From the NCBI GenBank assembly GCA_903906365.1, contig CAIVKC010000024.1, forward strand, positions 62,001 through 126,000: DNA of 64,000 bases, given 5' to 3'. The position numbers and the translations under genes were made by a program. The stretch is from an uncultured Bacteroidota bacterium. Its GTDB lineage: Bacteria; Bacteroidota; Bacteroidia; Chitinophagales; Chitinophagaceae. The notes below the pieces were generated by a model. That model had not been told where the DNA came from. It made no database searches and saw only the letters and a list, made by a program, of their open reading frames with translations. Positions 1 to 64,000 of this stretch are shown here, in pieces (the stretch's first letter is position 1; every line of letters starts with the position of its first letter).

Positions 1-1854
1 AACGCCCTGGTGGACCCCAGGAACGAAAATGCGCTTTCCTTTCCCTATACCCCGAGCACCGACCCACAGCCCAGGGATCATCCCGCCCTGTATTTTCCAC
101 CGGGCCGCGGAAGCCGGATCGTCTGCGACCTGCAGACCCAACACCGCATTTCAGAGGTTTACCTCTACGACCGTTCCTATACCAGCGACAGCGTATGGAT
201 TTATACCGGCACGATGTCCCATTGGCTCCTGAAAGCGGCCTTTACCACAAGGGGTATACCCGGATTGTGGGGCTGGCGGAAATTCTCGCTCGATGACAGC
301 TCGCAGTATGTCATGATCCGTTTCAGCAGTTACCAGACCACCATTACAGAAATGGTCCTCTACGGCTGCCCTGTCGGTAAGGAACTTCCTGCTCCCATCC
401 ACCCTTTTATAGCCCCCCCTTTTGCCAAAATACCCATGAAGGAATTCCTGGGTGTCAACGATTTCAGCGGCACTTCCCCGGAATGGCTGAAACCTTTTTA
501 CTACAGTAGGATGTATGCATTTACCACCGACTTCGACAACGATACGGTGCATCCCTATCCGGGGGTAAAATACAGCATGCTTCGTTTCGGTTACTGGCAT
601 ACCGGGCTCAACGATTATTATTATGTGACCGAGGACAATGAGAGGAAATACAATCATAAAGTCTGGTATACGATGATCGGGTTGCCACTTTGGCTCAGTC
701 ATGGGGAGTACGGTGCCAAGGGCCGTCCGGTTACCCTGCCGGGGATGGATCCGGAAGACCCGCAGAGCTATGCCCGCCACGCCAATATGATGTGGAACCT
801 GGCCGCTTTTTTTGGTAACACCAAAGTGGATACCAACCTGATGTCCCTGTCGCACAGCCCCCGCCGATCGGGAAGGGGAACGCTGAGTGTATATGAAAAC
901 GGCAGCGAGGATGACGCTTTTTGGATAGGGGATAAGTATTGCAACCCGCTGGAATATTTTGCGCAGAGCAGCGCCGATTATGATGGAAATGAAAACAGAC
1001 TGGGCCCCCTTTGCGGCATCAGGCATGCCGACAGCACCAGTTCGCTGATGACCGGAGGGCTTGTCGGACTGGATACCAACCGGATTCGTATTTATAAGTT
1101 CCTGTGCAATACCTTGAGAAAGGATAAGACCTTCCTGTGGAAAGGAGGGATCCAGTACCATTATTATTCAAGCAGGGACAACCACGGAATTACGCCAGAA
1201 GAGGATTCCATGCGATGGAAACTTGCCCGTGTCAGGGAATTTACCGGTCGGACCGCCCCCGGGGTTCCATGTATTCTGGGGGAAAACGGGTACGACAAAT
1301 CCCAGCGGTCCAGGCAGTCTACCCCGCTGGTGCCGGGCCTTTCTGCGGAGGAGTGCCAGGCGGTTTTTTTACTGCGGGCCATCAATGCCACGGCTTTTTC
1401 GGGTTTCGATTCCTATATCCTCTACTGGCTGAAGGATACCAACCCGGCTGACGATCCCGGAGTGTTCCTCACCAGCGGGATTATCCGTCAGATGCCGGAT
1501 GGTAGTTACAAACCATATCCAGCCTGGTATTATATCAATACATTCGAAGGCAGGCTGGCCAATTATGCCCCCGACCGGATTATACGGGAAACAGGCAATA
1601 CCTGGGTGTATAAATACCGCAACCTGCAATCCCCGGATTCAGTGGCCTATTTCCTTTATACGCCTTCCCATAACGGAACCAGGGTGGAGCATTACCAGCT
1701 TCCGGTGGACCGAGTGGCCGATGGAATGGCCCAGGAAGTTCAGTTTGCCCCTGACAGACTGGAGGGCATCCTGGTAGACAGGCCAATCAGCCAGGGTAAG
1801 GTGGATTTGACGGTCACCGAAAAGCCTAGCCTGCTGCTAGTGAAGGAAAAATAA
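1..1854 (+). CDS. Putative secreted glycoside hydrolase (GH-A-like), 5' end outside window
   Basis: The frame is open from base 1, so the gene almost certainly starts upstream; the GTG at 10 is only the first possible start inside the window. The visible 614 residues begin with a beta-sandwich-like segment (about residues 30-120) that resembles a discoidin/carbohydrate-binding module. A central region of about 400 residues follows, rich in Trp and Tyr, and the last 80 residues look like a beta-sandwich cap. The motif 'CILGENGYDKS', with Glu at about residue 425, looks like the strand-7 nucleophile of a clan GH-A TIM barrel. This is inferred from pattern only; family and substrate are not identified. 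It is convergent with the methyltransferase gene, which ends 2 bases away. Confidence 0.6.
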   Translation, partial: NALVDPRNENALSFPYTPSTDPQPRDHPALYFPPGRGSRIVCDLQTQHRISEVYLYDRSYTSDSVWIYTGTMSHWLLKAAFTTRGIPGLWGWRKFSLDDSSQYVMIRFSSYQTTITEMVLYGCPVGKELPAPIHPFIAPPFAKIPMKEFLGVNDFSGTSPEWLKPFYYSRMYAFTTDFDNDTVHPYPGVKYSMLRFGYWHTGLNDYYYVTEDNERKYNHKVWYTMIGLPLWLSHGEYGAKGRPVTLPGMDPEDPQSYARHANMMWNLAAFFGNTKVDTNLMSLSHSPRRSGRGTLSVYENGSEDDAFWIGDKYCNPLEYFAQSSADYDGNENRLGPLCGIRHADSTSSLMTGGLVGLDTNRIRIYKFLCNTLRKDKTFLWKGGIQYHYYSSRDNHGITPEEDSMRWKLARVREFTGRTAPGVPCILGENGYDKSQRSRQSTPLVPGLSAEECQAVFLLRAINATAFSGFDSYILYWLKDTNPADDPGVFLTSGIIRQMPDGSYKPYPAWYYINTFEGRLANYAPDRIIRETGNTWVYKYRNLQSPDSVAYFLYTPSHNGTRVEHYQLPVDRVADGMAQEVQFAPDRLEGILVDRPISQGKVDLTVTEKPSLLLVKEK

Positions 1855-1856
1855 GC

Positions 1857-2624
1857 TTACAGCGGGGATTCTCCCGGCTGGCCGGATTTGCGGGCCACCA
1901 GGATAAGGCGGGGGGACCGATCCAGGCTAAAGGGCTCCAGCCTGTAATTACCAAACAGGGAAACGATCCTGAGTCCGGAGCGGGAAAACATGCTTTCAAA
2001 GTCCTCCTGCACAAAGCAGGCAATCCGTTCGGTAAACTCCCTGGGCAAATCGGCTCGGGGCCCCTCAATCAGAATTTTTTTATAAATGTGATGGCCGTCC
2101 TGCCATCTTTGGAGGTGAAAGGTCACATTGCCACTTTGGATAACGGACTGGGCAACGAGATGCTGTATCGCAAAAGGGATGTTCAGGTAGTCCAGCACAA
2201 ACCAGCCTCCTGGCCGCAGGGACTGACTCACGGATCTGATGGCGTTTTGATGCTCCCGGTTGTTTTTGAAATACCCGAAACTGGTAAAAAAATTGAAGGC
2301 ATAGTCAAAATACCGGATATGGTAGGGCTGGCGCATATCCTGTACAAAAAAATGAAGATGCTCGCTGGCCCATTGCTGGGCATAGGCGATGCTCTCCGGG
2401 GCCAGATCAATGCCCGTCACGTCAAACCCCCTTTCGGCCAGAATCCTGGCATGACGTCCCCGGCCACAGGCAACATCCAGCATCCTGGACAAGGGGGCCG
2501 GCTTCAGGTAGTCCAGCAAACGATCAATGAACCGGGCTGCTTCCTGGTCATCCCTTTGGGCGTAGAGCAAATGATAATAGGGGGAGTTAAACCAGTCCTG
2601 GAACCAGCCGGCAGGGTTTACCAT
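1857..2624 (-). CDS. Class I SAM-dependent methyltransferase
   Basis: This 255-residue protein has the Rossmann-fold SAM-binding motif I 'LDVACGRGRHARILAERG' followed by 'VTGIDLAPESI', where an acidic residue should hold the SAM ribose. The motif near residue 115, 'QDMRQ', fits motif II. These are hallmarks of small-molecule methyltransferases of the Methyltransf_25/11 type. The substrate cannot be told from sequence. The start ATG at 2624 lies about 15 bases downstream of a minus-strand -7 element (2640-2647), which supports it. The gene is monocistronic and convergent with the upstream glycosidase. Confidence 0.85.
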   Translation of the reverse strand: MVNPAGWFQDWFNSPYYHLLYAQRDDQEAARFIDRLLDYLKPAPLSRMLDVACGRGRHARILAERGFDVTGIDLAPESIAYAQQWASEHLHFFVQDMRQPYHIRYFDYAFNFFTSFGYFKNNREHQNAIRSVSQSLRPGGWFVLDYLNIPFAIQHLVAQSVIQSGNVTFHLQRWQDGHHIYKKILIEGPRADLPREFTERIACFVQEDFESMFSRSGLRIVSLFGNYRLEPFSLDRSPRLILVARKSGQPGESPL

Positions 2625-2639
2625 GCAAAGATTTTAGTT

Positions 2640-2647
2640 CAAAAGTA
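2640..2647 (-). promoter_or_regulatory. -7 promoter element of the methyltransferase gene
   Basis: On the minus strand this reads TACTTTTG, a full match to the Bacteroidota TAnnTTTG element, 15 bases before the ATG. No convincing -33 TTG was seen at the usual spacing. Confidence 0.55.
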
Positions 2648-2848
2648 AATGGGATTACCTTTTTTGGGGATAATAATTTCCGGGTTGTGTATATTTTGTT
2701 TGTCCGTAGGGCATGATTGGTATTCTAGTTGCAGTATAAAGTGCCTGAGGTAACCTATAGAAAATCTAATTTTTCCCGCCCTTTCTTAATAAAAATTCAA
2801 ATCCGCGAAATTCACGAAAACTGTTACCAGTAGCATTTTTCAAACCCT

Positions 2849-2856
2849 TATTTTTG
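2849..2856 (+). promoter_or_regulatory. -7 promoter element of glmM-like gene
   Basis: TATTTTTG matches TAnnTTTG. It ends 23 bases before the GTG start at 2880, giving a leader of about 20 nt. Confidence 0.55.
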
Positions 2857-2879
2857 TTGATACATTAAACCAAGAAACT

Positions 2880-4259
2880 GTGGCATTGATCAAGAGCATT
2901 TCCGGCATCAGGGGTACTATTGGCGGAAAACCGGGTGAGAATCTTTCTCCTTTAGATATTGTCAAATTTACGGCCGCATACGGCAGCTGGATCCGTGAAA
3001 AAAATATGGGCAAGGTGGTGGTGATTGGCAGGGATGCCAGGATCAGCGGTGCCATGGTCAGCAGTCTGGTTATCAGTACCCTCAATGCCCTTGGACTCGA
3101 TGTCATTGACCTGGGACTTTCCACCACACCCACGGTGGAATTGGGCGTGGTCTGGGAAAAAGCGGCAGGTGGCATCATCATTACGGCCAGCCATAATCCA
3201 AAGGAATGGAATGCACTCAAACTCCTCAATCACACCGGTGAATTTATAAATGCCGAAGACGGGGCCTACATCCTGGAAAAGGCAAGAAAAGAAGATTTTT
3301 CCTTTGCCGCAGTCGAAAAAATCGGAACCTGCGCCTCCAATAACTCCTACCTGCAAAAGCATATTGACGCCGTACTGCAATATCCCCTGGTGGATGTTGA
3401 CTCTATTCGGAAGAAAAATTACCGCATTGTACTGGATCCGGTCAATTCAACGGGCGCCCTCTTTATCCCGCCCCTGCTCAAAGCACTGGGTGTGGAGGAG
3501 GTGATAGTACTCAATGAGGAGGTCAACGGCAAGTTTGCCCATAACCCCGAGCCCTTGCCGGAAAACCTGGTCGCACTCAGTTCGGCGGTCCAAAAATCCA
3601 AGGCCAGCATGGGCATAGCCGTGGATCCTGATGTGGACAGGCTGTGTTTTGTTTGTGAAGATGGAAGCATGTTCGGGGAGGAGTATACACTGGTTGCCGT
3701 GGCCGACTATGTGCTGGCCAAACGGCCCGGTAATGCCGTCAGCAATATGAGCAGTACCAAGGCGCTCAAGGATATTACCATCAAGCACCAGGGCTTATAT
3801 TTTCCATCTGCGGTAGGAGAGGTCAACGTGGTTCATAAAATGAAGGAAGTACGGGCTGTTATCGGCGGGGAAGGCAATGGGGGAATCATTGTGCCTGATT
3901 TTCATTATGGCCGGGATGCCCTCATTGGCATCGGGCTCTTTCTGAGTGCCCTTTCCCACCATAAAAATGGCATCAAATCCTTCAGGGCCAAATACCCGGA
4001 TTATTTTATTTCCAAAAACAAGATTGAGCTTCAGCAAGGAATAGATGTAAAACAGATTTTTGACAAAATCAAAAGAAAATACAAAAATCAACCCCTCAAT
4101 ACCGATGACGGCCTCAAAATTGAATTTGACAGTGATTGGGTGCACCTGCGCACCTCCAACACCGAGCCGATCATTCGTATCTATGCCGAAAGCAATTTTG
4201 CCACCACTGCCAACAATATTGCCCTCCGGCTGATGCAGGACATCAAGGAATTCATCTGA
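2880..4259 (+). CDS. glmM: Phosphoglucosamine mutase / phosphohexomutase
   Basis: This 459-residue protein belongs to the alpha-D-phosphohexomutase superfamily, which interconverts hexose 1- and 6-phosphates through a phosphoserine. All four domain signatures are present in order: 'SISGIRGTIGG' at the N-terminus, the active-site loop 'TASHNPKEWNALK' with Ser104, the metal loop 'DPDVDRL' near residue 250, the sugar-recognition 'GGEGNGG', and the phosphate-binding 'RTSNTEPIIRIYAE' near the C-terminus. The Bacteroidota GlmM role (glucosamine-6-P to glucosamine-1-P for UDP-GlcNAc) is the likeliest; a phosphomannomutase role cannot be excluded. The start is GTG and is supported by the nearby -7 element. 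Confidence 0.88.
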   Translation: MALIKSISGIRGTIGGKPGENLSPLDIVKFTAAYGSWIREKNMGKVVVIGRDARISGAMVSSLVISTLNALGLDVIDLGLSTTPTVELGVVWEKAAGGIIITASHNPKEWNALKLLNHTGEFINAEDGAYILEKARKEDFSFAAVEKIGTCASNNSYLQKHIDAVLQYPLVDVDSIRKKNYRIVLDPVNSTGALFIPPLLKALGVEEVIVLNEEVNGKFAHNPEPLPENLVALSSAVQKSKASMGIAVDPDVDRLCFVCEDGSMFGEEYTLVAVADYVLAKRPGNAVSNMSSTKALKDITIKHQGLYFPSAVGEVNVVHKMKEVRAVIGGEGNGGIIVPDFHYGRDALIGIGLFLSALSHHKNGIKSFRAKYPDYFISKNKIELQQGIDVKQIFDKIKRKYKNQPLNTDDGLKIEFDSDWVHLRTSNTEPIIRIYAESNFATTANNIALRLMQDIKEFI

Positions 4260-4338
4260 CCCGGGACAGTTTCCCCCTCTTAGCCCCGCCGTCCCAGGTA
4301 TGGTATTAATTTGAACGAAGTTGCTAAAGCCTATTTAG

Positions 4339-4346
4339 TATCTTTG
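4339..4346 (+). promoter_or_regulatory. -7 promoter element of cysteine desulfurase gene
   Basis: TATCTTTG matches TAnnTTTG and ends 38 bases before the ATG at 4385. The nearest TTG (4321-4323) is only 15 bases upstream, so the -33 box is uncertain. Confidence 0.55.
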
Positions 4347-4384
4347 CCTTCATTTTTTCATCTAACCCTTTGGGGCGATAATAT

Positions 4385-5512
4385 ATGCATAGAGTTTATT
4401 TTGACAACGCTGCCACCACCTCGCTGGATCCGGAAGTGCTGGAAGCCATGATGCCCTATCTTACTGAAAGGTTTGGTAATCCTTCCTCCATATATTCCTA
4501 TGGAAGGGAATGCCGGATGGCCATAGAAAATGCCAGAAAAACGGTGGCCAGGATATTGAATGCCCATCCGGCCGAAATATTCTTTACCTCCGGGGGGACC
4601 GAAAGCTCCAATACCGCCATTACTGCCGCTGTGAGGGACCTGGATTGCAGGCATATCATCAGCTCCACCCTGGAACATCATGCCACCCTGCATACCACTG
4701 AATACCTGCGTCAACGTGGCGAAGCTGCCTTAAGCCATGTGAAACTGCTTGCTGACGGGCATATTGATCTGGATAATCTGGAAGAACTGTTGAAGGACAG
4801 TGCGGAGAAATGCCTTGTTTCCCTTATGCACGCCAATAATGAAATCGGCAACATCCTGGACATCGAGGCCGCCGGGAACCTTTGTAAGAAATATGGAGCC
4901 ATTTTTCATTCCGATACGGTGCAGACCGTTGGTCATTTCCCCTTTGACCTGAGAAACACGCCGGTTCACTTTATTACGGGAGCAAGTCATAAATTTCATG
5001 GACCCAAGGGAGTGGGACTGCTCTATATCAACGAGAATGTGAAGATACAGCCCTTTATTCACGGAGGCTCACAGGAAAGGAATATGCGCGCCGGGACCGA
5101 AAACGTGTACGGAATTGTCGGATTTGCCAAGGCACTTGAGCTGGCCACCGCCAACTATGCAAAGGAACATGTGACCATCGGGAATCTGAAAAAGTATATG
5201 ATGGAGCAGCTGGTCTCAGCCGTACCGGGTGTATCCTTTAATGGTGACCCGGAAGGAAGAAGCCTCTATACGGTGCTGAGCGTATCCTTTCCTAAAACGG
5301 AAAAATCCGAAATGATCCTGTTTAACCTGGACATTAATAATATTTGTGCTTCCGGCGGCAGCGCCTGCACCAGTGGTGTGGAACAGGGATCACATGTTAT
5401 CCGGTCCATCAACAGCAATCCCAACCAGGTTACTGTGCGATTCTCCTTCAGTAAAAACAATACCGCCGGGGAAGTGGACCTGGTGGTGGCCAGGCTGAAG
5501 GAATTCATATAA
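4385..5512 (+). CDS. Cysteine desulfurase (NifS/IscS family)
   Basis: This 375-residue PLP enzyme should take sulfur from cysteine as a persulfide for Fe-S cluster or thio-cofactor synthesis. The N-terminus 'YFDNAATTSLDPEV' is the family signature. 'HSDTVQTVGH' supplies the PLP-contacting Asp/Gln, 'GASHKFHGPKG' holds the PLP lysine (Lys203), and 'GSACTSG' holds the catalytic Cys328 in its loop. Length and the compact Cys loop fit class I (IscS/NifS) enzymes. It stands alone here; the IscA-type gene at 54 kb is far away. An own promoter lies at 4339-4346. Confidence 0.92.
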   Translation: MHRVYFDNAATTSLDPEVLEAMMPYLTERFGNPSSIYSYGRECRMAIENARKTVARILNAHPAEIFFTSGGTESSNTAITAAVRDLDCRHIISSTLEHHATLHTTEYLRQRGEAALSHVKLLADGHIDLDNLEELLKDSAEKCLVSLMHANNEIGNILDIEAAGNLCKKYGAIFHSDTVQTVGHFPFDLRNTPVHFITGASHKFHGPKGVGLLYINENVKIQPFIHGGSQERNMRAGTENVYGIVGFAKALELATANYAKEHVTIGNLKKYMMEQLVSAVPGVSFNGDPEGRSLYTVLSVSFPKTEKSEMILFNLDINNICASGGSACTSGVEQGSHVIRSINSNPNQVTVRFSFSKNNTAGEVDLVVARLKEFI

Positions 5513-5552
5513 CGCAGACCCGTAAGTGATAAGCACCCCCTGCGCTGCTCAA

Positions 5553-5577
5553 GGCTGCTGCAAAGCCGGTTTTTTTA
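5553..5577 (+). terminator. Weak terminator-like hairpin after the cysteine desulfurase gene
   Basis: A short GGCT/AGCC stem with a 7-base loop is followed by GG and a run of seven Ts. The stem is only four pairs, so this is a weak candidate. Confidence 0.3.
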
Positions 5578-5592
5578 GTTATTAAAATCGTA

Positions 5593-6951
5593 ATGGTCAT
5601 GCTGATCAAATCTTATGCCCGGCTGATTTTTATGGCCCTGACAGGGTTCGGCCTACCTGCCCTGCAAGCCCAGAGCCCCGCTTCAAACCTTCATCCCTCC
5701 TGGAGCTACCAGTCAAATATTTATGAAGTCAATCTCCGCCAATTCAGCGGTGCCGGTAATTTCAGGGAATTTGAAAAATCCCTGCCCCGTTTGCGGAAGA
5801 TGGGGGTGGAAATCCTTTGGTTCATGCCCATTACCCCTATCGGACTGGAGGGCAGAAAAGGCAGCGCCTCGGAAATGGGCAGCTATTATGCGGTCCGGGA
5901 TTATTATGCGGTAAACCCGGATTACGGCTCCATGGACGACTGGATCGCCCTGGTCAGGCATGCCCACCAACTTGGATTCAAGGTCATCCTGGACTGGGTA
6001 CCCAATCACAGTTCTCCCGACAATCCATGGATAAACCTCCACCCGGATTTCTATAAAAAGGACAGCGCAGGCCATGCGGCCATACCATTTGACTGGAGTG
6101 ACACCCGTCAGCTGGATTACAACAACCCCATGCTGCGCGATTCCATGATTGCAGCCATGGAATTCTGGGTCACCCATACTGCAATAGACGGGTTTCGCTG
6201 CGATGTAGCCTGGAATGTCCCGCTGGATTTCTGGAAAAAGGCCATTGCCCAACTGCGAAAACACGGACCGCTGTTCATGCTCGCTGAAGGTGAATTGCCC
6301 GGTTTGCATGAGGCAGGCTTTGATGAAACCTACCCCTGGTCAGTAATGAACGTAGCCTATGGTATTTATTCGGGAAAAAAAACGCTGGCCCAGCTGGATT
6401 CTGTCTTAAATCACAATGATTCCATCTACCCTCCAGGGAGTTTCAGGTTATATTTTACTACCAATCATGACGAAAACAGCTGGAACGGAACGGAATTTGA
6501 GCGGTTCGGTGAAGGGTATAAAGCTTTTGCCGTCTGGGCATTCACCATGGAATCCAGTGTGCCCCTGCTTTACAGCGGGCAGGAGGAGCCCAACCGACGG
6601 AGATTGAAATTCTTCGTAAAGGATACCATCGCCTGGAAAAATTATGCGCTGGCGCCCTTTTACAGTACCCTCCTTCACCTGCGCAGAAATTTACCCGCCC
6701 TCTCGGCTGATGCCAGTTTTAGACGGGTGCGTGCCGGCAATCCCCTGGCAGTTTATGCCTACGTACGGGAAAAAAAGGGGCATAAAGCCCTGGTAGTACT
6801 CAACCTGTCCGGACAGTCACAGACCATCCGGCTGGAAGATCCGGCCCTGTCCGGCAATCCGAGAAATGCCTTTACCGGACAAAGCCGGCATCTGGGCAAG
6901 GGGTTTGCTTTCCAGGCGCCCCCCTGGGGCTATTACCTGTTTGTTTACTAG
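5593..6951 (+). CDS. Secreted alpha-amylase family (GH13) enzyme
   Basis: This 452-residue protein starts with a signal peptide ending in 'ALQAQ' near residue 27, so it should act in the periplasm or outside. The four GH13 regions are visible: 'DWVPNHS' (I), 'GFRCDVAWN' with the nucleophile Asp (II), 'LAEGELP' with the general acid Glu (III), and 'TTNHDENSW' (IV). A small C-terminal beta domain follows ('KALVVLNLSGQSQ'). It should act on alpha-glucans or malto-oligosaccharides. The two downstream kinases (gluconokinase, glucokinase) point to uptake and phosphorylation of the products. The second ATG two codons on (5599) is an equally good start. Confidence 0.9.
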   Translation: MVMLIKSYARLIFMALTGFGLPALQAQSPASNLHPSWSYQSNIYEVNLRQFSGAGNFREFEKSLPRLRKMGVEILWFMPITPIGLEGRKGSASEMGSYYAVRDYYAVNPDYGSMDDWIALVRHAHQLGFKVILDWVPNHSSPDNPWINLHPDFYKKDSAGHAAIPFDWSDTRQLDYNNPMLRDSMIAAMEFWVTHTAIDGFRCDVAWNVPLDFWKKAIAQLRKHGPLFMLAEGELPGLHEAGFDETYPWSVMNVAYGIYSGKKTLAQLDSVLNHNDSIYPPGSFRLYFTTNHDENSWNGTEFERFGEGYKAFAVWAFTMESSVPLLYSGQEEPNRRRLKFFVKDTIAWKNYALAPFYSTLLHLRRNLPALSADASFRRVRAGNPLAVYAYVREKKGHKALVVLNLSGQSQTIRLEDPALSGNPRNAFTGQSRHLGKGFAFQAPPWGYYLFVY

Positions 6952-7007
6952 GGAAGGTAAGCCCGGTTAGCCATGATGACCTGTTGTAATATTACTTAAA
7001 CTCCCCC

Positions 7008-8531
7008 ATGCAGTACACCATTGGTATAGACATTGGTACTTCTTCCACCAAGGCAGTGGCATTTTCAAGGACCGGTCAGATTCTGGCCGAAGCCAACGGG
7101 AGTTATCCCCCGGTGGTTACCTCCCCCGGGTATCATGAACTGGATCCGGACCTGCTGGTGGCGGCAGTCACCGCCTGCCTGCGGGAAGTGCTCAGGAAGA
7201 TGGCGGGCCAAACGGGGCCTTCCGCGGTTGTATTCAGTGCGGCCATGCACAGCCTGATAGCGGTGGATAAAAATGGACGACCGCTCACCCGGGCCATTAC
7301 CTGGGCCGATACCCGCAGCCGGGACATTGCTGTAAGGATCAAGCCAACTGAGGCAGGAAGCCGTATTTACAGCCATACGGGTACACCCATCCATTCCATG
7401 TCACCACTATGCAAGATCATCTGGCTCAGGGAGCATGAACCCGATATTTTTCGGGCAGCCCACAAATTTATTGGCATCAAGGAATATATCTGGTTTTGCT
7501 TTTTCGGCAAATTCGTCATTGATTATTCCCTGGCCTCGGCTACCGGTCTTTTTGATATCGTTGCTTACGGCTGGTTTGGGGAATCCCTGTCGCTGGCGGG
7601 TATTTCCCCTGAAAGGCTGTCGGATCTCAGGCCGGTTGAATATATTGAAACGGCTCCCGCACTTTCCCCGTTGGCTGATACCGGTCTGACATCCGGAGTC
7701 CCCTTTGTCCTAGGCGGCAGTGACGGGTGTCTGGCCAACCTGGGAACAGGGGCCGTTCTTGCGGGCGACGCTTCCCTGACCATCGGAACCAGCGGTGCCT
7801 TGCGCATGGTCACCGATAAACCCAGCCGGGATCCGGCTCAGCGTGTATTCAACTATATCCTTACAAACGGGGTGTATGTTTGTGGAGGGGGCGTAAATAA
7901 CGGCGGCAATATCCTGCAGTGGTTTGTGGACCATTTCATTAAAGACAATCATTTAGAAACCATTGATTTGGCAAGTGCCCTCAGCGGGGCTGCCCGGGTG
8001 AAACCCGGAAGCGACGGGCTTATTTTTCTGCCTTACCTGCTGGGGGAAAGGGCCCCCATCTGGAATGAGGATGCCCGCGGCGTATTCTTTGGGATTGGGA
8101 CCGGCCATACCCGTTTTCATTTTCTGCGGGCAGTAATGGAGGGGATTTCTTTTTCCCTCTGCCAGGTAGGCCTGGCCCTGGAGGAGACCCTTGGCCCAAT
8201 CAGGCAGCTATATGCCTCCGGGGGTTTTATTCGGTCCGCTGAATGGTTGCAAATGATGGCCGATATTTTTAATAAAAGGGTCTGTGTTACCCACGATGCC
8301 GACGCATCAGCCATCGGGGCTGCCATGCTCGGTTTTTACGCCATTCGCCAGGTCAGGCGGCTGGAGGATCTGGCAGCACTGGTATCTCCACAGGAGGTCT
8401 ATGAACCCGACCCGGCGCGTCACCGGATCTACCAAGAGAGCTATCAGCGTTTTGCGTCGCTCTATTTGGCGCTGAAAGGCGAATTCTCCTTACTGGCAGG
8501 CAATGCCCCGGGAACCTCCGGGGAGGTATGA
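7008..8531 (+). CDS. FGGY-family carbohydrate kinase, probably gluconokinase
   Basis: This 507-residue sugar kinase has the N-terminal ATPase motif 'IGIDIGTSSTKAVAF' and the FGGY C-terminal domain ('LYASGGFIRSAEWLQMMADIF'). The segment 'FSAAMHSLIAVD' followed by 'ITWADTRS' is characteristic of the gluconokinase branch (gluconate + ATP to 6-phosphogluconate) rather than xylulokinase or glycerol kinase. This substrate call rests on motif memory. The gene follows the GH13 gene by 56 bases and precedes glucokinase, which suggests a small sugar-use unit. Confidence 0.82.
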   Translation: MQYTIGIDIGTSSTKAVAFSRTGQILAEANGSYPPVVTSPGYHELDPDLLVAAVTACLREVLRKMAGQTGPSAVVFSAAMHSLIAVDKNGRPLTRAITWADTRSRDIAVRIKPTEAGSRIYSHTGTPIHSMSPLCKIIWLREHEPDIFRAAHKFIGIKEYIWFCFFGKFVIDYSLASATGLFDIVAYGWFGESLSLAGISPERLSDLRPVEYIETAPALSPLADTGLTSGVPFVLGGSDGCLANLGTGAVLAGDASLTIGTSGALRMVTDKPSRDPAQRVFNYILTNGVYVCGGGVNNGGNILQWFVDHFIKDNHLETIDLASALSGAARVKPGSDGLIFLPYLLGERAPIWNEDARGVFFGIGTGHTRFHFLRAVMEGISFSLCQVGLALEETLGPIRQLYASGGFIRSAEWLQMMADIFNKRVCVTHDADASAIGAAMLGFYAIRQVRRLEDLAALVSPQEVYEPDPARHRIYQESYQRFASLYLALKGEFSLLAGNAPGTSGEV

Positions 8532-8578
8532 CCCTGACGGGCAGCAGGTAAGCTCCCGACGGATTGGTTTGCTTTCAC

Positions 8579-8586
8579 TAATTTCG
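8579..8586 (+). promoter_or_regulatory. Variant -7 element (TAATTTCG) of glucokinase gene
   Basis: TAATTTCG differs from TAnnTTTG at one base. The same octamer precedes the PurM-like gene at 21455. It ends 25 bases before the glucokinase ATG. Confidence 0.4.
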
Positions 8587-8611
8587 CCCTGCCATTATAA
8601 TATAGGCCACC

Positions 8612-9664
8612 ATGAATCACAACCTACAGATTCCCCTATTTTTCCCCAGACGCAGCCAGGTCCCCCCAGAGGGCCTTACCATACTGGCTGGTGATATAGG
8701 CGGCACCAAAACCAACATGGCCCTGTTTGTGGCCAGCCGGGACGGGGTGGATGTGAGGCAGGAGGCGACCTACCATTCAGCCAGTTACCCGTCATTTAAC
8801 GCCATGATCAGCCAATTTCTGAAGGACAACCGGCTGGAAAAGCCGGACCGTATTTGCGCAGGGGTGGCCGGTCCGGTGGTGCAGGGCAAGGTCAGGATTA
8901 CCAATCTCCCGGAAGAACTGGACCAGCAGGCCATCCAAGCTGCAACAGGGGTAACTGAGGTATCCCTGCTCAATGATCTGGAAGCAACCGCCTACGGCCT
9001 GGCCGCGCTGGAAGACGCGGACCTGCTGACCATTAATCCTGGCAGGCCCGCCATCGGGGGCAATATGGCTGTAATTGCTCCTGGCACGGGACTGGGGGAA
9101 GCAGGCATGTATTGGAATGGCAGGGACTATATTCCCTTTCCGACCGAAGGGGGACACTGCGATTTCTCACCCCGGTCCTCCCTGGACATCGAACTTTTTC
9201 ATTTTCTCCGGGATAAATACGGTGTGGTGAGCTGGGAAAGAGTAGTCTCCGGGCCGGCCATCCATGATATCTACCTGTTCCTGCGACAATGGAGGAAGCT
9301 GCCGGAGCCTGCCTGGCTTTCCGGTGAACTCGGCAGGCTGGATCCTGCCGCCGCCATCAGTGCCGCGGCCATCCAGGGAACCGATCCGGTCTGCGTGGAA
9401 ACCATGGAGGTATTTATCCGTTATCTTGCCCGGGAGGCCTCCAACCTGGTGCTTAAAATGAAAGCCACCGGCGGCCTTTTTCTTGGCGGGGGCATCCCCC
9501 CCAAAATAATCCCGCTGCTGCAGGGGGACCTTTTCATGAAAAATTTTCTGGACTGTGACCGGATGCAGGAATTGCTGGAGGCTGTGCCTGTTTGGCTGAT
9601 CACCAAGGACAAGACCGCCCTATTGGGCGCTGCTTATTTTGGAGCCTTTGGTCCGTTTTCTTAA
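8612..9664 (+). CDS. glk: Glucokinase
   Basis: This 350-residue protein of the Glk (PF02685) type phosphorylates glucose with ATP. Seen: the phosphate-1 motif 'LAGDIGGTKTNMALF', 'AGVAGPVVQGKVRITNLP', the catalytic-base motif 'LLNDLEATAYGL', and 'VIAPGTGLGEAG', followed by 'FPTEGGHCDFSP', which carries the sugar-contacting Glu/His. The N-terminus has about 25 residues before the core; an internal start is possible but no better ATG is placed there. It lies 80 bases after the gluconokinase gene with a possible own promoter. Confidence 0.92.
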   Translation: MNHNLQIPLFFPRRSQVPPEGLTILAGDIGGTKTNMALFVASRDGVDVRQEATYHSASYPSFNAMISQFLKDNRLEKPDRICAGVAGPVVQGKVRITNLPEELDQQAIQAATGVTEVSLLNDLEATAYGLAALEDADLLTINPGRPAIGGNMAVIAPGTGLGEAGMYWNGRDYIPFPTEGGHCDFSPRSSLDIELFHFLRDKYGVVSWERVVSGPAIHDIYLFLRQWRKLPEPAWLSGELGRLDPAAAISAAAIQGTDPVCVETMEVFIRYLAREASNLVLKMKATGGLFLGGGIPPKIIPLLQGDLFMKNFLDCDRMQELLEAVPVWLITKDKTALLGAAYFGAFGPFS

Positions 9665-9744
9665 ATATCAAATGCAAGGCGCGAAAATATGGCATGATCT
9701 CATTCGTCTACCAGTTAGGTTACCCTAATTAATCATTTTACAGC

Positions 9745-11574
9745 ATGGCAACATCCAGAAGAAATCGCAACGACGCACCGGGAGAAGATTTACCCAAGGC
9801 GAAATTCAACAGGGAAAATTTCCGGCAGGCACTGCTCATTTTTAGGTATGTAAAGCCATACCGGTTGAAATTTGTCGGCGGCCTGGTCTTTATTGCATTC
9901 TCCAGCCTGACTACCATGGCCTTCCCTTACCTGCTCAAGCAGCTTATAGACAGTGCCAGCACCATTCACGGACGGGGTACCGGGTTCAGCCCCGGCACCA
10001 TCGCCATGTCCATGATGGGTGTGCTGGGAATACAAATGATCTTTTCTTTCATGCGGGTATACCTGTTTACCTATGTCGGTGAGTATGCGCTGGCCGACAT
10101 GCGCAGGGATGTCTACGGAAAGATGATCATGATGTCGATGGATTTTTTCGCACAACGCAGGGTGGGTGAACTCTCCAGCCGCATCAGCAACGATCTGTCC
10201 CAGATACAGGATGCCGTGAGCTCGGTACTGGCAGAGATCCTCCGTGGTTTTTTGACCCTGCTCATCGGGTTGGGGCTGATATTTTATATTTCTCCCCGGT
10301 TGACCCTTTTGATGCTTTCGGTGGTACCCGTTATTATAGTGATCGCTGTTTTTTTCAGTAAGAAAATCCGGAAGGTATCTAAAGAAACCCAGGACCGCCT
10401 GGCAGATTCCAATACCATTGTCCAGGAGACGCTGCAGGGAATCACCAATGTCAAGGCATTTTCCAATGAATGGTATGAAATGGGCCGGTATTCCAGGAGC
10501 CTCCAGCAGGTGGTCCGCATGGCCGTCCGCAACGGGCGCAACAGGGGGCTGTTCATTTCCTTTCTGCTGTTCAGCACCTTTGGCGCCATTGTGCTGGTGG
10601 TCTGGTACGGGGCAGGGCTGATGCAGGCGGGCCGGCTGTCTTTCGGCGACCTGACTGCCTTTGTGCTGTATACCGCTTTTGTCGGCGGCACCATGGCCGG
10701 TTTCGCAGACCTCTACAGCCAGTTGCAAAAGACGCTGGGTGCCACCCAGCGGGTCAGGGAAATCCTGCAGTCAGACCCCGAGGCGGTAGATGCCTCCAAT
10801 CTGCCGGTGGAAGAACAGCACCGCCTGCATGGACAGGTGAGCCTGCGGCATATTGCCTTCCATTACCCTTCCAGGCAGGACGTAGCCGTGCTCAGGGACG
10901 TGAACATGGAGGTACTCTCCGGACAGCAGATTGCCCTGGTTGGTCCGAGCGGTGCTGGCAAAACCACTATTTCAGCCCTGCTGCTCCGGTTCTATGAGCC
11001 TACCGGGGGGCAGCTCCTTTTTGATGGCAGGGAGGCCGGAGCAATCCCCCTGTCCCAGCTTCGCAAGCAAATGGCCCTTGTTCCCCAGGATGTGCTCCTG
11101 TTTGGGGGGACCATTTTGGAAAATATCGCCTACGGAAAACCGGAGGCGACCCAGCAGCAGGTAGAACAGGCAGCCAGGCAGGCCCATGCACATGAATTCA
11201 TCATGGGTTTCCCGGAAGGGTACCAAACCATTGTGGGGGAAAGGGGCGTTAAACTCTCAGGCGGCCAGCGCCAGCGGGTGGCCATTGCCCGGGCCATCCT
11301 CAAGGATCCGGTGATCCTCATATTGGATGAAGCCACTTCCTCACTGGATTCGGCTTCCGAATCCCTGGTGCAGGAGGCCCTGGAAAACCTGATGAAAAAA
11401 AGGACCTCCTTCATCATTGCCCACCGGCTTTCCACCATCCGCGGGGCCGACCAGATACTTGTGCTTGAAAACGGGGTCATCCGGGAGCATGGGACCCACC
11501 AGGAGCTGCTTTCGCTGCCCGACGGGTTGTACCGCAGCCTGAGCAGGCTCCAGGCCGACTTGCAGGAAAGCTAG
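9745..11574 (+). CDS. ABC transporter, fused permease and ATPase (MsbA-like exporter)
   Basis: This 609-residue half-transporter has six predicted membrane segments in residues 40-310 (ABC type-1 exporter fold), then a nucleotide-binding domain with Walker A 'VGPSGAGKTT' near residue 400, signature 'LSGGQRQRVAIARA', Walker B 'VILILDEATSSLD' and the H-loop 'IIAHRLST'. It should work as a homodimer in the inner membrane. In Bacteroidota this subfamily is usually annotated as an MsbA-like lipid/drug exporter. The substrate is not determined by sequence. Confidence 0.9.
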   Translation: MATSRRNRNDAPGEDLPKAKFNRENFRQALLIFRYVKPYRLKFVGGLVFIAFSSLTTMAFPYLLKQLIDSASTIHGRGTGFSPGTIAMSMMGVLGIQMIFSFMRVYLFTYVGEYALADMRRDVYGKMIMMSMDFFAQRRVGELSSRISNDLSQIQDAVSSVLAEILRGFLTLLIGLGLIFYISPRLTLLMLSVVPVIIVIAVFFSKKIRKVSKETQDRLADSNTIVQETLQGITNVKAFSNEWYEMGRYSRSLQQVVRMAVRNGRNRGLFISFLLFSTFGAIVLVVWYGAGLMQAGRLSFGDLTAFVLYTAFVGGTMAGFADLYSQLQKTLGATQRVREILQSDPEAVDASNLPVEEQHRLHGQVSLRHIAFHYPSRQDVAVLRDVNMEVLSGQQIALVGPSGAGKTTISALLLRFYEPTGGQLLFDGREAGAIPLSQLRKQMALVPQDVLLFGGTILENIAYGKPEATQQQVEQAARQAHAHEFIMGFPEGYQTIVGERGVKLSGGQRQRVAIARAILKDPVILILDEATSSLDSASESLVQEALENLMKKRTSFIIAHRLSTIRGADQILVLENGVIREHGTHQELLSLPDGLYRSLSRLQADLQES

Positions 11575-11593
11575 GTGCCGGGCCGCACAGTAG

Positions 11594-13327
<1,734 letters not shown>

Positions 13328-13447
13328 TTTCCGCGATATACGACCTGGTTGCTTTGGTTATCATTAAGAAAACCGCTGCACCCTGTCAGTATTCATTACC
13401 TGCCCTTGGCTTTCCATTTATCCTGGGGTTCCTCCATCATTTCTGCC

Positions 13448-14293
13448 CTAATGCCTTTTGCGGGCGGCAGCGCTCAGCTGGTAATTGACTCCTGTCTGGA
13501 AGGTGGCGGTATAGGGCCCGAAATTCAGGGTGGCAAATCCGGTCACCCTCCTTTTGGTAAGATGCAGGGTATTGGAGAAATAAAAAGGCGCATTGAGCCG
13601 GTGGTAGCCTTTGTAATTGTCCGGGCTTACAAAGGATCCGCCGGAGGAAATCTTATAGCCAAATGCCGTGCGCCGTCCCTTGTGAATAAAATCCAGGTAA
13701 CCCCCCAGGGTCTCTGTCCACCGGCCGGTAGCTAGGACTTCAAAGGTTGAGTCGCTGCCGGTAATTGAATTCCTTAGTTTCAGGTATTGCCCGAATTCAC
13801 GGTGCAGGGAACCTTCCACACCCAATCTTATCTCCCCGCCGGAAGGCATGGAAATCAGGGTATTAAGGCCCAGATTGAATCCATAAGCCCCAAAAGAATA
13901 ATTCCCCCCCTGCAGGTGATAGATGGTATCGGTATGTAAGGGCGTATTAAAGCCGCCGGTATAATCCAAACGGTAGTAATCATCAACATGATAGGAACCC
14001 AATGACAGGTCCGCCCCGTAAAAGGCTTGCAGCCAGCCCAGATTATGGCTGACATGGAAGCTTCCATGAAAGGAATGCAGGTTGTCCCGCCACCGGTCAT
14101 TAGAGCCCCCAGCGGTAAGGGCTGCGCTTGCATACAGGGCTGTCCTGACAGAATCAGAACGGAGGGGAATGGCCCGGTAGTAATTGCTGTTGACGTCCAG
14201 GGGACTCACATAATAGGCAGGCTGTGTCTGCGGCACGCAACCTGCCAAAAAACAAAGGATAAGGATCAGGTTAATGGCAGTTAATTTCTTCAT
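13448..14293 (-). CDS. Lipoprotein, probably beta-rich outer-membrane-associated, unknown function
   Basis: This 281-residue protein begins with a lipoprotein signal 'MKKLTAINLILILCFLAGC' with lipobox LAGC. A longer frame to 14314 adds seven residues before it and is less likely. The mature part has alternating hydrophobic/polar strands with many Tyr, Gly and Ser ('GSFHVSHNLGWLQAFYGADLSLGSYHVDDYY') and ends in beta-strand-like repeats, suggesting a beta-barrel or beta-sandwich. I do not recognise the family. It is divergent from the large outer-membrane protein gene at 14481, with which it shares a 187-base promoter region. Confidence 0.7.
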   Translation of the reverse strand: MKKLTAINLILILCFLAGCVPQTQPAYYVSPLDVNSNYYRAIPLRSDSVRTALYASAALTAGGSNDRWRDNLHSFHGSFHVSHNLGWLQAFYGADLSLGSYHVDDYYRLDYTGGFNTPLHTDTIYHLQGGNYSFGAYGFNLGLNTLISMPSGGEIRLGVEGSLHREFGQYLKLRNSITGSDSTFEVLATGRWTETLGGYLDFIHKGRRTAFGYKISSGGSFVSPDNYKGYHRLNAPFYFSNTLHLTKRRVTGFATLNFGPYTATFQTGVNYQLSAAARKRH

Positions 14294-14480
14294 TGTTTTA
14301 CTTGACAGGGGCATGGCAGTAAATGCTGCAAAACTCCTGTTAAATTTGAATGATCAAAACCAGGGTAGCCCAAAGGTCTGCGGGTTACCGGAAAAATCGT
14401 TAAATACTGTATAACTGGCTGATTTTGTCAGGTTTAATACAATAAATTCCGCTTTTTAGCATTCTTACTAAAACCAAGCG

Positions 14481-17400
14481 TTGTTAACCAGGGGGCTGCT
14501 TATATTTCTGTTTGTTTTCTGTGGCCTGCCCACTGCCTTGTGGGCGCAGCGGCCGCAGGATAAAAAGCCCGTACCCGTCCAGCAAAAACTCCCGGTATCC
14601 AATTTTCACAAAAAATACATTCCGGTTAGGAAGGGTATATTGATCCTGGATTCAGTGAGCATCATCCCGCAGACATTTTCAGTCCTGGGATTCAGTGACT
14701 CTGCGTATGTGCTTGACTTTGTCAACGCGGGGATTTCCTGGAAGCTTAAACCCAGTCTGGACAGTGTCCTGGTGGCCTACCGAACCTTCCCGTTCCGGCT
14801 AAATTCCGTTGCCAAAAGACTCAACTACGACTCCATACGTGATAATTTCATGGTAAGCCCCTATTTGGGGGACAAGCGTTACGGGACAGGAAGTGATAAT
14901 TTCTTTAATTTCGGCAACATCACCTACAATGGAAGTTTTGGCCGGTCGATTTCCTTTGGAAACAGCCAGGACGCGGTGGTCACCTCCAACCTCAACCTGC
15001 AGATATCGGGCTACCTTTCCGACAGCATACAGATCACCGCTGCCCTGACAGACAACAATATTCCCATCCAGCCTGACGGCACGACGGCCCAGATCAGTGA
15101 TTTCGACAAGATATTCCTGCAGTTCAAAAAGAAAACATGGGCGCTCAGCATGGGGGATATTGATTTGCGCCAGAATCAGAACTATTTCCTGGGGTTTTAT
15201 AAAAGACTGCAGGGTGCATCCTTTGAAACCACGGATAGGATCAGTTCCTCGGTCACCAATAAAACCCTTGTCAGTGCTGCCATTGCAAAAGGAAAATTCA
15301 ACCGCAATATTTTCCAGGGACAGGAAGGTAACCAGGGCCCGTATCGGTTGCAGGGCGCAAACAATGAACTGTATTTTGTGGTACTGGCGGGCACCGAAAA
15401 GGTATTTGTGGACGGTCAGCAGCTGCAGCGCGGTGCGGACCAGGATTATGTCATCAATTACAACACCGCCGAAGTGACTTTTATGCCCAGGCGCATGATC
15501 ACACAGGATTCCCGCATACAGGTTGAGTTCGAGTATTCCGACCAGAACTACCTGAATGCCAACCTCTATCTGTATGATGAGGCCAATATCAGCAATAAAC
15601 TCAAAATCCGTTTCGGGGTATTCTCCAACAGTGATTCCCGCAATTCGCCCATCAACCAGACCCTGAATGCTGACCAGAAAAAATTCCTCTTCCAGATAGG
15701 TGACTCAGTCCAAAAAGCATTTTATCCCACCGCCCCCCTTGACACCCTTTCGGCGGGAAAGGTATTATACAGAAAGGCCGATACAACCTATATCGCCGCC
15801 AACGGACTGGTCGTGCATGATTCGGTTTATGTCTATTCTACCACACCCGGCATACCCCTGTTCAACCTGTCCTTTGTCGATGTCGGTCTGGGCAATGGCG
15901 ACTATGCCCCAAATCTCAACGGGGTGAACGGAACGGTATACCAGTGGATGGCCCCTGTAAATGGCCATAAGCAGGGGCAGTTTGAAGCGGCCCAGTTCCT
16001 GGTGGCCCCCAAGACCCAGCGGGTTGTAACCCTGGGAGCGGACTACACCCTCGATAAACATACCACCCTGAGTGCAGACCTTGCTGCCAGCCACTACGAT
16101 GTCAATACGCTTAGTACCCTGGGCAAATCCAACGATGATGGCTACGCCGGGAAGTTACAGCTCAAAAACATCCATCCCCTGGGAAAGGATAACCGCGGAC
16201 TCAAACTGACGACCACCCTGGGGTATGAATACGTGCAGGCCGCATTCAAGCCGATCGAGCCCCTTCGTCCGGTGGAATTTACCAGGGACTGGGGCCTGCC
16301 GTTGAAAGTCGCTGCGTCTGATGAGGCCCTCTTTAATGCCGGCCTGGAGCTAAGTGATAAGAAAAACAGTTCAGTCCGGTATGAATTTGCCGGTTATAAC
16401 CGCGGCAGCAGCTTTAATGGGATCCGAAACGGACTCTACCATGTCCAGGAAATAGCCGGATTCCATTTCAATGACCAGATCAGCCTGGTAAACAGCAACA
16501 GCGATATTACCCGGGGTTATTATTTTAAACCTTCCATCGATATTTCCAAAAACATCAAGAAACTCAGTAACTACCTGGTAGGCATCAACTATTCCATGGA
16601 TCATAATGAGAGCCGTGATAAACTGACCGATACGGTCAACTCCAACTCATTTTCATACAAGACGTTAGGGGCCTACCTGAAATCCCCGGACAGGAACGCC
16701 AACCAATGGGGGCTCGTGTATAAAGAGCGGATCAATTCCTATCCCCTTGGCAAAGAGCTCACTCCGGGAGACAAAAGCCGCAGCATCAATGTATTTGCCA
16801 ACCTGCTTAAAAGAAAAAATGAACAGATCCGCCTCAATGCTACCTATCGGGTACTCCAAATCACCAATACCAAGCTAACCACCCAGCAACCCGATAAGAG
16901 CCTGCTTGCCCGGGTGGAGTATGTGGTCAACGAATGGAAGGGGCTTCTAACGGGCAATGCACTCTTCGAGGTGGGGTCGGGACAGGAGCAGAAGAAGACC
17001 TATTCCTATCTTCAGGTTCCCGCAGGGACCGGACAGTATACCTGGATAGATCTGAACCATGACGGTGTTCAGCAGCTCAATGAATTTGTACTTGCCCAGT
17101 TTGCAGACCAGGCTAATTTCATACGCATCTTCACCCCTACCAATGATTATATCAAGGCCAATTATAATACCTTCAATTACAGCCTGAGCCTCAATCCAAG
17201 GGCCCTGATCAACCCGCTGAAAACCAAAGGGTTCAAAAGGATTATTTCCAATGTTACCCTGCAGTCTTCCCTGCAGCTGAACCAAAAGGAACAGGCGACC
17301 GGATTTGTACAGCTCAATCCTTTAAAGAAGGTGGCCCTTACCGATACCTCCCTGATAACAAGAAATTCCATCTTCAACAATACGCTATCTTTCAATAAAT

Positions 17401-18038
17401 CTAACCCCGTCTGGGGATTTGATGTAAACCGCGCCCAAAACAGCAGTAAATCCCTGCTTACCTATGGGTATGAAAGCCGCCGGCTTTCTGAATGGACCCT
17501 GCGAAGCCACCTGAACTTTTCCAGGTCCTTATCCCTCAATGGTGTTTTCAAGACTGGCACCAACCAGCTGTTGAGTTCGAGCACCAATATTGACAGCAAT
17601 GATTATAACCTAAAACAGTATTCCCTGGAGCCCAACCTGACTTATACCCACAAATCCAACCTGCGGGTATTGCTGGGATACCGATACGGCAGCAAGACCA
17701 ATGATCCCAATTTCGGATTGCTCAAATCAATATCCAGTTCCCTGAATTCAGAATTAAAATATAATATCCTGCAGAGCACATCCATCCAGGCAAAATTTGT
17801 GTTCAGCAATATTTCCTTTAATGCCAAGGATGCCACTGCCACTTCAGGCGCCATTAACTCTCCGGTCGGATACGTCATACTGGATGGGTTGCTTCCGGGT
17901 AAAAATTACTTGTGGAACCTCAACCTGACCAAGAAACTCGGGGGTAACCTGGAGCTCAACATAGAATATGAGGGCCGCAAACCGGGCGAAGGGCGCACAG
18001 TACATACCGGTCGGGCCTCGCTGCGGGCCCTGCTTTGA
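14481..18038 (+). CDS. Large outer-membrane/cell-surface beta-barrel protein (SprA-like features)
   Basis: This 1185-residue secreted protein has a signal peptide ('LLIFLFVFCGLPTALWAQ'). In frame there is a stop at 14469 and no ATG near the N-terminus, so the TTG at 14481 is the only good start. The body is almost entirely beta-strand-like: 'NLNLQISGYLSDSIQITAALTDNNIP', a repeating 'GD(I/F)DLRQN..FLGFYKRLQG' type segment, and 'VFVDGQQLQRGADQDYVINYNTAEVTF', which resembles plug/usher-like segments of SprA-type proteins. The C-terminal 500 residues look like a barrel ('LNLTKKLGGNLELNIEYEGRKPG'). It is about half the length of SprA, so it is not a true SprA. The function is unknown. Confidence 0.75.
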   Translation: MLTRGLLIFLFVFCGLPTALWAQRPQDKKPVPVQQKLPVSNFHKKYIPVRKGILILDSVSIIPQTFSVLGFSDSAYVLDFVNAGISWKLKPSLDSVLVAYRTFPFRLNSVAKRLNYDSIRDNFMVSPYLGDKRYGTGSDNFFNFGNITYNGSFGRSISFGNSQDAVVTSNLNLQISGYLSDSIQITAALTDNNIPIQPDGTTAQISDFDKIFLQFKKKTWALSMGDIDLRQNQNYFLGFYKRLQGASFETTDRISSSVTNKTLVSAAIAKGKFNRNIFQGQEGNQGPYRLQGANNELYFVVLAGTEKVFVDGQQLQRGADQDYVINYNTAEVTFMPRRMITQDSRIQVEFEYSDQNYLNANLYLYDEANISNKLKIRFGVFSNSDSRNSPINQTLNADQKKFLFQIGDSVQKAFYPTAPLDTLSAGKVLYRKADTTYIAANGLVVHDSVYVYSTTPGIPLFNLSFVDVGLGNGDYAPNLNGVNGTVYQWMAPVNGHKQGQFEAAQFLVAPKTQRVVTLGADYTLDKHTTLSADLAASHYDVNTLSTLGKSNDDGYAGKLQLKNIHPLGKDNRGLKLTTTLGYEYVQAAFKPIEPLRPVEFTRDWGLPLKVAASDEALFNAGLELSDKKNSSVRYEFAGYNRGSSFNGIRNGLYHVQEIAGFHFNDQISLVNSNSDITRGYYFKPSIDISKNIKKLSNYLVGINYSMDHNESRDKLTDTVNSNSFSYKTLGAYLKSPDRNANQWGLVYKERINSYPLGKELTPGDKSRSINVFANLLKRKNEQIRLNATYRVLQITNTKLTTQQPDKSLLARVEYVVNEWKGLLTGNALFEVGSGQEQKKTYSYLQVPAGTGQYTWIDLNHDGVQQLNEFVLAQFADQANFIRIFTPTNDYIKANYNTFNYSLSLNPRALINPLKTKGFKRIISNVTLQSSLQLNQKEQATGFVQLNPLKKVALTDTSLITRNSIFNNTLSFNKSNPVWGFDVNRAQNSSKSLLTYGYESRRLSEWTLRSHLNFSRSLSLNGVFKTGTNQLLSSSTNIDSNDYNLKQYSLEPNLTYTHKSNLRVLLGYRYGSKTNDPNFGLLKSISSSLNSELKYNILQSTSIQAKFVFSNISFNAKDATATSGAINSPVGYVILDGLLPGKNYLWNLNLTKKLGGNLELNIEYEGRKPGEGRTVHTGRASLRALL

Positions 18039-18055
18039 GGGAAGGGCATAAAAAA

Positions 18056-18076
18056 ACCGGGAGCAGTGCTCCCGGT
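18056..18076 (-). terminator. Rho-independent terminator of the coiled-coil protein gene
   Basis: Perfect 9-bp arms (ACCGGGAGC / GCTCCCGGT) with a 3-base loop. On the minus strand they are followed by seven Ts, so it ends the gene at 18122-19099. It may also slow plus-strand transcripts from 18038. Confidence 0.8.
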
Positions 18077-18121
18077 CATTAAAATATATCAGGTTTTTCA
18101 GAGATTGCGACAACGGATCGA

Positions 18122-19099
18122 CTAACCAAAAATTCCGCCTTTTTTCAGCTCCTTGGTTCCTTCGCCGATCTTGAAACCATTGTGGTAGATGGCGATTTTA
18201 TATACACCTTTCTGGAAATCTCCATTTTGCTTCCAGGCAAATTGAACGGGCTTGGTTTTGCCGGCTTCGATATCCACACCTACTTTGGCGGTGAAAATCT
18301 TGTCGCCCTCTTCGCGGGTGGTGAATGTTCCTGATCCCAGGGCCGGAACTGAGATGGGTTGGCCATCTGGTCCGAGGATGCAAACATAGACATCAGTCTG
18401 TCCTGCCTGTGCGATGCGGTTATTGACATCAAATGATATCACCAGTTTGTCTACCCTTCTTGCGGTGGTGGTGACTTTTTCCTTGCCATTTTTCTTATCG
18501 TGTATCGGGGTAATGGTAATATTGGAGGCATTCAGGGTGGAAGCAATATCCACTTTCTTTTCCAGATCCTGCTTGGCACTGGTAGTGGACTGCAGGTCCT
18601 GGGTGAGTTTATCCTTATCCTGGGTCAACTGTGTTTTTTCCGCAGTCAGCTGGGTGTTGGCAGCGGTCAGTTCAGTAACTTGCTTTTCAAGATCGGAGAT
18701 CTTTGTGTTGAGGTCATTGATCAGCTGTTTTGCCTTAGACAACTCAGCGGCGGTAGCGTTTTTCTTATTTAAGATGCTGCGGATTTCGCTTTTTTTCTTG
18801 GCGATCTCGGAATTGCGGTCATTGAGCTGTGACTGGAGTTTGTTATTGGTCCCGGTTAAAGAGTCCAGGCGAACCAGGGCATCGTCGAAGTTCTTCTGAA
18901 TCTGGCCTTTTTCGTCGGTTACCTTGGCAATTTGGGTCTGCTGGGTCTGCTGGATCTGCTCCTGCTTGTTATTGTTGTACAATAAATAACCCCAGGTTCC
19001 GAGGAAACCTGCAGCCAATAAACCTATAATAAGATTCTTATAGTCCTTTTTGGGAGATTGGCTTTGAGGAGAAGCTGATGGATAATTGGTAGTACTCAT
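18122..19099 (-). CDS. Membrane-anchored coiled-coil protein, unknown function
   Basis: This 325-residue protein has a single membrane segment near residues 24-42 ('NLIIGLLAAGFLGTWGYLLY'). A long coiled coil follows from about residue 45 to 190 (heptads rich in Gln, Lys, Leu and Thr). The C-terminal globular domain of about 130 residues contains 'VDKLVISFDVNNRIAQAGQTDVYVCILGPDGQPI' and ends 'GTKELKKGGIFG'. The topology suggests an inner-membrane anchor with a periplasmic coiled coil and C-terminal beta domain. I do not recognise a named family. It is convergent with the large outer-membrane protein gene and ends in its own terminator. Confidence 0.75.
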   Translation of the reverse strand: MSTTNYPSASPQSQSPKKDYKNLIIGLLAAGFLGTWGYLLYNNNKQEQIQQTQQTQIAKVTDEKGQIQKNFDDALVRLDSLTGTNNKLQSQLNDRNSEIAKKKSEIRSILNKKNATAAELSKAKQLINDLNTKISDLEKQVTELTAANTQLTAEKTQLTQDKDKLTQDLQSTTSAKQDLEKKVDIASTLNASNITITPIHDKKNGKEKVTTTARRVDKLVISFDVNNRIAQAGQTDVYVCILGPDGQPISVPALGSGTFTTREEGDKIFTAKVGVDIEAGKTKPVQFAWKQNGDFQKGVYKIAIYHNGFKIGEGTKELKKGGIFG

Positions 19100-19287
19100 G
19101 GTTTGTTATTTTGATTTATAATTTTAAATGAAACCCGTTGGTGATTTGTGAGCTCCAGTTCTCCCATATTCTAAAACCGTGCCAATTTTTACGGCCCCAT
19201 GACAAACTATTCTTAACAAAGCAGTTATCCCGGCCTGTGGCCGTGGGTAAAACTGGACCGGGATGGAGGGGTCTGTGGGGATTTGTG

Positions 19288-19295
19288 TAATATTG
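19288..19295 (+). promoter_or_regulatory. Possible -7 element (TAATATTG) of holA
   Basis: TAATATTG has one mismatch to TAnnTTTG. It ends 20 bases before the GTG at 19316 and overlaps the start of the longer open frame at 19283. The same TAnnATTGCACC pattern is found before the gene at 31142. Confidence 0.4.
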
Positions 19296-19315
19296 CACCT
19301 CTTAATTACACCAAA

Positions 19316-20314
19316 GTGTCTGTTGAAAAGATCATTAGCAGCTGGAAAAAACGCCAATTTAAGCCCGTCTACTGGTTTGAGGGGGAGGAGGAATACTATA
19401 TAGACAAGCTGATGGACTATGCCGAACACCATATACTTCCGGAAAGCGAGGCATCCTTTAACCTAAGCGTCTTTTACGGAAAGGACGCGGACTGGGTAGC
19501 CCTGATCAATGCCTGTAAGCGGTATCCCATGTTTGCCGAAAAGCAGGTCGTACTGCTCAAGGAAGCCCAGCAATTCCGCAACCTGGATAAACTGGAAGCA
19601 TATATCGAAAACCCCCTGTCATCAACCATCCTGGTAGTGTCTTACAAGGAAAAGAAGGTGGATGGCCGCAGCCGCCTGGCCAAACTGCTGAAAGAAAAAG
19701 CGGAGTTATATTCCACCAAAAAGCTCTATGATAACCAGTTGCCGGAATGGACCAGTGAACTGGTTGGCTCCAAGGGATATTCCATTTCCCCCAAGGCCCT
19801 GGCCCTGCTGGTGGACCATATTGGCAATGATCTGAGCCGCATGGATAATGAAGTGGACAAGGTACTGGTGAATCTGGGAGACCGCAGGAACATTACCGAG
19901 GATGATATTGAGCGGTATGTTGGGGTAAGCAAGGAATTCAACGTATTTGAATTGCAGGATGCCCTGGTAAAAAAGGACCTGCCCAAAGCCATCCGGATCA
20001 TTCAGTATTTTGAGGCAAACCCCAAAGCAGCCCCTATACAGCAAATCCTGCCGGCGCTGTATAATTTCTTTTCAAAGACCTATGTACTCTTTGGGATGGC
20101 TGGAATGGACGAAAAAAGCATGGCTTCAGCCATCGGGGTGAACCCGTTTTTTATGAAGGATTATTCGGCAGCAGCCAGAAATTACCAGTTGGAGGGAGTG
20201 GAAGCCGTTTTGCTCCTGTTGCATGAATATAATCTCCGGAGCATAGGCATTAACAGTGTCGGTGCTGAAGACGCATCCCTGCTTAAGGAAATGGTGGTGA
20301 AGATAATGGCCTGA
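19316..20314 (+). CDS. holA: DNA polymerase III subunit delta
   Basis: This 332-residue clamp-loader subunit opens the beta sliding clamp. The N-terminus 'VSVEKIISSWKKRQFKPVYWFEGEEEYYIDKLMDY' is the typical Bacteroidota HolA start. The sequence continues with the AAA+-like fold and the helical C-terminal domain ('GVSKEFNVFELQDALVKKDLPKAIRIIQYFE'). The open frame extends to 19283, but that start lies on a -7-like element, so the GTG at 19316 is preferred. The gene is divergent from the coiled-coil gene and convergent with ribF. Confidence 0.87.
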   Translation: MSVEKIISSWKKRQFKPVYWFEGEEEYYIDKLMDYAEHHILPESEASFNLSVFYGKDADWVALINACKRYPMFAEKQVVLLKEAQQFRNLDKLEAYIENPLSSTILVVSYKEKKVDGRSRLAKLLKEKAELYSTKKLYDNQLPEWTSELVGSKGYSISPKALALLVDHIGNDLSRMDNEVDKVLVNLGDRRNITEDDIERYVGVSKEFNVFELQDALVKKDLPKAIRIIQYFEANPKAAPIQQILPALYNFFSKTYVLFGMAGMDEKSMASAIGVNPFFMKDYSAAARNYQLEGVEAVLLLLHEYNLRSIGINSVGAEDASLLKEMVVKIMA

Positions 20315-20348
20315 GTGCCGGCCAGGCCTGTGCTCAAAAAGCGGGCGA

Positions 20349-21290
20349 TTAAGCCTGTTCCAGGTATGCCCTGGCTGCAGTGCGGTCCAGGTCAAGTTGC
20401 CGGGTCAGGGCCTCCAGACCATCGAACTTTTGTTCCATCCGAAGGAATTTCCTTACATAAATCCGCAGGGTGGATCCATAAATATCCTGGTCAAAATCAA
20501 ATATATGCACCTCAATGGTCATGTGCTGTCCCTGCACAGTCGGCCGGGTTCCTATATTCATCATTCCTTTCCAGGCCGCCATTGCATGACCCGGCCTGGC
20601 AACTTCCACGGCATATACCCCCTGGCCAGGCAGCAGTTTTTCGGCATTTTGAACCTGCAGGTTTGCCGTGGGATAGCCTATGGTCCTGCCCAGTTTGCTG
20701 CCTTCGGTGACCAGTCCTTCAAAAAAGAAAGAATATCCCAGCAATTCATTGGCGGTCAGGATGTCGCCCGACGCTACCGCTTCCCGGATACGGGTGGAAC
20801 TGACGGATGCTTCGTGGAGCACATGCGCCGGTATTTCCACCAGACGGTAACCGTAGTTTGAACTATAGGCTTCCATCAGATGGTAGTCTCCCTTTCTTCC
20901 CTGGCCAAAACGGTGGTCATAACCGATGATGATGGTATGAGGTCTGAAGGTAGCAACCAGAAAATCCCGGATATATTCCTCAGCGGTTAACCGGGAAAAT
21001 GAATCGGTGAAGGGTACAACCACCAGGTGGTCAATTTGCCTGGATGAAAGCAGTTCTATTTTTTCCTGGGTGGTGTTTATGAGTTTGAGGGACCCTGCCG
21101 AAGTGCCCAAAATTCTTCTGGGATGGGGATCGAAAGTGATGAGGATGCTCTGGCCCCGGATCTGAAGGGCTTCGTCCTTTAACTGGGTGATGATCTGCTG
21201 GTGTCCGGTATGGACACCGTCAAAGGTGCCGATGGTGATCACAGCACGGGGGAAAACGGGCAGGGTTTCAATATTGTAGTGTACATCCAT
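20349..21290 (-). CDS. ribF: Bifunctional riboflavin kinase / FAD synthetase
   Basis: This 313-residue enzyme makes FMN from riboflavin and then FAD. The N-terminal FAD-synthetase nucleotidyltransferase shows 'ITIGTFDGVHTGHQQII' and 'ITFDPHPRRIL', and 'EIPAHVLHEASVSSTRIREAV' with the SSTxIR motif. The C-terminal flavokinase domain shows 'GRTIGYPTANL' and 'GMMNIGTRPTV'. Length and domain order are normal. A -7-like element lies 16 bases upstream of the ATG. Confidence 0.94.
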   Translation of the reverse strand: MDVHYNIETLPVFPRAVITIGTFDGVHTGHQQIITQLKDEALQIRGQSILITFDPHPRRILGTSAGSLKLINTTQEKIELLSSRQIDHLVVVPFTDSFSRLTAEEYIRDFLVATFRPHTIIIGYDHRFGQGRKGDYHLMEAYSSNYGYRLVEIPAHVLHEASVSSTRIREAVASGDILTANELLGYSFFFEGLVTEGSKLGRTIGYPTANLQVQNAEKLLPGQGVYAVEVARPGHAMAAWKGMMNIGTRPTVQGQHMTIEVHIFDFDQDIYGSTLRIYVRKFLRMEQKFDGLEALTRQLDLDRTAARAYLEQA

Positions 21291-21305
21291 GGTTCAAAAA
21301 TGGTG

Positions 21306-21313
21306 CGAAAATA
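21306..21313 (-). promoter_or_regulatory. Variant -7 element (TATTTTCG) of ribF
   Basis: On the minus strand it reads TATTTTCG, one base off TAnnTTTG, ending 15 bases before the ribF ATG. Confidence 0.45.
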
Positions 21314-21454
21314 CAATAACAAACTGTAAAATAAGGCGCTTAATTGATACCCTTTTGGGGATGCTGTGGGGTTTGCCGGGGGGTGACCGGCTGTCCGGGG
21401 AATGAATTTAACAACTGCCATAACCCCTCCTTATGCATTCCCAACTTAAAGAGT

Positions 21455-21462
21455 TAATTTCG
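21455..21462 (+). promoter_or_regulatory. Variant -7 element (TAATTTCG) of the PurM-like gene
   Basis: TAATTTCG followed by CC, the same as before glk. It ends 27 bases before the ATG at 21490 and lies inside the longer open frame from 21433. Confidence 0.45.
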
Positions 21463-21489
21463 CCATTTAAATCAAACCATACGATATTC

Positions 21490-22677
21490 ATGTCATTGTA
21501 TTCTCAACGCGGCGTGTCAGCCCAGAAGGAAGAGGTTCATAAGGCTACTGAAAAACTGGACCAGGGGCTCTTTGCGCATGCCTTTTGTAAAATGTATCCG
21601 GATTACCTGGGTGGGGATAAAAACTACATCAATATCATGCATGCCGACGGGGCAGGGACAAAAAGTATCCTGGCCTACCTCTACTGGAAAGAGACCGGGG
21701 ATATTTCGGTGTGGAAGGGGATTGCTCAGGATGCCATAGCCATGAATCTGGACGACCTGCTCTGTGTGGGCATTTATGACAACCTGCTTTTTTCATCCAC
21801 CATTGATCGCAACAAGCAGATGATACCTGGCGAAGTGCTGGAAATGATTATAAATGGATCCCAGGAATTCTTTGATGAACTGGCCGGTCACGGGGTACAT
21901 ATCAGTTACCTGGGCGGTGAAACCGCGGATGTAGGGGATGTCGTCAGGACCATAGCCGTAAACGGAACCATGGCTGCGCGCTGGCCCAGCAGTAAACTGA
22001 TCACCAATGATAAAATTGCCCCCGGTGATGTCATTGTGGGCCTGTCGAGCTTTGGAAGGGCCACTTATGAAACTGAGTATAACAGCGGCATTGGCAGCAA
22101 CGGCCTGACCAGTGCCAGGCATGACGTACTGAATAAGTCCTATGGGGACAGATTTCTGGAGTCTTTTGACAATTCCCTCCCTGAGAAGGTTGTGTATATA
22201 GGACCGCATCATATGACTGATCCGGCCTCCATACTCTATAAGGGAGAGCAAATCAAGACCAATATCGGTAAATTACTGCTGAGTCCGACCAGGACCTATG
22301 CGCCGGTGCTCAAGGTGCTGCTTACAGAACATTTCGAGTCCATTCACGGACTGATCCATTGCAGCGGCGGCGGTCAGACCAAATGCATGAAATACCTGCC
22401 AGGGGATTTCCGGGTCATAAAAGACAACCTCTTTGAGCCACCCCTGATTTTTAAGCTTATCCGGGAGGCCTCCGGTTCCGACAGCCGGGAAATGTTCCAG
22501 GTCTTTAATATGGGTCACCGACTGGAGATTTTCACCACCCCGCAGGAGGCCGCTTCGATCATGGCTGTTGCGAACCGCTTTGGAATTGAATCTGCCATTA
22601 TCGGCCGGGTGGAACTGGCCCATAAAAAAGAACTGATCATTCGGGCGGGCGGCGAGCAAATCATTTATCCGGGTTAG
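21490..22677 (+). CDS. purM: AIR synthase-like protein (PurM family)
   Basis: This 395-residue protein has the PurM/PurL ATP-grasp-like fold signatures: 'MHADGAGTKSILAYLYWK', 'IAQDAIAMNLDDLLCVG', 'YLGGETADVGDVV', 'VIVGLSSFGRATYETEYN' and 'GGGQTKCMKYLP'. It is longer than typical PurM (about 345 residues) and matches the divergent Bacteroidota form usually labelled AIR synthase or AIR synthase-related. It probably converts FGAM to AIR in purine synthesis. The start was placed at 21490 because a -7-like element separates it from the ATG at 21433 and the protein then starts 'MSLYSQRGVSAQKEEV'. Confidence 0.82.
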   Translation: MSLYSQRGVSAQKEEVHKATEKLDQGLFAHAFCKMYPDYLGGDKNYINIMHADGAGTKSILAYLYWKETGDISVWKGIAQDAIAMNLDDLLCVGIYDNLLFSSTIDRNKQMIPGEVLEMIINGSQEFFDELAGHGVHISYLGGETADVGDVVRTIAVNGTMAARWPSSKLITNDKIAPGDVIVGLSSFGRATYETEYNSGIGSNGLTSARHDVLNKSYGDRFLESFDNSLPEKVVYIGPHHMTDPASILYKGEQIKTNIGKLLLSPTRTYAPVLKVLLTEHFESIHGLIHCSGGGQTKCMKYLPGDFRVIKDNLFEPPLIFKLIREASGSDSREMFQVFNMGHRLEIFTTPQEAASIMAVANRFGIESAIIGRVELAHKKELIIRAGGEQIIYPG

Positions 22678-22705
22678 GATTCCTTCAGCAACCTGAACCG
22701 GTAGG

Positions 22706-22738
22706 GCCCTGACCTCCAGGTCAGGGCATCCTTTTTTT
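22706..22738 (+). terminator. Rho-independent terminator after the PurM-like gene
   Basis: Perfect 10-bp arms (GCCCTGACCT / AGGTCAGGGC) with a 2-base loop, then ATCC and seven Ts. It lies between convergent genes. Confidence 0.85.
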
Positions 22739-24677
22739 AAAGCCGGAAAATGATGGGCTGTCTTTTATAACCAATCACCTTTTTGCCATCGCGGGTAGCT
22801 GGTAGCCAATGACCGCTTTGCTGCACGACGGCCAGGCATGCCTTGCTGAGGATCGTGTCCGGACTGTTAAGGACTCTTATGTCCCTGATTGTTCCATCTT
22901 CCATTACAATAAACTGCATCAGGACGGTCCCCTGTATTTCCTTTTTGGCAGCTTCGGACGGATATTTCAGGTGTTCCGCCAGATAATTGGTCCAGCCCTG
23001 CTGTCCTCCCGGGAATTCAGGTTCCAACTGCGCTTTGGTATAGGTTTCCTTACCTGCGGGTATGGTATCGCCAGTAAAGGGCGGGTCATTTGCCGGAGCG
23101 CCTGGTCCTGGCTTTACATCCGGTACACCCATTGCTCCGGTTGTGCTTGTGGGTGGTTGGTTTTTCAGCCATGCATGGTATTTTACCACGCCTTCCAGGA
23201 TATTCATGGCAACTTTTTCCTGGTTTGCTTCCTGCTTGAAGAAAGCCAGATCGGCTTTGTTGGTCATATAGCCGCATTCAATGAGCACTGAAGGGATCTC
23301 GCTTTTCTCCAGCACGCTTACCGGGACCCGGTAGGTTTTAAGGTCTTCACTGGTAGGGAAGCTCCTGTTCAATTCGGCAACGAGAGCCGAACCCAGCAGG
23401 GCACTCCGGGCAGCGATGGCATGGTTCCATCCCGGAATCATGATCTCAGCCCCGGTTCTACGCTCTGTTGGCTGTCCGGATTCAGCGTTCAGGTGAATGG
23501 ATATAAACAGGGACGCTCCGCTCCTGTTAACCATATTGACTCTCTGCTGCAGCCCTTCCCGTATGGTTGCAGCCTGGCCGGGGAGTTCATCCTCTTTCCG
23601 GGTCATGATGACGGATACATTATATTCACCGGACAGGGAACTGATCTTGCGGGCAATTTGCAGGGAAAGGTTCTTTTCCAGCGTGCCGTCTTCAGCCCTG
23701 CATCCCCGGTCTGTGCCTCCGTGGCCGGGGTCAATAACAATGGTGATAGGATCTCCCGGGTGGCCGGACCACTGGCCATGCCGGGTGGCAGGTTTAAGGG
23801 AAAAAGCGCAAAAAAGGAATAAAAGGAAAGGAAGGACCATCAGCCGGCTCAAAAGGTCACAGCGGACATTTCCGTTTTTGGTAAGCATGGTAATACGTCT
23901 TTTGATGTGGTTATGAAAAAATGGTTGCATAATCCCCAGGTGGGAGGGGCCGGCTGAATTGCGGATGAGCAATTCTGCATAGTCATAGGGGCTGTTTCCT
24001 GAAACAGCATCACGGTCAGCCAGGAACTCGTGGATTACCCTTAATTCCTTTTTGATCACATGAAAGCAGGGGTTCACCCAAAACAGGATAGACAGGAATT
24101 CAGCGTAAAGAATATCGGCGCTGTGAAAATGCCTGACGTGATAGCGTTCATGCCTGAATATCTGGCGCCCCTGTATACTGCAGAGGTCTATGTCCTTATT
24201 CCAGAAAATACTGTTCAGGAAAGAGAACGGTGTGCCCGGTTCACAGGTCTGAAACAGGCGGATATTATCGATCCTGTCTGCGGTATATTTTCTGGAAATG
24301 CCTGACAGGTAAACCAGGGACCTGTACAAAGGCAGAAAAAACACGAGGATTCCCGTTACATAGGCCGAAAGCACCAGTGTTTCCGCCGGGTGAAGGGTCC
24401 GGGGCCCGGCCGCCTGGTTGGTTATGGTGACCGCATCTTCCCAACCGCTTGCGGCTATTACCCTGAGGAGTTTGATGCCGGGCTGGCTGCTTTGCCCAAT
24501 GTGAAGGGGTAAAGATACCCTGAGCAGGGGAAGGGCGATGGAAATCAGCGGGATGGCAATCAGGAAATACCGGTTAAACAGGTGAAAGCCCTTGTTTCTC
24601 AGTGCCACCCAGTAGAACCAGAGCAGCATGGCGGAAATCAGCAGGGACTTCAGCAGGTATAGCATGAGCGTGTTCAT
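22737..24677 (-). CDS. BlaR1/MecR1-type M56 sensor protease fused to amidase_3 and TonB C-terminal domains
   Basis: This 646-residue protein has three parts. Residues 1-300 form a BlaR1-like M56 metalloprotease membrane domain: helices near 5-25, 35-55, 100-125, 190-205 and 275-295, zinc motif 'HERYH' (His176-His180) and the third-ligand motif 'EFLADRDA' (Glu217). Residues 310-505 form an N-acetylmuramoyl-L-alanine amidase (amidase_3) with the expected zinc ligands and catalytic Glu: 'DPGHGG' (His319), 'LEKN' (Glu334), 'SIHLNA' (His395), 'IECGY' (Glu467). After a Pro/Gly-rich linker, residues about 555-646 form a TonB C-terminal domain ('YPSEAAKKEIQGTVLMQFIVMEDG'). By BlaR1 topology the last two parts are periplasmic. 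It overlaps blaI by 4 bases (ATGA). The penicillin-binding domain of classical BlaR1 is absent. What it senses is unknown. Confidence 0.88.
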   Translation of the reverse strand: MNTLMLYLLKSLLISAMLLWFYWVALRNKGFHLFNRYFLIAIPLISIALPLLRVSLPLHIGQSSQPGIKLLRVIAASGWEDAVTITNQAAGPRTLHPAETLVLSAYVTGILVFFLPLYRSLVYLSGISRKYTADRIDNIRLFQTCEPGTPFSFLNSIFWNKDIDLCSIQGRQIFRHERYHVRHFHSADILYAEFLSILFWVNPCFHVIKKELRVIHEFLADRDAVSGNSPYDYAELLIRNSAGPSHLGIMQPFFHNHIKRRITMLTKNGNVRCDLLSRLMVLPFLLFLFCAFSLKPATRHGQWSGHPGDPITIVIDPGHGGTDRGCRAEDGTLEKNLSLQIARKISSLSGEYNVSVIMTRKEDELPGQAATIREGLQQRVNMVNRSGASLFISIHLNAESGQPTERRTGAEIMIPGWNHAIAARSALLGSALVAELNRSFPTSEDLKTYRVPVSVLEKSEIPSVLIECGYMTNKADLAFFKQEANQEKVAMNILEGVVKYHAWLKNQPPTSTTGAMGVPDVKPGPGAPANDPPFTGDTIPAGKETYTKAQLEPEFPGGQQGWTNYLAEHLKYPSEAAKKEIQGTVLMQFIVMEDGTIRDIRVLNSPDTILSKACLAVVQQSGHWLPATRDGKKVIGYKRQPIIFRL

Positions 24678-25048
24678 GGCTGGTTGTTTTTGGCTGTTCT
24701 GATTTGTTGGAGTAAATCCTCCAGTTCCTGCAGGCTGAGCTTATTGTCACTCACGAAATGGGATACCAGTTTGGCGGGGGACCCTTCGAAATATCCCTTT
24801 ATGAGCTGGTTGATGCTTTTTTTCCCGTAATCCTCCTTGGTAATCCTGGGACTATAGAGATTATTTCTCCCCTGTACCTCATATTCCACATACCCCTTTT
24901 CAACCAGAATTTTCAGGATAGTCGCCGTGGTATTGGAATGTGGCTTTGGTTCGGGAGTGGCTTCCGTGATGTCCTTTAGAAAACCCTTTTGGAGTTTCCA
25001 CAGGATCTGCATGACCTGTTCTTCTGCTTTGGTGAGTGGTTTTGGCAT
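24674..25048 (-). CDS. BlaI/MecI-family transcriptional repressor
   Basis: This 124-residue winged-helix repressor has the BlaI/MecI layout: N-terminal 'LTKAEEQVMQILWKLQKGFLKDI', then 'HSNTTATILKILVEKGYVEYEVQGRNNLYSP' (recognition helix and wing), and a C-terminal dimerisation helix region. BlaI-type repressors bind as dimers to palindromes and are inactivated when the partner M56 protease is triggered. Here the protease gene overlaps by 4 bases downstream, so the two are translationally coupled. Two ACTA-N6-TAGT operators flank the -7 element directly upstream, so autoregulation is very likely. Confidence 0.9.
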   Translation of the reverse strand: MPKPLTKAEEQVMQILWKLQKGFLKDITEATPEPKPHSNTTATILKILVEKGYVEYEVQGRNNLYSPRITKEDYGKKSINQLIKGYFEGSPAKLVSHFVSDNKLSLQELEDLLQQIRTAKNNQP

Positions 25049-25049
25049 G

Positions 25050-25063
25050 ACTAATTAATTAGT
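25050..25063 (-). promoter_or_regulatory. Operator 1 of the blaI-M56 operon
   Basis: A perfect 14-bp palindrome, ACTAATTAATTAGT, immediately upstream of the blaI ATG and just downstream of the predicted transcription start. It shares the ACTA-N6-TAGT frame with operator 2. Centre-to-centre distance is 31 bp, about three helical turns. Confidence 0.7.
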
Positions 25064-25070
25064 TATATCT

Positions 25071-25102
25071 CAAATCTATAACTATTTATTTAGTTATTTC
25101 AA
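25071..25102 (-). promoter_or_regulatory. Promoter of the blaI-M56 operon
   Basis: On the minus strand the -7 element reads TAGATTTG (25078-25071) and a -33 TTG lies at 25102-25100, a 21-base spacing. This is one of the few promoters here with both boxes. Operator 2 fills the spacer. Confidence 0.7.
25079..25096 (-). promoter_or_regulatory. Operator 2 of the blaI-M56 operon
   Basis: TAACTA-N6-TAGTTA has perfect 6-bp arms and lies between the -33 and -7 boxes. A repressor dimer here would block sigma-factor access. It has the same core as operator 1. Confidence 0.7.
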
Positions 25103-25310
25103 TTTTTTATTCTTTTTTTTGAAAAATCTGTAAAATAAATCGGAAGACCCCCATAAGTGCCCGGATTCGGCGCAATTGCAGTATGGGTAATACTTAGGGC
25201 GATATTTATGCCTTGTTGCACAAACGATTGCGTAATGGAATAGGCCTGCTAAAATGCCTGGGGGGCTTCTATTTTATCCACAAAAGCTATGATTTTTCAG
25301 GTTTGCGTTA

Positions 25311-25318
25311 TACTTTTG
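25311..25318 (+). promoter_or_regulatory. -7 promoter element of rpoD
   Basis: TACTTTTG matches TAnnTTTG. It implies a 5' leader of about 115 nt before the ATG at 25442. Confidence 0.5.
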
Positions 25319-25441
25319 TATATAGTTCTGGACGGATTGGACATAAATAACATCTTTTTGGCAAAATTCCCCGAACTCTCTCTGTATACCCATTGTTGAT
25401 TTAGTACCCGACAATATTTTGTCAACTTTTTATACTTAAAT

Positions 25442-26299
25442 ATGAGGCAACTTAAGATTGCTACACAGATTACCAACCGTGATTCCCAGGCGGTTGAGAA
25501 GTATTTGCAGGAAATTTCAAAAATTCCGATGATCACTCCTGAAGAGGAGACCGTTTTGGCCCAGCGCATTAAAATGAGCGACCAGCGGGCATTGGACAAA
25601 TTGGTTCAGGCCAATTTGCGTTTTGTGGTTTCCGTGGCAAAGCAATATCAACACCAGGGATTATCGTTGAGCGATCTTATTAACGAGGGCAACCTCGGCT
25701 TGATTAAAGCGGCACAACGCTTCGATGAAACCAAAGGTTTCAAATTCATCTCATACGCCGTATGGTGGATTCGCCAGTCCATCCTGCAGGCGTTGGCAGA
25801 GCAGGGCAGATTAGTCCGCCTGCCTCAAAACAAAATTGGCACCTATAATAAGGCAAACAAAGCTTACATGGCTTTCGAACAGGAACACGAAAGGGAGCCC
25901 AGTACGGAAGAATTGGCCGAATTATTGGAAATGAGTGAAACGGAGATTAACAACATTTTTCAGAGTAACACGCGTCACAGTTCCCTGGATGCTCCGGTAC
26001 ACGAGGCAGAAGATGTTGCCATGGGAGACCTCCTGGAAGGCGGGGATGATACCGATGACGATGTGATGAAGGATTCACTGCGGGCGGAAATTCGCCGGGT
26101 GCTGAAATCACTGAGTCCCCGTGAAGCAGAAATTGTAAACGCCTATTTTGGGTTGGATGGGGAAAATGGTGTTACCATTGAGCAAATTGGACAGAAATAC
26201 GATCTGACCAAGGAGCGCATCCGACAAATCAAAGAAAGGGCCATAAAGCGGTTACAAAAAGCGCGTTACAGCAATGCCTTAAAAGCATACCTGGGATAA
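25442..26299 (+). CDS. rpoD: Primary RNA polymerase sigma factor (Bacteroidota short form)
   Basis: This 285-residue sigma-70 protein starts with region 1.2 ('SQAVEKYLQEISKIPMITPEEE'). It continues with region 2 ('DLINEGNLGLIKAAQRFDETKGFKFISYAVWWIRQSI'), region 3, and region 4 ending in the helix-turn-helix 'LTKERIRQIKERAIKRLQKAR'. Region 1.1 and the non-conserved insert of the E. coli protein are absent, as is usual for the Bacteroidota housekeeping sigma that reads TTTG/TAnnTTTG promoters. It has its own promoter and a strong terminator. Confidence 0.95.
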   Translation: MRQLKIATQITNRDSQAVEKYLQEISKIPMITPEEETVLAQRIKMSDQRALDKLVQANLRFVVSVAKQYQHQGLSLSDLINEGNLGLIKAAQRFDETKGFKFISYAVWWIRQSILQALAEQGRLVRLPQNKIGTYNKANKAYMAFEQEHEREPSTEELAELLEMSETEINNIFQSNTRHSSLDAPVHEAEDVAMGDLLEGGDDTDDDVMKDSLRAEIRRVLKSLSPREAEIVNAYFGLDGENGVTIEQIGQKYDLTKERIRQIKERAIKRLQKARYSNALKAYLG

Positions 26300-26326
26300 T
26301 AACTCCCATTGCCTGAATCATTTTTT

Positions 26327-26361
26327 CAGAAGCCCCGGTTTTAACCGGGGCTTCTGTTTTT
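26327..26361 (+). terminator. Rho-independent terminator after rpoD
   Basis: Perfect 14-bp arms (CAGAAGCCCCGGTT / AACCGGGGCTTCTG) with a 2-base loop, followed by five Ts. Confidence 0.92.
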
Positions 26362-26437
26362 AAAAACCGCTGCTGAGGGGGTATGTTAAGAATATTAAAA
26401 TTATAGGGGGTTGTGGGGTAAAGCGGGGCAGAGCTTC

Positions 26438-26445
26438 TAAATTTG
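26438..26445 (+). promoter_or_regulatory. -7 element directly before the DUF4249 gene
   Basis: TAAATTTG matches TAnnTTTG and ends only 5 bases before the ATG at 26451, implying a leader of at most a few bases. Confidence 0.55.
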
Positions 26446-26450
26446 CGGAT

Positions 26451-27338
26451 ATGCTGCTAAAATATGCCTGGGCCTTCCTGCTGATATGCGGATTGTGTTG
26501 CTGCGAAAAGGCCATCACCTTTAAACTTAACCAGTCGCCTTCCCAAATAGTGGTGGATGCCACCATAGAAAATGGCATGCCACCGCAGGTTATCCTGTCC
26601 ACCAGTTTGAATTATTTCTCGAAAATCTCACCCGCCATTCTGGAGAGTTCCTTTGTCCATGGAGCATTGGTAAGCATTTCCGACGGAAACCAAACCCGTC
26701 AGCTGACTGAATTTGCCACCCGACTTGGTGCAAGCGGGGACAGCGTGTATTATTACTCCATCGATACCCTTTCGGGCGGGCCCTTTTTGGGAGCCTTCAA
26801 CACCGGGTATACCCTCAGCATCACAGCTTCCGGAAAACAGTATACAGCCCATACCACCATCACCTCCGTGGCAAAGAAAATTGATTCCCTCTGGTGGATA
26901 AAGGCCCCGGATAATCCCGATTCCAGTAAGGTTGTTTTGATGGCAAGGATTGTGGACCCCAAAGGCTATGGCAACTATATCCGGTATTTTACCAGTCTGA
27001 ACGGCGGGCCGTTTTATCCCGGGCTCAATTCGGTTTTTGATGATCAGATAACTGATGGAACTACCTACAGTATCGAGGTGGAAAAAGGGGTTGACCGCAA
27101 TCAGACCATAGATGTTAAAAATTATTCCTTTTTTAACAGGGGAGATTCGGTTATGGTCAAATTCAGTAATATCGACAAGGCTACCTATGACTTCTGGCGT
27201 ACAATGGAATATGATTACCAGAGTATTGGCAATCCCTTTTCAACTCCCACGCAGGTGCTTGGAAATATTTCCGGGGGCGGTTTGGGCTATTTTGGCGGTT
27301 ATGCCTCTGAATACATAAGCCTGGCCATACCTAAATGA
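26451..27338 (+). CDS. DUF4249-family lipoprotein
   Basis: This 295-residue protein has a lipoprotein signal ending 'LLICGLCCC' and the DUF4249 pattern 'QIVVDATIENGMPPQVILSTSLNYFSKISPA', 'VHGALVSISDGNQTRQLTE' and 'YTLSITASGKQYTAHTTI'. DUF4249 proteins are surface or periplasmic Bacteroidota lipoproteins often encoded beside TonB-dependent receptors; no receptor is nearby. The function is unknown. The ATG lies 5 bases after a -7 element, so translation is probably leaderless; the next in-frame starts would cut the signal peptide. Confidence 0.8.
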   Translation: MLLKYAWAFLLICGLCCCEKAITFKLNQSPSQIVVDATIENGMPPQVILSTSLNYFSKISPAILESSFVHGALVSISDGNQTRQLTEFATRLGASGDSVYYYSIDTLSGGPFLGAFNTGYTLSITASGKQYTAHTTITSVAKKIDSLWWIKAPDNPDSSKVVLMARIVDPKGYGNYIRYFTSLNGGPFYPGLNSVFDDQITDGTTYSIEVEKGVDRNQTIDVKNYSFFNRGDSVMVKFSNIDKATYDFWRTMEYDYQSIGNPFSTPTQVLGNISGGGLGYFGGYASEYISLAIPK

Positions 27339-27421
27339 GGATTTTACTGGTTTTGCCGGATGGTGGGTAAAACCGTGATAAGCAGGAGGACCCTTTGACC
27401 AATTCTTTGCCATTTTCCCTT

Positions 27422-27429
27422 TATTTTTG
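27422..27429 (+). promoter_or_regulatory. -7 promoter element of trxB
   Basis: TATTTTTG matches TAnnTTTG. It overlaps the start of the longer open frame (TTG at 27427), so trxB must start at the ATG at 27451. Confidence 0.6.
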
Positions 27430-27450
27430 TTTTCCTTAAATTCTCTAAGC

Positions 27451-28398
27451 ATGGATTATACAATTAGTGAGAAAGTACATTGCCTCATCATTGGTTCTGG
27501 GCCTGCAGGATATACGGCTGCTGTATATGCCGCAAGGGCAAACCTGAAGCCGGTACTTTACCAGGGACTTCAGCCCGGGGGGCAGCTGACTATTACCACG
27601 GAAGTGGAAAATTACCCGGGCTATCCCCAAGGTGTGCAGGGACCTGACATGATGGTCGATTTTGAAAAACAGGCAAAGAGGATGGGTGCGGATATACGCT
27701 ACGGTATCGCTACCCGGGTGGATTTTTCCAGCCAGCCCTATAAAGTGCAGATTGATGAGGACAAATGGATCCAGGCCGATGCTGTCATCATCTCCACAGG
27801 CGCTTCCGCCAAATGGCTTGGTTTGGAAAGCGAACAGCGGCTCAATGGTTACGGGGTAAGTGCCTGTGCGGTTTGCGACGGGTTTTTTTTCCGGGGAAAG
27901 GAAGTGGCCATTGTAGGGGCCGGGGATACGGCAGCTGAGGAGGCCCTCTATCTGTCCAAACTATGCAGCACCGTTCATATGCTGGTCAGGCGTGAACAAA
28001 TGCGGGCTTCAAAGGTTATGCAGGAAAGGGTGCTACATACGCCAAACATTAAACTCTACTGGAACAGTGAGGCAGATGAAGTGATGGGTGAAAATAAAGT
28101 GGAGGCCCTGCGCATCCGCAACAACCTCTCCGGTGAGACACAGACCATTCCGGTAAGTGGTTTTTTTGTCGCCATTGGGCATCAGCCAAATTCGGACATC
28201 TTCAAAGGCTGGATTGATATGGATGAAGCAGGATATATACTGACGGTTCCCGGTTCTTCCAGGACCAATAGGGAGGGTGTCTTTGCTGCCGGAGATGTGC
28301 AGGATAAAATTTACAGGCAGGCCGTTACCGCCGCGGGAAGCGGATGCATGGCGGCACTCGATGCCGAAAGGTACCTGTCAGCCAAAGGGCTGGCCTGA
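27451..28398 (+). CDS. trxB: Thioredoxin reductase
   Basis: This 315-residue flavoprotein reduces thioredoxin with NADPH. FAD-binding 'LIIGSGPAGYTAAVYAARA' is at the N-terminus, the redox motif is Cys139-Ala-Val-Cys142 ('CAVCDG'), the NADPH-binding motif is 'VAIVGAGDTAAEEALYL', and the second FAD motif is 'VFAAGDVQDKIYRQ'. It is standard TrxB in length and order. The start was set by the -7 element at 27422-27429. folB follows after 108 bases. Confidence 0.95.
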   Translation: MDYTISEKVHCLIIGSGPAGYTAAVYAARANLKPVLYQGLQPGGQLTITTEVENYPGYPQGVQGPDMMVDFEKQAKRMGADIRYGIATRVDFSSQPYKVQIDEDKWIQADAVIISTGASAKWLGLESEQRLNGYGVSACAVCDGFFFRGKEVAIVGAGDTAAEEALYLSKLCSTVHMLVRREQMRASKVMQERVLHTPNIKLYWNSEADEVMGENKVEALRIRNNLSGETQTIPVSGFFVAIGHQPNSDIFKGWIDMDEAGYILTVPGSSRTNREGVFAAGDVQDKIYRQAVTAAGSGCMAALDAERYLSAKGLA

Positions 28399-28506
28399 AT
28401 AGGCAAGGGGTTCCTGGTTTGGTCCGGCGGCATGCACATCCTCCGGATGATAAACAGGGCGCCTTTTTTACCATGATTACATGCAATCAACCACCAAGCC
28501 AAACCG

Positions 28507-28866
28507 ATGATTACAGTTCATTTACAGGAGGTTTTCCTATTCGCCCATCATGGTATATATGAACAGGAGCGCGAAAATGGAAATACTTTTGAAATAAGCC
28601 TGCATGTGAGTTATGAGCCGCCTGCCGGTGATCTGGATGATATAAGCCGGATGGTTGACTATGAGGTGCTTTTTGGTATTATCCGCCATCAAATGAAAAC
28701 ACCGTCGCCCCTGCTTGAGCAGGTATGCCATTCGGTCATCAGCCAGGTAAAGCAATATTATCCCCAGGTTACCAAAATAAGTATGTCCCTGTTCAAACTG
28801 AAGGCCCCCATTGCAGGATTTGAAGGAAAGGCCGGGGTTACCCTGGAACAAATCTTTGATATTTAA
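28507..28866 (+). CDS. folB: Dihydroneopterin aldolase
   Basis: This 119-residue folate-pathway enzyme converts dihydroneopterin to hydroxymethyl-dihydropterin. 'VFLFAHHGIYEQERENGNTFEISLHV' contains the conserved HGxxxxE motif, 'VDYEVLFGII' follows, and the end has 'TKISMSLFKLKAPI' with the conserved Lys. It is close upstream of the TPR gene (8 bases), probably co-transcribed. Confidence 0.9.
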   Translation: MITVHLQEVFLFAHHGIYEQERENGNTFEISLHVSYEPPAGDLDDISRMVDYEVLFGIIRHQMKTPSPLLEQVCHSVISQVKQYYPQVTKISMSLFKLKAPIAGFEGKAGVTLEQIFDI

Positions 28867-28874
28867 ATGTAGTC

Positions 28875-29627
28875 ATGTATTCTATCCGGTTTTTATTTTT
28901 CTTATTGCTTCCATTGTCCGGCATATGCCAGGATGCTGAACGGCTTTTCAGGGAAGGGGAGCGGCTGGAGGCCAGTTTTCAGGAAAATGAGGCCTTTCTC
29001 AGATATGCCCAGGTACTTGCCACCCAACCCGGTCATTTGCAGGCCCTTTGTAAATGCAGCGACCTTTGCAGCCGTATTGGAAACAGGGAAAAGGATAAAG
29101 CCAGGAAAATAGAATATTTCAAAGCGGCGCGAAACTATGCGGCTACTGCACTGATCGTCAATCCAAATTCTTCCCTGGCAAACTTCGAAATGGCCGTTGC
29201 CATGGGATGCACAGCGATGGTTACCAACGGCAGGGAAAAAATCAGGGCAGTAAACGATATCAGAAAATTTGCCGAACATGCCATCAGGCAGGATCCCGGC
29301 AATTTCCGTGCGTATTTTGTACTGGGCAGGTGGCATTATGAGGTCAGTAACCTAAACAGCGTGGAAAGAACCTTCGCCAGGTTGTTTTTGGGGGGCATGC
29401 CGGAAGCCACCCTGCAGGAATCTATATTGAACTATGAGAAATGCAGATCGCTCAACCCGTTGTTTATTCTGAATTATATGGAACTGGCCAAGGCCTACCG
29501 GAGAAACGGTCAAAATAACAAGGCCGTGGAATGTCTACACACCATGATTCAACTGCCCAATTCCATGCTGGACGACATTGATTTAAAAATTACCGGCAAA
29601 AAAATGATTGAGGCTTGGTCTCTTTGA
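28875..29627 (+). CDS. TPR-like secreted protein, unknown function
   Basis: This 250-residue protein has a signal peptide ('FLFFLLLPLSGICQ'). Helix-turn-helix repeats follow that look like tetratricopeptides: 'FLRYAQVLATQPGHLQALCKCSDLC', 'YAATALIVNPNSSLANFEMAVAMG', 'HAIRQDPGNFRAYFVLGRWHYE' and 'PLFILNYMELAKAYRRNGQNNKAVECL'. It resembles eukaryotic-RMD/microtubule-regulator-like TPR proteins seen in Bacteroidota. It is probably a periplasmic scaffold. It sits 8 bases after folB and is convergent with the MATE gene. Confidence 0.75.
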   Translation: MYSIRFLFFLLLPLSGICQDAERLFREGERLEASFQENEAFLRYAQVLATQPGHLQALCKCSDLCSRIGNREKDKARKIEYFKAARNYAATALIVNPNSSLANFEMAVAMGCTAMVTNGREKIRAVNDIRKFAEHAIRQDPGNFRAYFVLGRWHYEVSNLNSVERTFARLFLGGMPEATLQESILNYEKCRSLNPLFILNYMELAKAYRRNGQNNKAVECLHTMIQLPNSMLDDIDLKITGKKMIEAWSL

Positions 29628-29676
29628 TTCCGTTCTCTTTTGATTTGCCAGCCTTTCCACGGGTCATCCCCCCTCA

Positions 29677-31002
29677 TTAAATCACCTTTTTTTTCCATCT
29701 TCCGCTTTTCATGTACAGGTAGGAAAAAGTGAATGTCGAAGTCCAGTATACCCATTCCGACATCCATCCATACAGGATGGGCAGGTTAAAAAGCTGCAGA
29801 ACCAAATATACATACAGACAGTAAAAGACAATGGTGATCAGCTCAATGGAAAGGTTCACCGTGGTATTGCCCGTACCCGCGACCGCATTTAGCCAGATGG
29901 TGGAAAAGGACATAAGGATCAGGGCCGACGATATGACACGGATAACCGGAATGGCCGCTTCAATGAAGGCCTGATTCTGGCCGTATACCGACAGAAATAC
30001 CCGGGGCACTATATTGAGCAGCAGGGCTACTGTAGCAGCAAATACCAAACTAAGCCGGATGATTTTGTTTATCAGGTGAAATACCTCTTCTTTTCTGCCC
30101 TGTCCGATAACATTGCTTACCATGGTGGAGGTAGTGGCCGCAAAAGACCAGGTAAATACTCCAAACAGTCCGAATATATTGCGCATGGTATTACTGATGG
30201 CCAGGTCTCTTTCACCATGGTGTTCGATCAGTATATAAAAGAATTCCCAACTTATGATACTGATGGCATATTGAAAAATGAGCGGTGATGACTGAACAAG
30301 TATGAGTCGTGTGGTCTTCCAGTCAAAACCATTTTTTTTGTGGAGGTGCAGGTTTTTGCCGATCCCGGTAACCCTGATTACCAGCAGTACGGCCATCATG
30401 CCTGTACCCTCGGCAATAATGGAGGCAACGGCAGCTCCGGTAAAACCCAGGTGGGGCATCCCCAGATGGCCGAAAATCAGGGCGTAATCCAGTATGATGT
30501 TGACGATGGTTTCCGAAAGGGTGCCGACAATAAGGTACCTGCTCTGGTTGGTTCCAACCAGCAGGGCATTGCGCATCTGGTAGAGGTAGAGTAGGGGTAA
30601 ACCCCAGATCCGGACTTTCAGAAAACCGATAGCCTCCTGCCTTAAAGGGGCCGAATTAAGGGAAAGTTTTAATACAAAAGGGGCTATAAAGTAGGTGGCA
30701 GCGATGCCAATGGCCGCGCAAAAAAATGAAATGCGGACCCCCTGGGAAAAAAGCCTGCCAATCTCTTCCACCCGGTCTTCGCCTGCCCGTCTGGCAATCA
30801 GCGCCTGCAGTCCGTTATTGAGTCCGTTGCCGACTACCGCAAAAATCAGGTAATAAACACCCGTGATGCCGGCCAGGGCAAGATATTTTTCACCATAATG
30901 TCCCAGGAAGATATTGTTGGTAATGAAGTTGATTTGCGGAACCAAAATGGCAAGACTGATTGGCAGGGCAATTTGAAGGATCTGCCGGTTGCTGATGTCC
31001 AC
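29677..31002 (-). CDS. MATE-family multidrug/cation exporter
   Basis: About 441 residues with roughly 12 predicted membrane segments in two related halves, typical MATE N-terminus 'ILQIALPISLAILVPQINFITNNIFLGHYG' and 'GLNNGLQALIARRAGE'. It should export organic cations or drugs using Na+ or H+. The open frame runs back to a TTG at 31053, but a -7-like sequence lies there, so the GTG at 31002 ('VDISNRQ') is the better start. Divergent from the DUF3822 gene. Confidence 0.85.
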   Translation of the reverse strand: MDISNRQILQIALPISLAILVPQINFITNNIFLGHYGEKYLALAGITGVYYLIFAVVGNGLNNGLQALIARRAGEDRVEEIGRLFSQGVRISFFCAAIGIAATYFIAPFVLKLSLNSAPLRQEAIGFLKVRIWGLPLLYLYQMRNALLVGTNQSRYLIVGTLSETIVNIILDYALIFGHLGMPHLGFTGAAVASIIAEGTGMMAVLLVIRVTGIGKNLHLHKKNGFDWKTTRLILVQSSPLIFQYAISIISWEFFYILIEHHGERDLAISNTMRNIFGLFGVFTWSFAATTSTMVSNVIGQGRKEEVFHLINKIIRLSLVFAATVALLLNIVPRVFLSVYGQNQAFIEAAIPVIRVISSALILMSFSTIWLNAVAGTGNTTVNLSIELITIVFYCLYVYLVLQLFNLPILYGWMSEWVYWTSTFTFSYLYMKSGRWKKKVI

Positions 31003-31121
31003 TTTATAGGTATGATTTCTAGTCAGAACAGCCCTTTTTTTTGGGGACCGCAAGGTACAAAAACGGAGCCATCTTGGCGATAACCGTTTTAGCTGCTGTA
31101 TTTTTATAGCCGGATTTGTAG

Positions 31122-31129
31122 TATTATTG
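31122..31129 (+). promoter_or_regulatory. Variant -7 element (TATTATTG) of the DUF3822 gene
   Basis: TATTATTG has one mismatch to TAnnTTTG, is followed by CACC as at holA, and ends 12 bases before the ATG. Confidence 0.4.
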
Positions 31130-31141
31130 CACCCTTAGAAT

Positions 31142-31996
31142 ATGCTAAAACCCTCGTTCAATATACAATGTGACCAGGACCTGACATCGGAAAACAGGCA
31201 ATACAGGTTGCTCATGGAAGTGGGTGTATCCACTTTTGGCTACGTCCTGATGGATATCCGACGAATGCGACCCTCTATTATAAAATATTACGATTACCAT
31301 GCCGGTCCCGACAGGTCAGCCAGGGAATGGCTGGAGGAGATCATTTCCTCAGACGAGGTACTCTCGGGTCAGTACGATGAAGTCATATTAAGTTATGATC
31401 TCCCTGAAAGCAGCCTGGTTCCGGACACTTTTTTTAATTCAGACCTGAATGTGGAATTGACCGATCTCATATATGGCAACCTCAACAGGGGGGTAGTCAT
31501 CAGTGAGAAAATTCCCTGGTGGGAACTGCATAATATTTACAGGCTTCCTTCAGATATTCACGGTTTGTTTCATGACAAATTCAGTTCTGCCCGTCAGTGG
31601 CATTCCTATAGTCTCCTTTTGAAAAGTTATAAGATGTTCAATGCAAAATCCATCCCTGATTTTATAAGGGTGATTTTCCATCCCGACAGATTTGTCCTCA
31701 TGCTTCTCGACAAGGACCGGCTACAGGTCATCCAAAGCTTCGTTTACAGCGATGTGAAGGATGTTATTTATTATATTATGAATTGTTGCAAACAATTCAA
31801 TCTGGATACACACGAGATGACCCTGGAGGTGACCGGGAATATAGATAAGCATTCCGTACTTTTCAATGAACTGCTCAAGTATTTCCTTCATTTGTCCTTT
31901 GAGGACATGGATGATTCCATCACCATCCCGGAAGAATTGAGGGAATTCCCGCTTCATTATTTTTCAACCATTCTGAAAAAGGCCGTATGCGTATAA
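31142..31996 (+). CDS. DUF3822-family protein
   Basis: This 284-residue soluble protein is recognised as the Bacteroidota DUF3822 family by length, the pattern 'LLMEVGVSTFGYVLMD', 'DEVILSYDLPESSLVPDTFF' and 'HFLHLSFEDMD', and its usual place directly before rsmD. Its strand-rich layout suggests an actin/ribonuclease-H-like fold; this is inference. The function is unknown. It overlaps rsmD by 10 bases, so the two are translationally coupled. Confidence 0.8.
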   Translation: MLKPSFNIQCDQDLTSENRQYRLLMEVGVSTFGYVLMDIRRMRPSIIKYYDYHAGPDRSAREWLEEIISSDEVLSGQYDEVILSYDLPESSLVPDTFFNSDLNVELTDLIYGNLNRGVVISEKIPWWELHNIYRLPSDIHGLFHDKFSSARQWHSYSLLLKSYKMFNAKSIPDFIRVIFHPDRFVLMLLDKDRLQVIQSFVYSDVKDVIYYIMNCCKQFNLDTHEMTLEVTGNIDKHSVLFNELLKYFLHLSFEDMDDSITIPEELREFPLHYFSTILKKAVCV

Positions 31997-32532
31997 TTGG
32001 AGGTGAACTTGGCGGCAGGAGAGTTACCCCGCCATCCAAAATGCCCCACACAAGACCCACAACTGATATTGCCAAAGAAGGACTTTTTAATATTATCCAA
32101 AACAACCTGGATACAGATAAACTGAAGACCCTGGACTTATTCGGGGGTACAGGAAGCATTAGTTATGAATTGTCGTCCCGGGGTGTCAAAGACCTCACTG
32201 TTGTTGAAAAGGATCCGGTAATGTATGAGTTCATTAAGAAGACTTCCCTGGAACTGGATCTGTCCGGGTTTAAAGTAATCAAAATGGATGTGTTCAGGTT
32301 TCTGGCACAGTGCAATGAACAATATGATTTAATTTTTGCCGGCCCCCCCTATGCATTACCAAATATCGATGACCTGCCGAAATTGGTGGTTGCACGAAAA
32401 CTATTGTCTCCAAACAGCTGGTTCATTCTGGAACACACTCCCCGCAATAATTACCAGGGTTATCCCCTATACGTTACAGAAAGAAATTACGGCACGACTG
32501 TATTTTCTATTTTTGTAAACAAACAGCATTAG
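31987..32532 (+). CDS. rsmD: 16S rRNA (guanine966-N2)-methyltransferase RsmD
   Basis: This 181-residue protein has the RsmD N-terminus 'MRIIGGELGGRRVTPP' and 'TRPTTDIAKEGLFNII', SAM motif I 'TLDLFGGTGSISYEL', 'VVEKDPVMYEFIKK', and motif IV. In motif IV the usual (N/D)PPY reads Gly119-Pro-Pro-Tyr (codon GGC at 32341). Loss of the acidic/amide residue would be expected to weaken methyl transfer to the guanine N2. It overlaps the DUF3822 gene by 10 bases; bioD follows after 29 bases. Confidence 0.85.
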   Translation: MRIIGGELGGRRVTPPSKMPHTRPTTDIAKEGLFNIIQNNLDTDKLKTLDLFGGTGSISYELSSRGVKDLTVVEKDPVMYEFIKKTSLELDLSGFKVIKMDVFRFLAQCNEQYDLIFAGPPYALPNIDDLPKLVVARKLLSPNSWFILEHTPRNNYQGYPLYVTERNYGTTVFSIFVNKQH

Positions 32533-32561
32533 AAACTGCTCAGGGAAAAACACCTTTTTTC

Positions 32562-33266
32562 ATGGAACATTTCTTTATCACCGGAATTGGGACTGATGTC
32601 GGAAAAACACTGGCAGCGGCTGTCATTACCCAGGCCCTTGGGGCACATTATTGGAAACCGGTACAGGCGGGAGTTGACCCGGGGACGGATAGTTCCTGGA
32701 TTGCAACTATGCTGGATCAACCAGCAGGCAGAATTCATCCCGAAACCTACCGGCTTAAGACACCTGCCTCCCCCCACATCGCCGGCCGTAATGAAGGGGT
32801 TTGGATTGACACTGGCCATATTTATGACCAGTATTTGGAAATATGCCGTTCATTTAAAAAAGAGGGCAGAGAGCCTGCTGAAGACCAATGGCCAAAGCAA
32901 GGTGTCCGGGTACCTTCGGAGCATTTCCTGGTTATTGAAGGAGCAGGGGGCCTGATGGTGCCGCTCAACGATCAAGAATTTGTGGCTGATTTGATCAGCA
33001 GGCTTGGGGTCAGGGTAATACTGGTCAGCAGGAATTACCTGGGGAGCATTAATCATTCCCTGCTCACGGCCCTTGTTTGCAGGCAATATGGACTTCCGGT
33101 CGCGGGCTGGATATTTAATGATCAGTATATGCAGTATGAAGATGAAATTGTCAGGTGGAGCGGGTTTCCTAAAATTGCCTCCATCCCATATACCCCGCTG
33201 GTGGATAAGGAGTTCATCCGGGAACAGGCTGAAAGAATACGTCCAGAATTACTCCGTCTACTGTAA
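32562..33266 (+). CDS. bioD: Dethiobiotin synthetase
   Basis: This 234-residue ATP-dependent carboxylase closes the ureido ring of dethiobiotin. P-loop 'ITGIGTDVGKTLAAAVI' is at the N-terminus, 'YWKPVQAGVDPGTDS' carries the conserved Lys, and 'VIEGAGGLMVPL' is the second family motif. Other biotin genes are not in this window. It lies 29 bases after rsmD and probably shares its transcript. Confidence 0.92.
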   Translation: MEHFFITGIGTDVGKTLAAAVITQALGAHYWKPVQAGVDPGTDSSWIATMLDQPAGRIHPETYRLKTPASPHIAGRNEGVWIDTGHIYDQYLEICRSFKKEGREPAEDQWPKQGVRVPSEHFLVIEGAGGLMVPLNDQEFVADLISRLGVRVILVSRNYLGSINHSLLTALVCRQYGLPVAGWIFNDQYMQYEDEIVRWSGFPKIASIPYTPLVDKEFIREQAERIRPELLRLL

Positions 33267-33320
33267 AATAGCCGCTTTTTATTGTTTGGGAGCCATGAGG
33301 CCGGGATACTGATTTTAGCG

Positions 33321-33328
33321 TACCTTTA
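33321..33328 (+). promoter_or_regulatory. Weak -7-like element before lpxK
   Basis: TACCTTTA has one mismatch to TAnnTTTG and ends 28 bases before the preferred ATG at 33357. Confidence 0.3.
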
Positions 33329-33356
33329 CCCATTGGTATTACTCCTAATCGAGTTT

Positions 33357-34433
33357 ATGAATTTTAATTTCCCATTGCTGAGACCAGTTCGTATTCTGTT
33401 ATTTCCTTTTTCTGTTTTATATGCATTGGTAATATGGGTAAGAAACACCTGCTATGACAAAGGAATCATTACCTCCACTTCATTTAATCTTCCAATTATA
33501 TGCGTTGGCAATCTGGCGGTAGGTGGAACGGGTAAATCACCCATGGTGGAATACCTGGTCAAGTTGCTGAAAGATCATTTTGAACTGGCTGTTTTGAGCA
33601 GGGGGTATAAAAGAAAGACAAGGGGTTATGCCCTGGCTGAAGCGTCTTCCACGGCACTCGACATTGGCGATGAACCCATGGAGTTTCACCGAAAATTTCC
33701 TGATGTAGCCGTAGCAGTAGGAGAAGAAAGAATTGTCGCTATTCCACAACTCTTGCATGACCGGCCAAACACAGAGGCCATTATTCTTGACGATGCCTTT
33801 CAGCACCGAAGCGTAAAAGCCGGGCTTAACCTGATCCTGACCGAATATAATAACCTTTTTACCAGAGACTGGTATTTGCCAACGGGGGATTTGCGGGATG
33901 AAAAAAGAAGTTACCGTCGCGGCGAAATAATTATGGTTACCAAATGCCCCGAAGATCTTTCCATCGGGGACAGGGAAGAAACAATAAGGGAGATTAACCC
34001 CTTGCCCGGCCAGCACGTGTTCTTTTCCTGTATCCAGTATGGGCAACCCTATCATCTGGTCACAAAAAGCGAAACAACCATCAAAAATTCCATGGAAGTA
34101 TTGCTGGTTACAGGTATTGCCAACCCGAGGCCCTTGAAAAAGTACCTGCAGGACAATTCAAAAACCTATTACCAGCTTTCCTACAATGACCATTATATTT
34201 TCAGTATCGACGACCTGAAGGAAATCATCAAGCGGTTTCAATCCATTCAGTCCCGCAATAAGATCATCCTTACCACGGAAAAGGATGCAGTCAGGTTAGT
34301 AAAGTTCCAGATGGAACTAGCCGGGCTTCCGTTTTATGTATTGCCTATCCAATCCAGGATACTCTTTGGGGAAGCAGGCCTTTTCCAGGAGAAAGTGACA
34401 GGATTTATTAAAAATTTTAAAAAACAACCATAA
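33357..34433 (+). CDS. lpxK: Tetraacyldisaccharide 4'-kinase
   Basis: This 358-residue inner-membrane-associated kinase phosphorylates the lipid A precursor. The N-terminal hydrophobic helix 'ILLFPFSVLYALVIWVRN', the P-loop 'VGNLAVGGTGKSPMVEYL', 'LSRGYKRKTRGY', 'DDAFQHRSVKAGLNLIL' and 'LPTGDLRDEKRS' are all family signatures. The open frame starts at 33282; the ATG at 33357 ('MNFNFPLLRPVRILLF') gives the usual length. rnr begins 6 bases after the stop, so they are co-transcribed. Confidence 0.92.
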   Translation: MNFNFPLLRPVRILLFPFSVLYALVIWVRNTCYDKGIITSTSFNLPIICVGNLAVGGTGKSPMVEYLVKLLKDHFELAVLSRGYKRKTRGYALAEASSTALDIGDEPMEFHRKFPDVAVAVGEERIVAIPQLLHDRPNTEAIILDDAFQHRSVKAGLNLILTEYNNLFTRDWYLPTGDLRDEKRSYRRGEIIMVTKCPEDLSIGDREETIREINPLPGQHVFFSCIQYGQPYHLVTKSETTIKNSMEVLLVTGIANPRPLKKYLQDNSKTYYQLSYNDHYIFSIDDLKEIIKRFQSIQSRNKIILTTEKDAVRLVKFQMELAGLPFYVLPIQSRILFGEAGLFQEKVTGFIKNFKKQP

Positions 34434-34439
34434 CATATT

Positions 34440-36461
34440 ATGGGACACAAGAACGAAAAGAAACGAAAGAAGAAATCATCAAACCCCCATTTATACAAAG
34501 GTCGTCTGGATGTGACGAGGTCGGGCATCGGGTTTGTGATTGTTGATAATATGGATAAGGATATCCTGGTCCGCCCCAACGATTTCAACACCGCCCTCCA
34601 CGGGGATACGGTCAGGGTCAGGGTAGTCAATAACGGGGCAAAAAGTGGCCGAATGCAAGGAGAGGTAGCCGAGGTGGTCGAACGCAAACAGATGGAATTC
34701 ATGGGGCGCGTTGAACTGAGCAGAAATTTCGCCTTTTTTATGGCAGATACAGACAAGCCCATGCCTGATATATATATTCCGCTGGATAAATTGAACGGTG
34801 CAACAGACAACGACAGGGTCATTGTCAGGATCATCGAATGGGAGAAAAATAAAAAACCACAGGGCGAGGTCGTACAGGTACTGGACAGTTCCGACGAAAA
34901 CGACCGTGTCATGAAGGAAATATTGCTGGAAAACGGGTTTCCCATATTTTTTCCTGAAGAAGTCCTGGAGGAATCAGGGCGCCTGCCTGACCTTATTTCG
35001 GAGGCTGAGATCGCCAAGCGGCGCGATATGCGCCAAGTCCTGACCTTCACCATCGACCCTGCCGATGCCAAGGACTTTGATGATGCCATTTCATTCCAGA
35101 AGATAAAGGAAGATTTATATGAAATCGGCGTTCATATCGCTGATGTCAGTCATTATGTTGAACCTGAAACAGCGCTTGACAAGGAAGCCTACACCAGGGC
35201 TACTTCCGTATATCTGCCCGACAGGGTTAACCCCATGCTTCCGGAACGTATTTCCAATGAATTGTGTTCCCTCCGCCCCCATGAGGACAAACTGACCTTT
35301 TCTGCCATATTCCATATCAATTCAAAATGCGAGATAAAGGATAAATGGCTGGGGAGATCAGCCATACATTCCGACCACCGCTTTACCTATGAGGATGTCC
35401 AGGAGATTATTGAAGGACGGGAAGGGCCCCACCGTGAACAAGTGTTAATTCTCAATGAACTTGCCCAGCGGTTCCGCAAACAGCGGTTCAAAAGGGGGGC
35501 CATCAACTTTTCTTCCACTGAGGTTCGGTTTAAACTCGATGAGAAAGGCAAACCCGTCGGAATTGTGGTTAAAGAAAGCAAGGAATCCCATCAGCTGATT
35601 GAGGAATTCATGCTGCTGGCTAACCGGGCGGTAGCAGAATTCGTGGGTGAAATCAAACTTAATAAGAAGCCGGTGCCATTCCCCTATCGTATCCACGATA
35701 CCCCGGATAAGGAGAAATTGCTGCCGTTTATAGAGTTTGCCAAAAAATACGGACACAGTTTTGATACCAAGACACCTGAAGGAATCGCTTCTTCATTCAA
35801 CCAGATGCTTGAAGATGTCAAGGGCAAGCCGGAACAGCATGTACTGGAACAGCTGGGTATACGTACTATGGCCAAAGCCATATATACCACAGAAAATATC
35901 GGCCACTATGGACTGGGCTTTGAACATTACTGCCATTTTACTTCCCCGATACGGAGGTATCCCGATGTATTGGTTCACCGGATTTTGCAGGAATGCCTTA
36001 ATGAAAATATTGAACCCGATAAGAAGCTGGAAGGCAAATGCAAGCATTCCAGTGAAAGAGAGCGGGCAGCCATGGACAGTGAGCGGGCAGCCAATAAATA
36101 CAAACAGGTTGAATATATGCAGGATTTTCTGGGCGATGAATTTGAAGGAGTCATCAGCGGGGTATCCTCATTTGGTTTTTGGGTGGAAACAGTACTTCAT
36201 AAATGTGAAGGGCTGGTAGGCGTAAACAGCCTGGCTGATTATGATGATTTCCGGCTGGTGGAAGGCGAATACTGCCTGGCAGGACGCCGCAGCGGGCGCC
36301 AGTTCAGAATGGGAGATAAGGTGGTCATCAAGGTGGTTGCTGCCAACCTGGCCAAACGACAACTGGATTATGAATGGGTTATTAAAAGCAGCATCAAGGA
36401 AGATGTCACGGAAACGGAGGCCGAGATGCATGAAAAAGCCAGGCACAAAAAGAAACACTGA
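34440..36461 (+). CDS. rnr: Ribonuclease R
   Basis: This 673-residue 3'-5' exoribonuclease (RNB family) degrades structured RNA. A basic start ('GHKNEKKRKKKSS') is followed by cold-shock-like domains. The catalytic RNB domain carries 'TIDPADAKDFDDAIS', whose Asp residues bind magnesium. Later come 'HYCHFTSPIRRYPDVLVHR' and an S1 domain ('GVISGVSSFGFWVE'). It ends in a Lys/His-rich tail. It is shorter than the 813-residue E. coli enzyme, as is usual in Bacteroidota. Directly downstream of lpxK. Confidence 0.94.
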   Translation: MGHKNEKKRKKKSSNPHLYKGRLDVTRSGIGFVIVDNMDKDILVRPNDFNTALHGDTVRVRVVNNGAKSGRMQGEVAEVVERKQMEFMGRVELSRNFAFFMADTDKPMPDIYIPLDKLNGATDNDRVIVRIIEWEKNKKPQGEVVQVLDSSDENDRVMKEILLENGFPIFFPEEVLEESGRLPDLISEAEIAKRRDMRQVLTFTIDPADAKDFDDAISFQKIKEDLYEIGVHIADVSHYVEPETALDKEAYTRATSVYLPDRVNPMLPERISNELCSLRPHEDKLTFSAIFHINSKCEIKDKWLGRSAIHSDHRFTYEDVQEIIEGREGPHREQVLILNELAQRFRKQRFKRGAINFSSTEVRFKLDEKGKPVGIVVKESKESHQLIEEFMLLANRAVAEFVGEIKLNKKPVPFPYRIHDTPDKEKLLPFIEFAKKYGHSFDTKTPEGIASSFNQMLEDVKGKPEQHVLEQLGIRTMAKAIYTTENIGHYGLGFEHYCHFTSPIRRYPDVLVHRILQECLNENIEPDKKLEGKCKHSSERERAAMDSERAANKYKQVEYMQDFLGDEFEGVISGVSSFGFWVETVLHKCEGLVGVNSLADYDDFRLVEGEYCLAGRRSGRQFRMGDKVVIKVVAANLAKRQLDYEWVIKSSIKEDVTETEAEMHEKARHKKKH

Positions 36462-36529
36462 TCCGTTGTTGTTTTTACCGCCAGAACCAACTTTTATTTT
36501 AAGTAACGGTTAATACTGTAATTAAACGT

Positions 36530-37495
36530 ATGAGAAGTTTTGAAGAGTTATCCAATGCTTTTTTAACCCAATTCAATACCGGGCATTTTCCGGCAGAACC
36601 AGCTTCCCTTTATCAGCCGGCCGATTATTTTCTGGGTCTGGGTGGCAAACGGATAAGGCCGGTCATGTGTCTTATGGGAAATGAGTTGTTCGATGAACTT
36701 CAGCCCGATGCCTTTTATGCGGCGACTGCCATAGAAATGTTCCATAACTTCACCCTGATCCATGACGATATCATGGATAAAGCACCTTTAAGACGGGGTA
36801 TGCCCACCGTCCATGAAAAGTTCGGCAGTTCCACAGCTCTGCTGACCGGTGATGTTATTTTTGTAGTAGCCTACGATTATCTCAATAAGATCAAGGGGCC
36901 CCACCTCCAGAAGATCCTTCATATTTTCAACCGCACTGCCCGCGAGGTCTGTGAGGGACAGCAAATTGATATGGATTTTGAAAAGGTGGAACAGGTTTCT
37001 CTGGAGGATTATCTCCGAATGATTGAACTGAAGACCTCGGTCCTGCTGGCCGCCAGTTTACAGATCGGCTCCATTCTTGGGGGCGCCGGTGACGGCAACC
37101 AGCAACACCTTTATCAGTTCGGACGTTGCCTTGGGCTTGCATTTCAGGTGCAGGATGATTACCTGGATGCCTTCGGAGACCCGGCCAAATTTGGCAAGCA
37201 GGTTGGAGGGGACATTTTATCCAACAAGAAGACTTTCCTGCTTATAAAGGCCCTGGAAGTGGCCAATCCATCCCAGCGGCGCGACATCAGGGAGCTCCTG
37301 GAAACCAATCCGGCTGATAAGGTTTCCCAAATGCTTTCCCTTTTCAGGCAATGCGGCGTGGATGCCTGGGCCAACGAATTGAAGGAAAAGTATATTTCAA
37401 GCGCTTTTCAGCATCTCGATGATATTGCGGTCCTTTCAGTGCGCAAGACTCCTCTGAAGGAACTGGCTGATTTTCTGATGCAAAGGGACTATTAA
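36530..37495 (+). CDS. Polyprenyl (farnesyl/geranylgeranyl-type) diphosphate synthase
   Basis: This 321-residue trans-isoprenyl diphosphate synthase has the substrate motif 'GGKRIRPVMCL', the first aspartate-rich motif 'LIHDDIMDKAPLRRG', the 'GD..F' segment 'LLTGDVIFVVAY', 'KTSVLLAASLQIG' and the second motif 'QVQDDYLDAFGD'. A Phe five residues before the first motif favours a fairly short product, but chain length cannot be fixed. It lies 68 bases after rnr. Confidence 0.9.
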   Translation: MRSFEELSNAFLTQFNTGHFPAEPASLYQPADYFLGLGGKRIRPVMCLMGNELFDELQPDAFYAATAIEMFHNFTLIHDDIMDKAPLRRGMPTVHEKFGSSTALLTGDVIFVVAYDYLNKIKGPHLQKILHIFNRTAREVCEGQQIDMDFEKVEQVSLEDYLRMIELKTSVLLAASLQIGSILGGAGDGNQQHLYQFGRCLGLAFQVQDDYLDAFGDPAKFGKQVGGDILSNKKTFLLIKALEVANPSQRRDIRELLETNPADKVSQMLSLFRQCGVDAWANELKEKYISSAFQHLDDIAVLSVRKTPLKELADFLMQRDY

Positions 37496-37612
37496 GACCG
37501 TCACGCCTCCCCCCCGGCCCCGCCTCCGCCATTTTACCCTTTCAGGGAATGGATGTCCGCTGATGCCATTTATTTGATTTATCAGGTGGACTGAAAATAG
37601 GGCGCAGACGCT

Positions 37613-37620
37613 TATTTTTG
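37613..37620 (+). promoter_or_regulatory. -7 element directly before the RmlD-like gene
   Basis: TATTTTTG matches TAnnTTTG and ends 4 bases before the ATG at 37625; the predicted transcription start falls at the start codon. Confidence 0.55.
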
Positions 37621-37624
37621 AATT

Positions 37625-38521
37625 ATGAAAATACTAATTACCGGGGCAAATGGATTATTGGGCCAGTATCTGGTTAAGGGCCTCGTGGAAGAGGGCGGTC
37701 ATCAACTGCTGGCAGTGGGCAGGGGGCCGTCTCGCCTGCCTGCAGAACTCGCTGAGGGATTCAAATATTATAACACCGATATAACGGATGGCTATGCGGT
37801 GGAAGCCCTGGTGGATGCCCAGGGTCCCGACTGGGTTGTACACGCAGCTGCCATGACCCAGGTTGATTTTTGTGAGCAAAACAGGGACCTGTGTTTCGAG
37901 GTAAACGTAGGCGGTACGGAAAATATGCTCAAGGCCGCAGAAAAATCGCAGAGTCGTTTTATATATGTCTCCACTGATTTCATCTTTGACGGTGTGGATG
38001 GATTGTATGAGGAAGGCCATCCACCCGGGCCGGTGAACTGGTATGGTTCCACCAAGGCGCAGGCAGAAAAACTGATGGCTGACAGTTCTGTTGCCTGGGC
38101 TATTGCCAGGACATGTCTTGTCTACGGACACGGTTTGGGCGAAACCAGAAACAACATCGTAAGCTGGGTAAAGGAAAAGCTGGAGAAAGGCGAGCCAATA
38201 AAGGTCGTGGATGACCAGGTCAGGACCCCCACTCATGTGGAAGATCTGGCAAAGGGGATAATACGCATGATTCAAAAAAGTGCAACAGGTATTTATCATT
38301 TATCAGGGGAGGATGTTTTGACCCCATACCAGATGGCCCTGCGCACCGCAGCTGTTTTTGGCCTGGACAGCAGCCTCATTGAGCAGGTAGATGCGTCCAG
38401 TTTCAGCCAGCCAGCCCGCAGACCATCAAGGACCGGGTTAAGGATTACCAAGGCCAAAAACGAATTGGGCTTCGCACCGATGGGATTTGAAGCAGCCTTG
38501 CTTAAAATGTACCAGAAATGA
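37625..38521 (+). CDS. SDR-family reductase, RmlD-like (dTDP-4-dehydrorhamnose reductase type)
   Basis: This 298-residue protein is an extended short-chain dehydrogenase. It has the NAD(P)-binding 'ILITGANGLLGQYLVKGL', the 'DWVVHAAAMTQVDFCEQ' motif, the Ser/Thr 'YVSTDFIFDGVDG', and the catalytic Tyr/Lys in 'YGSTKAQAEKL'. The overall pattern is closest to RmlD. No other rhamnose genes are nearby, so the sugar substrate is uncertain. The start is fixed by the -7 element 4 bases upstream. Confidence 0.85.
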   Translation: MKILITGANGLLGQYLVKGLVEEGGHQLLAVGRGPSRLPAELAEGFKYYNTDITDGYAVEALVDAQGPDWVVHAAAMTQVDFCEQNRDLCFEVNVGGTENMLKAAEKSQSRFIYVSTDFIFDGVDGLYEEGHPPGPVNWYGSTKAQAEKLMADSSVAWAIARTCLVYGHGLGETRNNIVSWVKEKLEKGEPIKVVDDQVRTPTHVEDLAKGIIRMIQKSATGIYHLSGEDVLTPYQMALRTAAVFGLDSSLIEQVDASSFSQPARRPSRTGLRITKAKNELGFAPMGFEAALLKMYQK

Positions 38522-38576
38522 TATCATCACCACAAATCAAACAACCTGCATAGTATGTCCTCAAAACCGGTATTTA

Positions 38577-38584
38577 TAAATTTG
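38577..38584 (+). promoter_or_regulatory. -7 element directly before the FtsX-type permease gene
   Basis: TAAATTTG matches TAnnTTTG and ends 7 bases before the ATG at 38592, implying a leader of only a few bases. Confidence 0.55.
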
Positions 38585-38591
38585 CAGGACC

Positions 38592-41012
38592 ATGGTGCGT
38601 AATATTCTTCGGTCGATATACCGGAATCTTTGGAAAAATAAGATTTATGCAACCATCAATATACTGGGACTCTCCCTTGGTCTAACAGCTTTTATCCTGC
38701 TGGTCTCCTATGTTCATTATGAGTATAGTTATGATAAACTCCACCTGGACGCCGACCATATTTACCGGGTGGAAAGCATGTTTTACAGGGGACAGGATAT
38801 GACGGATCACTGGCCTACAAGTACCAATGGTTATGCAAGGGCGCTTCGTGACAACCTCTCCCAGGTTCAGTCCTTTACAAGAATAAACTGGCATAACTCG
38901 GAGCGGGTTGTAAAATACGGCGAGATAAAATTCCGGGAAGAGCATGTTTGTTTTGCCGATTCAAATTTCTTCACTTTCTTTTCTTATCCGCTGTTAAGGG
39001 GAGTCCCCTCAGAGGTATTGATGAAAGTAAATACGGTGGTCATATCCGCTTCAGCGGCCAAAAAATATTTTGGCCATGCTGATCCGGTCGGAAAATTCCT
39101 GGATATAAGCACCTTAGGAGACCATTACCATTGTATGGTTTCCGGAATATTCAAGGATTTACCCGCCAATTCCACCATGCAGTTTAATTTTTTAATGTCA
39201 TGGGCTACCATGCCCGAATGGCAAAAGGATTTCTGGTACCTGCATGAAAGCTATACCTTCCTGAAATTACCTTCCCAGCAGGCTGCCTACGAAGTAGAGC
39301 AGGCTTTTCCCGATCTGGCCGAAAAATTTAAGACAGGACCTGCACTAAAGGACCTTAAATGGGCGATCCGGTTGGTTCCTCTCGCCCAAATTCACCTCAA
39401 TGTCGCCAAACCCTATGAAATCGAAGTGAAAGGGAACCGGAGTGCCGTTCATTTTCTCAATATACTGGCCTATGTTATTCTGGTCATAGCCTGGATCAAT
39501 TATGTAAATCTTTCCACGGCCAAGGCCATCGACCGCGCCAAAGAAGTCGGAATCAGAAAGGTAAGTGGCGCCCGGCCCTCGCAGTTAATTGCCCAGTTCC
39601 TGCTGGAATCATTCATCTTACATCTGATCGCTCTTTTACTGGCTGTTCTGCTTTGCCGTATTGCAGGCTATTTTCTGGTTACGTACCTGGCAGGGGGATT
39701 TTCATATGGGCTATTGTTCGACCCCGGTTTTTATAGGGAAGTGGCCATGGCATTTTTTACCGGGGTGCTTCTGTCAGGAATATATCCTGCTTTGATTCTT
39801 TCGAGGTTGAAACCGGCTGCCGTTCTAAAAGGCAGGTTTAGCTTCTCAAAGGCTGGAGTAATTTTGCGCAAGTACCTGGTTATATTACAATTTGGTTCAT
39901 CCCTGATATTAATAGCGGGAACTTTGGCCATTTATAAGCAGATACGGTTCATGGCCAGCCAGAACCTCGGGGTAAATATAGATCAGGTATTGGTCATGAA
40001 GGCGCCGGTAAATGAAACCGATTATGTCCGGCGTATTGAAAATTTCAGAAATTCCCTTCATTCCATAAATATCGTAGGGGACGTTTCCTTCTCCGGTTCA
40101 GTACCTGGCAGGGAAGTGGGTGAATTTCTCGCAAACCGCCGGTTTGGGGCCTCCAAGCAGGAAGAACGAACCTACGAAATGCTAAAAGTGGATCATGATT
40201 TCATTCCTGCTTATCATCTCCAGCTATTGGCCGGACGGGCTTTTGACAGAGATAGACCGGCCGATTCGACGGGACTGGTACTCAATGAATCTGCTGTCCG
40301 CCAGTTTGGATTTAAGTCTCCGCAGCTGGCCGTAGGTTCCAAGGTATGGCTGGAAGTAAATAAGGGTGCCCCAAACGAGGTTATAGGGGTCATACGGGAT
40401 TACCACCAGCAATCCCTTCAACAAAAATTTACGCCGATTATTTTATTTATGGATCCTCATTATCCATGGATACCGGCAAACTATTGCTCTGTTAGGGTCA
40501 GGGTGGGGGATTTGACAAATACCCTTTCCAGGATACGAAATTACTGGAATGATAATTTTCCCCAGTCTTCCTTTGATTACTTTTTTCTGGAGCCTTCCTA
40601 CCAGCGCCAGTACCAGCAGGATAACCAATTCGGAAGCATATTCCTGTCATTTTCAGGCCTTGCCATCTGCATTGCCTGTATGGGATTGTTTGGATTGACA
40701 GCGTATTCCACCACGCGGAAAAACAGGGAAATAGCGGTTCGTAAAGTCCTGGGAGCTTCTACCCAAAATGTGGTTGTATTGCTGATCGGTGAATCCTTGA
40801 AATTAATCCTGCTTTCCAGTCTCATCGCTTTGCCTTTATCTTATCTGGTTATTCAAAAATGGCTTCAGTCCTATGCATTCCGTTGTCAATTGAGCTGGCA
40901 GCAGTTTGTATTTCCTGTGATTGTCCTTTTGCTGCTGGCTTTGATCACCATCAGTTGGCTAACTGCCAAGGCTGCGCTGAGAAATCCCGTAGGCGCCCTC
41001 AAGATGGAATAA
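38592..41012 (+). CDS. MacB/FtsX-type ABC transporter permease
   Basis: This 806-residue membrane protein has the MacB periplasmic-core and FtsX domain layout in duplicate. One N-terminal helix ('IYATINILGLSLGLTAFILLVSYVHYEY') leads into a large periplasmic domain, then three helices near residues 280-430, a second helix and periplasmic domain, and three C-terminal helices ('LAICIACMGLFGLTAYSTTRKNREIAVRKVLGAS'). The ATPase partner is not in the window. Such stand-alone permeases are abundant in Bacteroidota and likely transmit mechanical force to the periplasm. The substrate is unknown. Confidence 0.88.
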   Translation: MVRNILRSIYRNLWKNKIYATINILGLSLGLTAFILLVSYVHYEYSYDKLHLDADHIYRVESMFYRGQDMTDHWPTSTNGYARALRDNLSQVQSFTRINWHNSERVVKYGEIKFREEHVCFADSNFFTFFSYPLLRGVPSEVLMKVNTVVISASAAKKYFGHADPVGKFLDISTLGDHYHCMVSGIFKDLPANSTMQFNFLMSWATMPEWQKDFWYLHESYTFLKLPSQQAAYEVEQAFPDLAEKFKTGPALKDLKWAIRLVPLAQIHLNVAKPYEIEVKGNRSAVHFLNILAYVILVIAWINYVNLSTAKAIDRAKEVGIRKVSGARPSQLIAQFLLESFILHLIALLLAVLLCRIAGYFLVTYLAGGFSYGLLFDPGFYREVAMAFFTGVLLSGIYPALILSRLKPAAVLKGRFSFSKAGVILRKYLVILQFGSSLILIAGTLAIYKQIRFMASQNLGVNIDQVLVMKAPVNETDYVRRIENFRNSLHSINIVGDVSFSGSVPGREVGEFLANRRFGASKQEERTYEMLKVDHDFIPAYHLQLLAGRAFDRDRPADSTGLVLNESAVRQFGFKSPQLAVGSKVWLEVNKGAPNEVIGVIRDYHQQSLQQKFTPIILFMDPHYPWIPANYCSVRVRVGDLTNTLSRIRNYWNDNFPQSSFDYFFLEPSYQRQYQQDNQFGSIFLSFSGLAICIACMGLFGLTAYSTTRKNREIAVRKVLGASTQNVVVLLIGESLKLILLSSLIALPLSYLVIQKWLQSYAFRCQLSWQQFVFPVIVLLLLALITISWLTAKAALRNPVGALKME

Positions 41013-41043
41013 GGATATGGGGCTTTCTGGCCTGTGAACCGGA

Positions 41044-41955
41044 TTATTTTTTGGGAAGGTGGATTTCAGCCATCATGCACCTGGCACTTCCGCCTCCGTT
41101 GGTTTCGATGGTTTGTAAATCAGCATGGACAATTGGATTAAAGGATTCCAGCTTGACCAATTGTTCTTTTGTCAGGGATTCAAATGCCTGGGAAGACATG
41201 ACCAGTAGCTTTTCTTTTCCGGCATTTTCGACCTGGAGCATATTACCCGCAAAATGATTCATCTGATCCAGGGAAATGTCGATGATTTCCTTACCCGTGC
41301 TAAGGATGGTATCCACAACCTGCTTTCTTTGTTCGGGAACCGGCAGGCATTCCAGGCAGATGACGACATACCTGTCAGCCACGCACATCATTACATTGGT
41401 ATGATATATGGCCTGGTGATTGCGATCTTCGGCCAGGAAGGAGACTTCCCTGAAATTCATTTGCCAGCAGAAATCATCCAGGACCTTTTTGTCCGTTCTG
41501 GGGGAAAGGCACGCATAGGCCACATTGTAATCACGGTCAAGCACCATGCTTCCCGTACCTTCCAAAAAAAGATGGCTGGATTCATAGTGACTGAAATCGA
41601 GTGTCCTGTTTATTTTAAAAGCAGCGGCGATTGTGTTTAATACCTGTTCCTTTCTCTCCAGCCGCCTGTTGGGTGCGTACATGGGGTAAAGGCAGATGGT
41701 TCCGTCCTGATGGAAAGAAATCCAGTTATTGGGAAAGATCGAATCCGGCGTATAGGGATCCGGGGTATCATCGACCACAGTTACATCGACGCCTGCTTCA
41801 CGCAGCTTTTGAACAAAACCATTGAATTCTTCAGAGGCTTTTTGTTGAGCATTTTCGTCCGCACCAGGAACCTGGAAGGCATTATTAACGGCCGTTTCGG
41901 TATTGAATCCAAAATTGACCGGGCGGATCATCAGTAAATGGGAGGTAGTTTGCAT
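41044..41955 (-). CDS. ctlX: CtlX-type citrulline/arginine-related hydrolase
   Basis: This 303-residue protein belongs to the guanidino-group-modifying (pentein) superfamily. It starts 'LLMIRPVNFGFNTETAVNNAF' and has 'TPDSIFPNNWISFHQDGTICLYPM', 'LDFSHYESSHLFLEGTGSMVLD' and the C-terminal nucleophile motif 'NGGGSARCMMAEI' (Cys293). This matches the CtlX family named from citrulline utilisation. The neighbouring upstream gene is another pentein, so the pair may act on arginine or citrulline. Monocistronic or co-transcribed with it. Confidence 0.85.
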   Translation of the reverse strand: MQTTSHLLMIRPVNFGFNTETAVNNAFQVPGADENAQQKASEEFNGFVQKLREAGVDVTVVDDTPDPYTPDSIFPNNWISFHQDGTICLYPMYAPNRRLERKEQVLNTIAAAFKINRTLDFSHYESSHLFLEGTGSMVLDRDYNVAYACLSPRTDKKVLDDFCWQMNFREVSFLAEDRNHQAIYHTNVMMCVADRYVVICLECLPVPEQRKQVVDTILSTGKEIIDISLDQMNHFAGNMLQVENAGKEKLLVMSSQAFESLTKEQLVKLESFNPIVHADLQTIETNGGGSARCMMAEIHLPKK

Positions 41956-42028
41956 GTAAAAACTTTAATACTGTAAATAATAAAACCCTGCCCTGCCGGC
42001 ATAGCCCAACGGGCTTTCTAAAAAAAAT

Positions 42029-43480
42029 CTAATCCAATTCATCCCGCAGCAGGGGCATGCTCATGCAATGAAATCCACCCCTTGCCCTGGATAATTCTGC
42101 TGATGGCATCAGGATAACCGTATCTTCTATTTTGTCAGGATGCATTTTTCCGTTCTCTAACCTTTCAATCAGCAGGTGTGCATCAATAACCTGAAAGCCT
42201 GATTCCTTGAATGCTTCAATGGTTTTATCATTGCGGTCATAACCCAGTACCACACCTTCTTTGAGGGCTAGCAGGTTGCAGGAGTCTGTCCACTGTTCGC
42301 GCGCATCGTATGGGAACTGGTTGTTACCTGAATAAATAAATCGGACCTTTTCCTGGCAATTGAGATCTTTTTCGCTGATATCCTGCAGAAGATCTTCCAG
42401 GTTATCGAAGTATTTGGGATTGTCTATATCCTTTTTCCGGAATTGAATGATTTTTAATTTGTCCTCTTTTTTGCCACCATCCAAAATCCGTTGCACAGCA
42501 TCGCTGTCCTCATGCTTCATGGATTTCTTCGAAAAAATCCCGAGCATTACCCAGACATTTCTTTTCACCTGGGTAAAGACGGTGTCGATGTGCATATAAT
42601 CTCTTTTCTTGGGGATCTTTACGATGGATATTTTCTTGACCACGTTTTTTTCAAACAGAATATTGATTGCCTGGTGGGCAGCTTCCCAGGAGGTCCTTTC
42701 GCTTACTCCGATAAGGATATGGTCCCTGCTTACTACCATGACATCCCCCCCTTCCAGCGTTACTTTTTTATCATCCCCGTCCCTGGGCAGCAGGAAATGA
42801 TGGGAAGTTTCGGGCAGTTCTATGACGTTTTCCTGGTAATCCTTGAAAAGCCGGTGATTAAAAAATATGTATTTTACGATCAGTGCTTCCCTTGTCCGGG
42901 CTTTTTTGGCCGGCTTATTTAATAGAATATGATTATTGATGACTATTCCTATATCTCGGGTAAAAATAAAATTAGGGATCGGTGCAAATAGCATCTCATC
43001 ATTGCTCAGTGTTCCACTGATAAACGTCTTTGCCAGTGAAACCCCGTCCAGGGCCAGCAGTTTCTTCTGGGTGTTGTAAGAACAACCTTCAATGGCACAA
43101 ACCGAAGCAACCAGTTTTATCTTAATATCATGGTCGCCTAGGATTTCACCGAGAAGCCATTGAAGTTCAATGACCTTTTCCGATTTGAAAAAGGAATCGT
43201 TGTCGGGTTTATAAAAATCACGGTTGGATTTTTCGGCGTCAATATCTTTGAGGTGACCTTTGATTTTTGGCGGATCCAGGAAATAAAGCAGGATCTTGGT
43301 ATAGAAATCATATTCTTTCCTGCGGATGGTCTCCAGGTGTACAATATCCTCGAAAAGCCAGTCCTGGGCCTTTGAAGGCACTACTTTTCCAAGTCCGCTG
43401 TCTGGGCTGTGCACCAGCAGACGCCGAAGACGGCCTACTTCAGAGGTTACCTGCAACTGACTCGTATGATGTTTTGACAT
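42029..43480 (-). CDS. Arginine deiminase-family protein
   Basis: This 483-residue pentein resembles arginine deiminase (arginine to citrulline and ammonia). It has 'GRLRRLLVHSPDSG' at the N-terminus, 'NFIFTRDIGIVIN', 'VTLEGGDVMVVSRDHILIGVSERTS', the catalytic-His region 'KRDYMHIDTVFTQV' and the nucleophile motif 'ARGGFHCMSMP' with Cys472. It is longer than classical ArcA (about 410), mainly by an insert around residues 330-390. No arcB/arcC genes are present, so a fermentative ADI pathway is not supported locally. It lies 73 bases upstream of ctlX on the same strand. Confidence 0.82.
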   Translation of the reverse strand: MSKHHTSQLQVTSEVGRLRRLLVHSPDSGLGKVVPSKAQDWLFEDIVHLETIRRKEYDFYTKILLYFLDPPKIKGHLKDIDAEKSNRDFYKPDNDSFFKSEKVIELQWLLGEILGDHDIKIKLVASVCAIEGCSYNTQKKLLALDGVSLAKTFISGTLSNDEMLFAPIPNFIFTRDIGIVINNHILLNKPAKKARTREALIVKYIFFNHRLFKDYQENVIELPETSHHFLLPRDGDDKKVTLEGGDVMVVSRDHILIGVSERTSWEAAHQAINILFEKNVVKKISIVKIPKKRDYMHIDTVFTQVKRNVWVMLGIFSKKSMKHEDSDAVQRILDGGKKEDKLKIIQFRKKDIDNPKYFDNLEDLLQDISEKDLNCQEKVRFIYSGNNQFPYDAREQWTDSCNLLALKEGVVLGYDRNDKTIEAFKESGFQVIDAHLLIERLENGKMHPDKIEDTVILMPSAELSRARGGFHCMSMPLLRDELD

Positions 43481-43724
43481 AGAAAATAAGTTTGATACAT
43501 AAATAAATCGGTCCTGGGCTGGGAAAACAGGCGGAGAAACTATGGCCGAGCGCGCTAATCCGGAATATAATAATTCACCGGCAGAACCTTCAGCGCGATT
43601 GAACAGGAATTATATGGTTTTATCGGGGAACACATCGGGTAAATGGGCTGCACTAAGGTAGGTAATTCTGGCTTTAGTACGAAAACCGGTCCCGGGAACA
43701 GGCAAATGCATGGTAGGAACCGGG

Positions 43725-43732
43725 TATTAAAA
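43725..43732 (+). repeat. Left 8-bp target-site duplication (TATTAAAA)
   Basis: Identical to 46191-46198 on the other side of the element. Eight bases is the duplication length known for IS1595-family elements. Confidence 0.88.
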
Positions 43733-43757
43733 GGCAATTAAAGCGAATTAGGGACAA
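43733..43757 (+). repeat. Left terminal inverted repeat of the IS1595-type element
   Basis: Reads GGCAATTA-N5-AATTAGGGACAA. Against the inverted right end, 20 of 25 positions match, including the blocks GGCAATTA and GGGACAA. Confidence 0.85.
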
Positions 43758-43788
43758 ACTCCCACCTCCGCATTTTTAGCCAATTATT

Positions 43789-44367
43789 TCAGGCCCCACT
43801 TGAATCTTCATTAAGTTTTTTGCCTTTTATTTTACCCTCTTTCAAATCTTTTTCTAATGGCGTTTCCTCATATTTACCAAGTACTAACAGTGTTTCGGTG
43901 CTTTTTAAAACCCGTAAAAGCTCTGTTTTTATGTCAAAATCGTTCATCATCCCCTCAAAACTCCCCTTTGGCTGATAATACCGCTGAAGAAAGATCTGGC
44001 TTAAATTATTATACCCCAAATGATTTGCAATTTCTGAAATCAGAGCAACCTTTCTTTCGTTCGCAAGAACAAGAGCACTACCAATTAACTCATGCTGAAG
44101 AGAATCGTAATATTCATGCCATAGCTGAAGAATCCGATGCTCTCCGTGAAAAACTACATCAATCCTATTCAATGCAACAGAATATTGCCAGGGGAAGGGA
44201 AGATAATCACGAAAGGAAACCAAATCCATGAACAGTTGCATTTTGGCCGCCTTCTTTGAACTGATCTTTTGATACCATAGGGAAATTAATACCGCAATAA
44301 TAGGGCTTACTAAAGCAACAATAATGGTGGAAAATTGAAGCCAAAACGCCTGTCCATTAGTTAACAT
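43789..44367 (-). CDS. Transposon cargo: small membrane-anchored protein A
   Basis: This 192-residue protein has one N-terminal membrane segment (about residues 9-31, 'STIIVALVSPIIAVLISLWYQ'). A helical cytoplasmic domain follows ('MQLFMDLVSFRDYLPFPWQYSVALNRIDVVFHG', 'LWHEYYDSLQHELIG') and a charged C-terminal tail. The pattern 'ALNRIDVVF' after a short membrane anchor recalls the DUF6680 family, but this is from memory and weak. It follows cargo gene B by 27 bases on the same strand and lies wholly inside the IS1595-type element. The function is unknown. Confidence 0.72.
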   Translation of the reverse strand: MLTNGQAFWLQFSTIIVALVSPIIAVLISLWYQKISSKKAAKMQLFMDLVSFRDYLPFPWQYSVALNRIDVVFHGEHRILQLWHEYYDSLQHELIGSALVLANERKVALISEIANHLGYNNLSQIFLQRYYQPKGSFEGMMNDFDIKTELLRVLKSTETLLVLGKYEETPLEKDLKEGKIKGKKLNEDSSGA

Positions 44368-44394
44368 ACTTAATAAATTTATATATGAAAAAAA

Positions 44395-44976
44395 TTATTT
44401 CTTCTTTGAGGGTTTTATTAACCTCTGAATCGAAGAGTCAATTTGTCGCTGAATTTGCTTTAAGCTGTCTAATTCTTGCGCTTGCATTTGCAATATTTTC
44501 GGTGTCTTGCTGTCTGATAATATTATGCTTACAAAGATAGAGGCAAGCACAAATAAGGCAGATGACGCTGAAACTATGATAGATGCTAATGTCAGCTTCT
44601 TCTGGATTCTAAAATTGTCCGGCAAGACTGTATCATTCATTTTCTTAATTGAAATATTGGTTTCTATTACTGAAGAATTTAATTTTTCAACTCGTTGCCT
44701 TAATTCATATTCCTCTAATTCTTTCAATCCCTTTTCAGTAATGCCAATAACGATTTTATGTGCAAAATTTTCTAATAATCCTAGTGATTCAGGTAATAAG
44801 TTGAAAATTTGCCAATTTATTCCTTCTGTAATAACACTATCATTCTGCATTTCAATCAAAATGTCTTTTAGTTTACTAACAAGAACTTTTGAATAAGATA
44901 TTTTAATGAACTGAATTATATCGATGTTTATATCATATTGATGGTCACGTAGAAAAGCTAATATTTCCTTTCGCAT
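44395..44976 (-). CDS. Transposon cargo: membrane protein B with winged-helix-like N-terminus
   Basis: This 193-residue protein has an N-terminal part of about 95 residues that looks like a small winged-helix ('MRKEILAFLRDHQYDINIDII', 'GITEKGLKELEEYELRQRVEK'). A short coiled coil, one membrane segment near residues 130-153 ('LASIIVSASSALFVLASIFVSIIL') and a C-terminal helical tail rich in Gln and Lys follow. I do not recognise the family. It is the first gene of the two-gene cargo unit and is divergent from the transposase, 71 bases apart. Confidence 0.72.
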   Translation of the reverse strand: MRKEILAFLRDHQYDINIDIIQFIKISYSKVLVSKLKDILIEMQNDSVITEGINWQIFNLLPESLGLLENFAHKIVIGITEKGLKELEEYELRQRVEKLNSSVIETNISIKKMNDTVLPDNFRIQKKLTLASIIVSASSALFVLASIFVSIILSDSKTPKILQMQAQELDSLKQIQRQIDSSIQRLIKPSKKK

Positions 44977-45021
44977 AGGGCATAGTGTTTAAATATATTA
45001 GGTTATATTAGGGACAAGCAT

Positions 45022-45029
45022 TATCTTTG
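45022..45029 (+). promoter_or_regulatory. -7 promoter element of the transposase gene
   Basis: TATCTTTG matches TAnnTTTG. It overlaps the start of the longer open frame (TTG at 45027), so the transposase must start at the ATG at 45048. Confidence 0.55.
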
Positions 45030-45047
45030 TTTTTCAATTTTAGTTTT

Positions 45048-46004
45048 ATGGCACAGTTTAAGAATTTAAAGGACTTATTAACCAAGTTTTCTGACGAACA
45101 AACGTGCAGGGATTTTCTGGTTCAACGCAGGTGGAATGGAACGCCCATTTGCCCCTATTGCGGCTGTAATAAGTCATACAAAATAGAGAACGGAAAACGC
45201 TTTAAATGCGCAAATAAAGACTGCTATAAGAAGTATAGCGTTACTATCGGAACCGTAGCCCAAGATACAAATATTCCGTTATCAACGTGGTTTGGGGCCG
45301 TCTATTTGATTGCCTCCCATAAAAAGGGTATAAGCAGCGTACAGCTAGGTAAAGACCTAGGAATAGCCCAAAAAACCGCCTGGTTCATGTTACATAGGAT
45401 TAGAGAAGCCCTTCGGGAAAAGAAGGGCTTACTTTTAACTACAGAGGTACAGGCCGATGAAACATACATTGGCGGGGAGGAAATCAATAAACACTTATCT
45501 AAGCGTATTAAGACCAGGGACGATAAAATAGCCGTTGTAGGCGCTATTGAGACCGGAGGTAGGGTTGTAACCCAAGTTACGCCGTGGGTATCTAAAAAGA
45601 ACGTAAGCGAGTTTATTGAAAAGATTGTTGACAAGAAAGCCAAGTTGGTTACGGATGGCAGTTCAGCCTATATGAAGATTGGTAAAAGGTATGAGCATAT
45701 TGTAATTAACCATAGTGCCGGGCAATATACGCTTAACGGGTTTACAACCAATGGTATAGAGAATTATTGGTCAATCCTGAAACGTGGCATATATGGAATT
45801 TACCACCAAGTGAGCGAAGGCCACCTTCAAAGGTATTGCGATGAATTTGCATACAGGTTTAATAGTAGAAAAATCCCTGATAATGAAAGATTTGAAATAA
45901 TTTTAGGTCAACTTACTGGGGAGCTTACGTATAAACAACTTACGGCTAAAAATAATATACGAGCAAATGGCCAAGACATCGAAACCAAAGAAACGGGAGA
46001 ATAA
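45048..46004 (+). CDS. IS1595-family ISXO2-like transposase
   Basis: This 318-residue transposase starts with a zinc-ribbon (Cys35, Cys38, Cys54, Cys59 in 'CPYCGCNKSYKIENGKRFKC'). The ISXO2-like catalytic domain follows: 'QADETYIGGEE' (Asp137), 'VTDGSSAYMK' (Asp203) and 'TNGIENYWSILKRGIYG' (Glu238 and neighbours). It is full length and undamaged, so it is probably active. The start was set by the promoter at 45022-45029. Its last 38 bases overlap the small lysine-rich gene downstream. Confidence 0.92.
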   Translation: MAQFKNLKDLLTKFSDEQTCRDFLVQRRWNGTPICPYCGCNKSYKIENGKRFKCANKDCYKKYSVTIGTVAQDTNIPLSTWFGAVYLIASHKKGISSVQLGKDLGIAQKTAWFMLHRIREALREKKGLLLTTEVQADETYIGGEEINKHLSKRIKTRDDKIAVVGAIETGGRVVTQVTPWVSKKNVSEFIEKIVDKKAKLVTDGSSAYMKIGKRYEHIVINHSAGQYTLNGFTTNGIENYWSILKRGIYGIYHQVSEGHLQRYCDEFAYRFNSRKIPDNERFEIILGQLTGELTYKQLTAKNNIRANGQDIETKETGE

Positions 46005-46128
46005 GTATCAGGAGAAGTTAAACGTAAATGTTTCCTTCGATGATCTTATGGACGTTCTATTTCCTATTCCCGAAAAGAAGAAAGAAAAGAAGCCCGTAGC
46101 TAAAAAAGCGGTCAAAAAGAAAAAATAA
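45967..46128 (+). CDS. Small lysine-rich protein encoded at the transposon end
   Basis: This 53-residue protein starts 'MAKTSKPKKRENKYQEKL', continues 'NVNVSFDDLMDVLFP' and ends in a Lys-rich tail. It overlaps the transposase stop by 38 bases in another frame, which suggests translational coupling. Similar short basic proteins follow IS1595 transposases in Bacteroidota as far as I recall. It may bind DNA or act as a transposition accessory factor; this is inference. Confidence 0.6.
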   Translation: MAKTSKPKKRENKYQEKLNVNVSFDDLMDVLFPIPEKKKEKKPVAKKAVKKKK

Positions 46129-46165
46129 AAACTTCAATTTTGATAATTTACCCCTTCATATCCCC

Positions 46166-46190
46166 TTGTCCCAAATTAGTGATAATTGCC
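46166..46190 (-). repeat. Right terminal inverted repeat of the IS1595-type element
   Basis: On the minus strand it reads GGCAATTA-N5-AATTTGGGACAA, pairing with 43733-43757 (20 of 25 matches). Confidence 0.85.
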
Positions 46191-46198
46191 TATTAAAA
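46191..46198 (+). repeat. Right 8-bp target-site duplication (TATTAAAA)
   Basis: Perfect copy of 43725-43732. Confidence 0.88.
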
Positions 46199-46234
46199 AA
46201 CCTAACAACTGTTAGTTTTTGAGCGTATTTCGCT

Positions 46235-46242
46235 TATTTTTG
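46235..46242 (+). promoter_or_regulatory. -7 promoter element of the acyl-CoA dehydrogenase gene
   Basis: TATTTTTG matches TAnnTTTG and ends 24 bases before the ATG at 46267. It lies inside the longer open frame from 46219 and so excludes that start. It is only 37 bases from the transposon insertion point, so the element landed just outside the core promoter. Confidence 0.6.
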
Positions 46243-46266
46243 CCTCACTTTAAAAGTTTGAACCGT

Positions 46267-47421
46267 ATGGAATTCCAGTTAACTGAAGAACACCTTATGA
46301 TTCGGCAGGCTGCAAGGGATTTTGCCAGGACTGAATGCCTGCCCGGAGTAATTGAACGGGATGAACATCAGAAATTTCCCAAAGAACAGATCGAGAAACT
46401 CGCGGATCTGGGATTTATGGGTATGATGGTTGACCCGGATTATGGCGGCGGCGGTATGGACACCATCAGCTACGTGCTGGCCATGGAGGAAATTTCTAAA
46501 ATTGATGCCAGTACAAGTGTTTGCATGAGTGTAAACAACAGCCTGGTATGCTGGGGGCTAAATAAATATTCCAGCAGGGAACAAAAAGAAAAATACCTCC
46601 GGTATCTGGCACAGGGAAAAAAGAACGGAGAACTTTATATTGGGGCTTTCCTGCTCAGTGAACCGGAAGCAGGTAGCGATGCGACCTCACAAAAAACAAC
46701 TGCCATAGACAAAGGTGACCATTATGTGCTCAATGGAGTTAAAAACTGGATTACAAATGGAAATTCTGCCAGTGTATATCTGGTAATGGCGCAAACCGAT
46801 GCCTCAAAAGGCAGTCATGGCATCAATACCTTCATTGTTGAAAAGAACTGGCCGGGGGTCGTGGTAGGCGCCAAGGAAAACAAATTGGGAATCAGGGGCA
46901 GCGACACCCACAGTATCATATTTAATGAGGTCAGGGTCCCCAAGGAAAACCGGATTGGTGAGGACGGTTTTGGCTTCACGTTTGCGATGAAGACCCTCGC
47001 GGGTGGCAGGATCGGAATCGCAGCCCAGGCCCTGGGTATTGCCAGCGGGGCCTATGAACTGGCCTTGAAATATTCCAAGGAAAGAAAGGCCTTTGGAAAG
47101 GAAATTATGCATCATCAGGCCATTCAGTTTAAACTGGCAGATATGGCCACCCGCATAGAGGCGGCGCGTCTTCTTTGCCTGAGATCTGCCTGGGAAAAGG
47201 ATCATGGTATGGATTTTACGTTGAGTTCCTCCATGGCCAAGGTTTTTTCTTCAGAAACGGCCATGTGGGTAGCTACCGAAGCTGTGCAAATCCACGGAGG
47301 GTATGGATTCGTCAAAGAGTACCATGTGGAAAGAATGATGCGGGATGCTAAGATAACCCAGATCTACGAAGGGACCAGTGAAGTTCAGCGGATTGTAATC
47401 GGCCGCTCAATATTGAAATAG
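46267..47421 (+). CDS. Acyl-CoA dehydrogenase (short/medium-chain type)
   Basis: This 384-residue FAD enzyme starts beta-oxidation of an acyl-CoA. N-terminal 'FQLTEEHLMIRQAARDFART', FAD/substrate motifs 'AFLLSEPEAGSDATS' and 'WITNGNSASVYLVMAQT', the C-terminal 'QAIQFKLADMATRIEAARLL', 'AVQIHGGYGFVKEYHVERMMRDAKI' and the catalytic-base motif 'IYEGTSEVQRIVIGR'. It most resembles butyryl-CoA-type enzymes. The start was chosen at 46267 ('MEFQLTEEH') because of the promoter. Confidence 0.92.
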   Translation: MEFQLTEEHLMIRQAARDFARTECLPGVIERDEHQKFPKEQIEKLADLGFMGMMVDPDYGGGGMDTISYVLAMEEISKIDASTSVCMSVNNSLVCWGLNKYSSREQKEKYLRYLAQGKKNGELYIGAFLLSEPEAGSDATSQKTTAIDKGDHYVLNGVKNWITNGNSASVYLVMAQTDASKGSHGINTFIVEKNWPGVVVGAKENKLGIRGSDTHSIIFNEVRVPKENRIGEDGFGFTFAMKTLAGGRIGIAAQALGIASGAYELALKYSKERKAFGKEIMHHQAIQFKLADMATRIEAARLLCLRSAWEKDHGMDFTLSSSMAKVFSSETAMWVATEAVQIHGGYGFVKEYHVERMMRDAKITQIYEGTSEVQRIVIGRSILK

Positions 47422-47475
47422 TCCGGCCCTCTTCACCCGAATGGCCACTGGTAAATAAACACATCTTATTTGCAA

Positions 47476-47483
47476 TATCTTTG
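47476..47483 (+). promoter_or_regulatory. -7 promoter element of yggS-like gene
   Basis: TATCTTTG matches TAnnTTTG and ends 12 bases before the ATG at 47496. It overlaps the TTG at 47481, which therefore cannot be the start. Confidence 0.55.
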
Positions 47484-47495
47484 TACAATAAAAGA

Positions 47496-48185
47496 ATGCA
47501 CATGCCTGTAGACGAGCAGAGATACAAACAGATACTGAGTGAACTCGGGGAGGCTAACACCCTGGTGGCCGTTTCAAAAATAAAACCGGCTGAGGATATT
47601 CGGGAACTCTACGACCTTGGTCAGCGTGATTTTGGCGAAAATTATGTACAGGAACTGGTCGAAAAACAACCTCAGCTTCCTTCTGATATCAGGTGGCATT
47701 TTATAGGCCACCTGCAAACCAACAAGGTAAAGTACATTGCGGGATTTGTTCACCTGATACAGGGAGTCGATAGTTACAAGCTGCTCAAAGAGATTGATAA
47801 GCAGGCCGCGCGCAATAACAGGGTCATTGATTGTCTGCTCCAGGTGCATATTGCGCAGGAGGAAACAAAGTTTGGTTTTGACGATGCGGAATTGGAAAGC
47901 CTGGCCAACCAGCTGGCAGCAGCACCCTTGGAGCATATTATTATCAGGGGACTTATGGGAATGGCCTCGTTTACGGAAGACAAGGAAAAGGTTGCGGCCG
48001 AATACCTGTCTCTGAAGAAACGCTATGATAGCCTTTCCCGGCTGCCACTCGTTAATTTCAAATTTTCCATACTCTCCATGGGAATGAGCAGCGATTACCC
48101 CATTGCGCTCAGGGAAGGCAGCAATATGGTTAGAATTGGAAGTATGATTTTCGGGAAAAGGGTCTATCCTGTAAAGACCGGATAA
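47496..48185 (+). CDS. PLP homeostasis protein (YggS/PLPBP family)
   Basis: This 229-residue PLP-binding protein has no known catalytic activity; the family buffers free pyridoxal phosphate. Signatures: 'LVAVSKIKPAEDIRELYDLGQRDFGENYVQEL' (PLP lysine in VSK), 'IRWHFIGHLQTNKVK', 'LLQVHIAQEETKFGF', 'IIRGLMGMASF' and 'FSILSMGMSSDYPIALREGSNMVRIGSMIFG'. The start ATG at 47496 is preferred; 47502 is possible. Confidence 0.92.
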   Translation: MHMPVDEQRYKQILSELGEANTLVAVSKIKPAEDIRELYDLGQRDFGENYVQELVEKQPQLPSDIRWHFIGHLQTNKVKYIAGFVHLIQGVDSYKLLKEIDKQAARNNRVIDCLLQVHIAQEETKFGFDDAELESLANQLAAAPLEHIIIRGLMGMASFTEDKEKVAAEYLSLKKRYDSLSRLPLVNFKFSILSMGMSSDYPIALREGSNMVRIGSMIFGKRVYPVKTG

Positions 48186-48314
48186 TGCAATGCGGGTAAT
48201 TGTGCGAATCCACCAGAAGTAGTTTACCCTGGCCAACCGGTAATTTTACGAGACTTCCACAAATTTTACCCCTTTTACTTTTAAAAGTGGTATACAGTTT
48301 GTATTTTAATTTCC

Positions 48315-48563
48315 ATGAATCCCGTACCCTTTAACATCCCGTTTGAATATAACGGCAAAAACTATATCTGTGAAGTAAGCCCGCTTCGTAAACAATGGGA
48401 TGATATACCCAGGACCTTCCAAATCACCCTCAACGATGTTTATTTTGGCATCATTACCTATACAGGCAATACCTGGGAAAGCGACACCTTCAAATTTGGG
48501 CTGGTCGAAAAAATTGGTTGCCTGATTCACCAATCTTATTTGCTCGGTCAGACCGGTTCCTGA
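48315..48563 (+). CDS. Small hypothetical protein
   Basis: This 82-residue protein ('MNPVPFNIPFEYNGKNYICEV', 'TFQITLNDVYFGIITYTGNTWES') has no signal peptide and looks like a small all-beta fold. Codon use matches neighbouring genes and it fills an otherwise empty stretch, so it is probably real. I do not recognise a family. No perfect -7 element was found; a 12-bp palindrome lies at 48277-48288. Confidence 0.6.
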   Translation: MNPVPFNIPFEYNGKNYICEVSPLRKQWDDIPRTFQITLNDVYFGIITYTGNTWESDTFKFGLVEKIGCLIHQSYLLGQTGS

Positions 48564-48572
48564 TACCTTCCC

Positions 48573-48603
48573 TTGGCTGGCTCCCCAACATAACGTAAAT
48601 TTG
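48573..48603 (+). promoter_or_regulatory. Promoter of glnS
   Basis: -33 TTG at 48573-48575, a 20-base spacer, and the -7 element TAAATTTG at 48596-48603. This is a two-box Bacteroidota promoter with the expected spacing, 49 bases before the ATG. Confidence 0.7.
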
Positions 48604-48652
48604 TGCCTATGCCACGATTTTGAACCGCGGTTAGTATTATAAAGTATTGTTT

Positions 48653-50329
48653 ATGGCTGAAATCAAGAGAGAAGAAGAGAAGTCCCTGAATTTTATTGAA
48701 GAAATCGTTGAAGAGGACCTGCGTTCCGGCAAGCATAAAAGCATCCTGACCCGGTTCCCCCCGGAACCCAATGGGTACCTGCACATCGGTCATGCCAAAT
48801 CCATTTGCCTGAATTTTGGACTTGCCTCAAAATATGGGGGGGAGACCAACCTGCGTTTTGACGATACCAATCCTGTGACAGAAGAAACCGAATATGTTGA
48901 AAGCATCAAGGAAGATATCAAATGGCTGGGATTTTCCTGGGCAAGGGAATTGTATGCTTCTGATTACTTTGAACAACTATACCAGCTTGCCGTTCAACTG
49001 ATCAAAATGGGCCTGGCATACGTGGATGACAGCTCCAGTGAGGAAATTGCGGCGCAAAAAGGAACTCCCACAGAGCCGGGTAAACGCAACCAGTTTGCCG
49101 ACCGTAGTATCGAGGAGAACCTTTTATTATTCCAAGAAATGAAGGAGGGCAGATATAAAGACGGCGAAAAGGTACTCAGGGCCAAAGTCGATATGGCCTC
49201 TCCCAACATGCAGATGCGGGATCCGCTCATCTACCGTATTAAACATGCCCATCATCACCGGACCGGGGATAAATGGTGTATTTACCCAATGTATGATTTT
49301 GCCCATGGGCAAAGCGATTCTATTGAGCATATTACCCATTCCATTTGCACCCTTGAATTTGTAAGTCACCGACCCTTGTACGAATGGTTTATTGAGCAAT
49401 TGGGGATATACCCATCCAAACAATATGAATTTGCGAGACTGAATCTGAATTATACCGTCATGAGCAAGCGGAAGCTGCTGCAATTGGTCAATGAGGGCTA
49501 TGTCACAGGCTGGGACGACCCCAGAATGCCTTCCATTTCAGGGCTTCGCCGGCGCGGCTATACTCCGGAGAGCATCCGATTTTTTACGGAAAAAATCGGT
49601 GTTCAAAAGCGGGATAATCTCATTGATTTATCGCTGCTGGAATTCTGTATCCGTGAGCACCTGAACCGCATTGCAGACCGGAAGATGGTCGTATTTGATC
49701 CCTTAAAAATTGTACTCACCAACCACAATGGGGAGGTGGAGATGCTACAATCGGAAAATAATCCGGAAGACCCGGAAGGCGGATTCCGCGAAATACCCTT
49801 TAGCAGCGAATTATATATTGAACAGGAAGATTTTATGGAGCACCCGCCTAAGAAGTTTTTCCGGCTGGCCCCAGGGCAAAAGGTAAGGTTAAAAAGCGCC
49901 TATATCATTCAATGCGACGAAGTGGTAAAGGACCAGCAGGGTAAAGTAACAGAACTGAGGTGTAGTTACCTGCCGGAAAGCAGGAGCGGAGGGGATCAGT
50001 CGGGCATGAAGGTACAGGGGACCCTTCATTGGGTAAGCGTGGCCCATGCCGTAACAGCGGAAGTCCGTCTTTATGACCGGCTGTTCCGTGTGGAAGACCC
50101 CTCCAATGAAGATGGTAATTTCAAGGAATACATCAATCCGGATTCCCTGCAGGTTATCAAACAGGTATATGCTGAACCCGGATTAAGGGAAGCCGTCGGA
50201 GGAAAGCCTTACCAGTTCATGCGGAAGGGATACTTTTGCCTGGATCGGGACAGTTCCGGTGATAATATGATTTTTAACAGGACCGTTACCCTTAAGGATG
50301 CATGGGCTAAAGTACAGAACAAAGGATAG
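48653..50329 (+). CDS. glnS: Glutamine--tRNA ligase
   Basis: This 558-residue class I tRNA synthetase has 'RFPPEPNGYLHIGHAKSICLNFGLA' (HIGH motif), 'LRFDDTNPVTEETEYVESIKEDIKWLGF', 'YPMYDFAHGQSDSIEHITHSICTLEF' and 'YTVMSKRKL' (the KMSKS equivalent), then the C-terminal anticodon-binding beta barrels ('GTLHWVSVAHAVTAEVRLYDRLF'). The Gln form is supported by 'RFPPEPNGYLHIGHAKS' and the C-terminal barrels. The start ATG at 48653 is two codons inside the longest frame. Confidence 0.95.
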   Translation: MAEIKREEEKSLNFIEEIVEEDLRSGKHKSILTRFPPEPNGYLHIGHAKSICLNFGLASKYGGETNLRFDDTNPVTEETEYVESIKEDIKWLGFSWARELYASDYFEQLYQLAVQLIKMGLAYVDDSSSEEIAAQKGTPTEPGKRNQFADRSIEENLLLFQEMKEGRYKDGEKVLRAKVDMASPNMQMRDPLIYRIKHAHHHRTGDKWCIYPMYDFAHGQSDSIEHITHSICTLEFVSHRPLYEWFIEQLGIYPSKQYEFARLNLNYTVMSKRKLLQLVNEGYVTGWDDPRMPSISGLRRRGYTPESIRFFTEKIGVQKRDNLIDLSLLEFCIREHLNRIADRKMVVFDPLKIVLTNHNGEVEMLQSENNPEDPEGGFREIPFSSELYIEQEDFMEHPPKKFFRLAPGQKVRLKSAYIIQCDEVVKDQQGKVTELRCSYLPESRSGGDQSGMKVQGTLHWVSVAHAVTAEVRLYDRLFRVEDPSNEDGNFKEYINPDSLQVIKQVYAEPGLREAVGGKPYQFMRKGYFCLDRDSSGDNMIFNRTVTLKDAWAKVQNKG

Positions 50330-50381
50330 GGAGGAATTAAATTAATAAAGCGTTTTGGATACTGAAAATGTCAGCAGAACA

Positions 50382-50408
50382 AAAAAAGAGGCCTTAAGCC
50401 TCTTTTTT
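50382..50408. terminator. Bidirectional terminator between glnS and the Spy-like gene
   Basis: AAAAAAGAGGC / GCCTCTTTTTT arms with a 5-base loop, giving a T-run on both strands. It serves the two convergent genes. Confidence 0.88.
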
Positions 50409-50434
50409 AATATCAGTATGACCAGTAATTTTTC

Positions 50435-50812
50435 CTACTGATTTCCTCCTCCGGGACCACTGCGCTGTGCACGCATCTTTTCCTGCCATTCCTTGTATTT
50501 TTTGAAAAGGTCCTCCCCGAGTACCGGTTGAATCCTCTTATCGGCAGCTTCATTCAGTTCACTGATTTTTGCCATTTTTTCATCCTGGCTTAGGGCCTGA
50601 TTCATAAAAATTTCCCTCATTTTGGGCCTGAATTCCTGCTGTATGGTGGCCACAGAATCGGCCTGGACATCGGAAAATTTCAATTCATCCTTCAATTTTT
50701 GTTTTAAGGCTTCTTTTCTTGCAGCAGGATCCATTCTTCCCTGCTGGGCAAATAAGCTGGAAGCCGTAGACAGCGATAGAACAACGATGGCAAAAGCAAT
50801 AATCTTTTTCAT
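50435..50812 (-). CDS. Small secreted Spy/CpxP-like helical protein
   Basis: About 125 residues with a signal peptide ('KKIIAFAIVVLSLSTASSLFAQ'). The mature part is helical and charged: 'DPAARKEALKQKLKDELKFSDVQADSVATIQQEF', 'ALSQDEKMAKISELNEAADKRIQPVLGEDLFKKYKEWQEKM'. It ends in a Gly/Asn/Gln-rich tail. The layout recalls Spy/CpxP periplasmic chaperone-like proteins, without the LTxxQ motif, so only a loose resemblance is claimed. Confidence 0.7.
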   Translation of the reverse strand: MKKIIAFAIVVLSLSTASSLFAQQGRMDPAARKEALKQKLKDELKFSDVQADSVATIQQEFRPKMREIFMNQALSQDEKMAKISELNEAADKRIQPVLGEDLFKKYKEWQEKMRAQRSGPGGGNQ

Positions 50813-51077
50813 TTTATCCATTTTACGGGTGGAGAGATGTGATGTAACAGGCCTTTATTCAATACATTATAAACCAAAATGATGCCAGAACCTCACAGCC
50901 TGCAAATTTCATTTAAACGGTAAATAATGGGGGAGAACCGGATAAAAAGCATCATTGTCCCCCGCAATATGGCCGGTTAAGCACCAATTTTGATCGTCCA
51001 GGACAGATGAATACCCCCCAAAAGGACCCTGACTGGGATTCCTTTGGGGGGTTGGGACTTACAGAGATTTCTCCCAA

Positions 51078-51566
51078 CTATTGAATGTAGGCCAGGGTGA
51101 TATCAAAGAAAATAGCCGAATTGGGAGGAACCGTAGTGCCGGACCCCTGGCAGCCATAGGCCAGTGCAGACGGAATCAGCAGCTTTATACGCCCTCCTGC
51201 TTTGATCTTGGGAAGCCCGACCTGCCAGCCCTGTATGAGTTGATTGAGTACAAAACCTGTATTGGCCACATTGGTGGTTGAATCAAAAATATACCCGGTC
51301 ATTAGCCTGCCTACATAGGAAACATAAACTTTGGAGGTAAGTAGCGGGCTGGCTCCGTTACCGGTATCTACAATCTGGTAATAAATACCGGAAGAATCTT
51401 TGGTGATGGTAAGGCTGTCGGCTTTGACAAAGGCATTCATTGCCGCTGTATCGGCTGTAACCGGTTCGGGTGTGCAGGAATAAAAACCGGTCGTGCTGGA
51501 CTTATTGCAACTCAAAAAATACACTATACCCACCATGAAGGCCGCTGCCAGGAGTAATTTTTTCAT
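51078..51566 (-). CDS. FKBP-type peptidyl-prolyl isomerase lipoprotein
   Basis: This 162-residue protein has a lipoprotein signal ('LLLAAAFMVGIVYFLSC') and an FKBP domain in the last 105 residues: 'VYVSYVGRLMTGYIFDSTT', 'VLNQLIQGWQVGLPKIKAGGRIKLLIPSALAYGCQGSGTTVPPNSAIFFDITL'. It should assist proline isomerisation in periplasmic or outer-membrane proteins. Monocistronic. Confidence 0.9.
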   Translation of the reverse strand: MKKLLLAAAFMVGIVYFLSCNKSSTTGFYSCTPEPVTADTAAMNAFVKADSLTITKDSSGIYYQIVDTGNGASPLLTSKVYVSYVGRLMTGYIFDSTTNVANTGFVLNQLIQGWQVGLPKIKAGGRIKLLIPSALAYGCQGSGTTVPPNSAIFFDITLAYIQ

Positions 51567-51880
51567 CTTATAACACGTTTATTTTATTAACACTATGACC
51601 AATAGATTCAACAAAAAGTTGCCTGAAAAAAATTTGTTTTTTTCTCTGCAAGAATTCGGCCACTTTGCCATGAGGCATCTAAGATAAATGCTTTTTTTTC
51701 TGACCGGTAGGGCAGCTTGAATTTTAACAATTTATCCTGATTTCAGCAAAACCCTGGCTACTTTAGATACCCCTTTTTTTGCTACTTCCATCGCAGGAAA
51801 GCCGGCCATCCTCTCTTTGAGAAGTTCCTGATGCGGCCTCAAAGGGTAGGTCGCGGGTTAAAGGGTGAAGGGGAAGGTCT
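51567..51880. other. 314-base gap upstream of the FKBP gene
   Basis: AT-rich stretch with long A and T runs (51630-51660) between the FKBP gene and the acyl-CoA mutase gene on the same strand. I see no full -7 element, hairpin or open frame that I can support. Confidence 0.5.
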
Positions 51881-53443
51881 TTATTTATATTCCCCGAAAA
51901 CCTCTCGGAGTGTATCGGCAATTTCACCCAGGGTACAGTAGTTTTCTACCGCTTCGATGACGGCTGGCATCAGATTTTCCCCGCCTGATGCCTTATCATT
52001 GATAATCTGAAGCAACTGGTCACATTTGGCAGGGTCCCTTCTTTGTTTGAGGGCCTGTATTTTGGAAATCTGAACAGCCCTGATGGAGTCATCAATTCTA
52101 AAGCTTGGAATGGTGCCGGCATCTGTATTTTGGAAATGGTTAACCCCAACGATTATCTTAGTGCCATCTTCTATCTGGCGCTGGTATTCATAGGCGCTCC
52201 TCGCTATTTCATCCTGGATAAAACCTGCTTCTATGGCCGGTACGCTGCCACCCATCGCCTCAATTTTTTCAATCAGTTTCCAGGCTGCAGATTCTACCTC
52301 AGCTGTCAGTGATTCCACATAATAGCTGCCGGCCAGGGGATCAGCGGTATCAGCAATACCACTTTCATGGGCGACTATCTGTTGAGTACGCAGGGCGATC
52401 CTGGCCGCTTCCTCTGTGGGCAGGCTCAGCGCTTCATCGTATCCGTTGGTATGCAGTGACTGGGTGCCTCCCAAAACGGCGGCCAGTGTCTGTATGGTTA
52501 CCCTTGAAATATTATTGAGCGGTTGCTGGGCGGTGAGTGTACTGCCTCCGGTCTGGGTGTGGAACCTTAACATGAGTGCCTTGGGATCAGTGGCACCGAG
52601 GTCACGCATTATCCTGGCCCACATCCTGCGGGCTGCCCGGAATTTCGCGGCTTCTTCAAAGAGGTTATTGTGGGCATTGAAAAAAAAGGACAGCCTCTTG
52701 CCAAATACATTGATATCCAATCCTTTTTCAATGGCAGCCTGGACATAGGCCTTGCCATTACTTAAGGTAAAGGCAATTTCCTGTACCGCAGTACTTCCCG
52801 CCTCCCTGATATGGTACCCGGAAATGGAAATGGTATTCCATTTTGGAAGTTCCCTGCTGCACCATTCAAAAATATCAGTGATGATTCTCATGGAAGGCTT
52901 GGGGGGATATATATAGGTTCCCCTCGCTGCATATTCCTTTAAAATGTCATTCTGGATGGTACCGGTGATTTTTTTTAGATCGGAGCCCTGTTGTTTTGCC
53001 AGGGCTACATAGAAGGCCAGCAGTATATAGGCGGTGGAATTGATGGTCATCGAGGTGGATACCTTTTCCAATTGTATCCCCCTGAACAGGGCCTGGATAT
53101 CCTCGAGCGAATCAATGGCCACGCCCACTTTTCCGACTTCTCCTTCCGAAAGGGGATGGTCTGAGTCATATCCGATCTGGGTGGGCAGATCAAAAGCCAC
53201 ACTCAGACCCATCACTCCCTGCGAGAGCAGGTAATGGTATCTTTTATTGCTTTCTTCTGCCGTGCTGAATCCGGCATACTGCCGCATCGTCCATAATTTG
53301 CCCCTGTACATGTCAGCCTGAACGCCCCTGGAAAAGGGGTATTCTCCCGGGACTTCCTCAGCCTGGGTTTTGGGCAAATCGGCCCGGGTATAGAGCGTTT
53401 TGACTTCGATACCAGAATCGGTGAATACTTTCTTTTCCTCCAT
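51881..53443 (-). CDS. Methylmalonyl-CoA mutase-type acyl-CoA mutase, large (catalytic) subunit
   Basis: This 520-residue protein is the TIM-barrel half of a B12-dependent acyl-CoA mutase. '[15 protein letters not shown]' carries the Tyr (Tyr56) equivalent to MCM Tyr89, '[26 protein letters not shown]' carries Gln164 and Arg174, equivalent to Gln197 and Arg207 that hold the methylmalonyl carboxylate, and '[13 protein letters not shown]' has the catalytic-region His211. These residues favour methylmalonyl-CoA over isobutyryl- or hydroxyisobutyryl-CoA. The B12-binding domain is absent, so a separate small subunit outside the window is needed. Confidence 0.9.
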
Positions 53444-53459
53444 CCTTAAATTTAAGCAT

Positions 53460-53467
53460 CAATTATA
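53460..53467 (-). promoter_or_regulatory. Variant -7 element (TATAATTG) of the acyl-CoA mutase gene
   Basis: On the minus strand TATAATTG has one mismatch to TAnnTTTG and ends 16 bases before the ATG at 53443. Confidence 0.35.
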
Positions 53468-53492
53468 GGAAATGGAACCATTTCCTGGCAGA

Positions 53493-54023
53493 TTATTTCA
53501 TCAGTTTCTTGGCCTCATAGCTCAGCGCGTCAGAAACCACATTGTGCAGGGAGGCTTTCGGGTTCTGAACCAGTACCTCAAGGAGGCTTTTGTTCAGGTC
53601 CATGCCGCTGGCATCCGGAGGAAGAAAGGAGGCCACCTGGTTTATGATCAGCATATTTTGTTCCTTCAGGTTTCTGACTGCGTCCCAGGCTTCCGCAGAA
53701 ACATATATGGACTGGGTGATATTATGCTCAAATTCCTGGCGGATGGACTGCAGCAGCAGGGACTGCATGTCCCTGGCATTCAGCCCCGGCTGATTAACCC
53801 TGTTTACCAGATTGGGCAGGGCAATCCGGTCTGTTAGCAGGGTCAGCCGCTCATAGGCCTGCAATTGCAGCTGCCTGGTATTGAAGTCCCCGGTTTTGGG
53901 TTCCTCCTGGACCCTGGCGCCGGATTTGGCCTCCTTCCTTTGTTTCCAGAATAGCAGGGCAAGTGTTCCCGCCAGCAAGACCGCAATGGTAATTCCCCAG
54001 ATTAATTCAGTGGTCGATAGCAT
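53493..54023 (-). CDS. Single-pass membrane protein, unknown function
   Basis: This 176-residue protein starts 'MLSTTELIWGITIAVLLAGTLALLFWKQRKEA' with one membrane helix. A soluble helical domain of about 130 residues follows ('LQLQAYERLTLLTDRIALPNLVNRV', 'RQEFEHNITQSIYVSAEAWDAVRNLKEQ'). It looks like a conserved Bacteroidota hypothetical. The open frame starts at 54062, but a -7 element at 54045-54052 shows that the ATG at 54023 is the start. Divergent from the iscA-like gene. Confidence 0.75.
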   Translation of the reverse strand: MLSTTELIWGITIAVLLAGTLALLFWKQRKEAKSGARVQEEPKTGDFNTRQLQLQAYERLTLLTDRIALPNLVNRVNQPGLNARDMQSLLLQSIRQEFEHNITQSIYVSAEAWDAVRNLKEQNMLIINQVASFLPPDASGMDLNKSLLEVLVQNPKASLHNVVSDALSYEAKKLMK

Positions 54024-54044
54024 GAATAACAGTTTATGGTGAGG

Positions 54045-54052
54045 CAAAAATA
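54045..54052 (-). promoter_or_regulatory. -7 promoter element of the 53.5-kb membrane protein gene
   Basis: On the minus strand it reads TATTTTTG, a full match, ending 21 bases before the ATG at 54023. Confidence 0.55.
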
Positions 54053-54128
54053 GCGAATGCATATGAAGTTTGTTACCAATAGGTTGGTTTTGGCTTAAGT
54101 CACTGTTTTGTCAATTCATCCGACGCTA

Positions 54129-54158
54129 TTTGGTCTGTCGTTATTATGCTTACCTTTG
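54129..54158 (+). promoter_or_regulatory. Promoter of the iscA-like gene
   Basis: -33 TTTG (54129-54132), an 18-base spacer and -7 TACCTTTG (54151-54158), 19 bases before the ATG at 54178. Both boxes match the Bacteroidota consensus. Confidence 0.7.
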
Positions 54159-54177
54159 CATATACAAACCTGCAAAT

Positions 54178-54522
54178 ATGGAAACATTGGTAACTTCTCC
54201 CGTTCAGTTTACAAAGCATGCCTTGGAAGAAATCAACCGGCTGACTAAGGAACCGGGTTTTGATCAGTCTGCCACCCTGCGTATAGGTGTCAAGGGCGGC
54301 GGTTGCTCCGGGCTGACCTATGTACTTGGTTTTGACCAGAAGCTTCCCGAAGATGAACAATACCAATTTAAAGGGCTGAATTTTATAATGAATCCTGCCC
54401 ACGGTATTTACCTGATGGGTATGGAAATTGACTGGCAGGACGGATTAAATGCCAGGGGCTTTACTTTTAAAAATCCCAATGCCTCCAAGACCTGTGGCTG
54501 CGGGACTTCCTTTGCCGTCTGA
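54178..54522 (+). CDS. Iron-sulfur cluster assembly protein, IscA/ErpA family
   Basis: This 114-residue A-type carrier delivers Fe-S clusters to apoproteins. The three conserved cysteines are present: Cys43 in 'GGGCSGLTY' and Cys106/Cys108 in 'KTCGCGTSF'. The open frame extends to 54070, but the two-box promoter lies in between and the ATG at 54178 ('METLVTSPVQFTKHALEEI') gives the normal family length. A partner cysteine desulfurase gene lies at 4.4 kb. Confidence 0.93.
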   Translation: METLVTSPVQFTKHALEEINRLTKEPGFDQSATLRIGVKGGGCSGLTYVLGFDQKLPEDEQYQFKGLNFIMNPAHGIYLMGMEIDWQDGLNARGFTFKNPNASKTCGCGTSFAV

Positions 54523-54582
54523 TTTGCTGGATTCCCTTCTACCTGGAGGCCATTGCCTTTGTCAACAGGAATAAATAAATAG

Positions 54583-54611
54583 TAAAGCCACAATTCTACG
54601 TTGTGGCTTTA
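54583..54611. terminator. Hairpin terminator between iscA-like gene and RND pump
   Basis: Perfect 11-bp arms (TAAAGCCACAA / TTGTGGCTTTA) around a 7-base loop between convergent genes. The T-run is short (TTTA), so termination strength is uncertain. Confidence 0.65.
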
Positions 54612-54692
54612 TGCTTGAATAATAGTTCCTTATTTTTTCCCTTTGCCTAAGTATCTCAAGAGTAGTCAGAGACTGTATTAACCTTCCTGGTA

Positions 54693-57600
54693 TTATGTTT
54701 GTTGGGGGGACTGTGGCAGGTCCTTTTCAGCCATGGTATCTCCGTAGACGGCGTCAAATTTTCTGTAGGCTGTTGCAAAAATAAGCGGGAATACCAGCAG
54801 GGAAAACACCATGGCGCAAAGGATTCCGCCAATCACCACCCTGGCAAGGGGCCTTGAACTTTCAGAGCCTATTCCATGGGAAACAGCGGCAGGAAGCAGG
54901 CCAATGGCTGCCATCAGGGCCGTCATCATTACAGGTCTCACCCTGGATTCCACCCCCTCCCTAATGGCTCTGTAGAGTATGTTTTTGCGGCCCTTTACCT
55001 TTTCCAGGTTTTCTTTAAACACCGTAATCAACAGGACCCCGAAAAGAATACAAATCCCAAAAAGGGCGATGAATCCAATACCTGCAGATATACTAAAGTT
55101 GGTTCCGGTAATAAAAAGGGCCGCAATGCCTCCGACAATGGCAAATGGAACATTGATAAAGACCAGGCCGGCATCTTTTAGGTTGCCAAACATGGTGAAA
55201 AGCAGCAGGAAAATAAGCAGCAGGCTGATGGGAACAACCTGGGCCAGTCTTTTGGTAGCGCGCTGCTGATTTTCGAAATCGCCCTGCCAGATCATATTAT
55301 ATCCTTTTTTAAGGGATATCGCCTTGTCCACTTTTTCCTGCGCCTCCGCAATGGCGCTTCCCATATCCCGGCCCCGCACGGAAAACTTGACGGCCGAGTA
55401 TCTCTCGTTATCATCCCTGAATATCAGGCAGGGTCCGGTTTTTACCTTGATGGTGGAAATTTCCTTAACGGGCACTTTGGATCCTCCCTGGGTAGGTACC
55501 ATCAGGTTTCCTATGTCTTCCGGCGTTTTTCGGTATTCCTCCGGGAAACGCAGCCTGATCTCAAACTTTCTGATACCCTCATAAAGGGTGGAAGCGGCTT
55601 TGCCGCCAATGGCCATTTCGATAACCGCATTTGCATCAGCGGTTGCCACCCCGTATAATGCCATTTTTTGCTGGTCCAGGTCAATATCCATTTCAGGCTG
55701 ACCTATGTTTTTTATTACCCCCAGGTCTTCAATACCGCGAACCGATTTCAAAATATTATACACTTTGGTGGACTGGCCTTCCATATAGTCCAGTGAATCT
55801 CCGAAGATCTTAACGCATATCGAACCTTTTACGCCGGAAACGGCCTCTTCAATATTGTCCGTAATCGGCTGGGAAAAATTGAGTTCAGCCCCGGGAATAA
55901 CCGAAAGGGTGCTGCTCATCTGGTCTACCAGCTGGTCCTTTGTTATCAGGGGCTTCCAATCGTCCTCCGGGTAAAGCATGATGTCAAATTCGTTGTTGTA
56001 AAATCCCGCGACATCCGTGCCATCATCAGGCCGGCCGGTTTGGGAAATAATGTTTTTAACCTGGGGAAAACCCATCAGGGACGCTTTGATCTGTTTGGAA
56101 ATCTCCACGGATTTCTCCAGCGAAATACTATAGGGCAGCTGAACCCTCAGCCAAATGGAACCTTCGTCCAGTTCAGGCAAAAATTCACTTCCCAGGAATT
56201 TGAAGGAAAACAGCCCGGCTACGATGATCGCCGTTGATACAAACACAGTGGCAAATTTGTTTCGATAAGTATAGGAGAATCCCTTTGTCATCAACCTGAC
56301 CAGGAAGTTGACAATGGGATTATGTTTCTCCTTTACATTTTTGTTTAATAACAGGTGTATCAAAACCGGTACCAGGGTCAGGGTGGTGATCAGTGCACCT
56401 AAGAGGGCAAACCCCAGAGTATAGGCCAAAGGGGAGAACATTTTGCCTTCTACTTTTTCAAAAGCAAAAATGGGGAGAAGGGCCGCAATAATAATCAGTT
56501 TGGCGAAGAATATGGCCTTACCCAGTTCTCCCCCGTGTTTTTTTATCAGGCCCATCTTAGCCACCTTATTGAAGCGTTCCATGCCCATATCCCGGGCCTT
56601 TTTGTCCAGAATTACAAATATTCCCTCCACCATGACAACTGCTCCGTCGATGATGATGCCAAAATCAATGGCACCCAGTGAAAGCAAATTGGCGGACATA
56701 CCCATCAGCCTCAGACAGATAAAAGAAAACAACAGGGAAAGGGGAATGACAATGGAAACGATCAGCGTTGTTCTCCAATTGAACATGAACAAGGAGACCA
56801 GTATGGTGACAAAGAGAATGCCTTCAATCATATTATGAAGTACCGTATGGGTCGCAAAATGGATAAGGTCATCCCTGTCATAGAATGCAACTATCTTGGT
56901 ATCAGCCGGAAGAACGGTATTGTTGAGTTTTTCAATTTTCGATTTCAGGCCCTCGATCACCTTGGTGGGGTTTTCACCCTTTCGCATAACAACGATCCCC
57001 TCCACCACATCGGTTTCATCGGTTATGGTTCTTTTTCCCAGGGAGTCGATGATTGCGTCGGATCTTCCCACCAGTCCAAGCCTGGGTACATTGGAAATAC
57101 TCACCTCTGCGACATTTTTTACCAGGATGGGAACTCCATTGATATTTTGAATAATGATATTGCGGATTTCGTTGATGTCGTTAAGCAGTCCCACGCCCCT
57201 GACAACGTAGGCCTGGTTGTTTTTTACGATGATATCACCGCCTATATTTATATTACTCTTCTGTACGGCAGAAAAAACATCGAGTGCGCTGATGCCCAGG
57301 TTGGTGATTTTACCCGGATCCACCTTGATTTCATAGATCTTGGTCATGCCCCCGAAACTTACCAGGTCTGCCACCCCGGGAACTGCGCGTATTTGCCTGT
57401 CAACAACCCAGTCCTGAATGGTTTTCAACTCCCGTACGTCCCGGAAGCTGCTTTTCAGCGTATACCGGAAAATTTCGCCGGTAGGACCGGTGGGGGGCTG
57501 TACGGAGGGAACGACCAATTGGGGTAGATCGGCGTCTCCCAGTAAATTATTTACCTGGAGCCGGGCTTCCATATTGGTGACATGATCTTCAAAAACCAGC

Positions 57601-57890
57601 TTGATGTAGGAAAGTCCAAAGATACTGGTTGACCGGAGGCTGATTTTGTTTTGGACCGGGTTTAAGGCGATTTCAATGGGAATCGTCACGAACTTTTCAA
57701 TTTCTTCGGCACTCCTTCCAGGCCATTGGGTAATAATGGTGACTTCCGTATTGGTCACGTCGGGAAATGCCTCGATGGGCATAACCTTAAAGGTTACCAC
57801 CCCTCCAACCAACAAAATAAGGGTGGCAAACAAAACGAAATATTTGTTCTTAAGGGAAAAGGCTAAAACTGACTTAATAATTTTATTCAT
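54693..57890 (-). CDS. RND heavy-metal-type efflux pump (CzcA/CusA family), copy 1
   Basis: This 1065-residue inner-membrane proton antiporter has the HME-RND features: N-terminal helix, 'EAFPDVTNTEVTIITQWPGRSAEEIEKFVTIPIE', the TM4 proton-relay motif 'DFGIIIDGAVVMVEG', two large periplasmic loops ('ISQTGRPDDGTDVAGFYNNEFDIMLYPE') and 12 membrane segments. It is closely similar to copy 2 upstream. In the TM10-TM11 turn it reads 'ICILFGVLLIT' where copy 2 reads 'ICIQDGVLLIT'. It lies 321 bases downstream of copy 2 on the same strand, with no own adaptor or channel. The ion is not fixed by sequence. Confidence 0.92.
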   Translation of the reverse strand: MNKIIKSVLAFSLKNKYFVLFATLILLVGGVVTFKVMPIEAFPDVTNTEVTIITQWPGRSAEEIEKFVTIPIEIALNPVQNKISLRSTSIFGLSYIKLVFEDHVTNMEARLQVNNLLGDADLPQLVVPSVQPPTGPTGEIFRYTLKSSFRDVRELKTIQDWVVDRQIRAVPGVADLVSFGGMTKIYEIKVDPGKITNLGISALDVFSAVQKSNINIGGDIIVKNNQAYVVRGVGLLNDINEIRNIIIQNINGVPILVKNVAEVSISNVPRLGLVGRSDAIIDSLGKRTITDETDVVEGIVVMRKGENPTKVIEGLKSKIEKLNNTVLPADTKIVAFYDRDDLIHFATHTVLHNMIEGILFVTILVSLFMFNWRTTLIVSIVIPLSLLFSFICLRLMGMSANLLSLGAIDFGIIIDGAVVMVEGIFVILDKKARDMGMERFNKVAKMGLIKKHGGELGKAIFFAKLIIIAALLPIFAFEKVEGKMFSPLAYTLGFALLGALITTLTLVPVLIHLLLNKNVKEKHNPIVNFLVRLMTKGFSYTYRNKFATVFVSTAIIVAGLFSFKFLGSEFLPELDEGSIWLRVQLPYSISLEKSVEISKQIKASLMGFPQVKNIISQTGRPDDGTDVAGFYNNEFDIMLYPEDDWKPLITKDQLVDQMSSTLSVIPGAELNFSQPITDNIEEAVSGVKGSICVKIFGDSLDYMEGQSTKVYNILKSVRGIEDLGVIKNIGQPEMDIDLDQQKMALYGVATADANAVIEMAIGGKAASTLYEGIRKFEIRLRFPEEYRKTPEDIGNLMVPTQGGSKVPVKEISTIKVKTGPCLIFRDDNERYSAVKFSVRGRDMGSAIAEAQEKVDKAISLKKGYNMIWQGDFENQQRATKRLAQVVPISLLLIFLLLFTMFGNLKDAGLVFINVPFAIVGGIAALFITGTNFSISAGIGFIALFGICILFGVLLITVFKENLEKVKGRKNILYRAIREGVESRVRPVMMTALMAAIGLLPAAVSHGIGSESSRPLARVVIGGILCAMVFSLLVFPLIFATAYRKFDAVYGDTMAEKDLPQSPQQT

Positions 57891-57940
57891 AATCTGTTAC
57901 ATCCTGCCTGTTGAGTTAACACGGTTCCAACCTAATATTG

Positions 57941-57957
57941 ATTGGATTATATCCAAT
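57941..57957. repeat. 17-bp palindrome upstream of RND copy 1
   Basis: ATTGGAT-TAT-ATCCAAT with perfect 7-bp arms, 51 bases upstream of the copy 1 start; a possible operator. Confidence 0.5.
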
Positions 57958-57978
57958 AGGTCACGGTTGCAGGAATTA

Positions 57979-58020
57979 ATTACCAAATCCGCCCTTCATC
58001 CAAGGGGCGGATTTGGTAAT
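57979..58020. repeat. Perfect 16-bp inverted repeat between the RND genes
   Basis: Arms at 57979-57994 and 58005-58020 are exact reverse complements (ATTACCAAATCCGCCC and its complement) around a 10-base loop. No T-run follows on either strand, so it is not a classical terminator. Confidence 0.75.
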
Positions 58021-58211
58021 CATCTTTTCAGTCAGGAGTGTTTAAAAGTACTTATAAAATCTGATTTCAAACACATGGGATCGGAAAGGATCAGGAAAGA
58101 AGCCAAACAAAGAGGAACAATATTCTATTTTATAAACATTTAACCAATTGTTTATATATAATTATTTGGAAAGAGGTGTCTGACTTAATCATCTTAAACA
58201 GCCCCCTAGAC

Positions 58212-61200
58212 CTAGGCTGGATTTTCTTCATTTCCAGGTCCGAATGGCTTTTTGTCAATTTTGCGATAGGCCCAGCCAAATATCAGCGGGAAGACCCAAA
58301 GGGAAAAAAGCATGGCGCAGAGAATTCCTCCGATTACCACCCTGGCCAGGGGCCTGGAACTCTCCGAACCTATTCCATGGGAAATGGCTGCCGGGAAAAG
58401 CCCGATAGCGGCCATCATGGCGGTCATCATCACCGGCCTGATCCTGGAATTTACTCCCAGTTTAATGGCTGTATACAATGAGGCCTGCTGGCCTTTTATC
58501 TTTTCCAGGTTCTGCTTGAAGATGGTTATCAGCAGTACCCCGTCCTGGATGCAGATACCGAAAAGGGCGATAAATCCTATACCCGCGGAAATGCTGAAAT
58601 TGGTGCCGGTCAGATGTAAGGCCAACAGGCCCCCGACAATGGCAAAGGGTACATTCAAAAATACAAGCGCCGCATCCTTGAGATTACCAAACATGACAAA
58701 CAGGAGCAGGAAAATTAGGATGAGGCTGATGGGTACTACCTGGGAAAGCCGCTTGGTAGCACGCTGCTGGTTTTCAAAATCACCCTGCCATTCCATACTG
58801 TATCCCCTTTTGAGGGTCACCGATTTATCCACTTTTTCCTGTGCCTCTGCGATGGTACTTCCCATGTCCCGGCCCCGTACCGAGAACTTGAGGGCGGAAT
58901 ATCTTTGGTTATCATCCCGGAAAATAAGGCAGGGGCCTGTCTTCCTTTCAATCTTGGCAATTTCCTTGATAGGAACTTTGGAGCCGCTTTGTGTGGGCAC
59001 CAGCAAATTACCAATATCCTCCGGGGTCTTGCGGAACTGCTCTGGCAGCCTGACGCGTATATCAAATATGCGTATATTCTCATAAAGCACGGAGGCCGCC
59101 TGCCCGCCAATGGCCATGGCCACAACCGCATTGGCATCCGCGGTGGCCACCCCGTATAGCGCCATTTTCTGCTGGTCCAGGTTCACATCCAGCTCAGGTT
59201 GTCCCACATTATGGATGATTCCCAGGTCCTCTATTCCCCGAACGTCTTTTAGGATATTAAATACCGCATTGACCTTTTCTTCCATATAATCAAGAGAGTC
59301 TCCGTATACCTTAACGCAAATGGATCCCTTTACCCCGGAAACAGCCTCTTCCACATTATCCATTATGGGCTGGGAAAAGTTGAGGTCAGTTCCCGGTATC
59401 ACGGACAATTCTTTATTCATACGGCTGATGAGTTCCTCTTTGGAGATATGGGGCTCCCATTCCGATTCAGGATATAACATAATGGAAAACTCGTTATTAT
59501 AGAAACCCGCTACATCCGTACCGTCATCTGGCCTTCCGGTTTGGGAGACCGCATATTTGACCTGGGGGAAGGTCATGATGATATTTCTGATTTTTTTGGA
59601 GATTTCCACCGATTTATCAAGTGAGATACTGTAGGGCGTTTGAACGCGCAGCCAGATAGATCCCTCATCGAGTTCCGGAAGAAATTCGCTGCCCAGCAAC
59701 CTGAAGGAATATAGTCCTATAGCCATGGCTATGAAAGAAAGGGTAACAACGATTTCCTTTTTTTTAAATGCCTTTGAAAAGCCACCCAGCATAAAACCGG
59801 TCAGGCGGTGTACAAAGGGATTGTGCTTTTCATGCACATTCTTGTTCAGCAGCAGGCTGATCAGCACGGGCACCAGTGTAAGCGTGGTGATCAGGGCTCC
59901 CAGCAGGGCAAACCCGAGCGTATAGGCTAAAGGGGAGAACATCTTGCCTTCCACTTTCTGGAAAGAAAAGATAGGAAGCAGACCCGTGATAATAATGAGT
60001 TTGGCGAAAAAAATGGCTTTTCCGAGCTGCGCACCATTGTTTTTTATAATTCCGAGTTTGGCGATCTTGTTAAATCGGCTCATGCCTATTTCCATGGCCT
60101 TGTGGTCCAGTACCACAAACATGCCCTCTACCATCACGACGGCTCCATCTATAATGATCCCAAAATCCACCGCTCCCAGCGAAAGCAGGTTGGCCGACAT
60201 GCCCATCAGGTGCAGGCATATAAATGCAAATAACAGGGCCATGGGTATGATTATGGACACGATCAGGGTAGTACGCCAATTGAACATGAATAGCGATACC
60301 AGCAGGGTTACCAGAAGAATGCCCTCTATGAGATTATGTAACACGGTGTGGGTAGCATATTCTATGAGATCAGACCGGTCATAGTAAGGGACAATACGGG
60401 TATCTCCGGGGAGGATATAATTGTTGAGTTTGTCCACTTTTGCCTTGATGGCCTTGACCACTTCGGTGGGATTTTCCCCTTTCCTCATAACAATGATGGC
60501 TTCAACCACATCAGGTTCGTCGGTGACAACCCTTTTGCCGGAGGAATCCCGCAGGCCGTCCGATCTGGCTACCCATCCCAGTCTGGGCAGGTTGGAAATT
60601 TCTACCTGGGCTACATCCTTAACCAGGACGGGAACCCCGTTGGTATTTGTAACAACTATGTTTTTGATTTCGTTGATGTCATTGAGCAGGCCGATACCCC
60701 TCACTACATAGGCCTGGTTATTTTCAATGATCATATCACCCCCGATATTAATATTGGTTTTCTGAACCGCTGTGAAAACATCCAGGGGGGTGATACCCAG
60801 GGAGGTGAGTTTGCCCGGATCCACCTGAATTTCATAGGTCTTGGTTTTGCCTCCAAAACTATTGATGTCACCAACTCCGGGAACAGATCTCAGCTGACGG
60901 TCGATAACCCAGTCCTGAATCGTCTTAAGTTCCCTTACGTCTCGCACACTGCTTCGTATGGAATACCGGAAGATCTCCCCGGTGGGGCCGGTTGGAGGCT
61001 GCACGGCGGGCACTACGCTGGCCGGAAGGCTTGCATTACTGAGCAGGTTCATCACCTGCTGCCTGGCCTGGGGGTCTTTTACTTCGTCATCAAATATCAA
61101 TTTGACAAAGGATAAGCCGAAGATGGTCGTTGACCGCAGGCTGATCTTGTTCTGCACCGGGTTCATGGCAATCTCGATGGGGATCGTAACGAATTTCTCC

Positions 61201-61391
61201 ACCTCTTCGGCGCTTCTGCCGGGCCATTGGGTAATGATGGTAATTTCAGTATTGGTTACATCAGGAAAAGCCTCTATGGGCATGTTCTTGAAAGTAATGA
61301 CTCCCCAGATCAGCAGTGCCAGTGACGCAAATAAAATGAAGTACTTATTCTTTAGTGAAAAGGCAATTATTTTCTTAAGTAACTTATTCAT
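58212..61391 (-). CDS. RND heavy-metal-type efflux pump (CzcA/CusA family), copy 2
   Basis: This 1059-residue HME-RND pump has the same motif order as copy 1: 'EAFPDVTNTEITIITQWPGRSAEEVEKF', the TM4 'DFGIIIDGAVVMVEG', periplasmic 'SQTGRPDDGTDVAGFYNNEFSIMLYPE', and 'FGICIQDGVLLIT' in the TM10-TM11 turn, which keeps the polar residues usual for the family. It follows the membrane-fusion protein gene by 22 bases and is the pump of the tripartite operon TolC-MFP-RND read leftwards from 63823. Confidence 0.93.
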   Translation of the reverse strand: MNKLLKKIIAFSLKNKYFILFASLALLIWGVITFKNMPIEAFPDVTNTEITIITQWPGRSAEEVEKFVTIPIEIAMNPVQNKISLRSTTIFGLSFVKLIFDDEVKDPQARQQVMNLLSNASLPASVVPAVQPPTGPTGEIFRYSIRSSVRDVRELKTIQDWVIDRQLRSVPGVGDINSFGGKTKTYEIQVDPGKLTSLGITPLDVFTAVQKTNINIGGDMIIENNQAYVVRGIGLLNDINEIKNIVVTNTNGVPVLVKDVAQVEISNLPRLGWVARSDGLRDSSGKRVVTDEPDVVEAIIVMRKGENPTEVVKAIKAKVDKLNNYILPGDTRIVPYYDRSDLIEYATHTVLHNLIEGILLVTLLVSLFMFNWRTTLIVSIIIPMALLFAFICLHLMGMSANLLSLGAVDFGIIIDGAVVMVEGMFVVLDHKAMEIGMSRFNKIAKLGIIKNNGAQLGKAIFFAKLIIITGLLPIFSFQKVEGKMFSPLAYTLGFALLGALITTLTLVPVLISLLLNKNVHEKHNPFVHRLTGFMLGGFSKAFKKKEIVVTLSFIAMAIGLYSFRLLGSEFLPELDEGSIWLRVQTPYSISLDKSVEISKKIRNIIMTFPQVKYAVSQTGRPDDGTDVAGFYNNEFSIMLYPESEWEPHISKEELISRMNKELSVIPGTDLNFSQPIMDNVEEAVSGVKGSICVKVYGDSLDYMEEKVNAVFNILKDVRGIEDLGIIHNVGQPELDVNLDQQKMALYGVATADANAVVAMAIGGQAASVLYENIRIFDIRVRLPEQFRKTPEDIGNLLVPTQSGSKVPIKEIAKIERKTGPCLIFRDDNQRYSALKFSVRGRDMGSTIAEAQEKVDKSVTLKRGYSMEWQGDFENQQRATKRLSQVVPISLILIFLLLFVMFGNLKDAALVFLNVPFAIVGGLLALHLTGTNFSISAGIGFIALFGICIQDGVLLITIFKQNLEKIKGQQASLYTAIKLGVNSRIRPVMMTAMMAAIGLFPAAISHGIGSESSRPLARVVIGGILCAMLFSLWVFPLIFGWAYRKIDKKPFGPGNEENPA

Positions 61392-61413
61392 CTTCCAATA
61401 GAATTGGGTGCAA

Positions 61414-62523
61414 CTAACTGTTTAACGCGTCATATATCAGTATGGCTTGTGAGGATATGATGAGGTCTCCTTCGTTTATTCCAGAGGCAATAAAAGTTTT
61501 GTCTCCATTGGTACTCAGAATCTGGACAGGCGTTATCCGGACGTCCGTACGATTTTTGAAGACAAGTACATAATATTGACTATGATCAAATATCAATGCG
61601 GTTTTAGGGATACAAAGTGACTGCACGTTCTCCGGGTTGGTTACCGTTACGCTGGCAAACATCTGGGGTTTCAGGCTGTAATCAGCATTATCCAGGGCAA
61701 TCCTTACCTTCATCACCTTATTGGTTGGGTCCAGCACATTCATGATTTTATCCACCCTGCCTTTAAATACTTTTCCGGGATAGGAAAGTGTGGTGACATT
61801 GACATTGTCGCCCATTTTGATGGCCGTGATATTGGATTCATAGACATTGGCCCATACCCAAACATTTTTCAGATCCGAAATGGTAAAGAGGTTATTGCTG
61901 TTGTCTGCCCGGATGGTGGTATTGTTATTGACCAGTTTTTCAACCAGGAAGCCACTGATAGGCGCAGTCACAGCATATTCCCCCTGCGTATTTCCGCCGT
62001 TTATCTTTAACACCCTGTTGACACGGTTGAGTTCTGATTGAGACTGCTGGACCGCCACTTCAGCATTAAGGGAATCTGTTTTGGAGGCAAGTCCGCTGCT
62101 ATACATGTCTTTTGTCTTTTGCAGGTTGGTCTGCGCTATTCTCAAATTGCTTTCTGCGTTCACCAGGTCATTGCTGTATCCTGCCATTTCTGAGCTCTTA
62201 ATGACACCCAGTACCTGCCCCTGCTTCACATAATCCCCAAGCACCACTTTTATATCTTGGATATTACCGCTGACTAGCGGGTATATTTTTCTGACATTAT
62301 CCTGGTTAAAATCCACCTGCCCGGTCAGGGTAATGGAATTAACGAGCTGGCATTTTTGGACGGTATCAATCTGGATTGTTTTTATAATGGAATCGGGGAT
62401 CACATAACGCTGCTTTTCTTCCGGCTTTTTATCTGCCTCCGTTTTACATGAATGAAACAAAAGCGGACCCGTAAGCAGGAAAATACAAAAGGTCAGGATT
62501 TGTTTTTTATATGATGCTTGCAT
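61414..62523 (-). CDS. RND efflux periplasmic adaptor (membrane-fusion) lipoprotein, CzcB/CusB-like
   Basis: This 369-residue protein has a lipoprotein signal 'ILTFCIFLLTGPLLFHSC'. The adaptor layout is lipoyl half ('VYPLVSGNIQDIKVVLGDYVKQGQVLGVI'-type segment), an alpha-hairpin with heptads ('NAESNLRIAQTNLQKTKDMYSSGLASKTD'), the second lipoyl half and beta-barrel domains. The frame extends to 62598, overlapping the TolC-like gene; the ATG at 62523 leaves a 25-base gap and a clean lipoprotein signal. It bridges the pump and the outer-membrane channel. Confidence 0.9.
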   Translation of the reverse strand: MQASYKKQILTFCIFLLTGPLLFHSCKTEADKKPEEKQRYVIPDSIIKTIQIDTVQKCQLVNSITLTGQVDFNQDNVRKIYPLVSGNIQDIKVVLGDYVKQGQVLGVIKSSEMAGYSNDLVNAESNLRIAQTNLQKTKDMYSSGLASKTDSLNAEVAVQQSQSELNRVNRVLKINGGNTQGEYAVTAPISGFLVEKLVNNNTTIRADNSNNLFTISDLKNVWVWANVYESNITAIKMGDNVNVTTLSYPGKVFKGRVDKIMNVLDPTNKVMKVRIALDNADYSLKPQMFASVTVTNPENVQSLCIPKTALIFDHSQYYVLVFKNRTDVRITPVQILSTNGDKTFIASGINEGDLIISSQAILIYDALNS

Positions 62524-62548
62524 ATGATCGGTTGAATATTTTACAGGA

Positions 62549-63823
62549 TTAGTTAAAAAAGTTGGTGCCTGTATAAAAGTTGATATCCTCAAAGGCACTT
62601 ATTCTATTGAATTGTATAGAATTCAACTGGAGAATATTCTGTTTATAAGAGTCATAGAAATCCAGGAAATCCAGTATGCTGATATTTCGTTTCTGATAAT
62701 TTACAAGCATTTCATGCATAAGCCTGTCAAAATCCCCGGAAAACTTTGGATCTATGGTCTGCAGCATTTTGTCCTGAGCGAATGCCTTCTGCAGGGATCG
62801 GTTCACATTCTGTTCAACGGTGGCTTCCGTACTTTTCTGTGTCGCTTCGCTGAAGTTGATCATGGCCTTGGCCGATTTGATATTACCCTGGTTTCGGTTA
62901 AAGAAGGGCAGGTCTATAGAGGCGCCGATGCCGACAAAATTGGTAAGGAAACTGCCCTGCTCGTCATACCCCAGCGAAAGGGTGAGATCCGGCACGGCCA
63001 GGGCTTTCTGGTAGCTGTAGGTCAGTTTGTTGATATCCGTATTTGCCCGGGCTATCTGAAGATCGGTTCTGTTCCTGTAGGCGGAATCCATCAGGGTGGT
63101 GAGCGGGTAGGTTCCGGGTTTCAGGGAGGCGGTGGCCGCCGAATCTACCTGGGGTACTACAAATATTCCCGGTTTTACCTGCAATAACAGTTTGAGCTCG
63201 CTTTCCAGGTCGTTAACCTGGTTGACCAGGTCATTATATTCACTTTGAAGGCTGTATAGCTGGGCCCGGATACGGACCACTTCTTTTTCTGCGATATAGC
63301 CTTTTCCCTGCTGCTGGGCAAAGGCATCCACGACCTGCCGCAGGGCTGAGATTTCCTCATCATATACGCCTGCTGACTGCCTTAAGTAATAAATATTGAA
63401 AAAATCGGTCCTGAGAGTATATTTCAGGGTTCTGAGCAGATCGAAAAACTGGTATTCACTCAATCTCGCATTGGCCTGGGCAATTTTTACCTGTTTGTTT
63501 CTTTTTCCCGCCAGCAAAATCAGTTGGGAAAGTCCGGCAGAAGTCTCATCGTTTATGCCCAGGGGGAAAAACCGGTTCAATGTACCGGAATATAGTCCGT
63601 GCGATATACTGAAATTGGGGTTAGGCCAGAGTTTTGCCTGCAGGATGAGCGCTTTTTGAGCGTCCACATTGTATTTTTGGGCAAGCAGCAGGAAATTGCT
63701 GTCCAGAAACATTTTCTCCGCATCCACCAGCTTCAGCCTAACGGTATCCATGACCGGCTGCGCCCTCAGATAACCATGGGTAAGGTAAATAACAGTAAAA
63801 AATACAATCAATCTCTTAAACAT
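62549..63823 (-). CDS. TolC-family outer-membrane efflux channel (CzcC-like)
   Basis: This 424-residue protein has a signal peptide ('LIVFFTVIYLTHGYLRAQ') and two outer-membrane-efflux-protein repeats. The long helices are rich in Gln, Asn and Leu ('AEKMFLDSNFLLLAQKYNVDAQKALILQAKLWPNPNFSISHG', 'RTDLQIARANTDINKLTYSYQKALAVPDLTLSLGY'). It should form the trimeric outer-membrane duct of the RND system. It is the first gene of the operon TolC-MFP-RND copy 2, with a -7 element 25 bases upstream. Confidence 0.92.
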   Translation of the reverse strand: MFKRLIVFFTVIYLTHGYLRAQPVMDTVRLKLVDAEKMFLDSNFLLLAQKYNVDAQKALILQAKLWPNPNFSISHGLYSGTLNRFFPLGINDETSAGLSQLILLAGKRNKQVKIAQANARLSEYQFFDLLRTLKYTLRTDFFNIYYLRQSAGVYDEEISALRQVVDAFAQQQGKGYIAEKEVVRIRAQLYSLQSEYNDLVNQVNDLESELKLLLQVKPGIFVVPQVDSAATASLKPGTYPLTTLMDSAYRNRTDLQIARANTDINKLTYSYQKALAVPDLTLSLGYDEQGSFLTNFVGIGASIDLPFFNRNQGNIKSAKAMINFSEATQKSTEATVEQNVNRSLQKAFAQDKMLQTIDPKFSGDFDRLMHEMLVNYQKRNISILDFLDFYDSYKQNILQLNSIQFNRISAFEDINFYTGTNFFN

Positions 63824-63848
63824 AGGTTATTTATTGCTTTTGAGGCTG

Positions 63849-63856
63849 CAAATCTA
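63849..63856 (-). promoter_or_regulatory. -7 promoter element of the RND efflux operon
   Basis: On the minus strand it reads TAGATTTG, a full match to TAnnTTTG, ending 25 bases before the ATG at 63823. No -33 TTG at the usual spacing; an inverted repeat covers that place, which may indicate an activator-dependent promoter. Confidence 0.55.
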
Positions 63857-63860
63857 TCTA

Positions 63861-63882
63861 ATAGCTTCGATATTATAGCTAT
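63861..63882. promoter_or_regulatory. Inverted repeat in the -33 region of the efflux operon promoter
   Basis: ATAGCT-N10-AGCTAT, perfect 6-bp arms, directly upstream of the -7 element. Its position suits binding of a metal-responsive regulator, but no regulator gene is in the window. Confidence 0.4.
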
Positions 63883-64000
63883 GCAGGGAGGTTAACCCTC
63901 AGTTAATGTTTATTATATATGCGTTATTCCAAAAAAATAGAAATTGGTTATGAACGCATCGTTTTATACTGGCAAACAATTGATTATAAAACAACCCCAA

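Follow-up and report, generated by a model that had tools for sequence, protein, structure and literature searches.

Anatomy of the element

Two small membrane-protein genes lie beside a transposase gene in the window (the whole stretch of Chitinophagaceae DNA analysed here, 64,000 nucleotides). Are they host genes or passengers of a transposon, and how would an element of this kind restrain a transposase whose promoter lies far from its end? Read directly from the sequence, the whole element is a unit of 2458 bp (43733-46190). It is flanked by an exact 8-bp direct repeat, TATTAAAA, with identical copies on the left (43725-43732) and on the right (46191-46198). By direct count, the 25-bp terminal inverted repeats, GGCAATTAAAGCGAATTAGGGACAA on the left (43733-43757, plus strand) and GGCAATTATCACTAATTTGGGACAA on the right (46166-46190, read on the minus strand), pair at 20 of 25 positions; the match is 20/30 at 30 positions and 81% when the arms are stretched to 31 nt in a repeat listing. 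We scored both strands of the 64 kb with a matrix of end sequences taken from 55 other elements (see below), the window’s own ends being excluded. The right end was the best site (18.8) and the left end the second best (13.9), the next one scoring 12.5. Since these are the top two sites of the 64 kb, and an exact 8-bp repeat with an end match of at least 20/30 arose once in 395 mixed-locus controls, the ends are beyond what chance would give.

Next to the left end, and on the minus strand, cargo gene 1 (43789-44367) codes for a protein of 192 aa with a DUF6680 domain (PF20385, 1.5e-27) and cargo gene 2 (44395-44976) for one of 193 aa. In translation each has one hydrophobic segment, N-terminal in the first and followed by a charged tail in the second. 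On the plus strand, the transposase (45048-46004, 318 aa) is overlapped by 38 bp at its 3' end by an ORF of 53 aa with 32% lysine (45967-46128). The earlier note had read the 8-bp repeat, the ends inverted at 20 of 25 positions and this gene content from the letters, and all of it was borne out by the count, the matrix, the controls and the translations.

Judged by its domains, the transposase is a clear member of the IS1595 family (ISXO2-like), with the catalytic domain DDE_Tnp_IS1595 (PF12762, 6.5e-39), the N-terminal zinc ribbon (PF12760, 5.8e-10) and the NCBIfam model NF033547 (8.7e-58). The four zinc-ribbon cysteines (C35, C38, C54 and C59) are invariant across eight aligned transposases, the window’s included, and D137, D203 and E238 are candidates for the catalytic triad of the family motif. 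A sequence search against solved structures gave no match at E 0.01. The 8-bp target duplication, named as a family trait by the earlier note, is given as such in a passage of PMC8101967, and the window element has it together with the inverted ends. IS1595-family elements with passenger genes (tIS) are already established, according to a passage of PMC5704250. The unit has the same organisation, with genes unrelated to transposition enclosed within one end pair and one duplication, and with relatives that carry different cargo. That it is a transposon with cargo can hardly be doubted.

The genome of origin contains one full copy of the element and one partial match of 83 bp (79%) within another transposase gene; no full copy appeared in the 57 other genomes searched. 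A composite transposon was ruled out by the single transposase in the unit and the single full copy in the genome.

Insertion site and absence in relatives

The element is inserted between two divergent genes, one on the left (42029-43480, minus strand), presumably arginine-deiminase-like, and one on the right (starting at 46267, plus strand), which we assume to code for an acyl-CoA dehydrogenase. A 6.3-kb query of the locus was matched in 32 of the 33 genomes of the genus, the own genome included. Among the 19 genus loci examined (own excluded), 15 had both flank genes and four only one. In those 15 the flank genes were always divergent and 113 to 1416 bp apart, and the gaps between them contained no transposase match of the genus search. 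Match coordinates point to wider gaps in a few genomes outside the 15 loci read (e.g., G029, G030 and G032). Searches of 32 further genomes of the genus gave no good match to either cargo protein, only one weak match each (27% and 30% identity). The lack of a good genus match and the 15 relatives without the element at the locus support the view, already put forward in the earlier note, that the two genes are mobile cargo and not host genes, and none of the 15 two-gene loci held both membrane genes without the transposase and the ends.

Just beyond the right end there is CCTAACAACTGTTAG (46201-46215), a probable regulatory palindrome. It has a counterpart upstream of the same gene in two relatives (L143 and L146), so the element appears to have inserted 10 bp before it.

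A clade of cargo-carrying elements

To date, IS1595 passengers have come from single cases. We scanned for relatives using eight transposases as queries and kept the best 80 of at least 580. Elements were delimited by an exact 8-bp duplication plus at least 19/30 matching end positions. This rule delimited 55 of the 80 nearest relatives, with sizes from 2059 to 6521 bp (median 3482) and no minimal IS among them. The stricter cut-off of at least 21/30 was passed by 47 of the 80 relatives versus 0 of 395 mixed-locus controls, while at 19/30 the controls that pass are 14 of 395, so that the 55 may include a few wrong ones among the weakest. Of the remaining 25, several are truncated where their contig stops, and in several others one or two ends are good and the duplication is lacking. 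Another 50 loci, not repeating the 80, yielded 29 delimited elements, one of which (L225) is the own-genome element already counted as L027. Here the only minimal element (994 bp) was a distant outlier at 28% identity, and the rest measured 2045 to 5760 bp. The clade as a whole seems to consist of small cargo vehicles with precise boundaries.

The usual end of the clade is GGYAACTATATAC-N3-TTGGGACAA, with subgroups that have TTAGACCA, TTTACACT (the L110-type ends) or others as the inner half. Comparing the cargo of like-ended elements, as had been proposed for this locus, showed that it differs. A good example is the element of Puia dinghuensis (L047), whose transposase is the closest to the window’s among the best 80 of at least 580 (68%) and which has in common with it the GGGACAA end type, the lysine-rich ORF and the promoter 11-mer described below; however, it has 3509 bp, its target is ATAATGTT and its cargo consists of a 296-aa ORF and small ORFs. 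The second element of the own genome (G000:C34, i.e., L027/L225; 2637 bp) resembles the window element in its 8-bp duplication (ATGGAACG) and lysine-rich ORF, and its cargo flanks the transposase on either side. It differs in having ends without GGGAC, a promoter without the GGGACAA half-site and other cargo genes.

With an iterated profile, the lysine-rich ORF was found in 37 of 116 elements, the window’s included, where it lies at or shortly past the end of the transposase (an earlier regular expression, now superseded, had recovered it in 6 of 57). It is therefore a recurrent accessory ORF rather than cargo. Carriers include the nearest relatives of the window element and the C34 element of its own genome. 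Its core resembles KYEEKLxVxGSFEDV. Most copies have 59 aa or fewer and two are longer, four begin 215 to 233 bp past the transposase stop, and a few of the matches are loose. In at least 12 other elements, whose ends are of the TTAGACCA type or close to it, this place is taken by an XRE-like ORF of 69 to 72 aa, and some of these elements have a lysine-rich ORF too, ca. 215 bp further on.

A copy of the inner end in the probable transposase promoter

The left end of the window element and the stretch upstream of its transposase share an exact 11-mer, ATTAGGGACAA. The upstream copy (45007-45017, plus strand) repeats positions 15 to 25 of the left terminal repeat and lies within what we read as the transposase promoter (44995-45029, plus strand), composed of ATTAGG, the GGGACAA half-site and the -7-like box TATCTTTG (45022-45029). 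TAnnTTTG is a -7 element of Bacteroidota. We searched for GGGACAA on either strand, up to 130 bp upstream of the transposase and with the terminal repeat excluded. Among elements whose left end was 200 bp or more away, or unknown, the half-site was present in 21 of 30 with GGGAC ends and in none of 33 with other ends, a count that includes the window among the 30 and comes from the set in which the motif was first noticed. The other 9 of the 30 have no exact half-site. Where the left end was less than 200 bp away, the figures were 1/4 and 0/7, respectively. The background was 18 GGGACAA in 187,210 bp.

In the two sets together (117 loci), 24 had the half-site, 15 forward and 9 inverted. Nine of the forward sites, the window’s included, are located 11 nt before TAnnTTTG, one is 12 nt before it, and five have no exact box. 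Four of the inverted sites overlap the -7 box, and the other five sit 23 to 26 nt before it. Compared pairwise, the 15 forward promoters had a mean identity of 0.58 near the site (core excluded) versus 0.29 to 0.31 further upstream. In two sister pairs of a quick tree (L118/L124 and L050/L051), the orientation of the half-site is opposite within the pair.

The strict hold-out count of the exact motif, 2/11 versus 0/33 (p 0.058, six loci without a recognised end left aside), is no more than suggestive. When the promoter was compared with the element’s own inner end 10-mer and with permuted ends, z was 6.8 in the training set (n = 69) and 3.5 in the hold-out set (p 0.0004, n = 40); with hold-out elements of distant left ends alone (n = 28), the result was not significant (p 0.087). 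Control regions of the hold-out set gave p 0.07 to 0.62, and the training coding region was slightly raised (p 0.033). An earlier test of own against other ends was diluted, since the same ends occur in many elements. Overall, the hold-out set supports covariation between ends and promoters as read from sequence, with the proviso that related elements share both through descent. By eye, and post hoc, the hold-out promoters of L194 (TAGAGTAA) and L211 (GTTACACTA, inverted) resemble the unusual ends of their own elements.

The reading that we favour, with somewhat better than balanced confidence, is that within the GGGACAA group the half-site is an operator through which the transposase would regulate its own gene; outside this group our confidence is lower. 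One could argue instead that the site is a decayed remnant: the element would descend from a minimal IS (ca. 45000-46190) whose left end lay here and into which cargo entered by way of an outer copy of the end. The site is indeed where the left end of a minimal IS would be, 31 to 41 bp before the transposase start. Furthermore, the true left end is 71 to 189 bp from the transposase match in 6 of 55 elements, and end-matrix scores before the transposase were above those of three other regions (51 elements, p 0.0001 to 0.0008). However, a relic would not be expected to keep a fixed spacing from the -7 box or to be inverted among sisters, the stretch around the half-site is conserved, and L064 and L052 each have a separate site despite a left end close by (GGGACTAA in L052). 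The outer half, GGYAACTATATAC, was not recovered either. We consider this history unlikely. A complete internal left end, i.e., a minimal IS inside the element, was not supported: within 160 bp around the start of the window’s transposase the best forward score was -6.1, and across the 51 elements forward scores were not above those of the reverse strand (p 0.75) nor clearly above shuffles (p 0.09).

Equally improbable, in our view, is that another factor, the lysine-rich protein or one of the host, binds the site, and that the motif is common to the ends because this factor joins in transposition. The frequency of the lysine-rich ORF and the XRE-like ORF of the other elements would fit such a factor. 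On the other hand, the lysine-rich protein, short and of low complexity, would be unlikely as sole reader of such a sequence, and the 12 elements with the XRE-like ORF have other ends, without the GGGACAA site.

The most probable explanation of the locus as a whole, which we hold with good confidence, is an autonomous IS1595 tIS with a putative operator and small membrane-protein cargo. The anatomy is seen directly; the reaction would be that the transposase binds the 25-bp ends, inserts the 2458-bp unit and duplicates 8 bp. The cargo, located between the left end and the promoter, puts the latter ca. 1.26 kb from the end. The GGGACAA inner half inside the promoter, just before the -7 box, would then serve as a binding site through which the transposase, with or without the lysine-rich protein, represses its own gene. 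The outer part, GGCAATTA, presumably needed for cutting, is absent at the promoter, and the site could thus be bound and yet remain uncut. Such a half-site would be a simple and testable answer to the problem of self-limitation once cargo parts the end from the promoter. More tentatively, and with the balance tilting slightly against it, this may hold for the Bacteroidota IS1595 clade in general. Self-control would be split from the end, with the binding half kept as a promoter operator, in either orientation, that coevolves with the ends. The left end would be free to shift outward around swappable, often defense-type cargo, and coresident elements would be kept from cross-regulating or cross-moving.

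We know of no description of an end half-site in a transposase promoter. The literature searched gave no title on such a half-site in IS1595 or on the lysine-rich accessory gene, and no paper on ISXO2-type transposons in Bacteroidetes. As far as this search reaches, the clade-wide carriage of cargo in Bacteroidota, the lysine-rich accessory ORF and the promoter half-site are new. IS1595-family tIS such as MTnSag1/tISSag10 and tISCpe8 are similar to the window element in joining a transposase of this family and passengers on one element (PMC5704250). In contrast, the window element comes from Bacteroidota, shows no resistance or mobilisation gene and has the lysine-rich ORF and the end half-site in the transposase promoter.

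Cargo content and possible roles

We surveyed the cargo of 57 elements (the 55 delimited ones, the window’s and L027) with mechanical ORF calls. Outside the transposase there were 201 ORFs of at least 60 aa and 122 of at least 100 aa; a simple rule based on hydropathy assigned a membrane segment to 40 of the latter. These calls take in accessory ORFs and some transposase pieces (3 of 120 scanned match the IS1595 zinc ribbon). PADLOC families numbered 210 for cargo versus 141 for flanking ORFs (120 of 319 sampled), without clean separation, and the enrichment is not decisive. Among 20 large cargo ORFs checked (291 to 792 aa, one of 292 aa omitted), nine have PADLOC matches of 1e-10 or lower: two methylases (one type IIG-like, the other type II-like), PDC-S01, HEC-06, PD-Lambda-2_B (twice), RmrA, PDC-S05 and PDC-S42. 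Two more are GmrSD_N by Pfam, and the remaining nine of the 20 had no PADLOC match.

The window’s own pair is less telling. Neither protein matched PADLOC up to E 1, and neither was found on plasmids. For cargo 2, nothing in Pfam, NCBIfam or PADLOC was over the cut-off; its N-terminal half may be a winged helix. The best structure match of this protein, 2co5, was not significant (E 0.71), and its model was too poor for use (mean pLDDT 47.7). The DUF6680 model (pLDDT 64.8) had no PDB match at E ≤ 0.001, and no mention of this family was found in the literature searched. DUF6680 was detected by Pfam in 3 of the 120 cargo ORFs of the 57 elements, and BLAST located the relatives of cargo 1 in L090 and L099, where both side and strand agree with those of the window element. 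In the class, 3 of 395 genomes have it, the window’s own included; at the other two loci, inspected by eye, its neighbours are unrelated genes, and there is neither a transposase match nor an end site above 10. A phage search with cargo 1 recovered a relative in Yersinia phage vB_YenM_31.17 (25% over 141 aa, 4e-5), between gpA, which codes for the replication endonuclease, and the portal gene gpQ. A passage of PMC9122126 describes this interval as the anti-phage hotspot of P2-like phages, with old and tin. Unlike the window’s locus, the old/tin region is phage-borne and has no transposon.

The suggestion that the pair confers a useful trait such as defense therefore stands only in part: DUF6680 is also part of the cargo of two other elements and occurs in the P2-like hotspot, and the missing PADLOC match counts against it. 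The cargo might instead be neutral or serve the transposon itself, by addiction, regulation or hitchhiking, which we regard as quite possible though somewhat short of probable. Besides the lack of PADLOC matches for the two window proteins, this would fit the fact that much of the cargo has no Pfam family (40 families from 120 cargo ORFs versus 175 from 120 flanking ORFs, the cargo ORFs also being shorter). The restriction-modification, GmrSD, RmrA, HEC-06, PDC-S01 and PDC-S05-like genes in the large cargo ORFs of sister elements, as well as the place of DUF6680 in the phage hotspot, speak against it. A defense role for the window cargo itself is plausible, although we hold it to be less likely than not. 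Because of the relative in the P2-like hotspot, a membrane-based exclusion or abortive function is our best guess, and a tentative one; the DUF6680 membrane protein and the second small one would most likely act in phage exclusion or stress. Transposon anatomy alone may in this way lead to defense-like genes so far overlooked, such as DUF6680. The cargo space of L064 is occupied by something else, a nested Mutator transposase.

The genome that carries the cargo transposon holds three further transposases of the same clade, on its contigs C34 (L225), C13 (L187) and C47 (L206), and the inner ends of these elements, i.e., the inner halves of their terminal inverted repeats, all differ (GTACAA, ACCACAA and TTTACACC, respectively). 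Judging by these motifs, it is as if cross-recognition were avoided between elements residing in the same genome.

At several of the relatives' transposase loci (L077, L079, L094, L104 and others), an XRE-type ORF of 69 to 72 aa, possibly a dedicated regulator, overlaps or abuts the transposase stop; the elements carrying it have TTAGACCA-like ends. In L094, the left end is present twice (1861-2343, spacing of 468 bp), each time preceded by an identical 8-bp TCGCCTGA located within a repeated TTGTTGGTCGCCTGA target sequence, a possible case of nested or tandem insertion. At locus L064, a Mutator-family transposase (6284-7507; 2.8e-98) is nested within a cargo transposon.

Beside the right end of the window element, at a distance of 10 bp, there is a near-palindrome, CCTAACAACTGTTAG (46201-46215), upstream of the acyl-CoA dehydrogenase gene and with counterparts in the relatives' host-gene loci L143 and L146. 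The adjoining insertion may have altered the control of this gene.
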